From the NCBI GenBank assembly GCA_963978905.1, contig OZ022260.1:43855551-43919550 (forward strand): a DNA stretch of 64,000 nt. The letters run 5' to 3'. Source of the DNA: Trichostrongylus colubriformis. Its lineage: Eukaryota; Nematoda; Chromadorea; Rhabditida; Trichostrongylidae. Below are positions 1 to 64,000 of this stretch, one piece after another (positions within the stretch are counted from its first letter, which is position 1; the number at the start of each line of letters is the position of its first letter). The position numbers and the translations under genes are program-made. The notes beneath the pieces are model-generated. The model was not told the DNA's origin. It searched no databases and saw nothing but the letters and a program-made list of their open reading frames with translations.

Positions 1-171
1 AAAACATAGACCGACAGAATCCCACTACCAATTTTATACTAACATAAAAAGGAAAAACTGTCGTCACATCATGTTAAAATCACAAAAAATATAGACGACG
101 TAGTCATAATTTGAGACCAATTAAAAAAAGACCAAGATATTCGTTAGGAGCGTGGAGAGGTCGAAATGCAT

Positions 172-985
172 CTTATCAATAAATCCACACCCTCACGCGG
201 CGCGTTTCGTGCGCAGTCTCTCTGGCTCGCTGCCAGCAGTGGCCGTAGTGCTGTGCGCGCTTCCAATGCTTTGCTTGAATTACTATTTGACGAACTGCTG
301 CTATTGACACATTTCACTGGCAATTGTATTAGTCATTATGACGAGTTTGGTACGGGGTGGAGGAAGAGAAAGGAGGTACGAGGTGGAAGAACCGTTCCTA
401 GCGTCAAAAATCCCCTCTTGCAGATAGGAAACTCTTCATCTCGAAACTCCTCGCTACTCCCTGACGTAAGTTGAAACTCACTTTCAATCTAAGTGAAGCT
501 TGTTTCTTCCTTGTCAAGGGGAAGAGGTGTGAACTTCAACACGAGCCTAGGAAGGAGAAAGTGCTTCGGGTGAGTGAAACAATATCCTTATGCAAAAAGA
601 GGTTTGTTGCGTGAAAAGTGTTTCATTCGCCCAGGGCTCCCCTAAGACTCATATCTCTTCGTTGGATAGCGTTTTCTATCTTAGGGAATAGAACAATACT
701 TCTTATTAGTTCGTACAGTTTGATGTATCCCCTTATCTAAGTCACAGATGAAGGTAGTGGTTCTTCTTCCAGCTAAGGCTTAGGCAAAAGCCTAGGCAAA
801 AATAACACCAACGGACGAGCGATCCTCCACTCCAACAACATCAGCACCAATGATTGTCGCATACGAACGCCAAATAACACGCTAGAAACTTTGATGTTTC
901 TCAACTCCGCGGAGATAAAGCGCGCCAGAGCGCCCGATAAGGTGCGCGCGCGACACGCGTCGCGTGAGGGTATGGATTTATCGTT
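172..985. repeat. inverted-repeat element inside the 3' intron of the receptor gene
   Basis: Positions 176-205 and 953-983 are imperfect inverted copies around ATAAATCCA and CCCTCACGCG. The interior has no convincing coding sequence. It is most simply a MITE-like insertion in the intron that should precede TM7. Positions 986-1311 are A/T-rich (1100-1200) with nothing recognisable. Confidence 0.45.
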
Positions 986-1311
986 GCGATCGTCGAAATG
1001 CGAGGGCAAGGGGGTGAGAACCAGGACTTGCACCTTACAGTACCTATCTATTCGGGAAAAATAGCCCTAAGCTATAATAGCATAAAACAGTAAGGATAAA
1101 ATTAGTAATGATTATGGTGAAAATAAATAGTATATATTTATAATAATAATGGAAATAATAGTATATATATAATTATAGTAAAAATTTAAAAAAAACCAGT
1201 AACAGGTAATAACTAACTAACAGTAACAGTATTATCAAAAACTTTGGAGACGCAATGAATATATTGAAAAAGTCTAATTCTACTGAGAAGAAATCAAAAT
1301 GTTCATATTAC

Positions 1312-1494
1312 CAAAAGAAACAAACCCATCCGAGTTCCATTTTTCGTCACGAAATGAATTATTCACCACCATAGCTCGATACGGGAGCCAACAAGTAGCG
1401 AACACAAAAACTACCAAAGCCAACATTTTCACAACCTTAAGTTCACAATTCCAGAGACAATCCATGCTTCGATAAACTAACGAACAATAACTTT
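1312..1494 (-). CDS. trhr-1: trhr-1-like exon encoding rest of ICL3 and TM6
   Basis: The acceptor ATTTGTCAG supplies the two bases needed to complete the split glutamate codon from the previous exon. TM6 reads KMLALVVFVFATCWLPYRA with the CWLP (CWxP-type) switch, followed by VVNNSF as in TRH receptors. The donor is GTAATATG at phase 1. No TM7 coding sequence follows before the window edge. Confidence 0.88.
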
Positions 1495-4400
1495 CTGACA
1501 AATCACACCTGATTTCGTCCTTTTGATGAACTTCGCCGGCCAGTAATATGACTTTCTTTTCCTTCAGTCATCACTTGTGTTGGCAGTAGAGTGCAAGTTG
1601 GGGCAGCTAAAAAATTCGTTTTAGATCATTCCGTTAGATATCGCACCGCAAGTTGGTATTTTTTCAATCGGAAATTCATAGTCAACGGCGCTGATGCCGG
1701 CATTTTCGTTTGTGGAGGGAAGGGGGCGCACTGGAGGACGCAAAGTGCGATCTATGTCTCGTAAGCGTCGCAGAGAAAGCGGCCCATGTCACGTCACGCG
1801 GGACATCACACCACCACAGTCAATGGCGCGTCAGTGTCGCGCAGCCCGCAGCGATGCGAGTATTCGTGTGTGTACCCTTGTGCCAGGATTTTGCATGTCG
1901 CAAGCGAAGCAGTGCGGACGAGTCAAGGGCGCCATGTTGTTGAGTCCCGAAGCGATACAAGTCGACTGCGTATTGCGCCCCTAGCATTGACAAGTAATTG
2001 TTCTAAGACCCAAGAACCGCGACACGCATAGCTGGCACACACTGCGTGGCACGCCGCTCCTCTTCGTGCGAAATCCTGACATAAGTTTACGCACCCCGAG
2101 TATTCCATCTCACAAACTTGACAGCATTTCAGCAAATGTGAGCGAATGCAAATGATTCAAGACTATGCGCAACGCACCTTGAGTTTTCGCTTAGCCGCAT
2201 GAGCTACTACTGCACTGCATCTTTTGCGAAGCAACAACTTTCTCATGTAGGGCCGCTTTCCTACTCTGACGCTGACGCCGACAGGGCGGACGGTCAAAGA
2301 GCGGTTCGAAAGGCACAGAATGCAATGTGAGACACAGAGATCGCACTCTGCGTTTTTGCCCGTCTCGTCCTGCTGGTGTCGGCGCCGCAGAGTATGAAGA
2401 CGGCCTACACATCAAGAAAATGAAGAGACCCTCACACATTCCTCAATTTCATCGGTTTTAGTTATGGTTCTCGAATTCAGCTTGTCCTTTTTTCCAGAAT
2501 TCTGATTTTAGTTGCAAAACCAAGTCATAGCTATAGAAAAAAATGGGTTGTTTTAATTTGCTACACTTAGCGCTGATTTGAGGAAAGCTGCGTCAAAATC
2601 GCCACAGCTCTTCTGGAATTTGCAAATCAAATGATAAACACAAGCAAAAACCAATGAGTTTTTTTCACTTTATGACACTCGATTTTATTTCGTATCGTTC
2701 CTCAAACAACGGATCCGAATTTTTTTCGGAATTTATTTATGACTTTAGTTACAGGCGTTTGAAAACCCCAATATAACGCATATGCTCAGCATGCATATTT
2801 CTGGGACTTTAAAAGAACCTTATTTACCTGGCTCTTTTCTCTTCGCTTTATCGCCACATTGGCTAAGAACGATGGCAATTTTCGCATAGATCACAATGTT
2901 AAGAAACATTGGAATTACGTAGAAGCCAACCAAGTCGCCTACGTACATCACCTGAACCAAAAGGAGTAAATGTGCAGCAGAGCTCCACATACTAACAATG
3001 AGACCAATATTTGAATATTTGATACAAGGTGGCGGTGAAACCCTTTTCAGAGAGTTGCAACAATAAAGTCCTCTCGAAGTAAGTTGGCTACAGACGCGGT
3101 GTACGATGACTGCGGTGCAGAAGAGGTCTGCAAATGTTACCAAAGGGGGAGGAAGGGACCAGGGAGACGGTGTGTGGTGCGATTGGTTGTAAAGAGAGCA
3201 TTTTTGTGAGCTATTGACGCAGATCTTTGCCGCCTTTATGAGTTCTTGCTAAGCAAATATGTAAATGAGCGCCACGTTCTACGATTGTAGCCACACATTA
3301 CAGATATAGTCCATTTCCAACAAACTGATTGGGCGTGTTCCACGGACTAGGGTGAATGGCGAGAGTGAGAGTGTGTGGCGGGGTGAGAAAATTGAGAGAG
3401 TTTAATACACGTTCATACAAGTCCCTAGGATACGCCCAGTCAGTTTTTCTGATATGGACTGTACACGTGGTTCGGATCAAGGGTTTGTGTCATTAAGACA
3501 AAAATATGCGTCGCAGTGTCCCGCGGCGCAAAGGCGTACAAGCTAAAGCCGCATTCATACTTTGCGGTTCCAGCGGCAGAGCGTGGCTGTGTGTGCTGTG
3601 CCTCTGCCCGTGCCACCCCGGGCACCTCTCCTGTGCTACTCTACGTCGCTGCCTGGAACATATACCTCGCTGCCTGGAACGTAACGAGGCACTGTCCCCA
3701 CAGAGTATGAACGCGGCCTAAGAACGCGGTGTTGGTTTGACCCGAAATGATTACGCCCTCAATGAGGCACGGACACCGACATCGATTCAGGATTCAACTA
3801 ATACAGTGCCCCCAGCTCGCACCCACCGCGCCGCAAACCGGACACCGCAAAGAGTATTTTCTTCTCAATGGCACACAGCCTTGGATAATACGCCAGCGAT
3901 GAACTGTCCCACAAAAAACGAAGGATTGGTGGGTCGATTTGCCAGGTTTATGGGCTCTTCATCTCGCTTCTCTTGACTGCAGCAGCGCTTAATATCCCAC
4001 AAATTCAACAATGGACCAGTTATTGCGCCTTTAAGTGGTCAGCTCTCGAGAGATGTTAGAATTATTTGTTCATACCTTATATTTCCAATCCTCTCTACCC
4101 ATTTTGAAATCGCAGTATCCACCTTCTTCATCGATGATTAGACCAGACAGAAAGAGCCACGGAAAATTATAAATGAACGAGAAGATCCAGATACCGCAGA
4201 TGATCATTTTTGCTCTTTTTACGGTGCATATTGTTCTGAAAGGACGAAATGGATACAAACAAATTTACAGCTTTGACATAATGCACCCAGGCTACTGTTC
4301 ACGGCAATTTAAAACTAACAGCATCATCAGCAGCAGCTACTGAGAGCAGAAATAATAAGAACGGCAAGTTTGAATGCTAAAAAACTACATGCCACCTTGG

Positions 4401-7400
4401 AAAGGCAAAAAAATTTACTAGTTCAGTCGATAAAATGAACGATAAGGATAGCTCAAACCTGGCCCAGAACGGATGACAGATGCCAATGAACCGCTCGACG
4501 GTAAAAGCTGTGATTGAGAGCGCCGACGAATTAATGGCCAAATACGGCAAGTAGGTAAATAGTGAGCAACCTTTGAATGAAATTGTTCACGATTCTTTCT
4601 ACCACTACTACTGAATAAAGGAAAAGTCAAATGAGTTGTTGCAATATGATTTGCATCGAATAAAAAATTGTTAAAAGCAATCGCATCAACCCAAACTCGA
4701 AGCACACGGTCATTCCTTCGAAATCACAAGGTCATAAGTAAAGCTTCAGCTTTACTTATGACCTTGTAGATTTCGGAGGAATGACCGTGTGATTTCGATG
4801 GAGAAAATAAAGGCTCTGTTTATTCAAGAAAGTACGTAGAGGAATGTGGTTTTCGAAGACGGGTTTCATCCACGTTTCCATATTCCTCCTCAGGCAAGAG
4901 GTTTGGGCTCTTACCATTGTAATCCTTTTTTTTATAAAGTAGAGGTGTTAGGTGAAACTGTGTGATTGCTTCTCTCAAGGAATACTGCTAAAGCTTCTAT
5001 GACACTGTTTTTGAGTTTTTGATGTTTGATGGCTGCTGATTTTGCCGTGGCCCGCGATGCGAAAATTATTAAAAGAATGCTGAGTTTTGGAGAAAAGCTT
5101 TAGTCTCGAATTTCGTTGCCAAATTGTTTGAAAATTCGTCAAGAGGGACTAAAAAGTACAGTAAAACAGGAACGTACATATTGATCCAAACGGATAGTCT
5201 TTCGTGAATAGTGACGATAGCTCTGTGGGGGTGGTAGCAATGAAAAACAGAGTGTCACTAAGTGCCAGTGAAACCAAATAGCAATTTGTCGGAGTTTTCT
5301 GAAAATCAATTGTATGCAATTATACACGGTACTGAGTCCTCTTGACGTGAAATGAACTTTAATTATCGGTAGTGCACGCAACTCAAACACCGCAGACATT
5401 TCCACTTCATGCGTGTGGAGAGCCTTTCCTACCTCTGTACTGTGCGATTTTCGCGGAGAGCACTTCAAGATTGCCCTCCATGACAGCTGAGGGATGGGAC
5501 GACTAGAGAGTGCAAATAAAGTCGACAGCTGGACTTGTTGTTGAGGGGACGTAGTAGCAGGGATCACAGTATCTAAGAAGAGGCCCTATACCATGTATGA
5601 TACATCGTGCTGTCACCAGAAACAAGCGCTTCACCCCATACTGGGGGGGAGGGGCAGGCCCAAAGGCACATATTTTGTGAACAAAATAATATGGTGTTGG
5701 TTCAAGAAAATACACAACCGTTGGAACAAATTCGATGCAAATGGAATGCAAAAATTCGGATAGGTCTGGTTCTTAGTAATGCCTTTGTTTTTCATACAAA
5801 TAAATGTATATTTTGCCCCATCACAAAAAACGGAGGTAAAATACTTCGAACCAAACTATCTCTTTGTTACATAAAATATTCCCGAAAATTTGACTTGTAA
5901 TAGCCCTTCGTTCCCAACTTAAAAGCGCACAAAATCAAAAATAAATACTCTGTCATAATCCTTTACTATTTGGAATTCAATACTCTACAATAACCAAGAA
6001 ACATTTAATTCCATCCAATCTTTAGAGTTGCCTTTGACCGTTCGGTCACCCTGGACATGCGATTCCCCGCAAGGGGAGATCATATGAGCAGCGATCTCGT
6101 TCCTACTTCCACAGTGCTTCTTATAAGCGTTTGCGACATTCAATCCCCACGTATTCTCATAAAGTCAGTCGGTACTCGTCCCCACGGGAACCTCTTAGAA
6201 TTAGAGTGCCTTCTTGTTCAAGCAGGGCTCAATCACTAGTAAAACACATTTCGGTGGTCGTCGCGGGGGGAAGGTGGGCGTTCAAGAGGTGCCCCATCAC
6301 CTGTCTCCTTTGCATCGACTCATTACTAAGTAAATAGATGAGGACGATCGGGTGCACATTGCTTCATGCTCGGCTCGTCATTGGAATGTTCAAATCACCT
6401 GACTAGTCGCTTAAATAACTGTGAATTATTGCCCCACAATCCACAATGACGTTTACAAGCACTCTCGTGAGACGCACTTTTGAGTACCCCTCGAAGGTAG
6501 AGTCTGCGGAGCCAAGCAAAAAAAAGGTAATAGAAAATATGGGGAAGGCCTCACCGATCAGAAATTCAACGAAATATCTCTAAAACTTTCGAGGAGATTG
6601 CTATGCAGCATAACCCATCTATAGCACATCTGTCAAGTATCAAACGTTAAAAAGTAGGTTCCCCGGTTTCGTAACTTTAGGGGGTTCTCAAGCTCGGTTT
6701 GCTGTTTCACGCACTTATTGCACGCGCGAGGTGGAAGTGATAAAGTGGAAAACGGCGCTGCTACCATTAGCATGGATCGGAAAGCTCGTCTGCTCCGGGC
6801 TAACCAAGTTTTCCATCACTCCGATATCAGCAGTACTCGTCTGATATCGCATTCAGATGCTATCATGCAGGGCGCCGCGTGTCTGCCGATTGGTCGAATT
6901 TTCGAGCAGCCGCCCGTAGCGAGTGCGACGCCGCGAAGCGAAAATTCGACCAATCGACACTCACTCGGTAAAGCCGGATGACGAGATGGAAATTTTTGCG
7001 AAATATGCACGATCCGGTCGACGCCAAAGACTTCCTATGTTCCTTTACTCAAAGTCCCTCCCTTTCCTTGAAAAATCCTTCATTGATAACCATAGGCATT
7101 GCTACCTAATACAAAGTGTGATTATCGATTGATTGACGGCTCTTTTCTAGATATCGCCTCATCGATTCAAAAATCACTCAAAAGAGTGATGGTTTAGAGA
7201 AAAGTCATTTGGGAATTTTTCGAAGATACAGCTCTTCCTTTCCACACCGAAATACGACCCCTTGAGGCCTCCTTGACCCATGCTTCACATTACCATTAGT
7301 TTTGATGGAGGAGTATGAGCGAGCACTCCAACAAGAAAGAAGGATCAATCACGGAACGCTTTACATTTCATACCACCGCCCTGCAATAGAATAAGAAGGC

Positions 7401-7735
7401 GAAAAAACTAATCAGAGTAGAAGAAAAGACACCAAAGCACTTGGTTTGTAGTTCTGGGTTCAAGTGATACCGTTGGCGAACGTCAATCAGTTCTCAAGGC
7501 TAACCCTACAGTAAAGGTAGAAAAATAGACAACAGTTGTGGATTTCTCAGATCCTGAGTTCTGAATGCAGCAGTACTCACCATTCCCCGTACTTTGAAAA
7601 CGACAGTAATGACGAGAATGTTGCCAACAATTCCAATCACGGCCAACGCGGCAAAAATGAACGCCATTGGAAATTTCGTCCATTCTTCCGGTTCAGACGA
7701 TTCACCGACGGCACGGATGCATTCTGGAGGGAGTT
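1312..7735 (-). CDS. trhr-1: TRH receptor-like neuropeptide GPCR (trhr-1 type), TM1 to TM6, 5' and 3' ends missing
   Basis: Class A G-protein-coupled receptor of the thyrotropin-releasing-hormone receptor family, expected in the plasma membrane and responsive to a TRH-like peptide. Six exons join with matching phases: 7735-7581, 5298-5178, 4570-4459, 4235-4076, 2951-2828 and 1494-1312. Visible landmarks are TM1 with GIVGN, the TM2 start TPTNCYLVSLAL, TM3 end SITAFTVERF (ERF in place of DRY) followed by ICHP, TM5 GFYVIPMFLNIVIY, and TM6 KMLALVVFVFATCWLPYRA. These match vertebrate TRH receptors in order and spacing. The TM7 exon with NPxxY is not found in positions 1-1311, so the gene runs off the left edge. 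The initiating exon is unresolved. Introns are large (up to about 2.3 kb) and hold repeats. Family assignment is confident; orthology to the C. elegans gene of the same name is likely. Confidence 0.88.
1700..2420. repeat. GC-rich dispersed repeat cluster in a receptor intron
   Basis: Positions 1890-2060 (AGTCCCGAAGCGAT... then TATTGCGCCCCT) resemble the inverted-repeat element at 27046-27273 and the stretch 35950-36090. Positions 2260-2400 contain two opposed GCCGACA/CGCCGC stretches flanking a GC-rich loop. Several short overlapping reading frames here are by-products of GC-rich repeats. Positions 2440-2820 hold nothing recognisable. Confidence 0.4.
2828..2951 (-). CDS. trhr-1: trhr-1-like exon encoding TM5 and start of ICL3
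   Basis: The acceptor is TTGGTTCAG and the donor CAG followed by GTAAATA. It encodes VMYVGDLVGFYVIPMFLNIV, with the TM5 proline, then a basic third intracellular loop (DKAKRKEP). Phase 0 in and phase 1 out fit the adjoining exons. Confidence 0.88.
3300..3730. repeat. dispersed repeat in receptor intron, shared with 49545-49640
   Basis: The stretch around 3345-3420 (GAGAGTGAGAGTGTGTGGCG) recurs at about 49560-49625 with flanking similarity (ACGGACT upstream, TACACG downstream). Positions 3500-3730 are GC-rich with CTGCCTGGAAC repeated twice at 3650-3680. No exon is seen between 2952 and 4075. Confidence 0.4.
4076..4235 (-). CDS. trhr-1: trhr-1-like exon encoding ICL2, TM4 and part of ECL2
   Basis: The acceptor CCTTTCAG starts the exon, the first base completes an arginine codon, and it continues TICTVKRAKMIICGIW, then TM4 (FSFIYNFPWLFLSGL) and an acidic loop with a single cysteine (GGYCDF) that would pair with the TM3 cysteine. 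The donor is AAG followed by GTATGAAC at phase 0. Confidence 0.88.
4459..4570 (-). CDS. trhr-1: trhr-1-like exon encoding TM3 and the ERF motif
   Basis: It encodes SLFTYLPYLAINSSALSI and then TAFTVERFIGICHPFWA. ERF replaces the classical DRY and is followed by ICHP, as in TRH receptors. The acceptor ATTCAAAG is weaker than the nematode consensus but gives the only phase that fits. The donor is CAG followed by GTTTGAG, leaving phase 2. Confidence 0.87.
4697..4798. repeat. near-perfect 50-base hairpin
   Basis: Positions 4697-4745 and 4748-4798 are inverted copies separated by two bases. The arms include CACACGGTCATTCCTTCG and AAGGTCATAAGTAAAGCT. It lies in the intron upstream of the TM3 exon, 126 bases from its acceptor, and could form a long stem in the pre-mRNA. 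Confidence 0.75.
5178..5298 (-). CDS. trhr-1: trhr-1-like exon encoding TM2 and first extracellular loop
   Basis: The acceptor is ATTTTCAG and the donor is GTACGT. It reads KTPTNCYLVSLALSDTLFF, the family's ICL1/TM2 signature, then a loop ending YPFGSI. Phase 0 at the start and phase 1 at the end fit both neighbours; the split codon rebuilds a cysteine at the expected disulfide position at the top of TM3. Confidence 0.88.
5299..7580. other. intron between TM1 and TM2 exons
   Basis: This 2.28-kb interval contains no phase-compatible exon. It includes the MITE at 6888-6957 and otherwise unique or degraded sequence. A short stretch at 7123-7165 (ATTATCGATTGATTGACGG) is related to 8318-8350. Confidence 0.6.
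6888..6957. mobile_element. 70-base minimal MITE with GTCGAATTTTCG ends
   Basis: Perfect or near-perfect terminal inverted repeats CGATTGGTCGAATTTTCG and its reverse complement enclose about 34 GC-rich bases including GAGTGCGACGCCGCGAAG. Longer members of the same family are at 17916-18264, 23752-24099 and 38651-38903, so this is an internally deleted member. Confidence 0.65.
7581..7735 (-). CDS. trhr-1: trhr-1-like exon encoding end of N-terminus and TM1
   Basis: The acceptor is a TCTTTTCAG and the donor is ATG followed by GTGAGT. The exon encodes an acidic extracellular stretch (ESSEPEEW) and then TM1 FPMAFIFAALAVIGIVGN, with the conserved GN pair. It starts needing one base from the preceding exon and ends at phase 0. 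An in-frame stop lies just upstream of the acceptor, so a further 5' exon must exist. Confidence 0.85.
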
Positions 7736-7859
7736 CTGAAAAGACATGAAAATGGCTACTGGATTACTCTCTGAAAAAAGTTTCAAGAAGTATCTGATGA
7801 TAGTGGGGGAAGTTTTTTGATAGACATGATACACGTTCCAATGGACAAGTTGGACTCAC

Positions 7860-7976
7860 GACGATTGTTACGCAGGAGGAAGAATCTTTGAAGGAATCTT
7901 CGGGATGGGAAGCATTTGCAAAAGTGGAAAGATTGTCCAGCCGAAGTAGCGCCGGCATTTGTGGCGTCACGCGGCT
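7860..7976 (-). CDS. possible 5' exon of the TRH receptor-like gene
   Basis: An open frame with start codons at 7976 and 7940 encodes a short hydrophilic segment with two N-glycosylation sequons (NLS and NAS), followed by a donor GTC/GTGAGT. This would suit an extracellular receptor N-terminus. However, that donor leaves phase 0 while the TM1 exon needs one leading base, so the join fails as drawn. Either a weaker donor is used or this is not the first exon. Confidence 0.2.
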
Positions 7977-7982
7977 GTATAA

Positions 7983-9580
7983 AGTAAGTATCATATTTGT
8001 GCTCTACGGGTCAACTTACCTCTGTGTACAAGTTTCCAGCCAGATTGAAATGTTCAACGAAAATTTTCTTTTCAACCGAGGTATTTGATGGTCATGCTTC
8101 CCTCGAGAATCGCCCAACGGGGGCCTATTTTGGGTTTGGGGTCGGAAAGGCTGGGAAGTGGGAGTTATACTTCAGGTTGGGAGAGACGTATTTTGAAAGC
8201 TTCCTCGATAAATCCTCGACTCCCACGCACCTTTAAAGAGTTTTTCGGCCGGTGAGCCGACCTCCAAAAGGAAGCGACGTCGATCGATAAGGAGATCCAG
8301 TATTAAGAAGTAATGTTATAATTATCGATCGATTGGCGAGCTTTTTTCAGAGAGATGACTCGAGTAGTATAGGCACAACTTACTTCAGATGCGGTTTTTT
8401 TTGGGGAGGGGGTGGGTCATCGAATTTTCCATCACTTTCAGGTGAGGAGGGAATTTTTATAATTATTCCTCGACGCTAGGCTTGACCCTAGGAGAGAACG
8501 ATTATCGCAGCTACCGGTTGGCAAACGGCATTGGCTAGTGCAGTAGAGGTAGATCTTTTTGTTCCACACTTCCAACTAATGGCGAACGAAGAAGGGGAAA
8601 TGAGTGGAGATAGGCGCCCACGTAAATAAAAAAAAGCTCACAATCCATAATTCACAAGAATTCTTGGCTGATTTCTTAGTGATGTCGAATATGAACCTTT
8701 TGCCGCCGTCGCAAGTATTCGCGCCTATCAAAATTTCCAAGTTCAATTATGTAAAAAAAAACTTGAAAACTCTCCTGTGCGCTAAGCCTTACCGAAAGGA
8801 ATTTTGTAAAAAAAGATCGAAAGCAAATATAAAGTTTAGCTACCTATCAAGGTTGCCGCGGTTACGTCGAGCTCTAGTCCTGGACAGAGCTGGCTGAGCT
8901 GCTCCGCTGAGAATGTGGACATTGCTGGAAACCAGTGATGTAACTCAAGAAAATCAGAAGCGTGATAAAGAGTATCTGCCGCAAAAATAGCGTTTCAGCA
9001 TTGTAAAAAAGGGCTAGTGAATTGTGGCAAGTGACACCAATGACAGATGTCAGCAGTTACCGAAAATGTCACACATTGTTCGTGAAAGTTGAAGCGAAAA
9101 CAGTGAAAAACATCTTCATCACCTGTCACGGTGCCAAGGGCATCGTACAGGCCACCAACCGGGTCATATAATCATGAACCCGTCAACCATTTTTTTAATA
9201 CTGGCTGAAGTGAAAACTGTGAGATCAAAGAAGGAATACTAGGACTTAAGAAACAGCTTAGAGCCTGCTTTTCACCGGTAAGTTTAGTGGCCTTATACAG
9301 TGCATAAACAGAAACAATAAAAGAACCAAAAATTTTTGTTTGTTCCGAAGCGGAACTCGCAGAGCTGTGAGAAGAGTTCGTCTGAATTCCCGCCTTTTCC
9401 GACATAACATTCGAACAGTTGGCAGCGGCCAAAGCGCAGTTCAAATATCCTAATCCACTATTGGTTTGCTTCTCACTCTGCGTCCCTGACCACGTAGCTG
9501 TCGCCTTTTTGCTCCTCAAGCTTCCTAGCATTCACACCCACTCGGACGCCCCACCCCGTCGCTCATAACTTCAAAGAGGT
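7983..9580. other. interval without a convincing gene
   Basis: Nothing confident is seen. Positions 8275-8350 repeat the ATCGATCGATTGGCGAGC stretch related to 7123-7165. A minus-strand open frame at 9172-9531 is serine/alanine-rich and its second frame is also open, so neither can be preferred. Positions 8380-8420 include a T/G-rich run. Confidence 0.4.
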
Positions 9581-9830
9581 CTATATCGATTGGATTCTTG
9601 TATGTGCGCTAAAGTTTTGCATACGGCCCTTAGTAATCAAGTCCAACTCAAATATGTGGGTAGCAGAAGAATTCAAATATCCGTGAACGATTTCTTTAAC
9701 ATAACTATGGACTAATTCATTTTGAAGACACTTAAGACGATATCTTGCGACTAAGCAACGAGTGGCAAAATACACAGCCTTTTGATTTTCTTCAAACACT
9801 GAGATCGATTTCGGAGCGGTCATAGATGAA
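9581..9830 (-). CDS. candidate terminal exon, unknown protein
   Basis: A strong acceptor (CTTTTTTCAG) opens an 82-codon frame with ordinary codon use, ending at a TAG. Segments include VFEENQKAVYFATRCLVARY and KCLQNELVHSYVKEIVHGY; the composition is globular with no membrane segment. I do not recognise the family. It lies upstream of the receptor on the same strand, and nothing joins it to the receptor. It may be the last exon of another gene whose 5' part lies at higher coordinates, or a repeat remnant. Confidence 0.35.
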
Positions 9831-10079
9831 CTGAAAAAAGGAGGAACGTACAATGAAAAAAGAACGTCTGCGTTTGCATAACTCGAACGCTGACAGAAAA
9901 ACTGAGAAAGAAAAAATTTAGTAGAAGGGTGAACTTGGTCATGTTTCGGTCACAAAATGAACTAAGTGGATACAGACTCGCTTTTGAACTACTACTGAAG
10001 CAACTCGTTAGGTTTACTATGTTCGAATATTTTGAAATTACCAAAAAACTTCAAAAATTTGAGTTCGGCGAAGGAGGGT

Positions 10080-10370
10080 GGTGGCAGGTGGCGTGCAGTC
10101 CGGCTAGCATGATGCGGAGATCAAATTCCGCATCAATGCCCACTCACGCCGACCAAGCCGTCGATCCCTTCGGGTATGTGAATTGGTACCAGACCTTTTT
10201 GACTAATGAGGAATACAATTCGTTCGTCTCGGAGGGTAAAAACACTGAATTGTTCATCGGCTGGCCTCCTCAGGTCATTGTATGGGCCAAATCTCATCCA
10301 CAAGTCACCATGTTCCTGAATGGAACCAGAATGCTTGGCGCATTCCACAGAAGGGACCGATCGAAGTAGA
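10080..10370. repeat. dispersed repeat with an open frame, related to 12940-13000
   Basis: The long plus-strand frame here is explained by a repeat. Its segment ASMPTHADQAVDPFG recurs on the minus strand at 12955-13000 as SMPAQVKQAVHPSG. The GGTACCAG stretch at 10188 also recurs in the MITEs at 17916-18264 and 23752-24099. The opposite strand is open too, apart from scattered stops. I treat it as transposon-derived, not as a gene. Confidence 0.45.
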
Positions 10371-11306
10371 AAACTCTTCTTTTATCCTTTATCAAGTTTG
10401 AATTGAAGGTCTGATGTAGAACTCACTACAAGAATGTGATGAGGCTTCCTGTACAGTGCAATGCAATAAGTGGATTTCATGTGAATAAAAATAGAATTTT
10501 TCTGGATTTGAGTAGTGAAATTCAAGAACACCGCAAAGGAAGCATTACATAAGCGATCCAAATTTAAATAAATGATCAAATCAGAGATTTTCGTACATAT
10601 GCGAACGAGAAGTGCAATTATGAGTACGCATAAAATTTGTGAAAAACGTGCGGAACGGTTCTCTATGGAAAGTTACGTAGCAAAGAGGTTATGCAGTGAG
10701 GGAAACAAGCGCCTTTCTGGTTTGCCTTCACGACAAAATCCAGAGAATGGAGCCGAAGTTCGCGCGCTCGTTTGCTATTCCGCGTGACATTCAGCAAATA
10801 TTGAGGTCAGGCTGAGAACGTTGAAAAACCAGAACAAAACAAAGCTACTGGTTTGAGTCGGGCTTGTGCACACGGCTGAGAGCCCATCGTAGTCGTCACC
10901 ACTTTACGAAAACACTCACAGAGGCACGGTATTTGAACAAAGTTCGATTTTTTCGTCTGATGTGTTGCAATCCGCGTCGGATAAAATATGAATTCCTCAA
11001 AATTCAACACTTTTAAAGACGCGATAGATAGGGTGTTTCAGTCTCTTCTGTAAGAAGTGGATCAGTCGCAAGAGCCGCAGCAACTTTGCATTTTTATCGG
11101 AAGGTGATCACTGGTCATTATGGCGCTATGGTAGCCCAAAGGATGACCATGCAACAAACCACACCCCCCCTCGGACTTGACGAGGAAGCCACAGATGGCA
11201 ACCACGTTGAAGCACCGTTGTCTGACTCTCCTCCTGCAGCCTATTTTGTCTATTTCCTTCGCGGAAGCATGAACTCGAGCAACAGAGATAGTTGGGAGAG
11301 CCTAAT

Positions 11307-11473
11307 TTGAGTTGTTACAAGTATGTTGAGTTATGGGCAAAAGCTGTGAAAGGGGGTCGACAGTGTAATGGATTAGCCCATGTGCCCGGAAAGCATGGGG
11401 TGCGGGTTCGAGTCCCGTGTGGTGCGGGACACAGAAGCTTTGCCCATAACTCAGCATACTTGTAACAACTCTC
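11307..11473 (+). mobile_element. tRNA-derived SINE-like unit bracketed by 38-base inverted repeats
   Basis: Positions 11308-11346 and 11434-11472 are near-perfect inverted copies (GAGTTGTTACAAGTATG, then TGAGTTATGGGCAAA). Between them lies a tRNA-like core (11360-11432): an A-box-like GTAATGGATTAGCCC, an anticodon-arm-like GTGCCCGGAAAGCAT and a B box GGTTCGAGTCCC. Other copies of core plus tail are at 38398-38466 and 42140-42250. Positions 11461-11516 continue with the family tail (ATCGTGAGCTGCGGCG, AAAATCAGCAGCT). Confidence 0.7.
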
Positions 11474-12058
11474 GCATCGTGAGCTGCGGCGAAAATCAGC
11501 AGCTTATATCCAAAAATATCAAAATCAATACCTTATTTGAGTGTTTCGAACTGTTTTTCCTATTTTCTTCGCTTTCCAACCAGCAACACCTCCGCTTTCT
11601 TTATCGAGTGTGTCAACCCACCCAGTACTATCATGAGGTGTGCCTTTACATAGATGTCACTAAGGCCAAATATTATCACAATATGTATAATCCATCGCTT
11701 CGGCGGTCAACTTTGTCATTGACATCTCCACACTTATTCGAGAGAATGTTCACCAGCTATCTCTAGTCCCAGTGCTGTGCAAAAGCGTATGTGTAGTGTG
11801 AAAATAGCCACAATAATCACAAAAAAGGTTCATACAAAAGAGCTGCCCACCACCTTCACGAGAAATTGAATTAATGATGATGGAAAAATTAGACAAAAAT
11901 CAAAATTTTCAAAAATATCGTAATCAAATTGTAATTGCAAAAAAAAATTCGTGACGTCAGTGATAGTATTACTTCGATCCTCACAAATCAGTTCTGATAT
12001 TCGGCAGATTTTCAACTGTAGTGTCGTGAAAATGAAGTGATGAGAATGGTCTGAATGG

Positions 12059-12150
12059 ATGGTCGGTAACCCCTTGAGCGCTACCGTAGCCCAAGTCATC
12101 TTATCATGGGTTGGCGACCGTCGTGCCGTTCATTCCATAGAACTCGATAG
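12059..12150 (+). CDS. exon 1 of unknown basic-protein gene
   Basis: It begins at the only in-frame ATG after an upstream TGA and ends GATAG followed by GTAACA at phase 2. The 64-base intron that follows is typical for nematodes. It could instead start at an unseen acceptor if the gene has more 5' exons. Confidence 0.45.
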
Positions 12151-14293
12151 GTAACAAGCCCGATCGAACGAAACCGCGGAATCAAATGACGTGCACAGAT
12201 CTTTGATTTTTCAGACAAATGCGGAATACAATTATTCCCTGTCGGAAAGTGCGGTATATCACAAAAGTATGGCATCGGATAAAGGTGTGGTTAAAGTTGA
12301 TGGCTTACAATGCACCCGATACTGTGGTCCAACTGAATCCGGAAGTAGGTCTTGAGAAAATAGGTAAAGTCTACGACAGCAAGAAATTCACTCACAAAGA
12401 TGACAACTGGATTGCGCCGAGAGTCAAACGCCCATACTCGAAAAGTTTTGGTGAAATATGGCACCGAACATGAAGAATGAAGGAGAAAATCTGCACAAAT
12501 AGGGCTCCGATTGGTTCTCAGCCATTATCGAACTAGAGTGCAGGAGCAGATAATTATTTAGACGATGTACTAGATTGTATGTATGTATAACTACAAATAG
12601 CCTATTCCATGCCTGACGAACGTGACCGTGCGCTGAAATACCTTTTAAAAAAGAAAAAAATTTTTTGAAATTTTTGACTACATGTTTTGGGGTCTTTTGG
12701 ATACATTTTCAAAGCCTCACATTTTTGGAACGTTCAATAAAAGTTTTTGTAGTTTGTAACTTATTTAAATTGCAATTATATTGTTATGCAGTTGGAACAC
12801 CTTTCTCAAAAACGTTCCACATGCTGTGTGACCGCCAGTATTCCATAGTGGGAATATTCCGCTTTTCTGAACACCTCGAACTCATTGCATTTGATAGCTC
12901 TCAGTACTCGTTCCCCCTCACTTCGAGCTCTGAAATCACTCATCCCTGAAGGATGAACCGCCTGTTTCACTTGGGCGGGCATTGATGAGGGATTCAGTGA
13001 GGGTGAGGATGCGCACCGCACTTCACTACACCATTCCGGCCGTTACAAAGAAAACAGCAGCTCGTAAGGAGCGTAAAGATTGGTCTAAAATCTTGAGAAA
13101 CAATCCGGAGGAACTAAGGTGTGTGAGGGAAATCGGAAATGTATGATAAAACGGTCGAAATTACGAATTCATGGCAACAATGAGCAAAAGAATTCAATGA
13201 ATTTCGAATCGCGTTAAGTGGTTTGTCCTTTGGTTCCCATCTCGCCTTTCCCTCGTTCCGAGTGATTTTCGTGTGGTAAGGGTGTGTTTTTCTTTTCGCT
13301 GATTCAAAAACTACGTGTCTTGCACGGACACGGTTTTGCAGCAACTTGTTGTGTGCATATTTCGTTGTCATTCCATTAATAGTGACGTTTTTTTCAAATG
13401 GCTACTTTCTTCTTAGATTGTAACTTCTTACCGTATAGCACGCACCTTGAAATGGTGCACTATATTCTTTCATCATTTCGTTCATTCTATGTAATTGAGA
13501 TGGAATTTCGCGCAAACGAAATAGTAGGTCCTGTCGGTCACAAAAAATGTCCAGATCAGCATTTGATCAAAGTTACATTTCGCTATGGGGCTACTAATTA
13601 ATTATGTGCTTATTCACCCCCTACCTCTTGTAAGGCCCGTTGTAATAAGCAACGTCTCGAAATTTGTGGATGTTGAGCGTTAAGGTTCGCGCAAACGCAC
13701 GCACGGGATTTCTATTGCACGGTTTAGCCGAAAATCTAGAACGCTGGTCATGAAAGTGGCATGAGCATTTCGGGGTCATTCCAAAATTTATTTTTTTTAT
13801 TGACTATTTCCTTTTGAAAATATATGTTTATGGTCTAAGTCACACTCTAGAAACTGGTTGTATATACGTGATGTAGTGAACTCGAGTCACTGTTTTCCGA
13901 ATAGGAGTTTTTCGTTCGTGTTTGCGCCCAGTAAAATTAAATTTTCTTTAAATCTTTTGCTTAACATTAGTCGTTAGGTTTTTCTGCGCTATTCGGCAAT
14001 TGTTTCCTCTGATTCCATTCGCAAATTAGGGCACCATGAGACAAGGGTCTAGTGCAGTGTAATGACAACACTATTTCAGTTCGAAAAATTACACACTGGA
14101 AAACTAACATAATCAGTCAGTAGCGTATCCGTGGCGAGTTTTTTCGCTAATTTTTCAGCGATTTGGTGTCAAAAACTTTGTGCCTGACTATCAAGAGATT
14201 GTGAAGAATCATCCAGATTTGGGCAAAATAACCAACATAACTAATTGGACAAAAAAGTGGCGGAATATTCGAAGGAGGCTGAGGCTAACGTAA
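12059..14293 (+). CDS. four-exon gene for a basic protein of unknown function (about 201 aa)
   Basis: Exons 12059-12150, 12215-12450, 12998-13140 and 14159-14293 join with matching phases from an ATG to a TAA. Introns 1 (64 bases) and 3 end in TTTTTCAG. The product is rich in lysine, arginine and tryptophan and has no signal peptide. Recognisable stretches are NPLSATVAQVILSWVGDRRA near the start, LNPEVGLEKIGKVYDSKKF and THKDDNWIAPRVKRPYSK in exon 2, and NFVPDYQEIVKNHP and WTKKWRNIRRRLRLT at the C-terminus. The basic composition would suit an RNA-binding or organellar protein, but I recognise no family. Weak points are exon 3's start beside a repeat, the donor at 13141 (a competing GT at 13119 would put the last exon out of frame), and a second open frame in the first half of exon 2. 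Confidence 0.5.
12215..12450 (+). CDS. exon 2 of unknown basic-protein gene
   Basis: The acceptor is GATTTTTCAG and the donor GTTTTG followed by GTGAAATA. The second half has the clearest coding character, with DSKKFTHKDDNWIAPRVKR. In the first half a second frame is also open, so a frameshift or alternative acceptor there is not excluded. Confidence 0.55.
12998..13140 (+). CDS. exon 3 of unknown basic-protein gene
   Basis: Encodes MRTALHYTIPAVTKKTAARK and then ERKDWSKILRNNPEELR. The acceptor GATTCAG lies at the edge of a dispersed repeat (12940-12997). The donor chosen, AAT followed by GTATGA, is the one that keeps the last exon in frame. Confidence 0.5.
14159..14293 (+). CDS. last exon of unknown basic-protein gene
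   Basis: A textbook acceptor (CTAATTTTTCAG) is followed by 44 codons and TAA. It encodes RFGVKNFVPDYQEIVKNHPD followed by a very basic tail ending RRRLRLT. Coding character is strong by codon pattern. Confidence 0.6.
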   Translation, partial: RFGVKNFVPDYQEIVKNHPDLGKITNITNWTKKWRNIRRRLRLT

Positions 14294-14694
14294 TTGTGGG
14301 AATATAAAGGCTCATTCTTTCAATGAAATGTAGCTTTCTGCTTAGTTGCCGTTATGGACCATTTTTGTCGATTAAATACGTCCCCGACATTCAACTACAT
14401 ACATCCAAACGACATAACGCATAGATAAATCAATATAAAATGTCTCAGTTTTATGTGTAAAACTGACAAATTTGCGATTATCTTTAATTTATGCCTAATC
14501 CCTAGCAGCGAACAAAACTCACAAAAGTTTGAACGGATTTGAATCTGCATAATCAGCAGACCAACCCGTTGTCACATTAAAAACACAGAGATAATTTTGA
14601 ATGTTTGTGGGAAAACTAGGAAAATAAAGCCGAGGAAAAAGTAAGGAAAAATTTGAAACGATCAAACCCGAGAAGTACGTCCCCTTTTCACTGC

Positions 14695-14872
14695 TTTTCA
14701 TTCGCCAATCTGCATCACAAGTCGCTGAAGAATGGCGCAGACGACAAGGAACCAAGGCAGCCAGCCGCGAACGTTGCTCCGCCCCCGCAATAACTCGACC
14801 CGGTGCGGCGCGAAGAATGAAACGCAGCGCAGCGAGATCGCGATAAAGACCCTAAGGAGCGCTCTTAAAAGC
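14695..14872 (+). repeat. GC-rich dispersed repeat, family A
   Basis: It shares an ordered set of blocks (CGCGAACGTTG, a CAACTCG-like block, GAGATCGTGATAAAGACC, AAGCGC, then CGAGTTTCGCC) with copies near 41405-41600, 54640-54860, 57880-58000 and 59385-59570, and in the opposite sense at 18940-19025. No ends or target duplications are clear. It is high-copy within one window and most likely transposon-derived. Confidence 0.55.
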
Positions 14873-15724
14873 GAGTGATACTGACCATCTCTTATCCACA
14901 CAGAAAATCTTTTCACGATCCCCATTCCCTTTTTTACTTTGATGGCGTCTTTAACGATGCATATATGTACCGGCGGTACACTGTTTGCAGTCACTGCTTG
15001 GACCGATCCCGTGCCGTCAGGGCATTTTCACCCTTTAAAGATCTGTCCGGTTATTACGTCCTTCTGAGCTCACAGCTTTTGATATTCGTAACTAGCCCAT
15101 CATCTGTGTCAGCTACATTCTTGGAACCCACGGAAGCTTTCCTATGTGCTCGCACTTATGCCTGAACAAAGCGGGTTTGAAATCCTTGGCAGTTCAAGAA
15201 GATCTCGAAAAAGAGCAGGTGCCTTGGGAAAACAAGATATCGGCAACTATGCATTCTGAAACACGTCAAAGAGCGCTCTACTCTTCCAGATGCCTTGCTG
15301 GGTTATATCCCGCAACTGTGAAGGGTTTCCTACAAGAACCTTAGATAGATCTGCTATCTTCGCGTAACCCTTCGACCACTAAAAATTTCACAATCGAGAA
15401 TTCGCTGCATAGCAAATAGTGGTGGCGATGTTTTCAAGAATAACAAATTGTTTTTATGAAGAAATTGGCCAGGAATCTAATATCACGCTGTCATCATGAT
15501 GCTACAATGCGGATGGTGACGGGAAGGAAGGAAACCTAAAAGCTGCTTCTGGTACTGAGGCCGCTTATTCGCGCAAGTTGAAGTTTCCAGTTGCAGTAGA
15601 CACCTAATCAGGAAAGGAGAATCGATTGATTACAAATATAAGAACCAAATTGCAAAATGCCGTCCCATGGCGGGTCAAAGGATAAAAATTGGTTGATACT
15701 TTGCTCGGTGTGACCCTTAGAAAG

Positions 15725-15795
15725 GGATAACCGAAGGGGCAAACCTATCCTTCACCTCCTCTTGAGCAAGGGCGCTACCACTGCGTCACGGTAAC
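15725..15795 (-). repeat. tRNA-like fragment (A box and degenerate B box)
   Basis: On the minus strand CCGTGACGCAGTGGTAGCGC resembles a tRNA D-arm/A box, and GGTTTGCCCC lies about 35 bases on, where a B box would be. The acceptor stem does not pair and the T-arm is poor, so this is a tRNA-derived relic and not a gene. Confidence 0.35.
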
Positions 15796-17915
15796 CGTTG
15801 CTGCACTCCCAGTGCGTTACATCCCCAAAGAACCCCATTAATGAGTCGTCGCAAGCAAGTTTTGACCACTCCTGACTCATTTCGGAAGGGCATTTTGCAA
15901 TCTTGATTTTCATAAGTGTAATCAGTGCCTACCGATATACCTAGGTCGCAATTCGAACAAATTTCAGCACGTAAATTTTAATTGTAAAAATTTCCCTCGA
16001 TGAGAGCTTGAATAATTGATGGCGTGTTAAGTATCGCTTCGGCGTTCTGGTGTGCCCTGTGGAACATCAGCAAAGCTCACAATAAGTGCTCATCAAAAAA
16101 ATTAGAACGAAGTGGGTCGCACTCGAAAGATTCTTAATAATTCGTGGATGGGGCGACTGCGCAACACAGGAAATTCTCGCTTTATAATATTTCAATCGAC
16201 CATTTAATGACGGCGTTGATCTTGCTCTTATTATGTAACTGAGATCAAAATTATAATATATAAAATTTTAAAACTGTTAACCAACGAGCCAAACAAAGGA
16301 GTTTGAGTATGTATATGGATCGGACACAGTGTTGGAGCATAAGTCAAGTGCGAACTCAACAAAGTCACAAAGATTCTGAGTGAGGGAAGTGAAAATGCAA
16401 AAATGAGGTGTATGATAACGGATACAACAAGGACCATAGTCTCCTTCGCATAAGGGTTCACGCTTCTCTAATGTCGCCAAAAACTTCTCTGCTCTGAAAT
16501 TCAGCATCCTCAATATGTTACATGCTTGGCCTTTTTTACATATGCAGTACTTGGCATAACTTTCGCGTCGTTTTATTTCCGACTAACCTTTCGGTGAACT
16601 GAACCAGATTGACGAGGTGACGGCAATGTAATGCGTTGCCGATCAAGTCCAAAGTAGGGTCCAACCGGGTTAGAATCACGTCATGTCAGCTACATACTAC
16701 GTGATATGTATATGATATTAAATGATAATATGATCACTGATATAACACGATGATACTACATACTACATGATATGAATGTGTGTCAAAATAAGAGATGATT
16801 ATGCTCACTTAAAAAATAATTAGACCAGTAGCTTAATTTTGATTAGTAATTTGTATAGAAAAAATAAAGATTATGCACATAAATCTAGCAGCTTCACATC
16901 TCCCATATGAAAGACTTTCATTTCAACAACGTCATATGATGGTTACAATGATTGAGGTAAGCTCTATAATTTCATCACCTCACAAAATAAGCCAGCCACG
17001 TGAACAGCAAATTGGGAGGGAGCGAATTCATTTTACAGAGACTGAAAACAAGTTTTTTTTCATGGCAAAGACAGCTACCAACAAAGTGGGATGTAGGTTT
17101 CGGTTTTTCTTTCGTCAATAAAAAGAGTGAGAGCGCTGAGTGTGAGTGATTGCCACACTAATTACCCCCAAGCTATGAACTTCAATTGAAATGAGCATGT
17201 GTAGATGGATGCATCAGAAGCATAGTAGCATATAATTGAGCGCGAATTACTCTTTCACATGTGATCACACTATACGCCTTTTGAATGAACGACTGAAAAC
17301 CTACTAAATTTAAAGTTATAAGCGGATATGGGTAGTAGGTCAGTGGCATTTAGATAAGAGGATATAAAAGGGGATAGTTGAGAACAAAAGATTCGATTAG
17401 AATAGCGTGCACCGATTCCTTCAGTGGTACGACAGTCAGTGCAAGTGCGAATGCAGATTCTTCAAAAAAAAAAGTTTATCACCTAATTCAAAGGATGGCA
17501 GTCGAGAGGTAACAGGAGCGCTTTGAGATCACGCTTCTATTTCGCTAAAAGTCACAAATATGGAATAAGCCTACTTAGCGATTGCCTGAATCCCACACGT
17601 TACATGGCGTCGCCATCTTGGATCTAAACCTTTTCCTGTTCCAAAGTTATTTTCAAAAGTCAAAGCAAAACCGAGGTAAGAAACGAAATCGGAAGTGTGG
17701 AGTAGCTTGAGCAAAACATTACCATACATACAAGTAGTCCAGCAGATTACCCTGCTCCTCCCTTTCCTTGCTAGCTAAACAAACCGGAGAAGATGCTCAA
17801 AAATCAGTGGATGCTCCTATTGTGAAGCGTGAGTAATGACAATAATGAAATGTAGCAGAGTGTAGTCCTCACTGATAACGAAACATCCGTAAGTCATGAG
17901 ATGAGAGGTGTGTGA

Positions 17916-18264
17916 ACTTATGTCGAATTTTCGCGCGGCCACGCGCGGCGAGCGGAGCCGCGGATTTCTTCGCATGTGATTGCATACATTGCGACTCCCT
18001 TTGGAGTTTCACGCAAGATTTGATTATTTCGTAATAAGGATTGTCAGCATGAAATGCTATCGTTTCTTTTACTTATGTTACTATTTTGTCTTTTTGGGGA
18101 ACAAAAGTAACTGTTTTTAGATAATGATGAGATAAACAGCTATTGTTTGAAGGACCTCCATGGTACCAGACCGTTGCGTCTTGAGCGGAGTTCCAACCGA
18201 CCGCGGCAAGTTGTGCTGATGGCGCCGTGAGTGCGACGTCGTAAAGCGAAAATACGACATAAGT
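17916..18264 (+). mobile_element. 349-base MITE with ACTTATGTCGAATTTTCGC ends
   Basis: Terminal inverted repeats at 17916-17934 and 18246-18264 differ at one position. The interior (CTTTTGTTCC-like, ATAATGATGAGATAAACAGC, CCTCCATGGTACCAG) matches 23752-24099 along its length in the same orientation. No coding capacity. Short members of the family are at 6888-6957 and 38651-38903. Confidence 0.7.
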
Positions 18265-18839
18265 CTACATACCGTGAGATGAGAAGTGGAAGCATACCAT
18301 CTGGTCACGATAAAACGTCCCCCGGAGTCTCATAGTAAAGAAATAAGATTTTCGGGACAGATATTCGGTAGATTTTCAATGAAAAAACTGTTGTCCTGTG
18401 CATAGAGGAAAGTGCAGAACTGGAATGTCTGAAAGGTGCAGAGCTTGCATGAGTGGAAGCGGCAATCCATCGTCCTGTCAGTTCTGACATGCCAAAAGAC
18501 TATCGAGCCCCGAACAAACATAGCTCGGAGACATGAGATACGAGGGACTCACCAAGAGGTAAATCTCAATCGAATTCAGCGAAATGTCGAAATGGAAGGT
18601 AGCGTATGATAGCAGAGAATAAAGAGTAAGAAAGCATAAGGGGAACCTGTGGTTTAATTCCGTTCGAAATGTGGTAGAGCAGGGAACCAGTGACGGAACG
18701 TTCGAAGTAACTCAATGTACAGCACGAGGACATATTCAGATTAGCTGTACAACATCTCGAAATAAGCAGATTCGTACGAGACTGACCGTACGACGCTATA
18801 AGTGATTGATATTTACTTCGGGTCGATTGTCAAAAACAA

Positions 18840-19460
18840 GGCACCAGAAAGGGGGGGGGGGGCGGTAATGAAAGAAAACAAAAGGGGAACAAGGTTTTTG
18901 TAGATAAAGAGGTCCATTATGAAGAAATAGTTTGTGGCGAAACTGGCACTAAAAAGTGAGCCTTTGCGGGTTTTGGCCGCGATTGCATCGTTCTCCAGTT
19001 GCCGAGTTGCTGCGAGGGCGGTTGGCATAGCCCTCGCCGTCTGCATCTATACTTTAACGACTAGTGATGGAGTGAGGGTGAAGGAGAACGAAGAAAAGGC
19101 CTACTTCTCGTGTTTAAGCCGTTTCTTCAATTTCTTCCTCTGCTGTTGCACAACCTGGCGCTTTCACATTCATGTTATACAGTCGGGCATTACCCCTCCC
19201 CTTCCGGGTCACTACTATTTGGATGAAGACCAGTAGCCGAAATTGGAAATCTCGTACTTCAATGGCACGTCTCGAGATGATCTTAAGTTGGGTGACGTTC
19301 CCGGCGTCGTGATAGGGTCTATTACTGGATAAAAGTGCGTATGACCTAGCAACTGTAACATGGCCAATACGTGACGCGATTGGCCAGTGCCTGAGAAGCA
19401 ATGCGGTAGTGCAGATACATATTAGCAATGAAGGCTTCTTGAAATCTCCTCCTCAACGTT
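18840..19460. repeat. repeat cluster with poly-G tract and inverse family A copy
   Basis: A poly-G run at 18850-18862 is followed by an opposite-sense family A block at 18940-19025 (its reverse complement gives CGCAGCAACTCGGC). Overlapping open frames on both strands here follow from the repeat. Nothing else is recognised between 18265 and 19800. Confidence 0.4.
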
Positions 19461-19721
19461 CCAAACTAAGGGTGAACACAGGTGAGAATTCTCGAGAACT
19501 TAATCATGTGTGCAACTGAGCGCATAGGCACCTGTGCATTGATGCGGTTGAAATGTAAATGGGGAAAAACTATCATCAAAAAAAGATCGTTGAAATAACA
19601 GGCGATGAGGTGATTTTCATAGCCAGACGTAGGTTTCTCTAGCATACCCTTAAACACCGCAATCCTCAGCAAAAGTATTTCACGAAGCTGACATATATTC
19701 GAGCCTTTCCAAGATATTAGA

Positions 19722-19800
19722 TACAGGTATTCCTTTCCAAAATAGTACAATATAAAGTAAAATACAGGTATTCCTTTCCAAGAAAGTACAAAGTATAGTA
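19722..19800. repeat. short tandem duplication
   Basis: ATACAGGTATTCCTTTCCAA occurs twice (19722 and 19764), each followed by AAGTACAA, giving a two-copy tandem repeat of about 42 bases just upstream of the coding stretch at 19.8 kb. Confidence 0.6.
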
Positions 19801-19906
19801 TATATTAAAGGCTACTGGAGGGAAACTTCGTGAGAAATTGAGCGATCAGGACACTTGCCAGCCTTTTCGGAAGGACGGACACCGTCACTACCACAAGGCG
19901 CCGGCA

Positions 19907-20188
19907 ATGAACAAATACACAGCTGCGCAAATGTTTCGATTTGCATTCAGGGATTTAAAAAGCGGGAGGGTGTTGACAAGAGAGACGCTGCGATGGTGCC
20001 TCGCACGGAAAATCGGTGAGTGAGAGACAGTGAGAAAGTTTCAGTTGACTTTTGTCCGAGCGGCTTATAACGGAAATGCGGGCACAATGGTGGTACAATT
20101 ATTGCCTGAGAAATATGAGAAAATGGAGCTGAAAACGAAAGAATACAGTCAGTCAGCAGAACCTCGTCAGTCTCCTGCTATGCGATGA
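19907..20188 (+). CDS. two-exon 3' gene end, unknown protein
   Basis: Exon 19907-19969 (open frame reaching back to about 19810) joins 20045-20188 across a 75-base intron with GTGTTG donor and GTTTCAG acceptor, both phase 0. The joined product includes MNKYTAAQMFRFAFRDLK, then LTFVRAAYNGNAGTMVVQLL and PEKYEKMELKTKEYSQ, ending in TGA. Codon use in the second exon is clearly coding-like (46 codons after a perfect acceptor). The frame upstream of the ATG (DTCQPFRKDGHRHYHKAP) is also open and may be coding, so the true 5' end may lie further left. The alternative donor at 20016 would leave a 29-base intron and break the frame. I do not recognise the family. Confidence 0.5.
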
Positions 20189-21480
20189 CATTTGATTTTG
20201 ACCTGCATCACATAGTATTTGTTTACAATATAAACACAGCGCACGCCTGGTGGGCATGCAAAACCGTTCCGAGCTGCCACGTGCAACACATGGTGTTGCA
20301 CGAATTTCACGCTGCAGTTTTCATTTTTTTTGGAAATATATCAAGGTCGAAAGCTAGTAGGATATGCACAAGAATACAGAGAAAACATCTTATCTTCCTG
20401 GAACCTTTTCATCCTGAAAAATATGGAAGTGGCATTTTGAAAAAAAGTGAGCTGATTTGGATACAGTTGTATAAAGGGCCAAAGAAATTTTTTTAGTGAT
20501 TAACCTGTAAACCCCACGAATATGAAATTTATGTATTTTGGACATCAGCACGTCGTGGCCGCCATGTTAGGACCGCAGCTTCTTTCCCACTACATTTGTG
20601 CAAAACACACACAGTCAAAAGACTTTATAATTTCCTTCTAACGAAATGTACCAACAGTATATCAGGAAATGAGGAAGTGAAAGAGATGATAAACGAAAAG
20701 TGACAAGGAGACTGAAAGAAAACGGGGAAAGGAGAAAGCTTCGACCTGTTTCGCCTCTGCATCATATGAGTCAAAGATAATATCAGTCCTGAGGCTCTTT
20801 AGTGAACAGGACTGATATTCACTAGAATGTGTAACCCAGGATGCAAATAAAAAAAGGGGGTGGGAAAGTAGAAAAACGCTTATCAAGGTGGGGAATTTGA
20901 TATTTTTGATAGCTGCTGATTTTCGCCGCAACCCGCGATCGAATCCCGTCTGAAGCTTTTCCCATATCTGAGCGTACTTGTTACCGGTAAAAATTTAATT
21001 CTTTGAAAATAAAAAAAAGTCGTAATCAGCCCTATTTTACCAATGCTAACAATAAGGCCAGTAAAGGAATGTGATACTCAGTCAATAATAATAGAACCAA
21101 ATTTGAATCTTATACGTACTTAGAGCTAAACACACGGGGAAAATCTCAAACTCTTGTTCAGTAGGTATATAAATAATGAAGCTAAAAACTAGTAACTAAT
21201 AACTTTACCTACTTACCAATCATTTTGATTTTAGAGTTATTTTGGCATGAACATTTTACAAAATTAGCAATCACAAATTCTTTTTTTATATCCATTAGTT
21301 TTTAATATTTCTTACAATTCTGTAATTTTATCAATTAGGTTATCATAAAGAAAACATGTGTGGGCGATTCCAAGTATTTCTGTATATATAACAGAAACTT
21401 CATTGATATTCGATATATTAGTATCACTCTGCGAAAACTTAATAGCTTTAAATCAAATCCTAATAAAAAATAGCCTTAAA
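20189..21480. other. interval without recognised genes
   Basis: Includes GTGCAACACATGGTGTTGCAC (20280-20300), a small palindrome that recurs with its AACCGTTCC neighbour near 31260-31295. A copy of the SINE-like tail is at 20912-20985 (GCTGCTGATTTTCGCCGCAA, then GAAGCTTTTCCCAT). Positions 21000-21480 are A/T-rich. Confidence 0.5.
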
Positions 21481-21544
21481 ATCAGTCCGTCTTGTTATAC
21501 AACTTTGCGATTTTAATATTGTGCTGTTCCGGAGTCTCATGGTT

Positions 21545-21805
21545 ATCTGAATGTTTAAGAATAGTTGCGACTCCAAAATATTTATTCAAAGGACTCAAAA
21601 GACCCCTCAAAAGTCTCGAAAGGCTTGAAGATAGAGGAAATTTTCCTGCACCATTCGTCTCTGGCATTGCCTGAAGAAGGCGTTAAACGCCAAAATATTG
21701 CAAAGATATCTTCAAGACTTTCGAGACTTTTGAGGGGTCTTTTGAGTCTTTTGAATAAATATTTTGGAGTTGCAATGTTCTTAAACATTCAGATAACTTT
21801 GCGAT
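21545..21805. mobile_element. palindromic MITE with AATATTTATTCAAAGGACTC arms
   Basis: Positions about 21545-21640 and 21705-21805 are inverted copies (CTCCAAAATATTTATTCAAA, AAAAGACCCCTCAAAAGTC). The loop holds GAAGAAGGCGTTAAACGCC. A deleted copy with the same outer sequence (ATTGTGCTGTTCCGG, TCTCATGGTTA) is at 58499-58655. No coding capacity. Confidence 0.65.
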
Positions 21806-22625
21806 TATTTTTGTGCAAAGCTTGCAAGAAGAAAAGATCCATTACTCTGAACGTGAGAATGGCATCCATTTACATGCCAGTGCTTCAGTGAAGCAGGTTT
21901 CCTTTTCAACAAATCCTTTCAAAAGTGACATACGTCTCTGAAAAGACTGCTCATGAATACGACATTATTTGTGGCATCAGTGCTGTCTTACGACAAAATG
22001 CTGAAAAGGGTGCCCTTTCGTTTCTCATGCGCTAAAAGGTATCGGCATCAGTGAACTGAACTAACAATAAGACACTGGGGCCAATTATGAGCTCATATTC
22101 GTGGTCAACTATTAACAGTCGCGACCTACGAGCAATGCAGCAGTCAGGTGCAGAAAGACGCAACGCTCTCGGTAGGATAATGTCTGGAACGGTACCATAT
22201 CCTTGATCGGGGCCCCTGACTGCAAGTAAAAATTCCGCAAAATTTGCCACTTTAATGAATGCAGTGACGATTCAACTGGATAAAACTTTTTTTTTACAAA
22301 AGGCGTCGCGAAAACACGAATCACTGCTTCGAATGACAGTCAAAGATGGACGAAACACCATTTCCCATCTTAGGTGAAAGGAGATCCGATGCACAGGAGT
22401 TGAAGAGGTCTTTTCTCGCGCCGCAGTCGACCTCATAGGATCTAACGATGAGCGTCGTGCGGTACTAGATATTTAGTTTCAAAGTGGACGAGTCCCCCGG
22501 TGGTTTCTCTGTTGGATTCGTCTGAACTCCAGTTTGAAGGCATACCCAGACGGCACTTAGGTCAAAAGATGGGTTGAGATTGAGCTGGTTCATGCTGCTA
22601 ATTCATGAAACATGGATCACCCTAC

Positions 22626-22784
22626 CTTTCTTGAGATTAGCAAGATTTCGAAGAATATGTAGAGCCAGTACCGCGAATGTGCAATAAGGCAGTACGTTCT
22701 CACCCAGTGCAACCTGATACAGCAACCCGGGAATCTTCAAGAAGACCTCATAGAAGAAGAAGTACATATTCATATGTGGCTGCA
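22626..22784 (-). CDS. candidate GPCR exon (TM5-like), second receptor
   Basis: The acceptor TATATTCCAG and the donor AAAG followed by GTAGGG bound 159 open bases. The product has NMYFFFYEVFLKIPGLLYQV, then ENVLPYCTFAVLALHILRNL and a lysine end. A hydrophobic helix with an LP motif followed by a basic stretch is what TM5 into ICL3 of peptide GPCRs looks like (for example FMRFamide- or myosuppressin-type receptors). That assignment rests on pattern only. It starts needing one base and ends at phase 1. No TM3, TM6 or TM7 exon could be joined to it on this strand. Confidence 0.45.
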
Positions 22785-22989
22785 CTGGAATATAGTCGAT
22801 AGATTCTTCAAAGAAACAAATCCGTCATCCAGAGGGACAAGAATTCGCGGAAAAATTACGAAAGAAGTCGTGCCTGGCAACCGTGGAAAACGTGTTCCTC
22901 ATTCAAATGAAGTACGTTACTATTGCAGTAACTTGACGGCTACGTTACATGCCACACAGCAATTGACATTATATTAGTGAATAAGTCTT

Positions 22990-23370
22990 GTAACCAGGGT
23001 AGCCGGGAGTCGAGGATTCCTCGACAGGCGAGTAGTACTTGACGGGCAGGCTAGGAAGGGGGAGTCGTGATTGCAGAGGACAGTCATGGTCTCAGATTAG
23101 ATGGTAAGCAGAGCCTGCCGTCAGCTGACCCTGCTTTATAAAAGAATATGCATGAATTCGAGTGATCAACACGAAAATTACAGTAATAAAGTATGTATTA
23201 TAATTTTTTAGTAATAAACAATGTTATGCAATCGACAATAATTGCTTGTACTGTAGAGTTGTGTAGTTGTTGAGGGGGAAGTCCTCTATGTGTAGCTCCA
23301 CGTTGAAGGGGGGGGGGGGGAGGTATAGGACTAGCGGCCTTTTTCCTCGACACCTGGGTGTGCTTTGCTT
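22990..23370. repeat. dispersed repeat with poly-G tract, family G
   Basis: GTCGAGGATTCCTCGACAGG, GGGTCGTACTTGA-like and GGAGGGG blocks, plus a poly-G run at 23307-23319 and TTTTCCTCGACACCTGGG, recur in the same order at 33515-33990 and 40670-41010. It contains no coding sequence. Confidence 0.5.
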
Positions 23371-23478
23371 GTAACACTTCCACTATGCCTTGAGATTTCA
23401 CTGCCCTCGAATTGGGTCAAGCACTTATTACCAACTGACTTACTTACAGCATGATAAGATGATCGACTGAAAATCTAT

Positions 23479-23742
23479 GTGAGTGAGTCTCGTCCCAATG
23501 CGGCAAAAACCAGTTCAAATCCAAAGCCCCATTTTTCAACCCACAATTTGTTACAAGTGTCTCCAGGATCACCCGTTGAGGAAACAGCTGCTAATAATTA
23601 TACTGATTCTCTGACAAAAGATTTGACGTTACCAACAGGTGTTACTGTGACGACTACTGTTTCTGCTGAACAATTGTGGAAAGAGGCTTTCATTTTTTCA
23701 CGAGCAGCTGATCTGCCTAGCAACATGGCCATCTATTCCAAG
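23479..23742 (+). CDS. candidate internal exon, unknown protein
   Basis: The frame is open and coding-like up to a donor TTCCAAG followed by GTGTGT at phase 0. Segments include SPVEETAANNYTDSLTKDL, TVTTTVSAEQLWKEAFIF and SRAADLPSNMAIYSK. The 5' limit is unclear: no good acceptor precedes 23479, and CTCCAG at 23561-23566 is the best internal one. The MITE at 23752 begins only 10 bases after the donor, so it sits at the very start of the intron. I do not recognise the family. Confidence 0.4.
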
Positions 23743-23751
23743 GTGTGTATC

Positions 23752-24099
23752 TTTATCTCGAATTTCCGCACGACCGCACGCGGCGAGTGGCGAAGCGGAT
23801 TACTTCGCGTGTGGTTGCGTACATTGCCAACACTCCCTTTGAAGTTTCACGCCCGAATCCATTATTTCTTGATGAAGATATTATCATGTAATACCATTGT
23901 TTCTTTTACTTTATGTTGTTATTTTGTCTTTTTTGGGTACTAAAAAAATTTTCAAGATAATGATGAGATGAACAGCTACTTTCTGGCGGACCTCTATGGT
24001 ACCAGCCCGTGGGTCCTGAGCGGAATTATAACCGACCGCGGCGGATTGTGCTGATGGCGCCGCGAGTGCGACGCCGCAAAGCGAAAGTTCGACGTAAGG
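23752..24099 (+). mobile_element. 348-base MITE, same family as 17916-18264
   Basis: It aligns end to end with the copy at 17916 (CGGCGAG, TTCTTTTACTT, GATAATGATGAGATGAACAGC, ATGGTACCAG, GTGCTGATGGCGCCG, GCGAAAGTTCGACGTAAG). Its left end is degraded (TTTATCTCGAATTTCCGC). It lies immediately downstream of a candidate splice donor. Confidence 0.68.
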
Positions 24100-24243
24100 C
24101 TACACACCCTGTATTCCAGCATGTTGCAAAGGTAAGGCAAGAAAGTAAAAAGAATTGAGTTACGAAGTTCAACTTCATCCAGCGGATCCACTCAACCTTG
24201 CGTGTTCCAACTACAGCTTAGTCATGGCTCTGAATGTATAATA

Positions 24244-24988
24244 TTAGGTGTATGCAGAATAAATGGCCAAAACATAAGTGGCCATAGCCTCGCTCAGACA
24301 CAACTTTATTTGTCGAATCTCAGAATTCTGCCAACGATCAGGTAAAAAAATATGCCATCACATCAAACTCTGGATTGCGAGAATTGATAATGTCAAGAAT
24401 GGCATTTTTACAGCATAGTATCAGCGAATTTTTTTTTCTGGATTTCTGGGTTCTTATTATCTTATGTTCTTTCTTCTTATTTTCTGGGTTATTCTGGGTT
24501 TGCATCAAGAACCAGGAAAAAGTGGTATTCCGTCAGGGATAGGTCTGGGGAATAAGGGGGGGGGGGTGAGGGAGAGTCTCGGTGCCTAACTGCGTCAGTT
24601 TTTGATGGGCGCGCAAAACAACGCAAAACCCCACACTTCGCAAGTCACCCGGCAGAAACTGATGCAGTTAAGCATCAAGACTCTCCCTCACCCCCCTTAT
24701 TCATCAGGCCTATCCCTGACGGATTACCACTTTTTCCGGGTTCTCGATGCAAACCTGCGTCAGAAAAAAATTCGCCGATACTATGCATGTTGAAAATGCC
24801 ATCGTTGGCTTTATTAATTTTCGCAATCCAGAATTTTATCATGATTGCACATTTTCTTTGCCAGATCGTTGACAAGGTTGTGTAGATCCGAATGCTTTTC
24901 ATTTCAACAAATAATGTTGCGTCTATGCGAAGTTATGGCGTTTTGAAAAAAGTGGTCTGTTATGGCCATTTATTCTGCATACACCTAA
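24244..24988. mobile_element. fold-back mariner: two inverted 3' ends of one transposon
   Basis: Ends TTAGGTGTATGCAGAATAA and its reverse complement lie next to TA on both sides. The right half (24657-24988) encodes the C-terminus of a mariner-family transposase (LPHPPYSSGLSLTDYHFF). The left half (24244-24602) is an inverted, diverged copy of that same 3' region: GCATCAAGAACC, TTCCGTCAGGGATAGG and GAGGGAGAG all recur inverted. In functional relatives the motif reads SPDL; here it is SSGL, so the third catalytic aspartate is lost. Confidence 0.7.
24600..24796 (+). pseudogene. mariner transposase C-terminal fragment, third catalytic Asp lost
   Basis: The frame reads HTSQVTRQKLMQLSIKTLPH, then PPYSSGLSLTDYHFFRVL and LRQKKI. 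This is the conserved end of the mariner DDE domain, where YSPDLSPTDYH is usual. The aspartate of PDL is glycine. The upstream two-thirds of the transposase is absent, replaced by an inverted copy of this end. It is non-functional. Confidence 0.75.
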
Positions 24989-24990
24989 TA

Positions 24991-25340
24991 CCATGGAAAA
25001 AAGAATAATCTGATCAGCTCGCTGCACTTCCGTATCCATAGGTTTCTCAGATCGTAGCTTGCGAATTCGTGGGCAAAAAGCATGAAGCAGCCACCAGTTA
25101 TCGGAAGTGAGAAAGTAGAGGACAATGTTGATTTTATTGCTGAGGGTTTTCGAGCGAAAAACTGAAAAAAGTCGCACGTAATTTCAAGACTTATGCGCCG
25201 ACCTAGTCGATAAATATGATACAATTAATTCTGCATACACCTAATACCAGTGAAAAAAGAATAATCTGAACAGCTCGCTGCACTTCCATATCCATAGGTT
25301 TCTCAGATCGTAGCTTGTGAATTCCTGAGCAAAAAGCACA
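24991..25340. repeat. direct duplication beside the mariner right end
   Basis: About 105 bases at 24984-25090 (AAAAAAGAATAATCTGA, CAGCTCGCTGCACTTCC, CATAGGTTTCTCAGATCG) recur at 25222-25335, each copy preceded by the mariner end TTCTGCATACACCTAATACC. The first copy follows a complete element. The second follows only the terminal bases, so the transposon end and its flank were duplicated together. Confidence 0.65.
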
Positions 25341-26400
25341 GGAATTCACAAGCTTGATTCGGTGATTCGCACATTTGTTGAGGCTCTCCAGAAAAAAATC
25401 GTAGTAGAACCTGATGAATATAAAAAATTGTTGTAAATAACAACTGATCAAAGACCAAGGATCGCTAAAGTGATGGCGTTCAAAAAGAGCTTATGTTACC
25501 ATGGAAGAATGCATGGTTTTCAAATGAGCACTAGCAACCAGTCGCCAGAAGGCGCTATCACACACAGTAAGGAAAGCAATCTGCAAAACGACATTGTGGA
25601 ATCGGGTAGGAAGCATTAGTAGATTTGAAGGAGTAGAAAAAGCCACCCACTTACGTCATTGAGCTTACGTCTTTTCGAAAAAAGATTAATTGCCCGACAA
25701 GACTCGATTTGAAAAGGATAGCGTTGAAAGCGTTTGTAGTAAGTGTTTTTTCCAACACGCAAAATTTCCAAAACGTGGTTCGCCCAACTTCGAAATCAAC
25801 GGTAAGGAGGGGGTCTAACAAGTTTTTAACCGCTTCATTCTGTTTCGTTTAGCTCATTTTTGACCCAAACGACCCCATATACTGCTTTTGAAAAAGCGTC
25901 CCTCTTACAGTGTCTGCTGACCCTTGAGGACTATCAGTGAGCCTTCTTGCGAGGAGATGGCTGGCAAATACCTCAAGTAGAAAAAAAAAACAAATGAAAA
26001 ATAAGCGGAAGGGCATTTACTTCCTAGGTGAAAGTGGATTTGAGCGTAAAACTATCGAACCTCGGAGAGGGTGGATAACAAGCGCCAAATGACATTACTT
26101 AATGAACCTCTGTCTTTTACGATTGCTAGACGTGAAAGTGATCAAGATAATGGATGCGGTCGCATAAGAAGGTAAGGGAAGAAAATAAAATAGTTACACG
26201 AAAGAAATTGATTTCCTATCTGGCGTGAATACTCAAAGCATTACTGGACCACCCATGCACAGAGTGACCGTTGATTCTGACTTCACCAAAAGAAAAAACT
26301 GAAAAGATTTTGTGCACAGCACTCCTATGGTCACCAAATTCAGCTATTTGTAGATTAAAGTCACCATAAGGCCGATATCAGATTTGCTTACTTGCAATAT
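25341..26400. other. interval without recognised genes
   Basis: No splice-supported coding sequence or recognisable element. A short inverted pair sits at 25308-25352 (CTTGTGAATTCCTG and CAGGAATTCACAAG). Confidence 0.5.
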
Positions 26401-26404
26401 GTAT

Positions 26405-26565
26405 AGCGACTCCGCGATTTCGCGATGCTGCACACGATTCTGCAGCCTTAAAATTTTGCAATGCCGCGACTTCCAGTAGGGAGCGGCGACACCATCAAGT
26501 CGCTAAATCGCAGAATAGCGAAATCGCGGAATCGCAAAATCGCAAGATTGTAAAATCGCAAAGTC
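26405..26565. repeat. AAATCGC-type degenerate minisatellite with inverted half
   Basis: The right half (26500-26565) is a tandem of 8-10 base units (AATCGCAGAATAGCG, AAATCGCGGAATCGC, AAAATCGCAAG). The left half (26405-26470) contains the complementary motif (CGCGATTTCGCGATG). The whole can fold back on itself. Confidence 0.65.
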
Positions 26566-27045
26566 TGACGGCTGCCTGATCTTCGTGGATCATCACGCTC
26601 AGTAGTGATGTTAGGGGCGTTGGAAAATACAAAAAAAGGAAAAGCTAAAGTGTTTTTCGGACTTTTTCCACAAATATTGTATTTCTGACTCTCGACTGGA
26701 CAAAATTACCGCTTGAAGTGAGCATCAGGACAAGTTTCTACTTGATGTTATCACTCAAAATTCGGCAGCACTATTTTTTCCTCGGATGTATGTTTGGCAC
26801 GCGGATTTTGACCTCGGCCTGATGTCGGCCCGCCGCGCGCGGCTACGCCTCGCGGAAGGGTCAAGTTGTTTCAGAGCAGGCTAGTCTGGCAAGTTGCTAG
26901 GCTGTGGCTCTACCACTTTATCGATCAATACGACCATTATTCTGCGTTCGGTATTCTATTATTTCGCTAAATCAGGGTTTTGTTTTTGTTTTTACCTGTT
27001 TTATTGCGATCCGCCCAAAAGGGAGTGGCCACCGCGTGACCTGGG

Positions 27046-27273
27046 GGTGTATATCACTAGGACAAAACCGTCGCGTGGCCGTGTTCTGCACGCGACGGGA
27101 TGGTGCGAGCTATGCGCGCCATATTGGATGGGTCTTGAAGCGATGACACTGCTCTACGCCTCATTCTATGCGTAATCGCTTCAGGACCCAACTAATGCGG
27201 CGCGCATAGCTCGCACCATATCGTCGCGTGCAGAACACGGCCACGCGACGGTTTTGTCCTAGTGATATACACC
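27046..27273. mobile_element. long inverted repeat element (99-base arms, 30-base loop)
   Basis: Positions 27046-27144 and 27175-27273 are near-identical inverted copies (GTGTATATCACTAGGACAAA, CCGTCGCGTGGCCGTGTTC). Partial relatives occur at 1890-2060 and 35950-36090 (GAAGCGAT, TGGGACCC). Two overlapping plus-strand open frames across it are products of the palindrome. Confidence 0.75.
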
Positions 27274-27968
27274 CGTGACCTGGTGACCTCACTGACCGTG
27301 TGTCCCAACCAGCACGCATTTTCCCCCTGCTAGCGTTGCCTTTGTTACCGAAATTTCGTCCACCCTATCTTATCACGATCAACAGCAGCTTCTTTCCTCA
27401 AGTAGTTGCCACCGCTGATCTGCTGTTCAAATCGATGGCATGAGTCGGCCACCTTGAGACTGTGGGTGCCATCTCAGTGCCATCTGTTCTCTACGCGCTT
27501 ACTATTCGTCTCAATGCTCCGCTGAAGGTGTACCCTGCAGTTGTGGGAGGAGCCATCTGCACAGAGATGTAAAAGGAATAGTCAAAATGTTACGAGTGCC
27601 TCCACCCTGGAGAGGTTGTGCTCAATTTGAGGTGCAAAGGCCTGAGCGGAGATGTGCGACTAAGTAACTAGGGGAACTCCGTCAACGATATGGAGGGCAA
27701 ATATGAAGGAGCGCGAGTTAAAATGTTAATTATCCAGTGGAAATGGAAATCTGAATATTGGCAATGTTGTGCCAAACTTCGCCACAGGTTTGCACGGGCT
27801 TTCGATGCGATCATCATACTTAGTATGGTTCGGTCAAGCTTTATAAAAAGAGTCCGTTGCCAGAGTGGCGCCGTTGTTGACGACGGGCATATGATTCTGC
27901 CGCCGTCGACGCTGGTGTCGTAAAGTATGAAGGCGCCCTCATGTCTGATAAGGGCTATCCGATAAATA

Positions 27969-29251
27969 CAGGGTGGCGAATAATTACGTGCGCGCAACTT
28001 TACCTCCGTTTTAATTATTGTAGAATGCATTCGTACATACTTTTTCTTTTTTCTGAGTACTCATTTGTTTCTTATTATTGGTTTGTAGAAAAAAACTTAT
28101 GCTTTACTGGCATGACGAAGAAATGCTCAGGCCCTAACGCGATTGCGCAGTTAGCTGAGGGTGGGATGAAGAGCTTAGCAGTTTCTTCGAGACTCGGCAT
28201 TCCTCTGAGGACTGTCCAAAAGATTGTAGAGCAATTGAAAGTAGAAGGACACATCCCTACCAAACCCAGAAGTGGGAGAAAACGTACAGTGAACACCCAA
28301 CAGGTGTTTGAGATTATTAAGAAAAGGGCTCACCAAAAAGATGGTCTGAGCTTAAACAAGATGGCGAGTCAGCTAAACATTTCTCGCAAATCTGTTCAAA
28401 TGAACTTGAAGAATGAGCTAGGACTCCGTAGTTATCGTCTGTATAACGAAAAAGTTCTTACCGATCAAGCAGAGCAAAATTGGAAGGAAAAATGCAAGAG
28501 GATACGGGAATTTTTCAAAATGCGCCGAATCGAGGACGCCCTTCGGCCTGATGGGAAAATTTTCACCGCTGAAGTGTCTAAAAACTCTCAGAATCATCGT
28601 CAAGTTCTTTGCTCAGCTTTCAAGAACCATCGCAAGCAAAAACTGCCACGAGAAGTCTGTTGCCTGAAAGCTTAATGGTTTGGGGCGGCAACAGTGCCTC
28701 AGGCAAGACCCCTTTGATTTTTATTATAAAAACGTGAAAATTAATGCAGAAGTCTCCCAAGAAGAGATTCTCATGAAAGCTGTGGTGCCCTGGAGACAAG
28801 AACACCTCAATTTTATCTTTCAAAAAGACAAAACACAAGCCTATGGAGCTAAAACAGCGATTTGCTACCTGGAGACCAAAATCGGCCCTTTTTTTGACGA
28901 AGGATTTGTGGCCTGCAAACAGCCAAAATCTGAATCCATTGGGTCTTTCTGTGTGGGGATCCATGAAAGAGCAACTCAGGAGCCCAAATGCAAAGAATCT
29001 GGTAACTTTGCGGAAAGAATTGATCGAAATTCAGTACGATTTAGACGATTAATACCTGCGCCGCACCTTTGATTCCAAGAAGAAACGAATTAACGTCTCT
29101 ATCGAAGGTGATGGTGGCCACTTCGACAATTCTTTGTAATTATAGGATGTTATCGCCTATTGTTTTATAAAAATAACTTTCTTCAAAAATTCGTAAGCAA
29201 ACAATAGAATTCGAAAGCTTTTTTTGGCGCACGTATTTATTCGCCACCCTG
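27969..29251 (+). mobile_element. decayed Tc1/mariner-family transposon with TA target duplication
   Basis: Terminal inverted repeats CAGGGTGGCGAATAATTACG (left) and the reverse complement of CGTATTTATTCGCCACCCTG (right) are each bounded by TA. The 1283-base length is normal for an autonomous mariner-type element. The transposase inside is broken by several frameshifts. Confidence 0.88.
28112..29052 (+). pseudogene. mariner-family transposase, frameshifted, catalytic triad damaged
   Basis: The N-terminal half is open from the ATG at 28112 to 28675: two helix-turn-helix segments (SRLGIPLRTVQKIVEQLK and LNKMASQLNISRKSVQ) with a GRKRTV linker, then the start of the DDE domain (PDGKIFTAEVSKN, first Asp present). 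After 28676 the frame shifts at least three times: LMVWGGNSASGKTPLIF, then VKINAEVSQEEILMKAVVPW, FQKDKTQAYGAKT (second Asp kept, canonical context QQDGAPAH lost) and SQNLNPLGLSVWGSMKEQL (third Asp replaced by Asn). It would have bound its TIRs and cut DNA; this copy is inactive. Confidence 0.85.
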
Positions 29252-29734
29252 TAGAATGATAAAGGTTGTATTGGTCAGACAGTGAATATTTATGAACGCA
29301 TCATAAATGCGATAAAAGATGAAAGGTTTTCACTGTAATCGATCGATGTACTTCAAAGTGCTCAAATGCAAAGTGTACCTAGTAACGATATAAGGCATAA
29401 TGCTTTGCGGTAATGACGCCATAAAAACACCATCACACAACAATAAAATCATAGCCACGGCAGAGAATACCTAGGGCAATGGTATAGCGTAAGATGTAGG
29501 TTAATGCTGGTAACAAAGAAAAAAAATAAATAAACTCATAGAATGTTCTGAAGAGTGCATAGGGGAGAGGCTATCTAACAGGTTTATTCTTCAACACTTG
29601 TTGGGGCCGTGATGGCAAAGTGGAATAATGATGGATGACATATTTTTTCGCACCGCGAGATATTATCGGACGCGTTTTCAGCTCAGTGTCAGGCATGGTT
29701 CGCTATCAATAATACACTTTATTCAAATTTTCAG

Positions 29735-29794
29735 AAACAATGGGACACAATTGATAGACCCAGGATTTATCATAAAACCTCTATTGCTTTGAAA
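29735..29794 (+). CDS. candidate exon, unknown protein
   Basis: The acceptor AAATTTTCAG is ideal and the frame encodes KQWDTIDRPRIYHKTSIALK up to a donor GAAA followed by GTAGGC at phase 0. The same frame stays open to a TGA at 30004, so it could instead be a longer terminal exon. Its start phase matches the phase-0 donor of the exon at 23742, but a 6-kb intron with a mariner inside would be needed and nothing else supports that join. Confidence 0.35.
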
Positions 29795-30355
29795 GTAGGC
29801 AAAACAGTAGAAACTTCGACAAGCAGAGCAATGGATCTGAGATTGTTAGCAAGTTCAGAAAAACGAAATAGTTTTGGTATGCTGTTGGTATCCCGATATC
29901 GTCGTTTACACAGGCCTTTATCTCTAAACTGTCGCCAAGTTTTTTTTTCGGGCAAGAAAAAAGACCACTTGGAAACGAACGAAAAATTCCAGTTCCAGAC
30001 CTGACAGTTATAATTTCTTGCACCACACGATACAGTAATGTAATAGTTGAAAACAGCTCATACTATGTTGGTAGCGATTTTGAATGAGGCCGTTTTTCAC
30101 TCTTCTGTTTGATGTCCGCAATATTGTGGGCCTGCAAAGCTGGCTGAGTAAACTATGCAAGATAACAAGGCTACGATAGTAGTCAAACTAAATATAATGA
30201 AAAAAACTCATAGTGTGAGAAACTACGCAAACCTCAGCAACTTTGAAAGAACAGATAGACTCTAATCAGAATAGTTAGAATAAACATTTGACAATCGCTT
30301 TCCACCGCCTTCGAAAAAGGTACACGGAGTACACTTAGTTCGTAGCAAATCCCCT

Positions 30356-30640
30356 TTTATCAGTCGCTATCAGTTCCAACACCTACCAGTGATGTCTATC
30401 CTACCCCACTCCCCGTAGCACTCCAAAAACCAGAAACATGCGACTGCTGGTGCGTGCCCGCCTATAAATAGTAGAGAGAGCGAACCTCCATTTATCAGTC
30501 GTTATCAGTTCCAATCACTCACGAATACTGTCTTCTCTACCACCAGTACTTCCCCCCCCCCCCCACCCACATCTCCCGTAACCCTCAAAAAACAAGGGAC
30601 TTGCTATCGCTGGTACGTATCCCCTTATATATAATAGGAT
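30356..30640. repeat. two-unit tandem repeat with poly-C tract
   Basis: The unit beginning TTATCAGTCGCTATCAGTTCC occurs at 30357 and again at 30490 (TTATCAGTCGTTATCAGTTCC), each followed by CC-rich sequence, CCGTAGCACTCC-like text and GCTGGTRCGT. The second unit carries a poly-C run near 30550-30564. A related unit is at 36860-36935. Confidence 0.6.
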
Positions 30641-30742
30641 AGAACAGAAACAAGACTGAATAAAAGGTTAAAAATTAAAAATTTTTATAAATGAGCACAA
30701 TAAGTTGTAAAACGGTTGCTTCCAGTTGGAGATTATATGTAC

Positions 30743-30811
30743 CTGACGCGTCGCAGTGGAGAAAGCTCATTCCTTCCAATATGGTGGATTATTGCTAACA
30801 CTGTCAACACT
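30743..30811 (-). CDS. candidate short internal exon
   Basis: A strong acceptor (TTTTTCTCAG) and donor (CAG followed by GTACAT) bound a 69-base frame reading VLTVLAIIHHIGRNELSPLR. The start with a hydrophobic helix followed by a polar turn could be part of a membrane protein. Too short to name; both flanking exons are unknown. Confidence 0.3.
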
Positions 30812-33110
30812 CTGAGAAAAATCTTATTAGTGGTCCCGATAATTGAAAACCGACGGCCGTAACATGTCATTCCCAATTCTGATCCAATTGAGTATGGCCA
30901 TATGAAATATGTCAATAATTAAGAAGACAAATTCTTGCAAAGGTAATGGGGAATAGAAAATTGAAGTAGTACGAAGATGAACTCGAGCTTCCTGTGTGGG
31001 CACGTGGAACTGTAGTTGCATGCATGTGCGCCCAAGTAGTGTTTTACCTGGTGTTGGGCTGAAAACACTCGCTGGCTGTGCTATGCGCCGCGCATTTTCA
31101 TTCAGAATTTCGGAATTTCTCATTCAGAATTTTCTTTCCTCCTACCCGCTGTTATTATCAACTCGTGTGACCCGATGATTGATTTCGCCACGACTTTTCA
31201 ATCTCAACCCCACATTTCAAAATCCCGCACATATTATATCCCTTTACCCATAACGTACCGCGGAACGGTTTTGGGTGCAACACATGGCGTTGCACCTCTC
31301 CCTAGCGATCCCTCGCTCGAGGTGATTCGTGAAAGTTGGCAAACCAAGACTGGGAACGATTGCGATAAGGTGGGATGACAGAACGTCATGAGGTAGGAGA
31401 TCTTCTTGAGCTGCGCATGGTACCTTGAAGCAGCCACCCAAACCCGTACTTCTAAGCAGTCATCTCGTACGAGAACTGTGATCAGGGGATCTTATGTCTT
31501 ATATTATTTACAAAGATTTTATCTAACTCTTCTATGTTGGCGTAGCCCTCAGCACCTTGAATATCATTGCTAAGCGCTAAATGCTCACATAGTTATCGCG
31601 AGATGTGGCTTCAAACGAAAGTTGAGGGACTGAGTGGTGCAACAGGAGGAAAATTCGCTGAAACATTTGGACCTCATTTTACATTTCATTCTGGACGGAT
31701 CTTCCCACAACGTCAACGTGGAGCTCCAAGACGATGGGCAGACGCATCGGTGCACATCCCAACCACGTGAGAAGGGTGTTGACACTTTTTCGGCGCCTGA
31801 TTACATGGCTTCTAAGGCTCACTCTGTCGAGGAAACGCAAATTATCTTGCTCACTGCCTTTGATGGAATTCAAAACAAAAGTATCTCTAGAACCACACAA
31901 AATGGTTTATATAAACAGCGAAAAAGAGCATTGGATAAGAAAGTATAATGATTTTCTGACTATTTTGAACATCAGCGACTCAAAAGCTAAATTATGTGTC
32001 CAGTGCCAGTGCCACAAAATGAGTTGTAGCTTGACTACGGTTGGACTCTTCAATTCACCAAATTGTAAAGCATAAAACAAGATGAACGTAACTGCTACGC
32101 CACAAAGAGCTAGAGATTAAAAGAAAACCGACGCCGACATACCTATTCTGGAGCGGAAGGTTTGCTTTCAGATGATATGTGTTCCCAGTTCTCACTTACT
32201 CCTTACCCCTCTCAGTGCCTTCAAAGGAACTGTCCACTGAAATTCCTTGATTCTATTAATTTACGCTGAACGTACTATACTAAATTAAAAAATCTTCCCT
32301 GGAAATCAACACGCTAAATTCAGCACTTCAACGGGAACACAGAATGAGCTCTTCTATTTCGAATTTTTGTTAAGTGCTGATTTTCGCCACAGCGAGAGAA
32401 GCAGAAATTGTTGCACAGTGCCTGTAACGTGACCAGGAGGCTCTGCTGAGGTGCTTTTATTGCTGGTGAACAACCTCTGTTTTGTCGCAGAAAATCGAAA
32501 ATCGGAAACAAGGACAATTTTTATGAATTCCCGTTGAATACCATTTCAACAAATGTTAGCGAAAAGAAGCGCCGTTCAAAGTTCGGCGCCTGATGTTGGT
32601 TTTCTTCCCACCCTGTGTCACCGGTCAAGTGACGCTTTGGCCTTGTTCCCACAGCCCTCGCGTTATTATTCACCTTACCAAATCCCAGCCCACGTGCTCG
32701 ATAATGTAAAGACCTCAAAGGGATATATTTCTTGCATATTTTGATTTTTTCGTGAAACTTGGGTGGCAGGTAGTGCAGAAATACGGCATAACATATGAGA
32801 AAAAGAAGAACTCAAAATTCCATGAACGGCTATACAAAACTACTGGAAGGAGGCCAAGCTTATTTGCAAAGACTACTCTTTGAAGGCGAATATATGAGCC
32901 TAGAAGAGAATGGGTAGCGAAATTCGTGTTCAAGGCCTTTGGTGTGCTATTGCGATTTGAGCGCCCACCTCAAACTGCACGCTCCAGTGGCGGAGTTGCC
33001 TGCTGGCGGCGAGCAGAGAATTGGTGGAACTGATTTCATTCATGAGGATGTTCAACAAGTAAAACAACAAACAGAGACAAACAAGTGAAGCAGTAAAAGA
33101 GAGAGTAAGC
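30812..33110. other. interval without a confident gene
   Basis: Positions 31250-31300 hold the AACGGTTTTG/GTGCAACACATGGCGTTGCAC palindrome also seen near 20265-20300. A family A-like stretch is at 31580-31780 in the minus sense. A SINE-tail fragment is at 32375-32395 (GTGCTGATTTTCGCCAC). Positions 32935-33100 match the family R repeat at 36540-36660 and 63220-63330. Confidence 0.4.
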
Positions 33111-33113
33111 ACA

Positions 33114-33328
33114 GGAGGTTGTTATGTGGAATTTTTATTGACGGCCTGAGGTTTCGAAAAGATCGTCTTCCTCAAAAGCCCAGATCGCCACCGTGAGAGC
33201 GGAACGCCGCCATTCCGTGTAAGTCATTACCAGGGAAGTTCGCTCTCGCGGTGGTGAACTGGGCCTTTGATGAAGACGATCTGGTCGAAACCTCAGGCCG
33301 TCAATAAAAGTTCCACCTAACAACCTCG
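33114..33328. mobile_element. palindromic MITE, 215 bases
   Basis: Arms GAGGTTGTTATGTGGAA...GACGGCCTGAGGTTTCGA and the inverted TCGAAACCTCAGGCCGTC...TTCCACCTAACAACCTC pair for about 80 bases around a loop near 33200-33235. The arms differ by single-base changes and a short gap. No coding capacity; it explains the long minus-strand frame here. Confidence 0.75.
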
Positions 33329-33514
33329 TTTGCATAGCAGAGAAAATTGTATTAACTAATATCAATGCCGAGGTTTTACGAAGAGAGAAGTTGGAATCTA
33401 ACGAAAAAAATGCGTTTATCATAGAAATATTCAATGGACTTGCACCCGACGACTTGGCAAGTCGTCTTGTGTGCAGTTGCCGAATCACAATTAGGTACTG
33501 TAGGCCATAATTGC

Positions 33515-33990
33515 CCCTTCCTGGTCAGGATACACCGGGACCGAGAATTCCTCGGCAAGGGGGTCGTACTTGATGGGACAGGAGGGGGTTGTATAACGCT
33601 ACCTGCAGAATTCAGCGATAAACACTAGAATCTGAATTCTCAATGAGCACATGAGAAGCGAAGGGTTTTTCACAGCGAATCCGTGCGAGGAAATTTACGA
33701 TAAAAATCTTAGGCCTTAGGCAAAAATACATAGCAATAGAACACATTGCAGCTATACAATTCGGCAACAGTTACTGGTAATGTAGAGGATAAGAAGGGGA
33801 ATTGAGTCGTATAAAAAAAGGGGCTCGTATATGGTCCCCGTAGATAGGGGTCGTAGTTCCTCCGAAGAGGGAGGAGACTATTTCTTTTGATTCTTTCGAC
33901 AAATGGAAGCGCCTTGACAATACAATCCGGTAACGATTACTGGTATTGTAGAGGTCAAGGGGGGGGGGTCAAACTGAAGCGATTCGACAC
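33515..33990. repeat. dispersed repeat, family G, with poly-G tract
   Basis: GAGAATTCCTCGGCAAGG, GGGTCGTACTTGATGGGACA, GGGTTGTATAACG and GCGAATCCGTGCGAG match 40670-40870 in order, and the TACTGGTATTGTAGAGGTCA plus poly-G (33958-33968) matches 40925-40965. Within it TATTGTAGAGG occurs twice (33777 as ACTGGTAATGTAGAGG and 33941). Confidence 0.6.
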
Positions 33991-35253
33991 CTTGGAGTCC
34001 TACTGCTGGTATCTTTGAACAGAGTGCAGCCTGACAACGCTCCATATAGTTCCTACTGAGCTTGTCGGTAGGTTCTTAGGAGTATCTGCTGATCAATGAG
34101 CATTACATCGTCACCTCATCTGTGATCACTTCGTTGCACAGACACAACAACCTTTGAATTTCATGGGAGAGAAGGAACGAGAAAGGTCAGGAAAAGTGTC
34201 TTGCTTCGTGGATCCTATCCATCAAATTTCCTGAGTTCCCACGACAAAAATAGGCGCCGGTCCAGCGGATCATGGGAATGTAAGCAAGACTACCTCGAGT
34301 TCACACAGCACTGGATTTCATCCGTGAAAAACTGACGACTCTTTAGCACGACTTTGGTATACTAAGTGCTTGGTGAGCGTGAAAAACCCGTTCACAGAGC
34401 AAGAGCAAATATTAATGAGGGGCCAATGCTAATGAAAAGCTGGCCAGTCATCGAAAATTCACGCGTTATTGATGATGGTTGGGGTTCTCATCACTGAAGA
34501 AGTCTCCAGGACTCAGAAGCTTCGTTGGGCAACAGACCTTGCCCTGTAGCCTAGCCTAAGAGCGAGAAACATCTGTCACAAATGTCAAGTTTCCATGTGA
34601 ATTATGTCCTCTGCACTGGTCAGACGTATTCATGAAACATATTTATTTACTTATTTATTTCATTACCTCACTAGACGTGCCGTTACCCACGACAATGTCG
34701 TCAGTGCCAACAAACAGAATAATATTAAAGGCAAAAGAAGAAAACTCAACAGTACTTCAGCAGCGCTTAGGCTAATCAACAGCTGATAAAATTTTCAAAC
34801 CTGAATTATCTAATACGATGTGTAACAACTGGAACTGAATCAAATTAATGAATGAAGCAAGGTATTGATAACGACATGCTTTTAAACCGGGAGGTACCCA
34901 TAGGAAAACAATTAGTTGATAATTATATAATCAAAAGCTGCGTATGGCACTACAAGTACCAGAAATTAAGAAAAAAGCCTAAGAAACCAAACATTTTGAT
35001 TTCGAGCTGTACGACTTGAATTCTGGATGACCGTTCTGGAAACGTGTTTGCTAATTCATTTCATTCATGCTGTCCTCTTTACTTTTGAAGTTTACTAGTA
35101 CGCATCTTCCATGTAAGTAGTTCATTTACGTGAGAGAAACCAAGAAAATGACTTCAAATGACCTAATAGAAAAGACCAGGAAACGTTAAAGTTTCCGAGA
35201 TATGAATGGAGTAAACTGATTCCTCAAGCATGATGATTTGCTATCACGAATAC
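33991..35253. other. interval without recognised genes
   Basis: No splice-supported exon and no repeat with clear ends. A TTTATTTACTTATTTATTTC run is at 34640-34660. Confidence 0.45.
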
Positions 35254-35325
35254 CTGTCAGTGGTAAACGATATGATTTCTGTGGCTGGGAAACCGATAAC
35301 TGCAATGCATGGCACATCAAAGGAA
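35254..35325 (-). CDS. candidate short internal exon
   Basis: The acceptor TTTTCCGCTCAG and donor ACAG followed by GTATTC bound 72 bases encoding FDVPCIAVIGFPATEIISF, ending TTD plus a split codon. Coding-like but too short to identify; flanking exons were not found. Confidence 0.28.
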
Positions 35326-35949
35326 CTGAGCGGAAAAGTAATGAAAAATTAGAAATTGAAAGTTGCACGTGGTTCGCAACTTATGGATCAACCTAGGAAA
35401 TATGGAGAATTCAAACTCGCAAAATTTGGGAAGCTGTCAGGATTCGCATAAAGCAGCAAAATAGAGATTCATTGTCTTAGGGCTTTGGATCAATGAATGA
35501 AGAGCCTGAAGTGTTCTATACTATATTTGGTTAGAGAGGCGGTTTTTGCTGGCTTGTTCCCCAGTTTTCTGAAAGTGCACTGGCGATATGTGCGTCGAAG
35601 AGCAAGACCTATCCGGCACGTGAACACTTACCACTCGAAAAACCACAATATTTCTCAATACCTACGTTAACGGGTTTTTCAAGGACCACTTATAACTGAG
35701 TTATTACCAGTCGTATTCTGGTTAAAGCCATGTGTTCAATGAACAGAACCTACAGCTTGGCCGTGCTTTTGCTCAACCAGTCTATTTGTATAGACTCTGG
35801 AGATATTTGTGACCGGCGAAGTTCAGCTTCAACTTCAGAGCCAGCTTATTCTGTTTTTACGGCTGACCTCACTATGAAAAGTCAGAGGCTCACATGGGTT
35901 CATGTAAGAATAACGACTACTGAGAAAATTGCAAAAACAAATAAGTCGC

Positions 35950-36120
35950 GTAGCAGTGTGTGCGAGCTATGCGCATCGCGGTAGTTGGGTCTTACAACGA
36001 TCACAAGGTAATGCTAGGGGCGCGATATGCAGTTGACTCGTAATCGCTTCGGGACCCAATAAAATGGCGCCTTTACCTCGTCCTCATTGCTTCGCTGCGA
36101 TATGCCGTGGTGCGAAATCC
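35950..36120. repeat. partial copy of the 27046-27273 inverted-repeat family
   Basis: GTGCGAGCTATGCGCATCGCG, GGGTCTTACAACGAT, TAATCGCTTCGGGACCCAA and AAAATGGCGCC are diverged versions of the arm and loop at 27046-27273. The inverted symmetry is largely lost here. Confidence 0.5.
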
Positions 36121-36382
36121 TGTCATAAGGGTACACACCCATCAGATACCACTTTAACTGAACACTCACAAGAAATGAAGAGAAGGCGTGAAGAGTGAGT
36201 GAAGAACGGCGCTTAGGGAAAGGGCTCACACTACCAGCTTGGTTGGCGCACAATACCGCGCGCACTACTATGGAATTATGCAAAGTAAGCTTCGTCCATG
36301 CTGATAGCTGACTTGGAATGAATCCGTTCTGCACTTTACCGTAAGACGCGCGTAATAGTGGATTGAGAAAAACAGCCACACT

Positions 36383-36680
36383 ATGGTCAGAATAGTTAGC
36401 ATGCACTTTAAAGCCACCAAAAGGGAGCAGATAAGGAAAGCATATTTAACAACGCTATCCTCTGTAAACGAACGTTTTAGCTCAGAAGAGATTATCTGCA
36501 GCGAAACTCACATTAGAAAACGTGCCTATGGGGTGCTATTTCCATTCTGGCGTGCTTCACCTCGAACTGCACGCTTCAGAGGCCGAGTTGCCTGCTGGCG
36601 ACAAGCCGGCGCCACTGCTATTAAATAACGCGTAGGGTGAATTAGACTTCTTTCATGATGATGTTAAACAACTGTAACAA
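36383..36680 (+). repeat. dispersed repeat, family R
   Basis: Block order AAAGCATATTTAA, GAAACTCACATTAGAAAACG, GGGTGCTATTTCC, CTTCACCTCGAACTGCACGC, GAGTTGCCTGCTGGCG and AACAACAAACAACAACAAAC matches 63100-63350 and, for the right part, 32940-33100. The similar peptides at these sites (ASPRTARFxGRVACxR) come from the repeat, not from a gene family. Confidence 0.6.
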
Positions 36681-38650
36681 CAAACAACAACAAACTAGTG
36701 AAACATGAAAGAAAGAATAAGGGTAAGAAAAAAATGTTTATAATGCATGGCGTCGTTTGTGCAATTGCGGCAAACTAAGCGAACTGCGAGTGTTTAAAAT
36801 TCAATCTTTTTTCTCTGAAAGAGATGCACCACGTTATCATTTACGGTTACCTACCTAAAATTGATGTACCAGTTACAGCCCCCCCCCCCACCATATCACT
36901 TCAAAAAAAAGTGCTGTGATTGCTGGTACGCCATTTACGAAACTCCGGTCGAACACCTACGATCATTTTACGCATAATAAAGTTCCAAACGCTGAATGCA
37001 GAAAAGTAGGATTGAGACCTCATATTTCATATTCGTATTCCATATCTCATTCCATTATTTCATATTTCATATAAAAGTAGGATTTCGCTTTGATTGTGTG
37101 GAAGTATATGGATCCTACGAGTTAAAGGAACTGGAAGGGATCCGAAGAAAGAGGAAGATGCAAGGAAATGATCATTTTGTAACAAACATTCAAGGTTGGA
37201 TCGATAATTGCTGGAAAACCCGGATTCAAAAGCTGTGGTGTGCATTCGCATCACATTCGCATCACTTCGGACGGCAAACACTGACGTTCCGAGTTGTTCG
37301 CTGTAGAGATGTCACTTGTTGTCTCGTAGAGGCTATTTCACTCTTTCGTGATATGTGAAGTAAGTGAAACAATACACGGCAACAAACAATAAAACAATTA
37401 AATGAAAAGTAAGCGAAAGCGTAAGAAAAAGTGTGATTACAATTAAAACCTAATTAATTCACTTTCGACGTATTGGCAAGGTGTCGTGTGTACAGCTGCA
37501 AGCCACCGTAATCCCATACTGTATACCAAAACTGCCCGGTGTCTTTACAGTCTCGATAGCGGTAGGATCAGAAAGTAATGAGCTCAATTGATCATTCTAA
37601 CAATTAAAAATCACATCAGAGTAGAATCGGGGACAAGCTCTTTCAAACAAGGGATTACGCCCTCACATACTACCTAAATAGCTGAGTAGCTGTGACACAT
37701 TCCGTCGCTTATGAGAGCACAACTGGAGAGATTATGGGTCAACGTCATGGAACGGATGACGGATTATGTCTTGGCATCCTGAAGGAATCCACGCAGCGCC
37801 TCTAATGAGTCGTCGAGAAAACAAAAAGCGAACTGCGAGAACATCATTCAACGCCAAAGTGCTATGCCACTCATGGACTCAGACTTGAGCCGCCTGGCAG
37901 AAAGCTTTGAGAAAGTGAATGTGGTAAAAGGGGAATGAGAAGTTCCCGCCACTTCACTTACTAATTCTACCTCTTCACATGCATTGCACAAAGATTTCAT
38001 TCATAGGAGGTGCAATCATGACGAATTCGTCTCATTCAAAGGGAGAGTGGAACATGAAAAAGTCGCACTTTTGGGTTCTATAATGATTTTGCATTAATTC
38101 TTGATAGTTCTGATTCCTTAATGATTTTACATATATTATTGATAATTCTGGTTCCGAGACGATTATAGCTAGTAGCTCATGGAATCTTACTGAATTAGCG
38201 ACACAAACGGGTCGGAAGTGGAGAAAACGAAAACTATAAAAAGCAAGCGCAATTTCGAAAATACCCACGATTTCATGAGTTTTCTTCGAAATAGATAGGC
38301 AGGTAACGGCACGAAACCGAAAGCTTACTTTTGATTTTTGGTTTTTTGATTTTGGTCAGCTACTGAATTACGTCGAGTCTCATAAAAGGGATCTTGGTAG
38401 TGAAATGGATTAGCACATAAGCAGGGAAAGCATGGGATGCGGGTTCAAGCCCGGTCGCGGACCAAATCTTCTCTCCATGGGTAGCACACTTTCAGCAATT
38501 TCAATTCCATTGCTTTTCACCATGCATTAACAAGCCCCGGGCCCGAAAGTGCTGTAGACGGATAACCTGGGCAGGGCCTGATCCTTGGAGCGTACGGCTG
38601 TTATTAGCGCTTCATGTCCTGCTGTGACTTGTTAAACTACTGGTGGAGGG
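36681..38650. other. interval without a confident gene
   Basis: Contains a poly-C repeat unit at 36860-36935, a further degraded family R fragment at 37240-37400, and a SINE-like tRNA core at 38398-38466 (GGGATGCGGGTTCAAGCCC as B-box region). A plus-strand frame at 36996-37358 has no splice support. Confidence 0.4.
38398..38466 (+). repeat. tRNA-derived SINE-like core
   Basis: AATGGATTAGCACATA (A-box region), GGAAAGCATGGGA (anticodon-arm-like) and GCGGGTTCAAGCCCG (B box with T-stem) match the cores at 11360-11432 and 42140-42216. There is no paired acceptor stem, and no flanking inverted repeat as at 11307. Confidence 0.6.
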
Positions 38651-38903
38651 TGAGGGTCGATTGGTCGAATTTTCGCTTCGCGGCACCGCACTTACGGCGC
38701 CGTCAGTACATGTCGTTTGGAATTCCGTTCAAGGCCAAACGGGCTGGCACCGTAAGGGACATTTAAAGATTGCAGGTTGTAAGCTCCGGAAGTTCGCCTA
38801 TCTCTAAAGGTCTCTTATGGTACCAGCCCATTGCAAACGACTCGTACTGACGGCGTCGCGAAGGCGACGCCGCGAAACGAAAATTCGTCCATTCTACCCT
38901 CAC
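38651..38903. mobile_element. 253-base MITE, GTCGAATTTTCG family
   Basis: Ends TGAGGGTCGATTGGTCGAAT and the inverse of ATTCGTCCATTCTACCCTCA frame GC-rich subterminal blocks (CGCTTCGCGGCACCGCAC and CGACGCCGCGAAACG). It shares ACCAGCCCATTGC and the GCGACGCCGCGAA block with members at 6888, 17916 and 23752, but has its own centre. Confidence 0.65.
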
Positions 38904-39498
38904 CCATTTATGGCCATCCTACAGCGCTGAGTTCCACAAGATCTTTTCATTCGCATTGTGCTCATACTAGTATATTGCAGTGATTAAGCATATACATATT
39001 TGATGGAAATTTCGTAGGAAAATGTGAATGCGAATTCATACAAATTATGTGAACTGTTCCAGGTATAATGAAATACTCACGTAAGTGACACAGCTGCAAA
39101 TCTGTAGAGTACTTGAAAGATTGTAGTGTTATAGGTGCCTCCCAGAAGAAAGCTCATTTTTCCATGTGGCAAAAACCTCAATGAGGTACCTTTATCACCT
39201 TACAACGCTAATCGACTGGAACAAATGACTTGTAAGGAAAAAAATTTCCCAGTTGCACGTCAGGTAAATAGCTATTGATTCGGATTTGACAACTGGACCT
39301 TCGCTCTCCAATTTGTGTGAAGCTTAGTATGGTAGTAAAAAGTACGCATACGCTCAGCGCTTCAGTTCAACCCATTTTTCTGACAAATTCATCATTATTA
39401 TTCGGTGCCGATTCAGGAGTGGAAGGACGACCTGTTGAATGTCGATGGGTATCCTCTACAGCAACGCTGAGCAGTTACATTGACTTTAACGGAACATA

Positions 39499-40008
39499 CA
39501 GTAGCGCTCAAAAGACTTCGGTCAAATGGTTTTTCACTTGGGTTTTTCACTTGTAACTTTTGTGCGACTGGACCGTTTCGAGAAAAATTTTAGTATGTTG
39601 TACTCGGAGACACTGCATACTAAATATACTATTTTGGCGCTCAACGGTATACATAATTTACGTGGTTATATGCAATTTTTTGTTTTTGGAGTGCCATACC
39701 TATGCCGTCCCGCCGTGCCGCTGTCATCAAAAGTCGTGGTTTCTCTACAGAATATAGATGTTTTCTGAGGCTTGCTCGTTTTATTTTTTGTAAAGAAAGC
39801 CGTTTTTCTTGACTAAGCCTTCCCTTTTTCTCCGGTGATTTTGTAGTAAATTCTTGTAGAAAAAACCTGAAAGAGTCAAGCGGCACTCAAGTAGAGGGGA
39901 ATGTTGACAATAGGTTCAGGCACCACATATTAAAATCTTGTCAAATTTGGTCAAGTAGAAAAAAGTTATGACAAAAAGTGTTTGGCCGAAGACTTTTGAG
40001 CGCTACTG
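39499..40008. mobile_element. 510-base Tc1-like MITE with TA duplication
   Basis: Terminal repeats CAGTAGCGCTCAAAAGACTT and the inverse of AAGACTTTTGAGCGCTACTG lie directly between TA dinucleotides (39497-39498 and 40009-40010). The 28-base ends match at about 26 positions. No transposase remains. Confidence 0.8.
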
Positions 40009-40022
40009 TATATGTACACATA

Positions 40023-40469
40023 CAGTGGCGGTAAAAATATATGCGGTTCTGAATTTTAGCGGTAACTTTGGCCGACGTTTACATATCTCTTTCAGTTATT
40101 TTGCATTTGTTATTTTTTGCGTTTTTTCGACCGATGTCAATGAGACAAAGTACTTCAGTTGAGTAGGGTACATGGTGAAGGTTGAATGACAAAATCTTTC
40201 AAAAAAATCCATTAATGATTAAAAGTTTATCTCCAACGAAAAGGGCAGTTGTGCAAAAAGTAGCACGGAACAAGGCTACGACTTCTCGTAACACGTCATT
40301 TGGAATCATGACAGCTTCACAGCGCTTAGGCGCGGAAATGGTCATTTTCAGAACTTTCACTTTAATACATTATTCATTCGCCACTTAGCACCCTACGCAA
40401 CGAGCTATGTAAACGTCGACAAAAGTTAAGGCTAAAATCGAAAGGCAGACATATTATTGACCGCTACTA
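40023..40469. mobile_element. Tc1-like non-autonomous element with 65-base inverted ends
   Basis: CAGTGGCGGTAAAAATATAT at the left and its diverged inverse at the right (ATATTATTGACCGCTACTA), with pairing continuing to ACGTTTACATA and TATGTAAACGT. TA flanks both ends. The interior frame LSPTKRAVVQKVARNKATTS resembles the start of a Tc1 transposase DNA-binding region, but only tens of codons remain. Confidence 0.65.
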
Positions 40470-40499
40470 TATGTCGTCGACACGTACGTTAAGTAAAGG

Positions 40500-41010
40500 C
40501 ATGTTACTATTTAATATTCAACAGATTACCCCCCCCCCCCCCTCCCCCCATCCCGTACCCCTTAAAGGCACACCACGCGATAATCGGATTAGTGGCTTAC
40601 TTCTGGAGCAAGTAGGTGCTTGGATAATTGCTCAGGCTGCACCTTTGTAGCAGCCCCACACTGGAGCCTCACGCAGGGTACACCAAGAGTCGAGAATTCC
40701 GTGACAGGGGGGTCGTATTTGACCGGATAGGAGGATGGGAGGGGGAGGGTTGTATCTTCATAGTTCAGTGAAAGCACTAAAATGTAAACGTTCAATTAGC
40801 AGATGACAAGCAAAGGGTATCTCATCGCAAATCCGTGTGACAAAATGTAGAAGAATTACATTTTTGCCCCGGGAATATGTGTATAGCAATAAAACAATTG
40901 CAACTATGCAATCCGGCAACAGTTACCAGTATTGTAGAGGTCAAAAAATGGTGGGGGGAGGGGTTGTATAGAAGCGCCTATTTTCCTCGACACCTGGGAG
41001 TGCCCTGGCC
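40500..41010. repeat. poly-C tract and dispersed repeat family G
   Basis: A poly-C run at 40527-40541 precedes GAGAATTCCGTGACAGG, GGGTCGTATTTGACCGGATA, GCAAATCCGTGTGAC and CCAGTATTGTAGAGGTCAAA, which match 33515-33990. TTTTCCTCGACACCTGGGAG at 40982-41001 matches 23341-23360. Confidence 0.6.
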
Positions 41011-41404
41011 TCACGGTGCTGTGCCTGCTTGAACACAACCAAGCCACGCCCACCCAACCAAATAACACCTGTCCTTGGCCGAACGAGTTTCCAACTTGGC
41101 GCTAACGTGGAGAAGGAAACTCGCGATAAGAGAAGATGATTTGATAAAACAGCTATTCCGACGATGAAGGCAGCTTCCACATTGAAAATAGTTAAGGCCA
41201 TGTGTGACTTAGTTGGGTGGATGTGACTCGGTTGTGTTCAAGCCGGTACAGTACCGTGAGGATGCACCGTGCAGCCGCCTTGAACGTAGAAAAAAGACAA
41301 CCTCAATACCTGTTCGGGCCGACTGAGGAATGATCGCGAAATATGTATGTCGAAGTGCTCAATAGCGTACCAACAGTTAGATCTTTCTCCATACTGCTCC
41401 CTTT

Positions 41405-41600
41405 TTCCCCTTTGCATCACTAGCCCCTGAGGGCTTATGCAGTCGATGAGATGCTAAACCTCGAAGCGGCCAAGGCTTTGCCTCCCTCGCAGCAACTCGT
41501 CCAACTGGTGCGAAGAAGTGTGTGCCGCAGCTCAACGAGATCGTGATGGAGACCTCAAAGCGGGTTTTTTTTTCGATGAGAGTTTCGTCACAGATCATTT
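41405..41600 (+). repeat. GC-rich dispersed repeat, family A
   Basis: CTAGCCCCTGAGGG, GCAGCAACTCGTCC, CAACGAGATCGTGATGGAGACC, AAAGCG and GAGAGTTTCGTCACAGATCA follow the family order set by copies at 54640, 57880 and 59385. Confidence 0.6.
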
Positions 41601-42139
41601 CTTGTGAGATCGAATGTTCTGCAGAGAGCATGTTATCTCACCTCTCGTTTTCTCTTTCCGATTTTAGACATGCAATACCCATCCTCACTTTTCAACAGAA
41701 CTAATGAAAACAAAAAAAAAAATGCGGATCACGTTTGTTCTTTTTTCTTATTAAGTCAATTTGCTGATATTTTTGCGTGGAACTATATATCACTGAACGA
41801 GACCCATCAAGCTTATTAAGTTCTACATGTTGGTAAACGAAAATCTAAAACATCGTGACTTTGACAGCTTCGTTTTTCCAGAAGTACCGATGTTCACACT
41901 CGTGAGCGACAACAATTTTAGCCACCAGAAGGCAGTTGCTAGCACTGGATTCTCTCAGCAACTTTTTGAGAAAGAATTTTGCTTCAGTATCTACATTACA
42001 CATTTTTATATTTCTGATTTCTGCAATTCTTGTGAAACAGTAAGGTAGTAAAAAAAGTACGCATACGCCCAACGCTAATGCTTAGCCCATTTTTCTAACA
42101 AATTCATTGTTTATCGGTGCCGACTGAAAGGGTGAAAGG

Positions 42140-42255
42140 GGTTTCGGAAGTGTAATGGATTAGCACATATGCCCGGAAAGCATGGCGAGCCGGGTTCGAG
42201 TCCCGTCCGACACCGAAGCTTTTGCCCATAAGTCAGCATACTGTAACAACAAATT
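42140..42255 (+). repeat. tRNA-derived SINE-like unit, best-preserved core
   Basis: The core 42145-42217 has a near-complete tRNA layout: GTTTCGG against CCGACAC (6 of 7 pairs), D-arm GTG/CAC, anticodon stem TATGC/GCATG with loop CCGGAAA (anticodon GGA if read as a tRNA), and T-arm GGG TTCGAGT CCC. The tail GAAGCTTTTGCCCATAAGTC, AGCATACTGTAACAAC is that of the SINE family. A C in place of U33 and the shared tail argue against a working tRNA-Ser. Confidence 0.6.
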
Positions 42256-42328
42256 TTTATGTTCCTCAGAAAACAACGATTATTCCGATATAAGTTGCAC
42301 ACACAATTCGGTTGTAAATTTTAAGCAC

Positions 42329-42463
42329 CTGATTGGAGTACGAACTCGATTCATCACAAAGTAGAAGTTTCTTAAAAAAAACACCCTCGAAAAGAGAGAG
42401 AATAGAGGAAAAAGTAAATACGGTTACTAGTGCCATAAGCAGTATTATCAAGGAAGTAAAGAG
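42329..42463 (-). CDS. candidate membrane-spanning exon
   Basis: The acceptor CCTGACAG and donor CAG followed by GTGCTT bound 135 bases at phase 0 on both sides. The product starts LFTSLIILLMALVTVFTFSS, a clear hydrophobic helix, then EGVFFKKLLLC and DESSSYSNQ. An overlapping second frame (42372-42689) is also open, so the assignment is uncertain. It may be one helix of a transporter or receptor. Confidence 0.3.
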
Positions 42464-42917
42464 CTGTCAGGAACCATCCGTTTGCGTGACACTGAAGAGA
42501 TGAAAAAGGAAAGTACGTAAGATTCCACATGCCAAAATGTGAATCTTCAAAAAGATGAGGTGATAGTGGTCCCTGGGGGACATCACAGTGGCAGGTCGGT
42601 CGATATGCTGCTTCAACCATGTCACCGTGCCGACTAATTGCTAGGAATCGAGGAGTAGGAAGGAGTAAACGACCCATACGAATTTGCACGAGCTATGCAT
42701 AATTGTATGAGTTGTAAACTAACGCGATATTCTTTACTTACACTTTTGAAATTGATGAAAAACGCTTTTATTCGGTTTTAAACTACTTTTAATATTAATG
42801 GAAGTTTATTTTAGTAGAATTTGAATGATATGACTTTCGTGGAATTTCCACTTCATAAAGATAAATTGCATTTCAGCCAATGGCCTGAAATTCACAGGCA
42901 CATTTGGTTAAAAACAA

Positions 42918-43367
42918 ATGATCAGCATTAAAGGAATTGTCCACGGAAAATGCGATTTTGTGCTACCCATACGTTTATGTTGTATTTGCCTAATGTGGGC
43001 CTCATGCAAAATTTCACGCGAAAAAATGCGAATCTGGCTGAGATACAGCACCACAAAGTGCGGTCCCAGTGGGCGGGGCCTAAGAGAAAAGCCTCGTCCC
43101 GTCGTCCGCCGTGGTCGGAGACGCATTGTAGGAGCAGAAAGTTTCGTAAACAGTCCCACTCTCCCTTCCCAACGGCGGCGGACCACGGGACGAGGGTTTT
43201 ACTCTTAGGCCCCGCCCATTGGGACCGCACTTTGTGGTGCTGTATCTCAGCCAGATTCGCATTTTTTCGCGTAAAATTTTGCATGAGGCCCACATTAGGC
43301 AAATGCAACATAAACGTATGGGTAACACAAAAACGCATTTTCCGTGGACGATTCCTTTAATGATCAG
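42918..43367. mobile_element. 450-base palindromic MITE with about 205-base arms
   Basis: The arms begin TGATCAGCATTAAAGGAAT and end inversely ATTCCTTTAATGATCA, and pair through TTTATGTTGTATTTGCC, AAAATTTCACGCGAAAAAAT and AGATACAGCACCACAAAGTG to a loop near 43120-43170. Long open frames exist on both strands purely because of the palindrome. Diverged relatives are at 44090-44375 and 53205-53480, with a fragment at 58890-59000. Confidence 0.82.
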
Positions 43368-43469
43368 TAAAAAGAAATGATCAGCATCAATGAGAAAGAG
43401 TTCGTTATAAAGATGCTTATTCATGAACGAAACTTAAATTCCAATGTTTTTTGTATGAAAATATTGGGT

Positions 43470-43570
43470 ACTGGTTCGAGTCTCGTCCACATTAATAATT
43501 TGGCTCGTAGCTCAGCACTTTGCGACCACTTTTGCATCGCGAGCTGCACCCAAAATCAGCAGCTAAGAGA
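43470..43570 (+). repeat. SINE-like tail fragment
   Basis: GGTTCGAGTCTCGTCC (B-box region), GCTCGTAGCTCAGCAC, TTTGCATCGCGAGCTGC and AAAATCAGCAGCTAAG correspond to the core-tail order at 11400-11516. The A-box half is missing. Confidence 0.55.
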
Positions 43571-44089
43571 ATTAAAAAAAGTACCGGAACTTGCATTATT
43601 GCTAATATAAAGTAAAATTCACGCTTGAAAAATGCTGCTAGCTTTCAGTGCTGGCAGCTGCCCTCCGGTTATGATTATGATTATCGCTAATGAGTGCTCA
43701 TTGGTACGTTGTTGACGATTTTTTATTTCTCAGAGGTAAGATGCTTTAGATTTTTAAGCTGCCACCAAACGCATTTCAATGAGCTGAGTTGAAAGGCACG
43801 GTTCACAATAATTTTCGTGGGTCATCACCCTCATAGAGAACCTAGGGTTGATATGAATAGAAAACCAAAAAAGACCATCAAAACCCTCAGAAATGAGGAC
43901 ATACTAAACATTGGCCGGCGTCGAGATTACAGCCCAAAAGATGGCGTGTGGAGAAGTTTGCTCACGAAAGTATCACCCAGCAACCTTGAATTTTCTATGA
44001 GAATTTCCTTAGTCATATCTCATCACAGTCGATAGCGAGCGTCACTTGCCGCGCAGCTGCCTTGCAAAGTGGTGATCAGAGGGTAGGGG

Positions 44090-44375
44090 CCTCAAAGTAA
44101 GTGCCCGCCCCCTCGTCCGCCGCGCTCGGAGACGAAGAATGGGAATATTTACGTAACTTGCTGTTCCTATTATGTGTCTCTGACCGGGGCGGACGACGTG
44201 GTGGGGCACTCACTCTGAAACCCCGCACTCGGCCGACACTTTGAGGAGCTGTATCTTAGCCGGATTCTCACTTTTTCGCGTGAAACTTTGCATGCGGCCC
44301 TTACTGGGCAAATAGAACATAAATTTGTGGCCAACGAAGTAGCTCATTTTTCTGTGCATGATTCCTTTAGGTGAA
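44090..44375. mobile_element. diverged relative of the palindromic MITE at 42918
   Basis: GCCCCCTCGTCCGCC, TCGGAGACGAAGAATGGGA, ACTTTGAGGAGCTGTATCTTAGCC, TTTTTCGCGTGAAACTTTGCAT and ATAGAACATAAATTTG follow the right half of the 42918 element; the left arm is shortened. Confidence 0.6.
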
Positions 44376-46177
44376 AATTTGTGTTGCTCATCTCAAGAGG
44401 GTAGGCGTCATTTGTTTACGGGCTCTGCACGCGTTTACCATACGGCTTGAACCAAGATGCCTAGATTATCGCCTTCATGATCTGTTTATGCAAGCCCATT
44501 TTGAAAACTTTTTTTGCATAGAATAGATTGACTCCGCAAAGGAAACATTATAATACTTCAGAAACTATTCAGAAAAAAAGTACAAAAAAACTGAAATACT
44601 TTCGCAAAGTTTTGTAGTATATTTTGCAATATCAGTGCTTAGCACTTTCGTCAGGCCTGATGTTAGGCAGTTCTGATGGATTATTCGATATACGTGGTAT
44701 AGCAATAACGGGCGTAGAGCTGTCTCAGAAACACTTGCATGAACGCACCCTATCAGTCAGAGATCCTTTAGAGCCTGGTGAACCAAGCTATTCGCCCTAA
44801 TCCTTAAATATACTAATGCCTACATGAATGTCATGACATTTAGTAGGGGAGTGATCATGGAGTAACCAAGAAGCGATAACCGCTCCATTTCGAAGGACTT
44901 CAGTATTTTTCTTGCCTCGCGGGAATTTCCATGAGCGGAGCAGCTTTCTAAAGACACCGGAAGGTAGCAATTCGGGACTACGGTGAGACCTACCGTAATG
45001 CATGCGGTTTGTTATGTAGGTTGCAAACATTGCACACACGGCACCTTGCTAAGACGTTGATTGTGAATTCAATGAATTTTTTTTACGAAAACCTTTTTCT
45101 TAACCTTTCGCTTGTTCTCTCTTTCACTGTTTCACTCGATTGTTGCTGTCCAATTTTCCACTTTATTTAATCATTAATTTGATATGTCGAGTGACATGCC
45201 GTTACCAAGGGGCAACAAGAAGAATGCTGCAAAAAAAAAAAGAAAACAAAGAAAACAAAAAAGAAAAGCAAATAAAAAAACAAGTATGCAACCTATATGA
45301 AAGCATTAGGTGAATGGCTTCTTAAAGCAGAAAGCAGCTCAAGGGCTGAGGTTGCAGTACGCCTTTCGAGAAATGAACGCTCACCGGACTAGAAGATACA
45401 CTGTCGGTCTATGCTAATAAACATCTCCACACACCAGCGGCCGCGCCACAAGTCCTTCCAACTGAAACCTACACCAAACGGCTGTGATGCCCTTCCCCAC
45501 ATGAGGAGCTTCACTATCACTTACTTCACATCATCATGAATGAATCTTTCGGCTCACTTAAAGACACCGGAAGGGGGGCAACTTTGGCCTTTGGTAGAAC
45601 AGACGTAGTTCGAACGAGATTAAGTGGCCGCCATTGCACAAACTCGCCAATTTGACGCCTTGGCATGGTGCCAAGAGGAGATTTTCTATTATGAAGTTGG
45701 TTTTTCCTTTTACTTTTTCCTTTGTTCTTTCTTATATTGTTTTTGGATGTACTTACATGAACGCTAATGTAGTTGGGAATGGCTACTCCACAGCGCTGGG
45801 AGTCAGGTGCTACAAATAACGTTGACCCGCGGCCCGTTTCCTACAGCGGACAACTCGGAAAGTCAGTGTGTTGATGCGAATGGGATGCGAATACACACCG
45901 CAGCGTCACATTTTTGAATCCGGGTTTTTTCACCGATTATCGCTTCTAACCATCAGTGTTCGTTACAAAATGCCCATTTCTTTGCATCTTCCTCTTGCTT
46001 CGGACCCCTTCCAGTTCCTTTAAGGAGGAATGAGCGATTGTTGGGTATATTCCCTTGGAGAAACTAAAGCTGAGGTAACAGGACGGATTTGATACGGCTC
46101 TACGGTGTTCACCTAAACGTTTGCAAAAAGCCTCTTAGTCACTCCAACATAGTTTTATCCACGGCCTTAGCCTTCTA
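44376..46177. other. interval without a confident gene
   Basis: AAAGACACCGGAAGG at 44950 and 45560 marks a two-copy direct repeat with CTTTCTA/CTCACTT context. A purine-rich run (AAAGAAAACAAAGAAAAC) is at 45229-45270. No exon with both splice sites was found. Confidence 0.4.
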
Positions 46178-46371
46178 TCAGTTGAACCGTGTCCTGAAGC
46201 TGGCATATTTTGTGATCATAACAGTATCTACAACCTTCCCTGCCACACTGTTCCTTGTGATTTCTTGAATACGTGAAAAAAAAGATTTGATGGGAGATGA
46301 AAAACAGCTATAAAGCACTGAGTACTTCACCGTGCCGAAGGTGCTAATCATCGAAATAACGTAGAAGGCTG
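46178..46371 (-). CDS. candidate terminal exon of a multi-pass membrane protein (GPCR TM7-like)
   Basis: A strong acceptor (CAAGTTTTCAG) opens a 63-residue frame ending at TGA. It starts AFYVISMISTFGTVKYSVLY, then SCFSSPIKSFF and a polar tail (RIQEITRNSVAGKVV). A hydrophobic helix ending LYSCFSSPIKSFF resembles TM7 and helix 8 of nematode peptide GPCRs (pattern x-Y-x-x-FSSxxKxxF), although no NP precedes it. An upstream exon should lie above 46371 on the minus strand; none was joined. The codon pattern is convincing; the receptor assignment is not certain. Confidence 0.45.
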
Positions 46372-46764
46372 CTGAAAACTTGTGATTTTTTTCAACTTTT
46401 TGAGGTTTTTGAATAAACTCATATTGTTGTTTGCACATTCAGCTAATCGTGAGAATCAAAACTGCGCTACACTAACTAGGGAAGGTATTTTACTTCCCAT
46501 GGAACTTTGAAATGAGACCCAGGGGGATCGATAGAGCTTCGAACGCTGATTATAACTGTGAAAACCAAAATTGCTACCCGGCATTCTGAAGCAAGTTACG
46601 ATGGGTCAAAGTTTGCCTGTGAGACCTCATTGGCGAGGCACTTTGCCATCAGACGGTTTGCCGAAATGGCCATTTGCAATGAGACACATACCACTGTACG
46701 CGCTTTTAAATGCTGATCTCAAATCTGTATTCAGAATCTGTCAAACAATTACCTGAATGAAGTT

Positions 46765-47067
46765 ATGAAGATTTTTCTGAAAAAAAAGAATGATACCATT
46801 TCATGGTATGTTTGGGAGCCCACAGCGCGCGAGCCATACGTTTTCACGCAAAACCAGTGTGATTTTCGTGTTCAGAGGATCAAATTACCCTACGGGACAA
46901 GTTTTCAGCCAATTCGAGAATTTGACCAAATTTCGGAAAAATTGATGGGCTATTGGCTGGCAACTCATTTAACAAAGGAGAAGTCGTTGACCCTTGCCCA
47001 GCAAGCCCTTATTTGGCGCTTGTTACGTGCGTTTAGTGTGATGGGCAAGTGTGATAGGTATGTTTAG
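46765..47067 (+). CDS. uncharacterised frame inside a TIR element
   Basis: ATG-initiated, 100 codons, wholly between the two terminal repeats of the 46475-47566 element. Segments: ISWYVWEPTAREPYVFTQNQ and LPYGTSFQPIREFDQISEKL. No DDE-type or other transposase motif is visible. It may be a decayed fragment or chance; conservation in other copies would decide. Confidence 0.25.
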   Translation: MKIFLKKKNDTISWYVWEPTAREPYVFTQNQCDFRVQRIKLPYGTSFQPIREFDQISEKLMGYWLATHLTKEKSLTLAQQALIWRLLRAFSVMGKCDRYV

Positions 47068-47289
47068 GTTATCTTGTTCAGCTTGCAGGATTTTTTGTGG
47101 AAGGAAGTTCAAAGAACTCCTACTTAACCCCTGGCCACCCAAAATTTTCCGAAGTTTGGCCAAAAACTGGATCCGGCTGGAAATTTGCACAGAGGGGTAA
47201 TTCGACCCCCTGCGCGCGAATGTCGTACAAGGAAACGTTTAGAAGTGAAAGAAAAGCGCTCACTGACAATGAAACACAAAATGCAAAAG

Positions 47290-47362
47290 AAGCCGCACCG
47301 GCGGGAAGCAAACCCACGACCTCACGCCTGCGGAACCGGGGCACTACCATTAAGCCCCGAGG
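47290..47362 (-). repeat. tRNA-like stretch inside the 46475-47566 element
   Basis: On the minus strand GGGGCTTAATGGTAGTGCC is an A-box-like D-arm and GTGGGTTTGCTTCCCGC a B-box T-arm with a 5-base stem. The acceptor ends do not pair well, so this is a tRNA-derived piece captured in the element. Confidence 0.45.
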
Positions 47363-47566
47363 CCACTACTGGCTCTGCGCTAGTCATGCTGATGACGAAA
47401 CACCTCGCCATTGAGATGTCACAGGCAAACTTTGAGCCATCGTAACTCGCTTCAGAATGCCAGGTAGCAATTTTGGTTTTCACAGTTATAATCAGCGTTC
47501 GAAGCTCTATCGATCCCCCCGGGTCTCATTTCAAAGTTCCATGGGAAGTAAAATACCTTCCCTAGT

Positions 47567-48720
47567 AAGAGAAAGTAAACCGTTTGGCAGTGTCCCTACA
47601 GTACATACCACACCTAATTTCTGGTCATTAGACGTTTTATGATCGATTAACAGTCGCAAACCGTCAGGTACGCAGAAATTAGGAGCGATAATTTATATGT
47701 CAACAGTCTATGATGAAGAAGCACATTGTTGTGGAAACAAAAAAATATTTATAGAAGTTGCAGGTTTACCGCAGAGAAGCAAAGTCCATCTTTGCAGGTT
47801 TACCGCAAAGTTTGTAAACTGGTGTGTAAATTGATAATTGTGAAGCGGCTCCCGCCAATGTTTGCTGCTAGGATTAAATGACAATGCCTTCCGAAAACAG
47901 ATAAGCTGCACTGTCGTTATCATTTAGAAGGATAGAGCTGTGATCGCAGTGTATTAATTAAGAAAGCAAACAATGCCACCGGAGACCAGGGTAAGATTTG
48001 CGTGGAGAGGAAATTAGCTAATGCAGTTTTGATCTAATTTTTCCTTTCTGAACATGTGGCATAGTTTCAGTAATAGCCAAACAGCGGCATCGCAGATCCC
48101 GCGGACAAAATTCGGCCTCATGAGCCTAAAGGAAATCACGACCGTTTGAAGAAAATTACTTTGGAATTTTAAACAGAATTTCCAGCAAGAGAACTACAGC
48201 ACCATCAGGCAAACCGAGCGCTCACGAATTGAAGGAAGGAAGTTATTACAAAAGTAAGAAGTGGAAAGTAGTGCTATTTTCTTCACAATTCCAAGACTCG
48301 AGAAAGCTATAGCGTCTTGTAAAACGGTCAAATTTAGTAGAAGAAAGATCACGTCCCGCTGAGGTCGCCGCGACGCTGCCGCGTGGATTGGTTCGCTACT
48401 GGCATTTAGCGAGGATAGCGTTTTGCTAATTTTTATCCCAGAGTAAAGATAAATGGGTGTTGTAGGGAGGTTCATTTTTTTGAAGGGTAGGGGTTGATAT
48501 TTTTCGAAAATTCCCTTTGACACGACGCCTGATCTTCACTAAAACATTTCCAAACACTCCCAGCAGTATGAACCCTTTTTCTCTCAGAGAGCCAAATACG
48601 ACGAGCGCTTGACACCGGAGATCATTACTTGCATAGGAATAAGTCGAGGAAAGATCGTGTCTGGTAGTGTGAGCAAGACTTTTCAGCGAGCTGTTCACTA
48701 AACGTGATATCATACCTATA
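47567..48720. other. interval without recognised genes
   Basis: GCAGGTTTACCGCA occurs at 47759 and again at 47796, a short direct repeat. The minus-strand frames at 47708-48779 have no consistent splice support. Confidence 0.4.
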
Positions 48721-49467
48721 CAGGGGGTGCCAAAAAAAAAGTAATTTTGTCTCCTCCACTTTCGACCCCATTTAGCCAAACTACAGTAAATTCTATTGAG
48801 GTATTCTCATCCCCAGAAGCAAGAGCAGACCTAACTTCATCACTATACTCCGTGGCAGCCTCCTGCACGAGCAGGAACGGGAGCAAGGAAAGACTGAACA
48901 AGATGTATCACCTCAACTGGGCAAAATCCGAATTTTCTTCGCCCTCTTTCACAACCTTGCTGACGTCCGTTCAATCTGGGTACCTAAGGGGATTCATACC
49001 GGACGGTGTTCTTTAACATTGCGTTTTTCCCGGGTTCCCAGCGCCCTTCGTTTCCAAGAGCCAAAACGTTCCCCTACCACTGAAACCCCTCCGGAGGCGG
49101 ATTTGAGGCATGAAAATGATACTTTGGATCATAGCAGCCTTGTCCAAGCAGCAGGGGCTCTGTGACTTCCAAGAACCGAAGGGCCAACCCTCAGGAAGCT
49201 TCCCACAAAAGACCTACCACGGAGCTTGGCTCCACTGTTTTTAGCGAATTTTTAAATGTAGGTACTCCGAAGCCCGACTGCGCCGAATGAAACCTCCATA
49301 TTTTTATGAACATGAACGTGAGTAGCCACAGCTTGTTCCTACTTTTAGAGGAACATTTTGGGAATGTTTTGCCCCAATACCTTTATCTCTTTCGTTTCCC
49401 TACGTTTTGTAAAATTGGCAGATGTGAGCCGTGGGCAAAATTACTTTTTTTTTTTTGGCACCCCCTG
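48721..49467. mobile_element. 747-base MITE with CAGGGGGTGCC ends at TA
   Basis: TIRs CAGGGGGTGCCAAAAAAAAA and the inverse of TTTTTTTTTTGGCACCCCCTG are each flanked by TA. Interior stretches (GCGGATTTGAGGCATGAAAA, CTTTGGATCATAGCAGC, GGGGCT, GTGACTTCCA) match 61501-62161 in the opposite orientation. No transposase. Confidence 0.82.
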
Positions 49468-49525
49468 TATAATAAACCAGGAGTTTGGTGTGTTCGTACG
49501 GATGTTTGTGTGTCTGTCCACCTTT

Positions 49526-49548
49526 GGTTTAATTACCTTAAGTTTGAG
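49526..49548 (+). other. SL1-like leader sequence followed by GT
   Basis: GGTTTAATTACCTTAAGTTTGAG, shown here as GGTTTAATTACC then TTAAGTTTGAG, differs from the 22-base nematode SL1 leader by about one insertion and one substitution, and is followed directly by GTACAA, as the leader in an SL RNA gene is followed by its donor. There is no Sm-binding site or SL RNA body after it, and the sequence from about 49552 onward belongs to a dispersed repeat shared with 3345-3420. It is a relic or coincidence rather than a working SL RNA gene. Confidence 0.35.
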
Positions 49549-50099
49549 GTACAAGGGCATGGCCTACGGACTTGGGTGCGTGGCGAGGGTGAGAGTGTGT
49601 GGCGGGGTGAGAGGGTTCGATACACGCGCTCATTTTGCATGCTTCCATATGTGACGCGCAGTAGTGTGCGCCAGCCCAACTGGTGTGGGTAAAAACAAAG
49701 CAGACGGCAACATCAACAGTTACAAACTAGAGGGTCACAAGCTACCATAAGAATATTTTTCCAATGATTACGTATGGCGATATTAGCGCTGTGAACCGGG
49801 ATACCACTGGAAAGAGAACGGAAGAGCTTCCGCTATTGCAGCTACTGCAGTTACATGAGTAGTCAGTCTTTGCAGTATTCACTCTCTCTCCAATTGAATA
49901 ATTAAGGGAAAGTGGTCTAGCTGGCTTCATAAATAGAAAGACCGAGATCTGAGGATGAGGACGACAAGGAAGTATAGTCAAAATTAAGGCATCAACAAAG
50001 AGCACCGAAAGATCAAAGGTTAAAGGAATTTCGCGAACTCCTCTCGCTTGAGTTGCAAGCGCTGCCTCGATATGACGACTTTTTACAAGCAATTTCCTA

Positions 50100-53000
50100 C
50101 ATTTGCACTTCCTTGTTCACGACACGAGCACTTCTGATGCCACACAAGGAAAGATTTCAAGCAGACAGAGTTTTACGAAGGATAAATTTCTAAGGAGCAC
50201 AGAGCGTGGTCGAAGGAAATTTAAGACATCAAAAACGTTAATAGTCAGATAATAGCTGCGCCGGTTCGGAAGCCGATCTCTTGTGAGGAAGTAATGACGT
50301 ACTTCGAAAGGCCATGTGTTCAGTGGGAGCCGAAAAAACCACCATCTAACAAGTCCGATTGCCTACCACAATCGGACAACAACGTAGAGAATGAGCAGAG
50401 CTGATTTAGCTCATGTTTATTCGTCTACATCAATCAAATTTACTGATTGAAAGACATCCAAAACAGAATGTTCCATCAGCATCCAGCATCACTCATATAC
50501 ACAAAGATACAGAGAGGACGAAATGTAGTCACAATGGCAACCACAAGGAAAATTAGGATTGGTAACACATGTCTCTGCAAGTGAACACTCGACTTCAGAA
50601 GAGAGGGTTGCTATCAAAACTCGCAAGCGGGCCCTTTGCAAGGAGGCCTTTATCGCGATGTCGCTGCGCTGCGTTCCGGGTGTGTGCAGCTATGACGGAG
50701 AATCGCGTGGCCGCTCGCGGCGAGCGGCTCGGCGGGTGCGAGTACCAGTGGCAGGGCATGGCAGCCTTCAAGTGAGGCAGTGTGGCATGGGTGCAGGAGG
50801 CAGTATGGCATGGGTGGAAGTGCAGAGGTGACGCAGCCACGCTCTGCCGGGCTCCCAAGGGCAATCGTATTCGCAAGTCGTGCGATGCCGCCGCGAGTGC
50901 GACGCCGCGAAAAGAATTTTCTGACATAAGTGCACACATCCCTGCGTTCCACGCTGCCTCGCATCCGCTGGGCGAGTTGTTACGAGGGCGCGGCAAAGTT
51001 AGTGTTCGTATCTGGCGCTCCGCAGCTGGTGATGTAGAAGGAAGGGGAAGATTAGAAGAATAAGGCTCCGTTTTCCTCTACTTCTTTGTTTTCTGTTTTC
51101 TCTATTGCACTATACCCCTAACGATGAAGATACTGGGAGGGGCAAATATGGCAGATTAAGGAACGATTGCAGAATGTTAAACTGGTGGTGCACAGCAGTG
51201 TAACAGTAAAGAAAGGCTGATAAAATGGCGAAAGGCACGAAAATTAGAAGTCTAGGCTCTCCCCTTCTCATTCCATTTCATTCACTTCCCTCTACATCAC
51301 TGGTCGGTAGAATGGATGTAGACGGGCGAGGGTAAGTCAGTCCACCGCGAAGTCGTCCCACCCTTGCGGCAGCTCCATCGTAGGATGACGTGCACGTGCT
51401 CCGACGAGAGTTTAAAGAGCTGAGATCATCATTGTTGCGTGGCTGGCAATTCACTATGGAAAGACGAAATTCTTTTTCAGACTTCAAATATCTTCTCCAG
51501 GCTAAAACTTTATATTACGGACTTCTACAATGATCAGCTTGAGCGACCTGACCCTCACCATCCATAGAAACACTCGTCAAACAACTCTCTCCGCGGTGCA
51601 TGCGTGGCACCCCTACTCGCAGTGCTGCGGGATCGTGATAAAACCCAAAGTCGCGCTTTTTCAACGCGATTTTCGGCACACATCAGCTGTTCTGGGTGGA
51701 AAATTTGATGTGAAAAATACGCTTTCTCAGTTCTCATTTTTCCTTACTTCTGGCGGTGTCTTCGAATTGAATGGTATCACAGATGCACGCATAGCAGAAT
51801 TAATTACAACATCCTTCTAAAGTCAGTGATAGGGGTAATGTGAGTGATAAGGAATCGCTAAAATGAGTCATTAACTCAAAAACTTCGGGTCTAGGGAGCC
51901 TATCTGCGTCAAAATCCGCCGCAAAAGGCGCTGTGGCAGAAGCGGCCTTTTTTATCTCCAGCCGCCTCTCTTGGCTCGGTCCGCCTCCCAGCGACGAGCA
52001 TCCCTGTTTGGCTGGGGTGGAGGGGCCAAAGAGGTGCGGCGGGGCCTTTAAAGAGAAGGTCTTCAGGAAGATCATCTATAAAACGAGGCAGTGCATAGGA
52101 AGACACTATGATATCTTTCGAATACAGTGGAAACGGCCGGGGCTAAGCATCCTCCCACCCAAAGAACTCTACTTACACTAGTCTTTTGGCTTTGTTCAAA
52201 ACCTCACATAAAGGAAAGTGTCTAAAAGCGGCCAATGAATGCGAGGCCAAGTTACTAATTCTTTTCTACACTGGCGGTGAAAGTGACTTCACTGCGAATC
52301 TCTAGCCGATCTCTGGTCGAATAAGGCTCACCTGGTAATTGAATGATTTCCCCAAAGAAGGTCTAAAATTGAGTTCACAGCGAAAACAAAACGTCGCTAT
52401 GCATAAACATTCCATGCCTGAGATATCGTGGGGTGGAAAATTTCTTGGAAAACATCACCCTTTCTTTCTGATCGACGCATCCGAGACCTCTTTATTTGTC
52501 CCAGGAAAAGGTCCAATGGAAAACCATGGCATTGCAACTCATTGGCGACCTTTTTTTTCAGCTAACCGCACAAAATTTTACTCGACGTGCGCGGGTGCGA
52601 GGAATGGTTGACTGGGTTCCCAGGCTACAATACCCTCGGGGACGAGGGGTCTCCGGTACTGACCTGAACATGTTACACACAGTACACCATGTAAAAGAGG
52701 ATTCTTTCCGGCTTCACGGAAGAGGAAGCTTCACTTGTGAGCAAGCAAATGCTCGCGATCGATAAGTACCAAACCTGAACGTAATACACAAGGTCGTGAA
52801 AACTAAAAGTGTAACATTTTTCCGCTGAGGCTAATGTGCTTAATTGGGCAGTGGGCACCCAATTTGCTTTCAAATGGAAAACATGGAAAAGGAAGAGAAG
52901 GGGTAAGTGCCCCGGAGCACTCGAAGAGAAAGCTTGAGTAGCCACCTGGTAAGGCCTAAATGACACCTGTGACGGGTAGTGTGCAAGTGTTCTAACCAGC

Positions 53001-53204
53001 AATCCAGGAGGTCAGGTCACCGGTGTTGTGAGGGGGGTAGTTCCGTAGCGAAACGACGACATTGACTTTCTTGTGAGACTAAAACATTGTATTACGGTCT
53101 GCTACAGTAGCTAGCTTCCACCTTCATCATTGATCGTATAAGTTTTCAGTTAGAATTGTATTCAATGGGAGATCCCCTAACTTGATCATTTGAACGAATC
53201 GTGA
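50100..53204. other. repeat-rich interval without a confident gene
   Basis: Positions 50590-51060 carry family A/R-like and GTCGAATTTTCG-related GC-rich blocks (GAGTGCGACGCCGCGAAAAG, GCGGCGAGCGGCTCGG). Positions 51260-51440 and 51880-52080 are GC-rich repeats. Open frames on both strands here arise from these. Positions 52100-53200 show nothing recognisable. Confidence 0.4.
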
Positions 53205-53480
53205 GCTTTTATGTTAGCCATGTATTTATGTTGTATTTGCCTAATGTGGGCTGCATGCAAAGTTTCACGCGGAATATGTAAATCTGAGTAAGATACAGCT
53301 TAACAAAGTTGCGACCGGGTGGGCGGTATCTTAGCCGGCCGGGTGGGCGGTATCTTATCTGTATCTTAGCCGAATTCTCACTTTTTCGCGTGAAACTTCG
53401 CATGCGGCCCACATTAGGCAAATACAACATAAATATAAGGATAACAAGGGAACTAAATTTTCTGTGGGCGTTTTTTAAGT
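53205..53480. mobile_element. shortened relative of the palindromic MITE at 42918
   Basis: Left arm TTTATGTTGTATTTGCCTAAT and right arm ATTAGGCAAATACAACATAAA are inverted; GGTGGGCGGTATCTTAGCC is tandemly duplicated in the loop (53317-53360). Confidence 0.65.
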
Positions 53481-54639
53481 AACAAATATCCAACTTGAGT
53501 ACATACAATTACCTACACGAAGATCTGCCTTTATTCTTCAACCCTTATCTTTGACATAAGTAGCCCAGCTACGTAACCAGGATCTTGAAATTGGTAGTGA
53601 ATCAATCGTCTCGTGAAGAAAATCCACTTATGGGTGACCGGACCCCACACTAATCACCGGAACACTTGCAACACACCCTCAAATGACGTCATTCGCTCAC
53701 TTTAGGTCCAGCTTGACAACGATATATTTGCGTTTGGCTACCTTGCTGTCCCAAACTCATACCGAGAGCGGCATGTAAAGGAATACCAAATGGGCATAGC
53801 CTATGACTCGATACCTATATAATCTCCGATGGGATTATCGATGGTTAGTAATGGACTAAACGTAGTTAGACAACGGCAAGCGATGGTAAATGCTGAACTG
53901 TTTGTTGTAAAAATACAAGAACATCCATGATTCACATGGAAAAAAGATCAGTGAGTATGACACCGTTCGAAAGCCAAAAATGAGTGTCACTCAAGTGCGA
54001 TGGGATCTCGCGAGTTGTACCCTCGTGACTCCGTCGCAATAGACTGATATCCGATCCGAAGTGGGGAAGATAATCCCGAGCAAGGCACTGCGCACACACA
54101 TGCAACCTAAAAGCACTGAACATAGTTTATGGCTGCCTTGCTTGAAAATTGAAAATGCTGCCTTGAATGAGAGAAGAGTGCCCTACAAACATTCAATAGT
54201 TTGTTCTATTCACTTCAGATAGGCATACATATTTGCAGAACATAGTGTGAGCAAAACTTTAAACAACTGTGGAGTAGGGTCCAGCGGGAGCTTAAGTGTC
54301 TTTATCTCCATTTCCTTCTCATGAGACTTTGTTAGGATTACTACAATCACGAAACCCCGCACATCGCGCCAAGCATTTACCAAACCAAACTTGAATAGCT
54401 GATGGCAGTATGAGGCTCATCAGGCTCATAAGGTGTGAAAAAAAACTGAAACTTGTTGATGCAAAGTAAAATTTGGCAAATGCAGAGTCATACGAAAAGC
54501 ATAATAAAAACTGGAAGGAGAAATTCGGCAGATCGCAAAATATGAAAGTAGGGGCGCTCCGTGACAAGAAGGGGAAGAACGAAATAAAACGGCAAAAAAC
54601 ATGATTAATAGGAACGTGAGTACCCGTTTTGTCCTTCGC

Positions 54640-54860
54640 GTCCTCCTGCATCACTAGGCGCGGGAGTGGGGGTAGAGGGTCAAGGGGATAAATTCTGGCT
54701 GTGAAAGCCGGCTGCGAACGTTTTGCGCCTTCGCGCCGATTCCCCCGGCGAATGCGTGGTAGCACCGCGACTCGCCCTCCTGTGAGATCGTGAAAGACCT
54801 CAACACGCGATTTTTCCGATGCGAGTTTCGCCACGCACAACCTCTCCCAAAGTAGCTTTA
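54640..54860 (+). repeat. GC-rich dispersed repeat, family A
   Basis: CATCACTAGGCGCGG, CTGCGAACGTTTTGCGCC, GTGAGATCGTGAAAGACCTC and GCGAGTTTCGCCACGCACAA give the family order. It ends about 10 bases before the large inverted repeat begins. It accounts for much of a 209-codon minus-strand frame at 54319-54948, which is not a gene. Confidence 0.6.
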
Positions 54861-54944
54861 TTTTCAGAGGGTATACAATACCGCTCACATTTTTTGAAAA
54901 ATCGACGGTGGGCGACGTATTAAACGGCACAAACCGTCGCACCG

Positions 54945-55718
54945 TCATAACTTCGTTGAAAATGGATAAAATGGGAAAAAATTAGAAGCGTTAGATTCGT
55001 CTCGATGTGTCGAGATGTCTAATTTTGATAAGTAGGTCACCAGCTTCTCAGTAAAAGCTGCAAAGATTTCTTTAATTTTACCCTTAGGCAAGACTCTGAC
55101 GTGTTTCGGCTTGCATTCGCATGCTCGATTGTTACTCGCCCATGTTCTGCACAAACATCATTTTTTAGTGATTTATCTTCAAGTTTCAGGATACTTTTCA
55201 GCACGAAGTTTCCACGACATTTTCGAGAGTTTTTGAGCTCATTTCGTCAGAGTCGATGGACAAATTGAGGAGAAAACTCACCTATCACAGACTACTGGTT
55301 ACGTACTGCAAGAATTACCTTGACTTCCGAATTACAGGCAAGCGCTTCTTCTGTGATGAGGCTTCAAACATCGGTGAACGGCATACTTTGAACGCTGAAT
55401 AATTCCTCTTCTCTTTCCTGAAATAACATTTTGATCAATGAAAATCGCATAAGGTTTTCGAATACAACATCCTACACTTCCAGAAAATGAAAGCGGCATT
55501 CAAACAATGCACAGAATCATGAATTTAAAAAGAGTGTTAATTGCACATGAAAGTATGAATGTGGACGTACACTAATTAATTTCAAACGAAACTTATACTG
55601 ATGTATTCAGTGTCAAAAGTGCTGTTCATCGGTATAAAGATCATCTCACTGCGAAAGTTTTGAACTTTTACCATTGTTCTTGTATTCTTTTCAAGCGTTG
55701 TCGGCTCCAACGCCGCAT
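54945..55718 (-). CDS. left copy of an inverted duplicate small gene (about 115 aa)
   Basis: Exons 55718-55672, 55417-55319 and 55146-54945 join in phase from an ATG. Donors are TG followed by GTAAAAG and CAAG followed by GTAATTC; acceptors are TTATTTCAG and TTTGTGCAG. The product starts MRRWSRQRLKRIQEQW, continues KEKRNYSAFKVCRSPMFE, SSQKKRLPVIRKS, a cysteine pair (ACECKPKHVRV), and KEIFAAFTEKLVTYLSKLD. It is basic, with no signal peptide. Exons 1 and 2 are identical to the right copy. The C-terminus differs: a small deletion relative to the right arm removes the early stop and extends the frame by about 21 codons (STHRDESNASNFFPFYPF). I recognise no family. An antisense frame across exon 2 and intron 2 is also open and is listed separately. 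Confidence 0.5.
55190..55402 (+). CDS. antisense open frame in the left arm, alternative gene candidate
   Basis: After an acceptor-like AAGTTTCAG, 70 codons are open to a TAA and look protein-like: DTFQHEVSTTFSRVFELISS, ESMDKLRRKLTYHRLLVTY and KNYLDFRITGKRFFCDEAS. It lies antisense to exon 2 and intron 2 of the minus-strand model; the mirror copy is on the minus strand at about 57042-56823. Only one of the two overlapping models is likely to be real. No upstream exon was found, so I rank it below the spliced model. Confidence 0.3.
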   Translation, partial: DTFQHEVSTTFSRVFELISSESMDKLRRKLTYHRLLVTYCKNYLDFRITGKRFFCDEASNIGERHTLNAE

Positions 55719-55953
55719 GCTGACCCCTTAATTACTGTGCAACGCTCAGCACAGATGAGGTCAGTAATACCTCGCGGTATTATCACATCACATGAATGCA
55801 CACTATTGACCTTCAGGACCGCCTACTATTCTTACTCAGTGATCCCCACATTCCCCTTCTTTCCAGGAGACTGGAGGGCCAGATTGCTTTAATAACCGGT
55901 CGGAAGGAAGCAGTAGCACACAACTGACTACGAACACACGTTTGCAAATGTTA

Positions 55954-56033
55954 CATGCACCAGAGGATTCGAACCCCTACCAATCATTACTTCATGAGTG
56001 CCTGCGAACAGCGGTCACTCGGCCAGCGCCATC
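55954..56033 (-). repeat. class II tRNA-like stretch in the spacer of the inverted repeat
   Basis: On the minus strand TGGCCGAGTGACC fits an A box, GGGGTTCGAATCCTC a B box with a five-pair T-stem, and the spacing leaves room for the long variable arm of Ser/Leu tRNAs. The acceptor ends ATGGCGC and GGTGCAT pair at only 4 of 7 positions and no anticodon stem is convincing. A degraded tRNA pseudogene or SINE head. Confidence 0.5.
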
Positions 56034-56507
56034 CAACCGCTCGATAAGATAACTCTGTTTCCGAGCATAGTGATAACGAACAGAGTGTGTTGGCATATGG
56101 AAACTCTCACGTAGATTTCAATGAACAGTACCAAACCGACTCGCTAGAACAAGTGCGCTGCGGAATTATCACGTGAAGCTTTCAACATAATCGTGTTTCT
56201 GGTACCAATGCACACAATGCAGAAATTACCCATTCAAATGATAAATACACAAAGTAGAAATTCGTAACCACCGATCTATGATCAAGTCATACATCACACT
56301 ATACATATAGTATATTCGAAGAAATTCTTTATAAAAAAAACTACCATATAAGCCAAATTGTACAAGGCTGCGAACCAGTTCTTTTGGTTAGAAGGGACAG
56401 TAAGCGGTTTTGAAGGTCAATAGTGTGCATTCATGTAATGTGATAATACCGCGAGGTATTACTGACCTCATCTGTGCTGAGCGTTGCACAGTAATTAAGG
56501 GGTCAGC

Positions 56508-57217
56508 ATGCGGCGTTGGAGCCGACAACGCTTGAAAAGAATACAAGAACAATGGTAAAAGTTCAAAACTCTCGCAGTGAGATGATCTTTATACCGATGA
56601 ACAGCACTTTTGACACTGAATCATTAGTACAAGTTTTGTTTGAAATTAATTAGTGTACGTCCACATTCATACTTTCATGTGCAATTAACACTCTTTTTAA
56701 ATTCATGTTTCTGTGCATTGTTTGAATGCCGCTTTCATTTTCTGGAAGTGTAGGATGTTGTATTCGAAAACCTTATGCGATTTTCATTGATCAAAATGTT
56801 ATTTCAGGAAAGAGAAGAGGAATTATTCAGCGTTCAAAGTATGCCGTTCACCGATGTTTGAAGCCTCATCACAGAAGAAGCGCTTGCCTGTAATTCGGAA
56901 GTCAAGGTAATTCTTGCAGTACGTAACCAGTAGTCTGTGATAGGTGAGTTTTCTCCTCAATTTGTCCATCGACTCTGACGAAATGAGCTCAAAAACTCTC
57001 GAAAATGTCGTGGAAACTTCGTGCTGAAAAGTATCCTGAAACTTGAAGATAAATCACTAAAAAATGATGTTTGTGCAGAACATGGGCGAGTAACAATCGA
57101 ACATGTGAATGCAAGCCGAAACACGTCAGAGTCTTGTCTGAGGGTAAAATTAAAGAAATCTTTGCAGCTTTCACCGAGAAGCTGGTGACCTACTTATCAA
57201 AATTAGACATACCATAG
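56508..57217 (+). CDS. right copy of the inverted duplicate small gene (94 aa)
   Basis: Exons 56508-56554, 56808-56906 and 57079-57217 give 94 residues and a TAG. Splice sites are the same as in the left copy, and the split codons (TG/G for tryptophan, AG/A for arginine) rebuild correctly. Differences from the left copy are limited to exon 3: RTCECKPKHVRVLSEGK against RACECKPKHVRVLPKGK, and the stop after SKLDIP. The start ATG directly follows GGGGTCAG, which could also be an acceptor, so an upstream exon in the spacer is not excluded. Both copies keep an open frame, which suggests recent duplication or maintained function. Confidence 0.5.
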
Positions 57218-57439
57218 GTCGTTGAATTTGACACATTGAGACGAATCTAACGCTTCTAATTTTTTCCCATTTTATCCATTTTCAACGAAGTTATGACGGG
57301 GCGACGGTTCGTGCCGTTTAATCCGTCGCCCACCGTCGATTTTTCAAAAAATGTGAGCGGTATTGTATATTCACAGTTTCTACCCTACCCTTACGCCTCT
57401 TGCGCTAATCTCGGACAAGGCTCGAACTGACAATGCATC

Positions 57440-57510
57440 GAAGACGGCTTCGAGTCTAGTAAAACACCAACGGCTTTGCCCATAAATCAATATTCTGAAA
57501 ACAACATTAA
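57440..57510 (+). repeat. degraded SINE-like fragment
   Basis: GGCTTCGAGTCTAGT, ACGGCTTTGCCCATAAATCA and ATTCTGAAAACAAC are a worn version of the B-box and tail of the family at 42140-42255. Confidence 0.45.
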
Positions 57511-57879
57511 GCAGCAGTATATGCTGAAAACCTCCAGCGACCCTTTGAATCTTGATTGAAGCACACTTGGAGTTGTACGAAAATGTGTCTAGAATTGTAA
57601 TGATGAAAGACAGTGAAAATTGTAATGAAGAGGCATTCAACTAATGATTTTGGAACTTAAGCCTCGCCAAATAATGCAGGAGTGAAGGCTCAGCGTTCTC
57701 CTTCGATCGCTTGTAAAGAAGGATTAACAAATGTCTGGCTTTCGTCAAAGGCATCATAGGGAGCTGATTGTGGAATAATTGTGAAATATGAATGCCAAGG
57801 TGCTCGATGGTGCAACAACAGAGAAAAAACGGAATAGCGACAAAAACTCAAGAAGCAGCATTCCTTATACTTTCGCCAC

Positions 57880-58150
57880 CTCTGTATCACTAACTGCTGA
57901 GGGGCAGATGCAGATGGTGTAGGGCTAAACCAATCAGCCGCGAACGTTGTCCAGCGCTCGCTGCAACTGCTTCGCAGATGAGAGGCAACAGGGTGTGTGC
58001 CATTAGAGCAATAAATTCACGTTGCGCACAAAATGTTGCGCGAGGGGTGCGACATTGGAGCTTGAGCATATTCGCTTTAGGGCCAAACTAATGCGGTGCC
58101 CATTTCACTCGTACTCATCGCATCGCGCGTCACACGCGGCCACGCGAATT
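57880..58150 (+). repeat. family A repeat joined to a GTCGAATTTTCG-type fragment
   Basis: TATCACTAACTGCTGAGGGG, CAGCCGCGAACGTTGTCC and CGCTGCAACTGCTTCGC follow family A. From 58080, TCATCGCATCGCGCGTCACACGCGGCCACGCG is the subterminal block seen at 17930-17950. Confidence 0.5.
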
Positions 58151-58498
58151 TTCTGTTCAAATTACAGCGCAGTGAAATCGCGACAAAGTTTCCAAGATGC
58201 GCATTTTCAACGCGTTTTGCTACGATTCATCTCCAAAAAGTTTGAATCTTTGTTTGCAGAGAGTACTTCCCGTCAATTCCAAGTTTTTATTCACTTCTGA
58301 CGGTGCCTTCAGAGCAAGTCACTTCCTTCATTTCACTGGAGTGGACACTCGTCATTCAAATGCGGAAGTTGGAGAAATTTGAGACGAAACACACTATGGC
58401 ATGTGGCGGCTGAGCACATTGAATCTCTCTCGTAGTACAAATGATGGTCATCCGCATGGACTCAGTTGCAGTTTTCGAGCAGCAATAAGGATTAATTT

Positions 58499-58655
58499 TA
58501 ATATTGTGCTGTTCCGGGGTCTCATGGTTACCTGAATGTTTAACTCCAAATATTTATTCAAAAATTCAAAAGACCCCTCAAAGGACTTGAAGGGTCTTTT
58601 GAGATTTTTGAATAAATATTTTGGAGTCGCAATTGTTTTTAAACATTCGAATAAG
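58499..58655. mobile_element. deleted copy of the palindromic MITE at 21545
   Basis: ATTGTGCTGTTCCGGGGTC, AAATATTTATTCAAAAATTC, AAAGACCCCTCAAAGG and AATAAATATTTTGGAGTCGC match 21524-21790, but the central loop with GAAGAAGGCG is missing. Confidence 0.7.
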
Positions 58656-59008
58656 AATTAAATTATGTGCACGGCTTCTTTTTGCTCCGTAGAACGCACC
58701 ACCCATTGTTCTCAAGATTGAAATCGGAAGCGAATATTTCAGAGCGGCCATTAGGCCAGGACCCTAACAGGAAACAATTGAGATTTCAAGGGGAGTTTCC
58801 ATTCTTCCTTTCAGGTGAGCCGTTACCAAGTGCAAAAAAGACGCCTCTTATATGAGAAGAGATTTAAGAAATCATTCACAGACATTTGTGCTTATCCTAT
58901 TTCCGTTATTTATGTCAAATTTGTCTAGCCCGGACCTCCTCTAAAATTTCACGAAATACGAAATCCGACATAGATACCTCGCCTCAGAATTTTGTTGATT
59001 TGGGTAAA

Positions 59009-59260
59009 ATGGGCAGGGCCACGGTAACGTGCTACGGACGTGATTCGGGATCTGTGGCGCCTTACAAGGCCGTAGACAACCTAGCGAATAAATACGACAT
59101 CAATCGTATGGGGATAAGAGACATTCAAACCACCGTGGACGATCCCTCCAAACTTCAGAAATTTCTCTTTGAAAAAACAAAGCTGTTCGTTAGGAGGACA
59201 ACAAAAGACAACATTCTGCCATTTGCATGTCTACAATACCAGAAGGGGTTACTTTGGTAG
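59009..59260 (+). CDS. uncharacterised open frame, 83 codons
   Basis: ATG-started, coding-like frame: ATVTCYGRDSGSVAPYKAVD, NLANKYDINRMGIRDIQTTV, DPSKLQKFLFEKTKLFVRRT, ending TAG. Immediately upstream (58890-59000) lies a fragment of the palindromic MITE family, so the frame may be sequence carried by an element. No splice sites define it and no family is recognised. Confidence 0.3.
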   Translation: MGRATVTCYGRDSGSVAPYKAVDNLANKYDINRMGIRDIQTTVDDPSKLQKFLFEKTKLFVRRTTKDNILPFACLQYQKGLLW

Positions 59261-59384
59261 GTTGAAAATATGAAAGTAACGGATCTCAGCAGTGTCACAG
59301 TAAAGAAAGAACGAAATAAGAAGGCGAAAAAAAACCGAGAAATGGAAGCCCAAACATCTCTCCTCACTCGCGGCCCTCTCCGTC

Positions 59385-59570
59385 ACTAGCTGCGGTTAGA
59401 CTGCAGACGAGTGGAGAGGCTATATCAGTCGGCAACGTTGTCCCGCCCTCGCCGGCAACTCGCCCGGATGACAACAGCAGAAGGACACGCGAATGATTGC
59501 TGCGAGATCGTGATAAGACCCCAAGCAGCGCTTTTCAATGCGAGTTTCGCCACTAATCACCCCTTCTGAA
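59385..59570 (+). repeat. GC-rich dispersed repeat, family A
   Basis: CGTCACTAGCTGCGGTTAGA, GGCAACGTTGTCCCGCCCTC, CCGGCAACTCGCCC, GCGAGATCGTGATAAGACCC, AAGCAGCGCTTTTCAATGCG and AGTTTCGCCACTAATCACC: the clearest family copy in the window. Confidence 0.65.
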
Positions 59571-60058
59571 AAGCAAGGTTTGCTTCCAGAGAATATGTAT
59601 TTCCAGTTCTCACTTTTCCTCTACTCCTCCAGAGTGAGGAGAAAAGGGATGTCGATGAGCATTGTGAACGACAAAAGAAGAAATAAAGGAAACTCTAATG
59701 CGAGACATGCAGCCAGCTGTCTTCTTGATTGATGTTTCAAATAAGTACCCATTTTTCTTCAGCGTAGCGCTTTGCTTTGCTTTGCATTACCAAATTCAGT
59801 CCACGAAGCAAAACAATCCAAGTTCTGCGCGATTCCCTGAGGACCAGTCTGACAGCGAAACGAAAAAAGGTTTCACTGAAATGAAATGTGGAGAAAAAGT
59901 GGTACACTTTGTGAAATGACAAAGCATACAAAGTACGCGTCCAAAACATCAACTCTGTGAAAAGACATTTATGTCAAACTTATATGTGCATATCTGTACC
60001 CTGGTTTGTAACTATTCAAAAACAACTCAATATTTGTAGAGTGCGTATTGGGATTCAC

Positions 60059-60180
60059 CTTTAGAGAAGAGGGAGGATGTTAGTAAACGTAACAGTGGCA
60101 CGGCAGGAAATTTGGACTGAGCGACTACGTCTTGATAGATTAAGTTGTTCCATATTGACGGGTAAGTCTTGTTTCTTTTA
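60059..60180 (-). CDS. candidate internal exon, unknown protein
   Basis: The acceptor CAAATTCAG and donor AAAG followed by GTGAATCC bound 122 bases, starting with one base of a split codon and ending at phase 1. The product reads KRNKTYPSIWNNLIYQDVV, then AQSKFPAVPLLRLLTSSLF. Codon use is coding-like. I do not recognise it; neighbouring exons were not found. Confidence 0.4.
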
Positions 60181-61500
60181 CTGAATTTGACTGTTTTGCG
60201 CGTAAGCGCCATTTTGCCAATAATTTCGGGGTGCTACCGAAGGTGGTAGCCCCCTCGTTAGTGTCACCTGCTCAAACATGTCATCCCTCTTTCGAAGTAT
60301 GGAGAGTAGATATCGAGAACTTCATTTTTAATTCAGTTTTGCCTATACAATCAATTCCGCTGTTAAATTTTGTAGATTTTGTAGTTTGGTGATTATTTTT
60401 GCTTTTGATCTGTCAGTAAAACTCTATTTATTTCATAATGATTTCGATAATAATTTACAAAACTATTTCAACAATCTTTATAATTTAATAAAAATTTTAT
60501 TTGGTACATATGCAGTTGAACAAAAATAGCAACGGTATAAGTAAGCTAATGAGAAATAAATGGAAGTAAGAGGCGAAAAACAAGACAATCAGTATGATAA
60601 ATTAATAAATCAGTGTAAATAGTTATTGTTAGTTAGAAATAGTTTGATGATTTTGGATTCTATTCTCAGTTCTATTCACTTTATGTAGTTGGATGATTTT
60701 ATTTATGATTTCTGGATTTTTGTGTGGACAATTTCCACATAGCGGACTACGGTGAAGTCAATGGCTAACAAAAACTGAAACAACAGAAGTAAGAAGTTTA
60801 AAGCAGTTCACCTTCTAATTTTTTTCAATTTCTAAGACTTCTTTTTTCCTTACGGTCAGAGCCTGCGCCGCACTAGAGTTTTCTTCCATCCTCCTCCCTC
60901 GCTTCTTTAAAAGACTTGCAAAGCCAAAAAAAGGATATGAACAAGTCTATGCCCCAATGATCGTGCAATCCGATTAATTTTGAAGATGGAGTGATGTGAA
61001 AACGCTTATTAGAGCCCAATATGAGGACTGGAACTTATGGTAGAATCACCCCTCCGTTTCGCGATGAAACTGTAAAGTAAACTTCATGTCTCACCATTTT
61101 GTACTATCGAATCTGAATTGCAAAGGTCCCAAATGTAGCACAAGCTGGGTGAAAATGTACCACCCCATGTGACACAGGTGATCTCAATTACCGTGATGAT
61201 GCTTGCTCGGGCCTTCCTTGCTTAGAAGCGAGCAAAAGAGAGGACTAGAAGCATCGCGTCACTGACAGAGGAACGGACTCAATACGGCTATATCCATAGG
61301 AAAGCTCAGACTGCTCCTAAGAGGGCAGCCAAACGAACTTCCCGGAAATTCAATATTTCAAAGGTGAAAGTAGTCTCACTCCTTAACCGTTTTTTTTGGC
61401 CAGATATAGCTGCATCAGGAAGCTACGGGTTGCTCTCTCACATCAAATTTAACGCCGCTGCGTGCGGCATTAGAAAGAGTTATCCATAGATCCGAGTATA
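60181..61500. other. interval without recognised genes
   Basis: A/T-rich from 60330 to 60700. AAGGTGGTAGCC and GGGGTGCTACC form a small inverted pair at 60229-60252. No exon or element ends identified. Confidence 0.45.
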
Positions 61501-62161
61501 CAGGGGTGCCAAAAAAAGACGTAATTTTGCTCATGGCTTACATCCGCCATGTATACAAAACATTGGGAAACTAAAGAGGTAAAAGTATTAGCGCAAAACA
61601 CTTCAGGAATGGTTCTCCAAAAGCAGGAACAAGCGTGGCTCACTACGTTCACCTTCATAAAAATATGGAGCCTTCAGTAGGCGCAGTCGCGCTTCGGGCC
61701 ACCCACGGTATCAAGGTCCGCTTAAAACAGTGGAGCCAGGTTCCGTGGTAGGCCTTTTATGGGAGGCTTCGTTAGGATTGACGCTTCGGTTCATGGAAGT
61801 CAGAGAGCCCTTACTGCTCGGGCAACGCTGCTATGATCCGAAGTGTCATTTTTCATGCCTCAAACGCACCTCGGTAGGGCTTTCAATGGTAATGACATGT
61901 TTCGGTTCTTGGAAACGAAGGATGTTGGGAGCCTGGAAGAACGGAATACTCAAAAGCACCGCCCAATATGAATCCTCAGTACCCAGAGTGAACGGCCTTA
62001 GCAAGGATCCTTTCCGTGCAGAAGGCTCTCACGGAGTTTAGTGATAGTATGAAGTGTGCTCTTGAACTTGGGGATGGAAATATTTGTCAGAATTTGCTGA
62101 AGTTCAACTAATGTGGGGTTTAAAGTGGAGGTTAATTACTTTTTTTAATTGGCACCCCCTG
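61501..62161. mobile_element. 661-base MITE, inverted relative of 48721-49467
   Basis: Ends CAGGGGTGCCAAAAAAAG and the inverse of TTAATTGGCACCCCCTG, bounded by TA. The interior TGGAAGTCAGAGAGCCC, GCTGCTATGATCC and TTTTTCATGCCTCAAACG is the reverse complement of the 49090-49180 part of the other copy, with about 86 bases less in total. Confidence 0.8.
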
Positions 62162-64000
62162 TATGTACATGCTCTCGTTACCCCCATCACCTATATCACT
62201 GTCTTCCAATACAGTACCCGAAGAAGGACAACTAAAAAAAAACCAAGAAATTCTACTTGTTCTTACGCAGAAATCGGAAATCTGAAAAAAAGACAGCAAA
62301 TCGTCTGAATTCCCGCCAGTGTTGATTGATATTCCACTACGTCTCCGATCATGTGAGTTACACAGCTACACAGCTTTGCTTCGTGGCACGAGAAAAATGG
62401 AAGTCCTGGTTGGCCTGCGGGGGCGTTGATGTGAGATTTGATCCCCCCCCCATGAGAGTGGGAGTGCGCGCCACCTGTCAGTACAGCACCTTGTCGCCCT
62501 CATACTTAACAGAGTAAAAATGGAGTTACTGTAACTGTGATTACAAAGCTTCATCTTGTAAAGCTGCAGCTCCACATGCCGAGTATATCGTTCACGAAAT
62601 TCCAAAAATACAAAAATAACCAATAATAGACACAATTGCAACAAGGAACAAGAAAAACGCGGATAAGTGGATTAACGTTTTTGGCGCGACATTCCAACGC
62701 TTGGGCATTAACTGTATGCTATCATAAGAATGTATGTATTGTATATATTCATCTAAAACTGCAAGGAGAAATAGGAAGCGTGAATCTTTCCCGTACAATG
62801 TCTGAGACTGAGCCTGCAGTCAGTTGCTATCAAATAGCACAGGAAATTGGCGGCATCACTTGTCCGGAGTCCTTCCACGCATAAAAACAAACTTGAAACT
62901 CAGCCAGCTATGCTCGACTGTGATGTCGGTTCACCAACACGTATCTAATGGCTTATGCGAGGAACGTTGATCAATGAATCAATGCCACACTATCTCTCAG
63001 AGGCTGACCACCATTCGTAGAAGAAATAGAGATTCTTTATGGATCTGTCACTGAGGAATATTTGATAGCTAGCATTGAAGGCACCGGGAAGGGGCGAGGT
63101 AGGAAAGCCTATTTGGAAATACTGTTCTCTGTGAAAGAAAATCCGATCCCGGAAGAGAAAATGTGTAGCCAAATTCGCGTTGAAAAACGCGCATTTGGAG
63201 CGCTATTGCGATCCTTGTGCGCTTCACCTCGGACAGCACGCTTCAGTGGCCGAGTCGCCTGCCGGCGGTTGACATAGAAGGCGAAATTGGTTTCATTCAT
63301 GATGAGTTCAACATATGAAACAACAAACAGAAACAAACAAGTGAAACAATGAAAGTGAGAAGAAGCGAAGAATATGGGAAAATATGTTTATGAAAGAAAA
63401 TACCCGATAAATTCACACTCGACGTCTAAGCAACGCGTCGCGTGTGCAATAGCTGAACTGCAACAAGTTCGTGTGCCAAAATTGTCCCCCTGGTGTATTC
63501 AAAGAAGAGATGGATTGGTTAAATGAGAAAAGATCACTCATCACAAGAGTCGTTCACGGAATGTCTGACAACTAATTCCTCTGAAAATCACTATATTGAG
63601 GAAGACCGTGAGTTATAGAGCCGCCTTTATATGAATAAAAACAAGAACAAGGACTTGATTTACTCGACAAAGGTTTCCTTAGGACTTTCACTATTGAAAT
63701 AGACATTCCCAAGTAAGCTGGCAGTCAGCACCGAAAATAGTTGGCGTCGACTATAGAAAGATGGTCGAATATGCCGAGGGGGTCATAGTACGATAGTGAA
63801 GAAAAGCATAATGAAACGGTCAAAAAAATAATACCCCTTCCCACAGTTGATTATGAATCGGGACGGAATTAGGGCGGGTTGAGATAAAACGAGTGACAAG
63901 CGCTGAAAAAGGGTCTCTAAAGCTCTGGACCGCTTCTTCCATTCACCTCAGATTTCGCCACATACAGTATTTTAGAGCCCTAGCTTTTGCTTCGGTGACT
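62162..64000. other. right end of the window, no confident gene
   Basis: Holds the family R repeat at 63100-63350 (GCCTATTTGGAAATACTG, CAAATTCGCGTTGAAAAACG, CTTCACCTCGGACAGCACGC, AACAACAAACAGAAACAAAC). No splice-supported coding sequence was seen in the rest. Confidence 0.45.

Follow-up and report, generated by a model that had tools for sequence, protein, structure and literature searches.

A palindromic gene-like pair in Trichostrongylus colubriformis is very probably one copy of a many-copy foldback DNA transposon inserted at TA

Results

Structure of the inverted repeat

The window analysed in this study is a stretch of 64,000 nucleotides from contig OZ022260.1 of Trichostrongylus colubriformis, whose genome assembly comprises 331 Mb in 52 contigs. 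An earlier note on this DNA, made from the letters alone, described a near-perfect inverted repeat of about 2.5 kb, and this is present at a level beyond chance, with its arms lying within 54872-55836 and 56390-57369. The arms align in three collinear blocks of 589, 232 and 140 nt with complementarity of 98, 96 and 97%, respectively. From end to end they are 96% identical with gaps counted and 97.8% without gaps, with 21 mutual differences, and near the outer end a 16-nt indel and substitutions distinguish them. The longest tract identical between the two arms is of 392 nt. The inner blocks are 553 nt apart, which corrects the spacer of 594 bases given before. The outer limits are the TA at 54874-54875 and the TA at 57366-57367, both presumed target-site dinucleotides as judged from the TA flanks, so that the element proper spans 54876-57365. 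It consists of a left arm (54876-55836, plus strand), a single-copy spacer without recognised product (55837-56389; 92% identity between copies) and a right arm that is the reverse complement of the left one (56390-57365, minus strand), both arms being delimited by the arm alignments. The left outer terminus, CAATACCGCTCACATTTTTTGAAAAATC (54876-54904, plus strand), is the presumed transposase-recognition end, given the conservation of these 29 nt. In general terms, the element is built of inverted arms of about 965 nt around a spacer of about 590 nt.

A three-exon frame in both arms

The palindrome had been read as a duplicated three-exon gene, and the frame with GT-AG borders is present in both arms as described. 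In the right arm it encodes 94 aa (56508-57217, plus strand; exons 56508-56554, 56808-56906 and 57079-57217), and in the left arm 115 aa (54945-55718, minus strand; exons 55718-55672, 55417-55319 and 55146-54945). We judge both to be chance frames. Exons 1 and 2 are indeed identical between the arms, as is intron 2. This identity is not special to the exons, because it forms part of the 392-nt identical tract, which includes intron sequence.

Across the 56 arms of 28 copies, the gene model is intact in eight and broken in 48. All four splice dinucleotides are retained in 41 arms and lost in 15, the start codon reads AAG in 19 arms and ATA in two, and codon 6 is TGA in 16. The majority sequence of the 56 arms is open throughout the frame, and many copies have an open exon 3 according to a search of the own genome for exon 3, in which 150 of 882 candidate places were scored, not each of them being checked for lying in an element, so that a host gene as source of the frame retains some probability. 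The copy in the window is the only one among 28 with both arms open, and no other was found among 50, which could be how the frame caught a reader's eye. In the widened set, 8 of 96 arms are intact; this count drops every arm that is gapped anywhere within the exons, among them the window copy's left arm, though the first set shows that arm to be open.

The selection test, with expected counts taken from the arm's own mutation spectrum, gave a nonsynonymous to synonymous ratio of 1.02 in the 56 arms (148 versus 57 variants) and of 1.05 in the 96 arms of 50 copies (242 versus 88 variants). Stop-creating variants numbered 20 against 17.4 expected in the former set, and 26 against 26.0 in the latter. 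Per exon, the ratio was 0.69 for exon 1 (20 versus 10, few variants), 1.17 for exon 2 and 1.08 for exon 3. Mean diversity was 0.082 in the exons versus 0.080 in the whole arm, and intron 2 was slightly more variable (about 0.10 versus 0.075-0.095 in other parts; 28 copies). Taken as a spliced coding gene, the frame shows no purifying selection.

Frames of this length also arise in shuffled sequence. Among 60 dinucleotide shuffles of the right arm, 55 contained a spliced frame of 94 aa or more in three or fewer exons when loose splice signals were accepted, and 12 did so when the signals were stricter; the best spliced frame of the real right arm reaches 111 and 100, respectively. The homologue search proposed for the 94-residue product returned nothing in a set of 5.8 billion proteins, with three shared 5-residue words required, and this set does contain strongylid entries (Ancylostoma, Haemonchus, Cooperia, Strongylus and Heligmosomoides). 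No Pfam match rose above the cut-off, the nearest being CxC1 with E 0.038, and none was found in PDB or in viral contigs. The three-exon gene seems to have been read by chance from DNA that does not code for protein.

Copies in the genome and their insertion sites

In its own genome the element has at least 132 matches at E<=0.001, with 40 of 1092 candidate places scored. Twenty-eight of 30 retrieved loci are full-length copies of 2492-2542 nt, the window copy included; this first set holds the best matches to the window copy. In a second set, from the exon-3 match list plus longer copies, both ends were found in 23 of 28 regions and TA on both sides in 22 of these 23. The 22 of 28 regions that exceeded 1,700 nt and had at most three mismatches at both ends were added to the first set, giving a widened set of 50 copies with the window copy among them. 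In all 30 retrieved loci the left end reads ACAATACC directly after a t, and TA stands on both sides in 28 of them. Outside the TA the flanking sequence differs from copy to copy and is unlike on the two sides, without the 8-10 bp target-site duplication of the Mutator type. As in foldback elements, the arms of about 965 nt fill most of the approximately 2.5 kb in the 28 copies, and insertion at TA together with conserved inverted termini agrees with Tc1/mariner. From the element ends we infer that TA is duplicated upon insertion. The 23-nt element end had no matches in viral_contigs or genome_contigs, which says little as these are virus and prokaryote collections.

Some copies are unusually long (L036-L039) and might carry a transposase; frames of at least 80 aa are listed for L036-L038, one of which, in L037, resembles a reverse transcriptase as judged by eye. 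A tandem array with a unit of 146 nt lies inside a foldback-element copy (L036:2818-4873). A more diverged relative (L042:1188-3036), 67-80% alike in the aligned pieces, has one recognisable conserved end, suggesting the existence of older subfamilies.

Conservation along the element

When the 28 copies were oriented by their spacers, identity between copies was 92.0% for left arms with left arms, 91.9% for left with right arms and 92.0% for spacers. A seemingly fast-evolving spacer (66.6% mean identity) proved to be an artefact of oppositely oriented copies. The outermost 29 nt are perfect in 46 of 56 arms, and this is the figure to use, since the 84 of 96 arms of the widened set is biased by selection on the ends. 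For the other 29-nt windows of the arm, the widened set has a mean of 19.3 perfect arms out of 96 and a maximum of 50. The outer end is thus the part kept by selection, as would be expected of a putative transposase-recognition end. Its conservation also suggests that insertion was recent relative to the age of the source lineages.

Within the spacer, a stretch at about 55880-56060 (minus strand) has what we take to be a resemblance to the A and B boxes of tRNA genes. It was rejected as a tRNA-like feature: no Rfam match appeared up to E 1, its folding energy is ordinary (z -0.86), and of the 28 copies, 19 contain the B-box pattern and one the A-box pattern that was tested.

Homogenisation of the arms

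The two arms of a copy resemble each other more than they resemble the arms of other copies, with 96.5% identity within versus 91.9% between copies in the first set and 96.1% versus 89.9% in the widened set (46 pairs). Ten thousand permutations of the partners gave at most 91.4%. For 32 of 46 copies, the opposite arm most similar to an arm is the one in its own copy, and the arms are sisters on the tree in 19 of 28 copies of the first set and in 26 of 46 of the widened one. Left arms are equally close to other left arms and to right arms, which indicates concerted evolution of the arms. The longest tract identical between arms exceeds the shuffled expectation in 14 of 28 copies (p<0.05, uncorrected), and in five, the window copy with its 392 nt included, it was unmatched by any of 500 shuffles. 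Gene conversion is the likely cause of this concerted evolution. In 9 of 28 and 20 of 46 copies the arms do not pair as sisters, which implies that homogenisation is partial, or that recombination between copies occurs as well.

Other repeats in the window

The window also contains a separate mariner-like element at 27967-29253, with 27-nt inverted termini (TACAGGGTGGCG..., 96%) and 1233 nt between them. A frame encoding helix-turn-helix domains (Pfam HTH_23) overlaps it, and among the relatives of this frame are proteins named as transposases in Ancylostoma ceylanicum and Strongyloides papillosus; the coding part of the element is divided between two or more frames. Its ends differ from those of the foldback element. 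A smaller palindrome at 42926-43362, with 168-nt arms that are 95% complementary and 101 nt apart, carries mirror-image chance frames on both strands and looks like a miniature inverted-repeat element. Short inverted repeats at 27045-27274 (103-nt arms at 92%) and 53212-53446 (63-nt arms at 90%) are perhaps miniature elements too. At 42141-42214 (plus strand) there is an Rfam tRNA match of 33.3 bits against a gathering score of 29, where ARAGORN reports none; it is possibly a tRNA relic or a tRNA-derived repeat.

Discussion

We regard the stretch at 54876-57365 with high confidence as a non-autonomous foldback DNA transposon inserted at TA, one of many copies in the genome. The superfamily is probably Tc1/mariner, with the TA site as the sole character behind this assignment. 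Foldback transposons are an established kind of element, and Tc4 and Tc6 of C. elegans are of this foldback, palindromic form. These elements share with the one described here their occurrence in nematode DNA, a body made mostly of two long inverted repeats, and little or no coding capacity. Tc4 targets TNA and our element TA, and the likeness is one of overall architecture.

Among the elements in the literature, bandit of the hookworm Ancylostoma caninum is a Tc1/mariner element that is 1,285 bp long, has termini of 32 nt and encodes a transposase of 342 aa; it has in common with our element the TA target site, the inverted termini and a strongylid-type host, whereas the arms of ours measure about 965 nt and no transposase is recognised in it (PMC2041818). 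Tm1 of root-knot nematodes, a Mutator/foldback family, is likewise a nematode foldback family with some members lacking a transposase, but its 9-bp target duplications and Mutator-type transposase set it apart from an element at TA (PMC3169594). Tetris, a foldback element of Drosophila virilis, is also non-autonomous, devoid of conserved frames and with a transposase source that was not found, and shows signs of repeat homogenisation within copies; in contrast to the TA of our element, it has target duplications of 8-10 bp and tandem repeats within its arms (PMC4079207). A literature search by title found no paper about the present foldback family.

The earlier note offered two readings of the palindrome, one of them a mobile element carrying a host-like spliced gene. 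The mobile part stands, as the copies are dispersed; the gene does not, being broken in 48 of 56 arms, neutral, without homologue in the collections searched and at chance level. We nevertheless weighed whether the transposon acquired or evolved a genuine spliced gene, still expressed from some copies, that in the window among them. In favour of this are the open frames and intact splice sites of both arms of the window copy, the eight intact arms of 56, the open majority sequence and the many copies in which exon 3 is open. Against it, the ratios of 1.02 and 1.05 and the neutral rate of stops are joined by AAG starts (19 of 56 arms), TGA at codon 6 (16 of 56) and lost splice dinucleotides (15 of 56), by equally long chance frames in 12 to 55 of 60 shuffles, and by the failure to find a homologue in a protein set holding strongylid proteins, with the Pfam CxC1 hit (E 0.038) below the cut-off. 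We consider a captured gene very improbable. A bolder variant, in which the window copy, unique among those found in having two open arms, is a newborn gene pair, draws its support from the open frames and from nothing else.

The other reading, a recent inverted gene duplication under constraint, fails on both counts, since this is a dispersed element and its exons are without constraint. A host gene duplicated in place would account for near-identical arms and open frames, but units of this layout (arm, spacer, arm), all with the same ends, stand at many unrelated sites, and this origin must be regarded as exceedingly unlikely. Long palindromes are a known assembly hazard, which speaks for a false palindrome; the 21 differences between the arms of the window copy, and the recurrence of the structure at independent sites with ends at TA, speak against it. 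The worry is answered by the many separate sites that show arms and spacer between different flanks, and we give an assembly error next to no chance.

For the foldback transposon, the following mechanism may be proposed. A transposase of the Tc1/mariner type, encoded elsewhere in the genome, would bind the conserved outer ends, and the element would move by cut and paste and insert at TA. Gene conversion, either between the two arms within a copy or in the course of post-excision repair, would keep the palindrome near perfect. RNA transcribed across the element would form a long hairpin that could enter small-RNA silencing. In this sense, the long double-stranded RNA that had been predicted from transcripts of the arms is plausible. 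In C. elegans, read-through transcripts of Tc1 fold at the inverted repeats and feed RNAi, as described in a review (PMC3878927). A further idea, which we put forward as rather doubtful, is that the arms are continually matched by conversion, each copy thereby remaining an almost perfect hairpin of about 965 bp, and that read-through from nearby genes makes the family a standing source of double-stranded and small RNA.

With these results a false gene pair is struck from the list of candidates. They also carry a caution, namely that chance spliced frames in foldback arms appear twice in the palindrome and mimic conservation. The partial concerted evolution of the arms is the one feature worth following, and we regard it as mildly interesting: the homogenisation of long arms within copies offers a clean case for gene conversion from arm to arm, and small-RNA silencing in a parasitic nematode could readily be tested on the many long hairpins.
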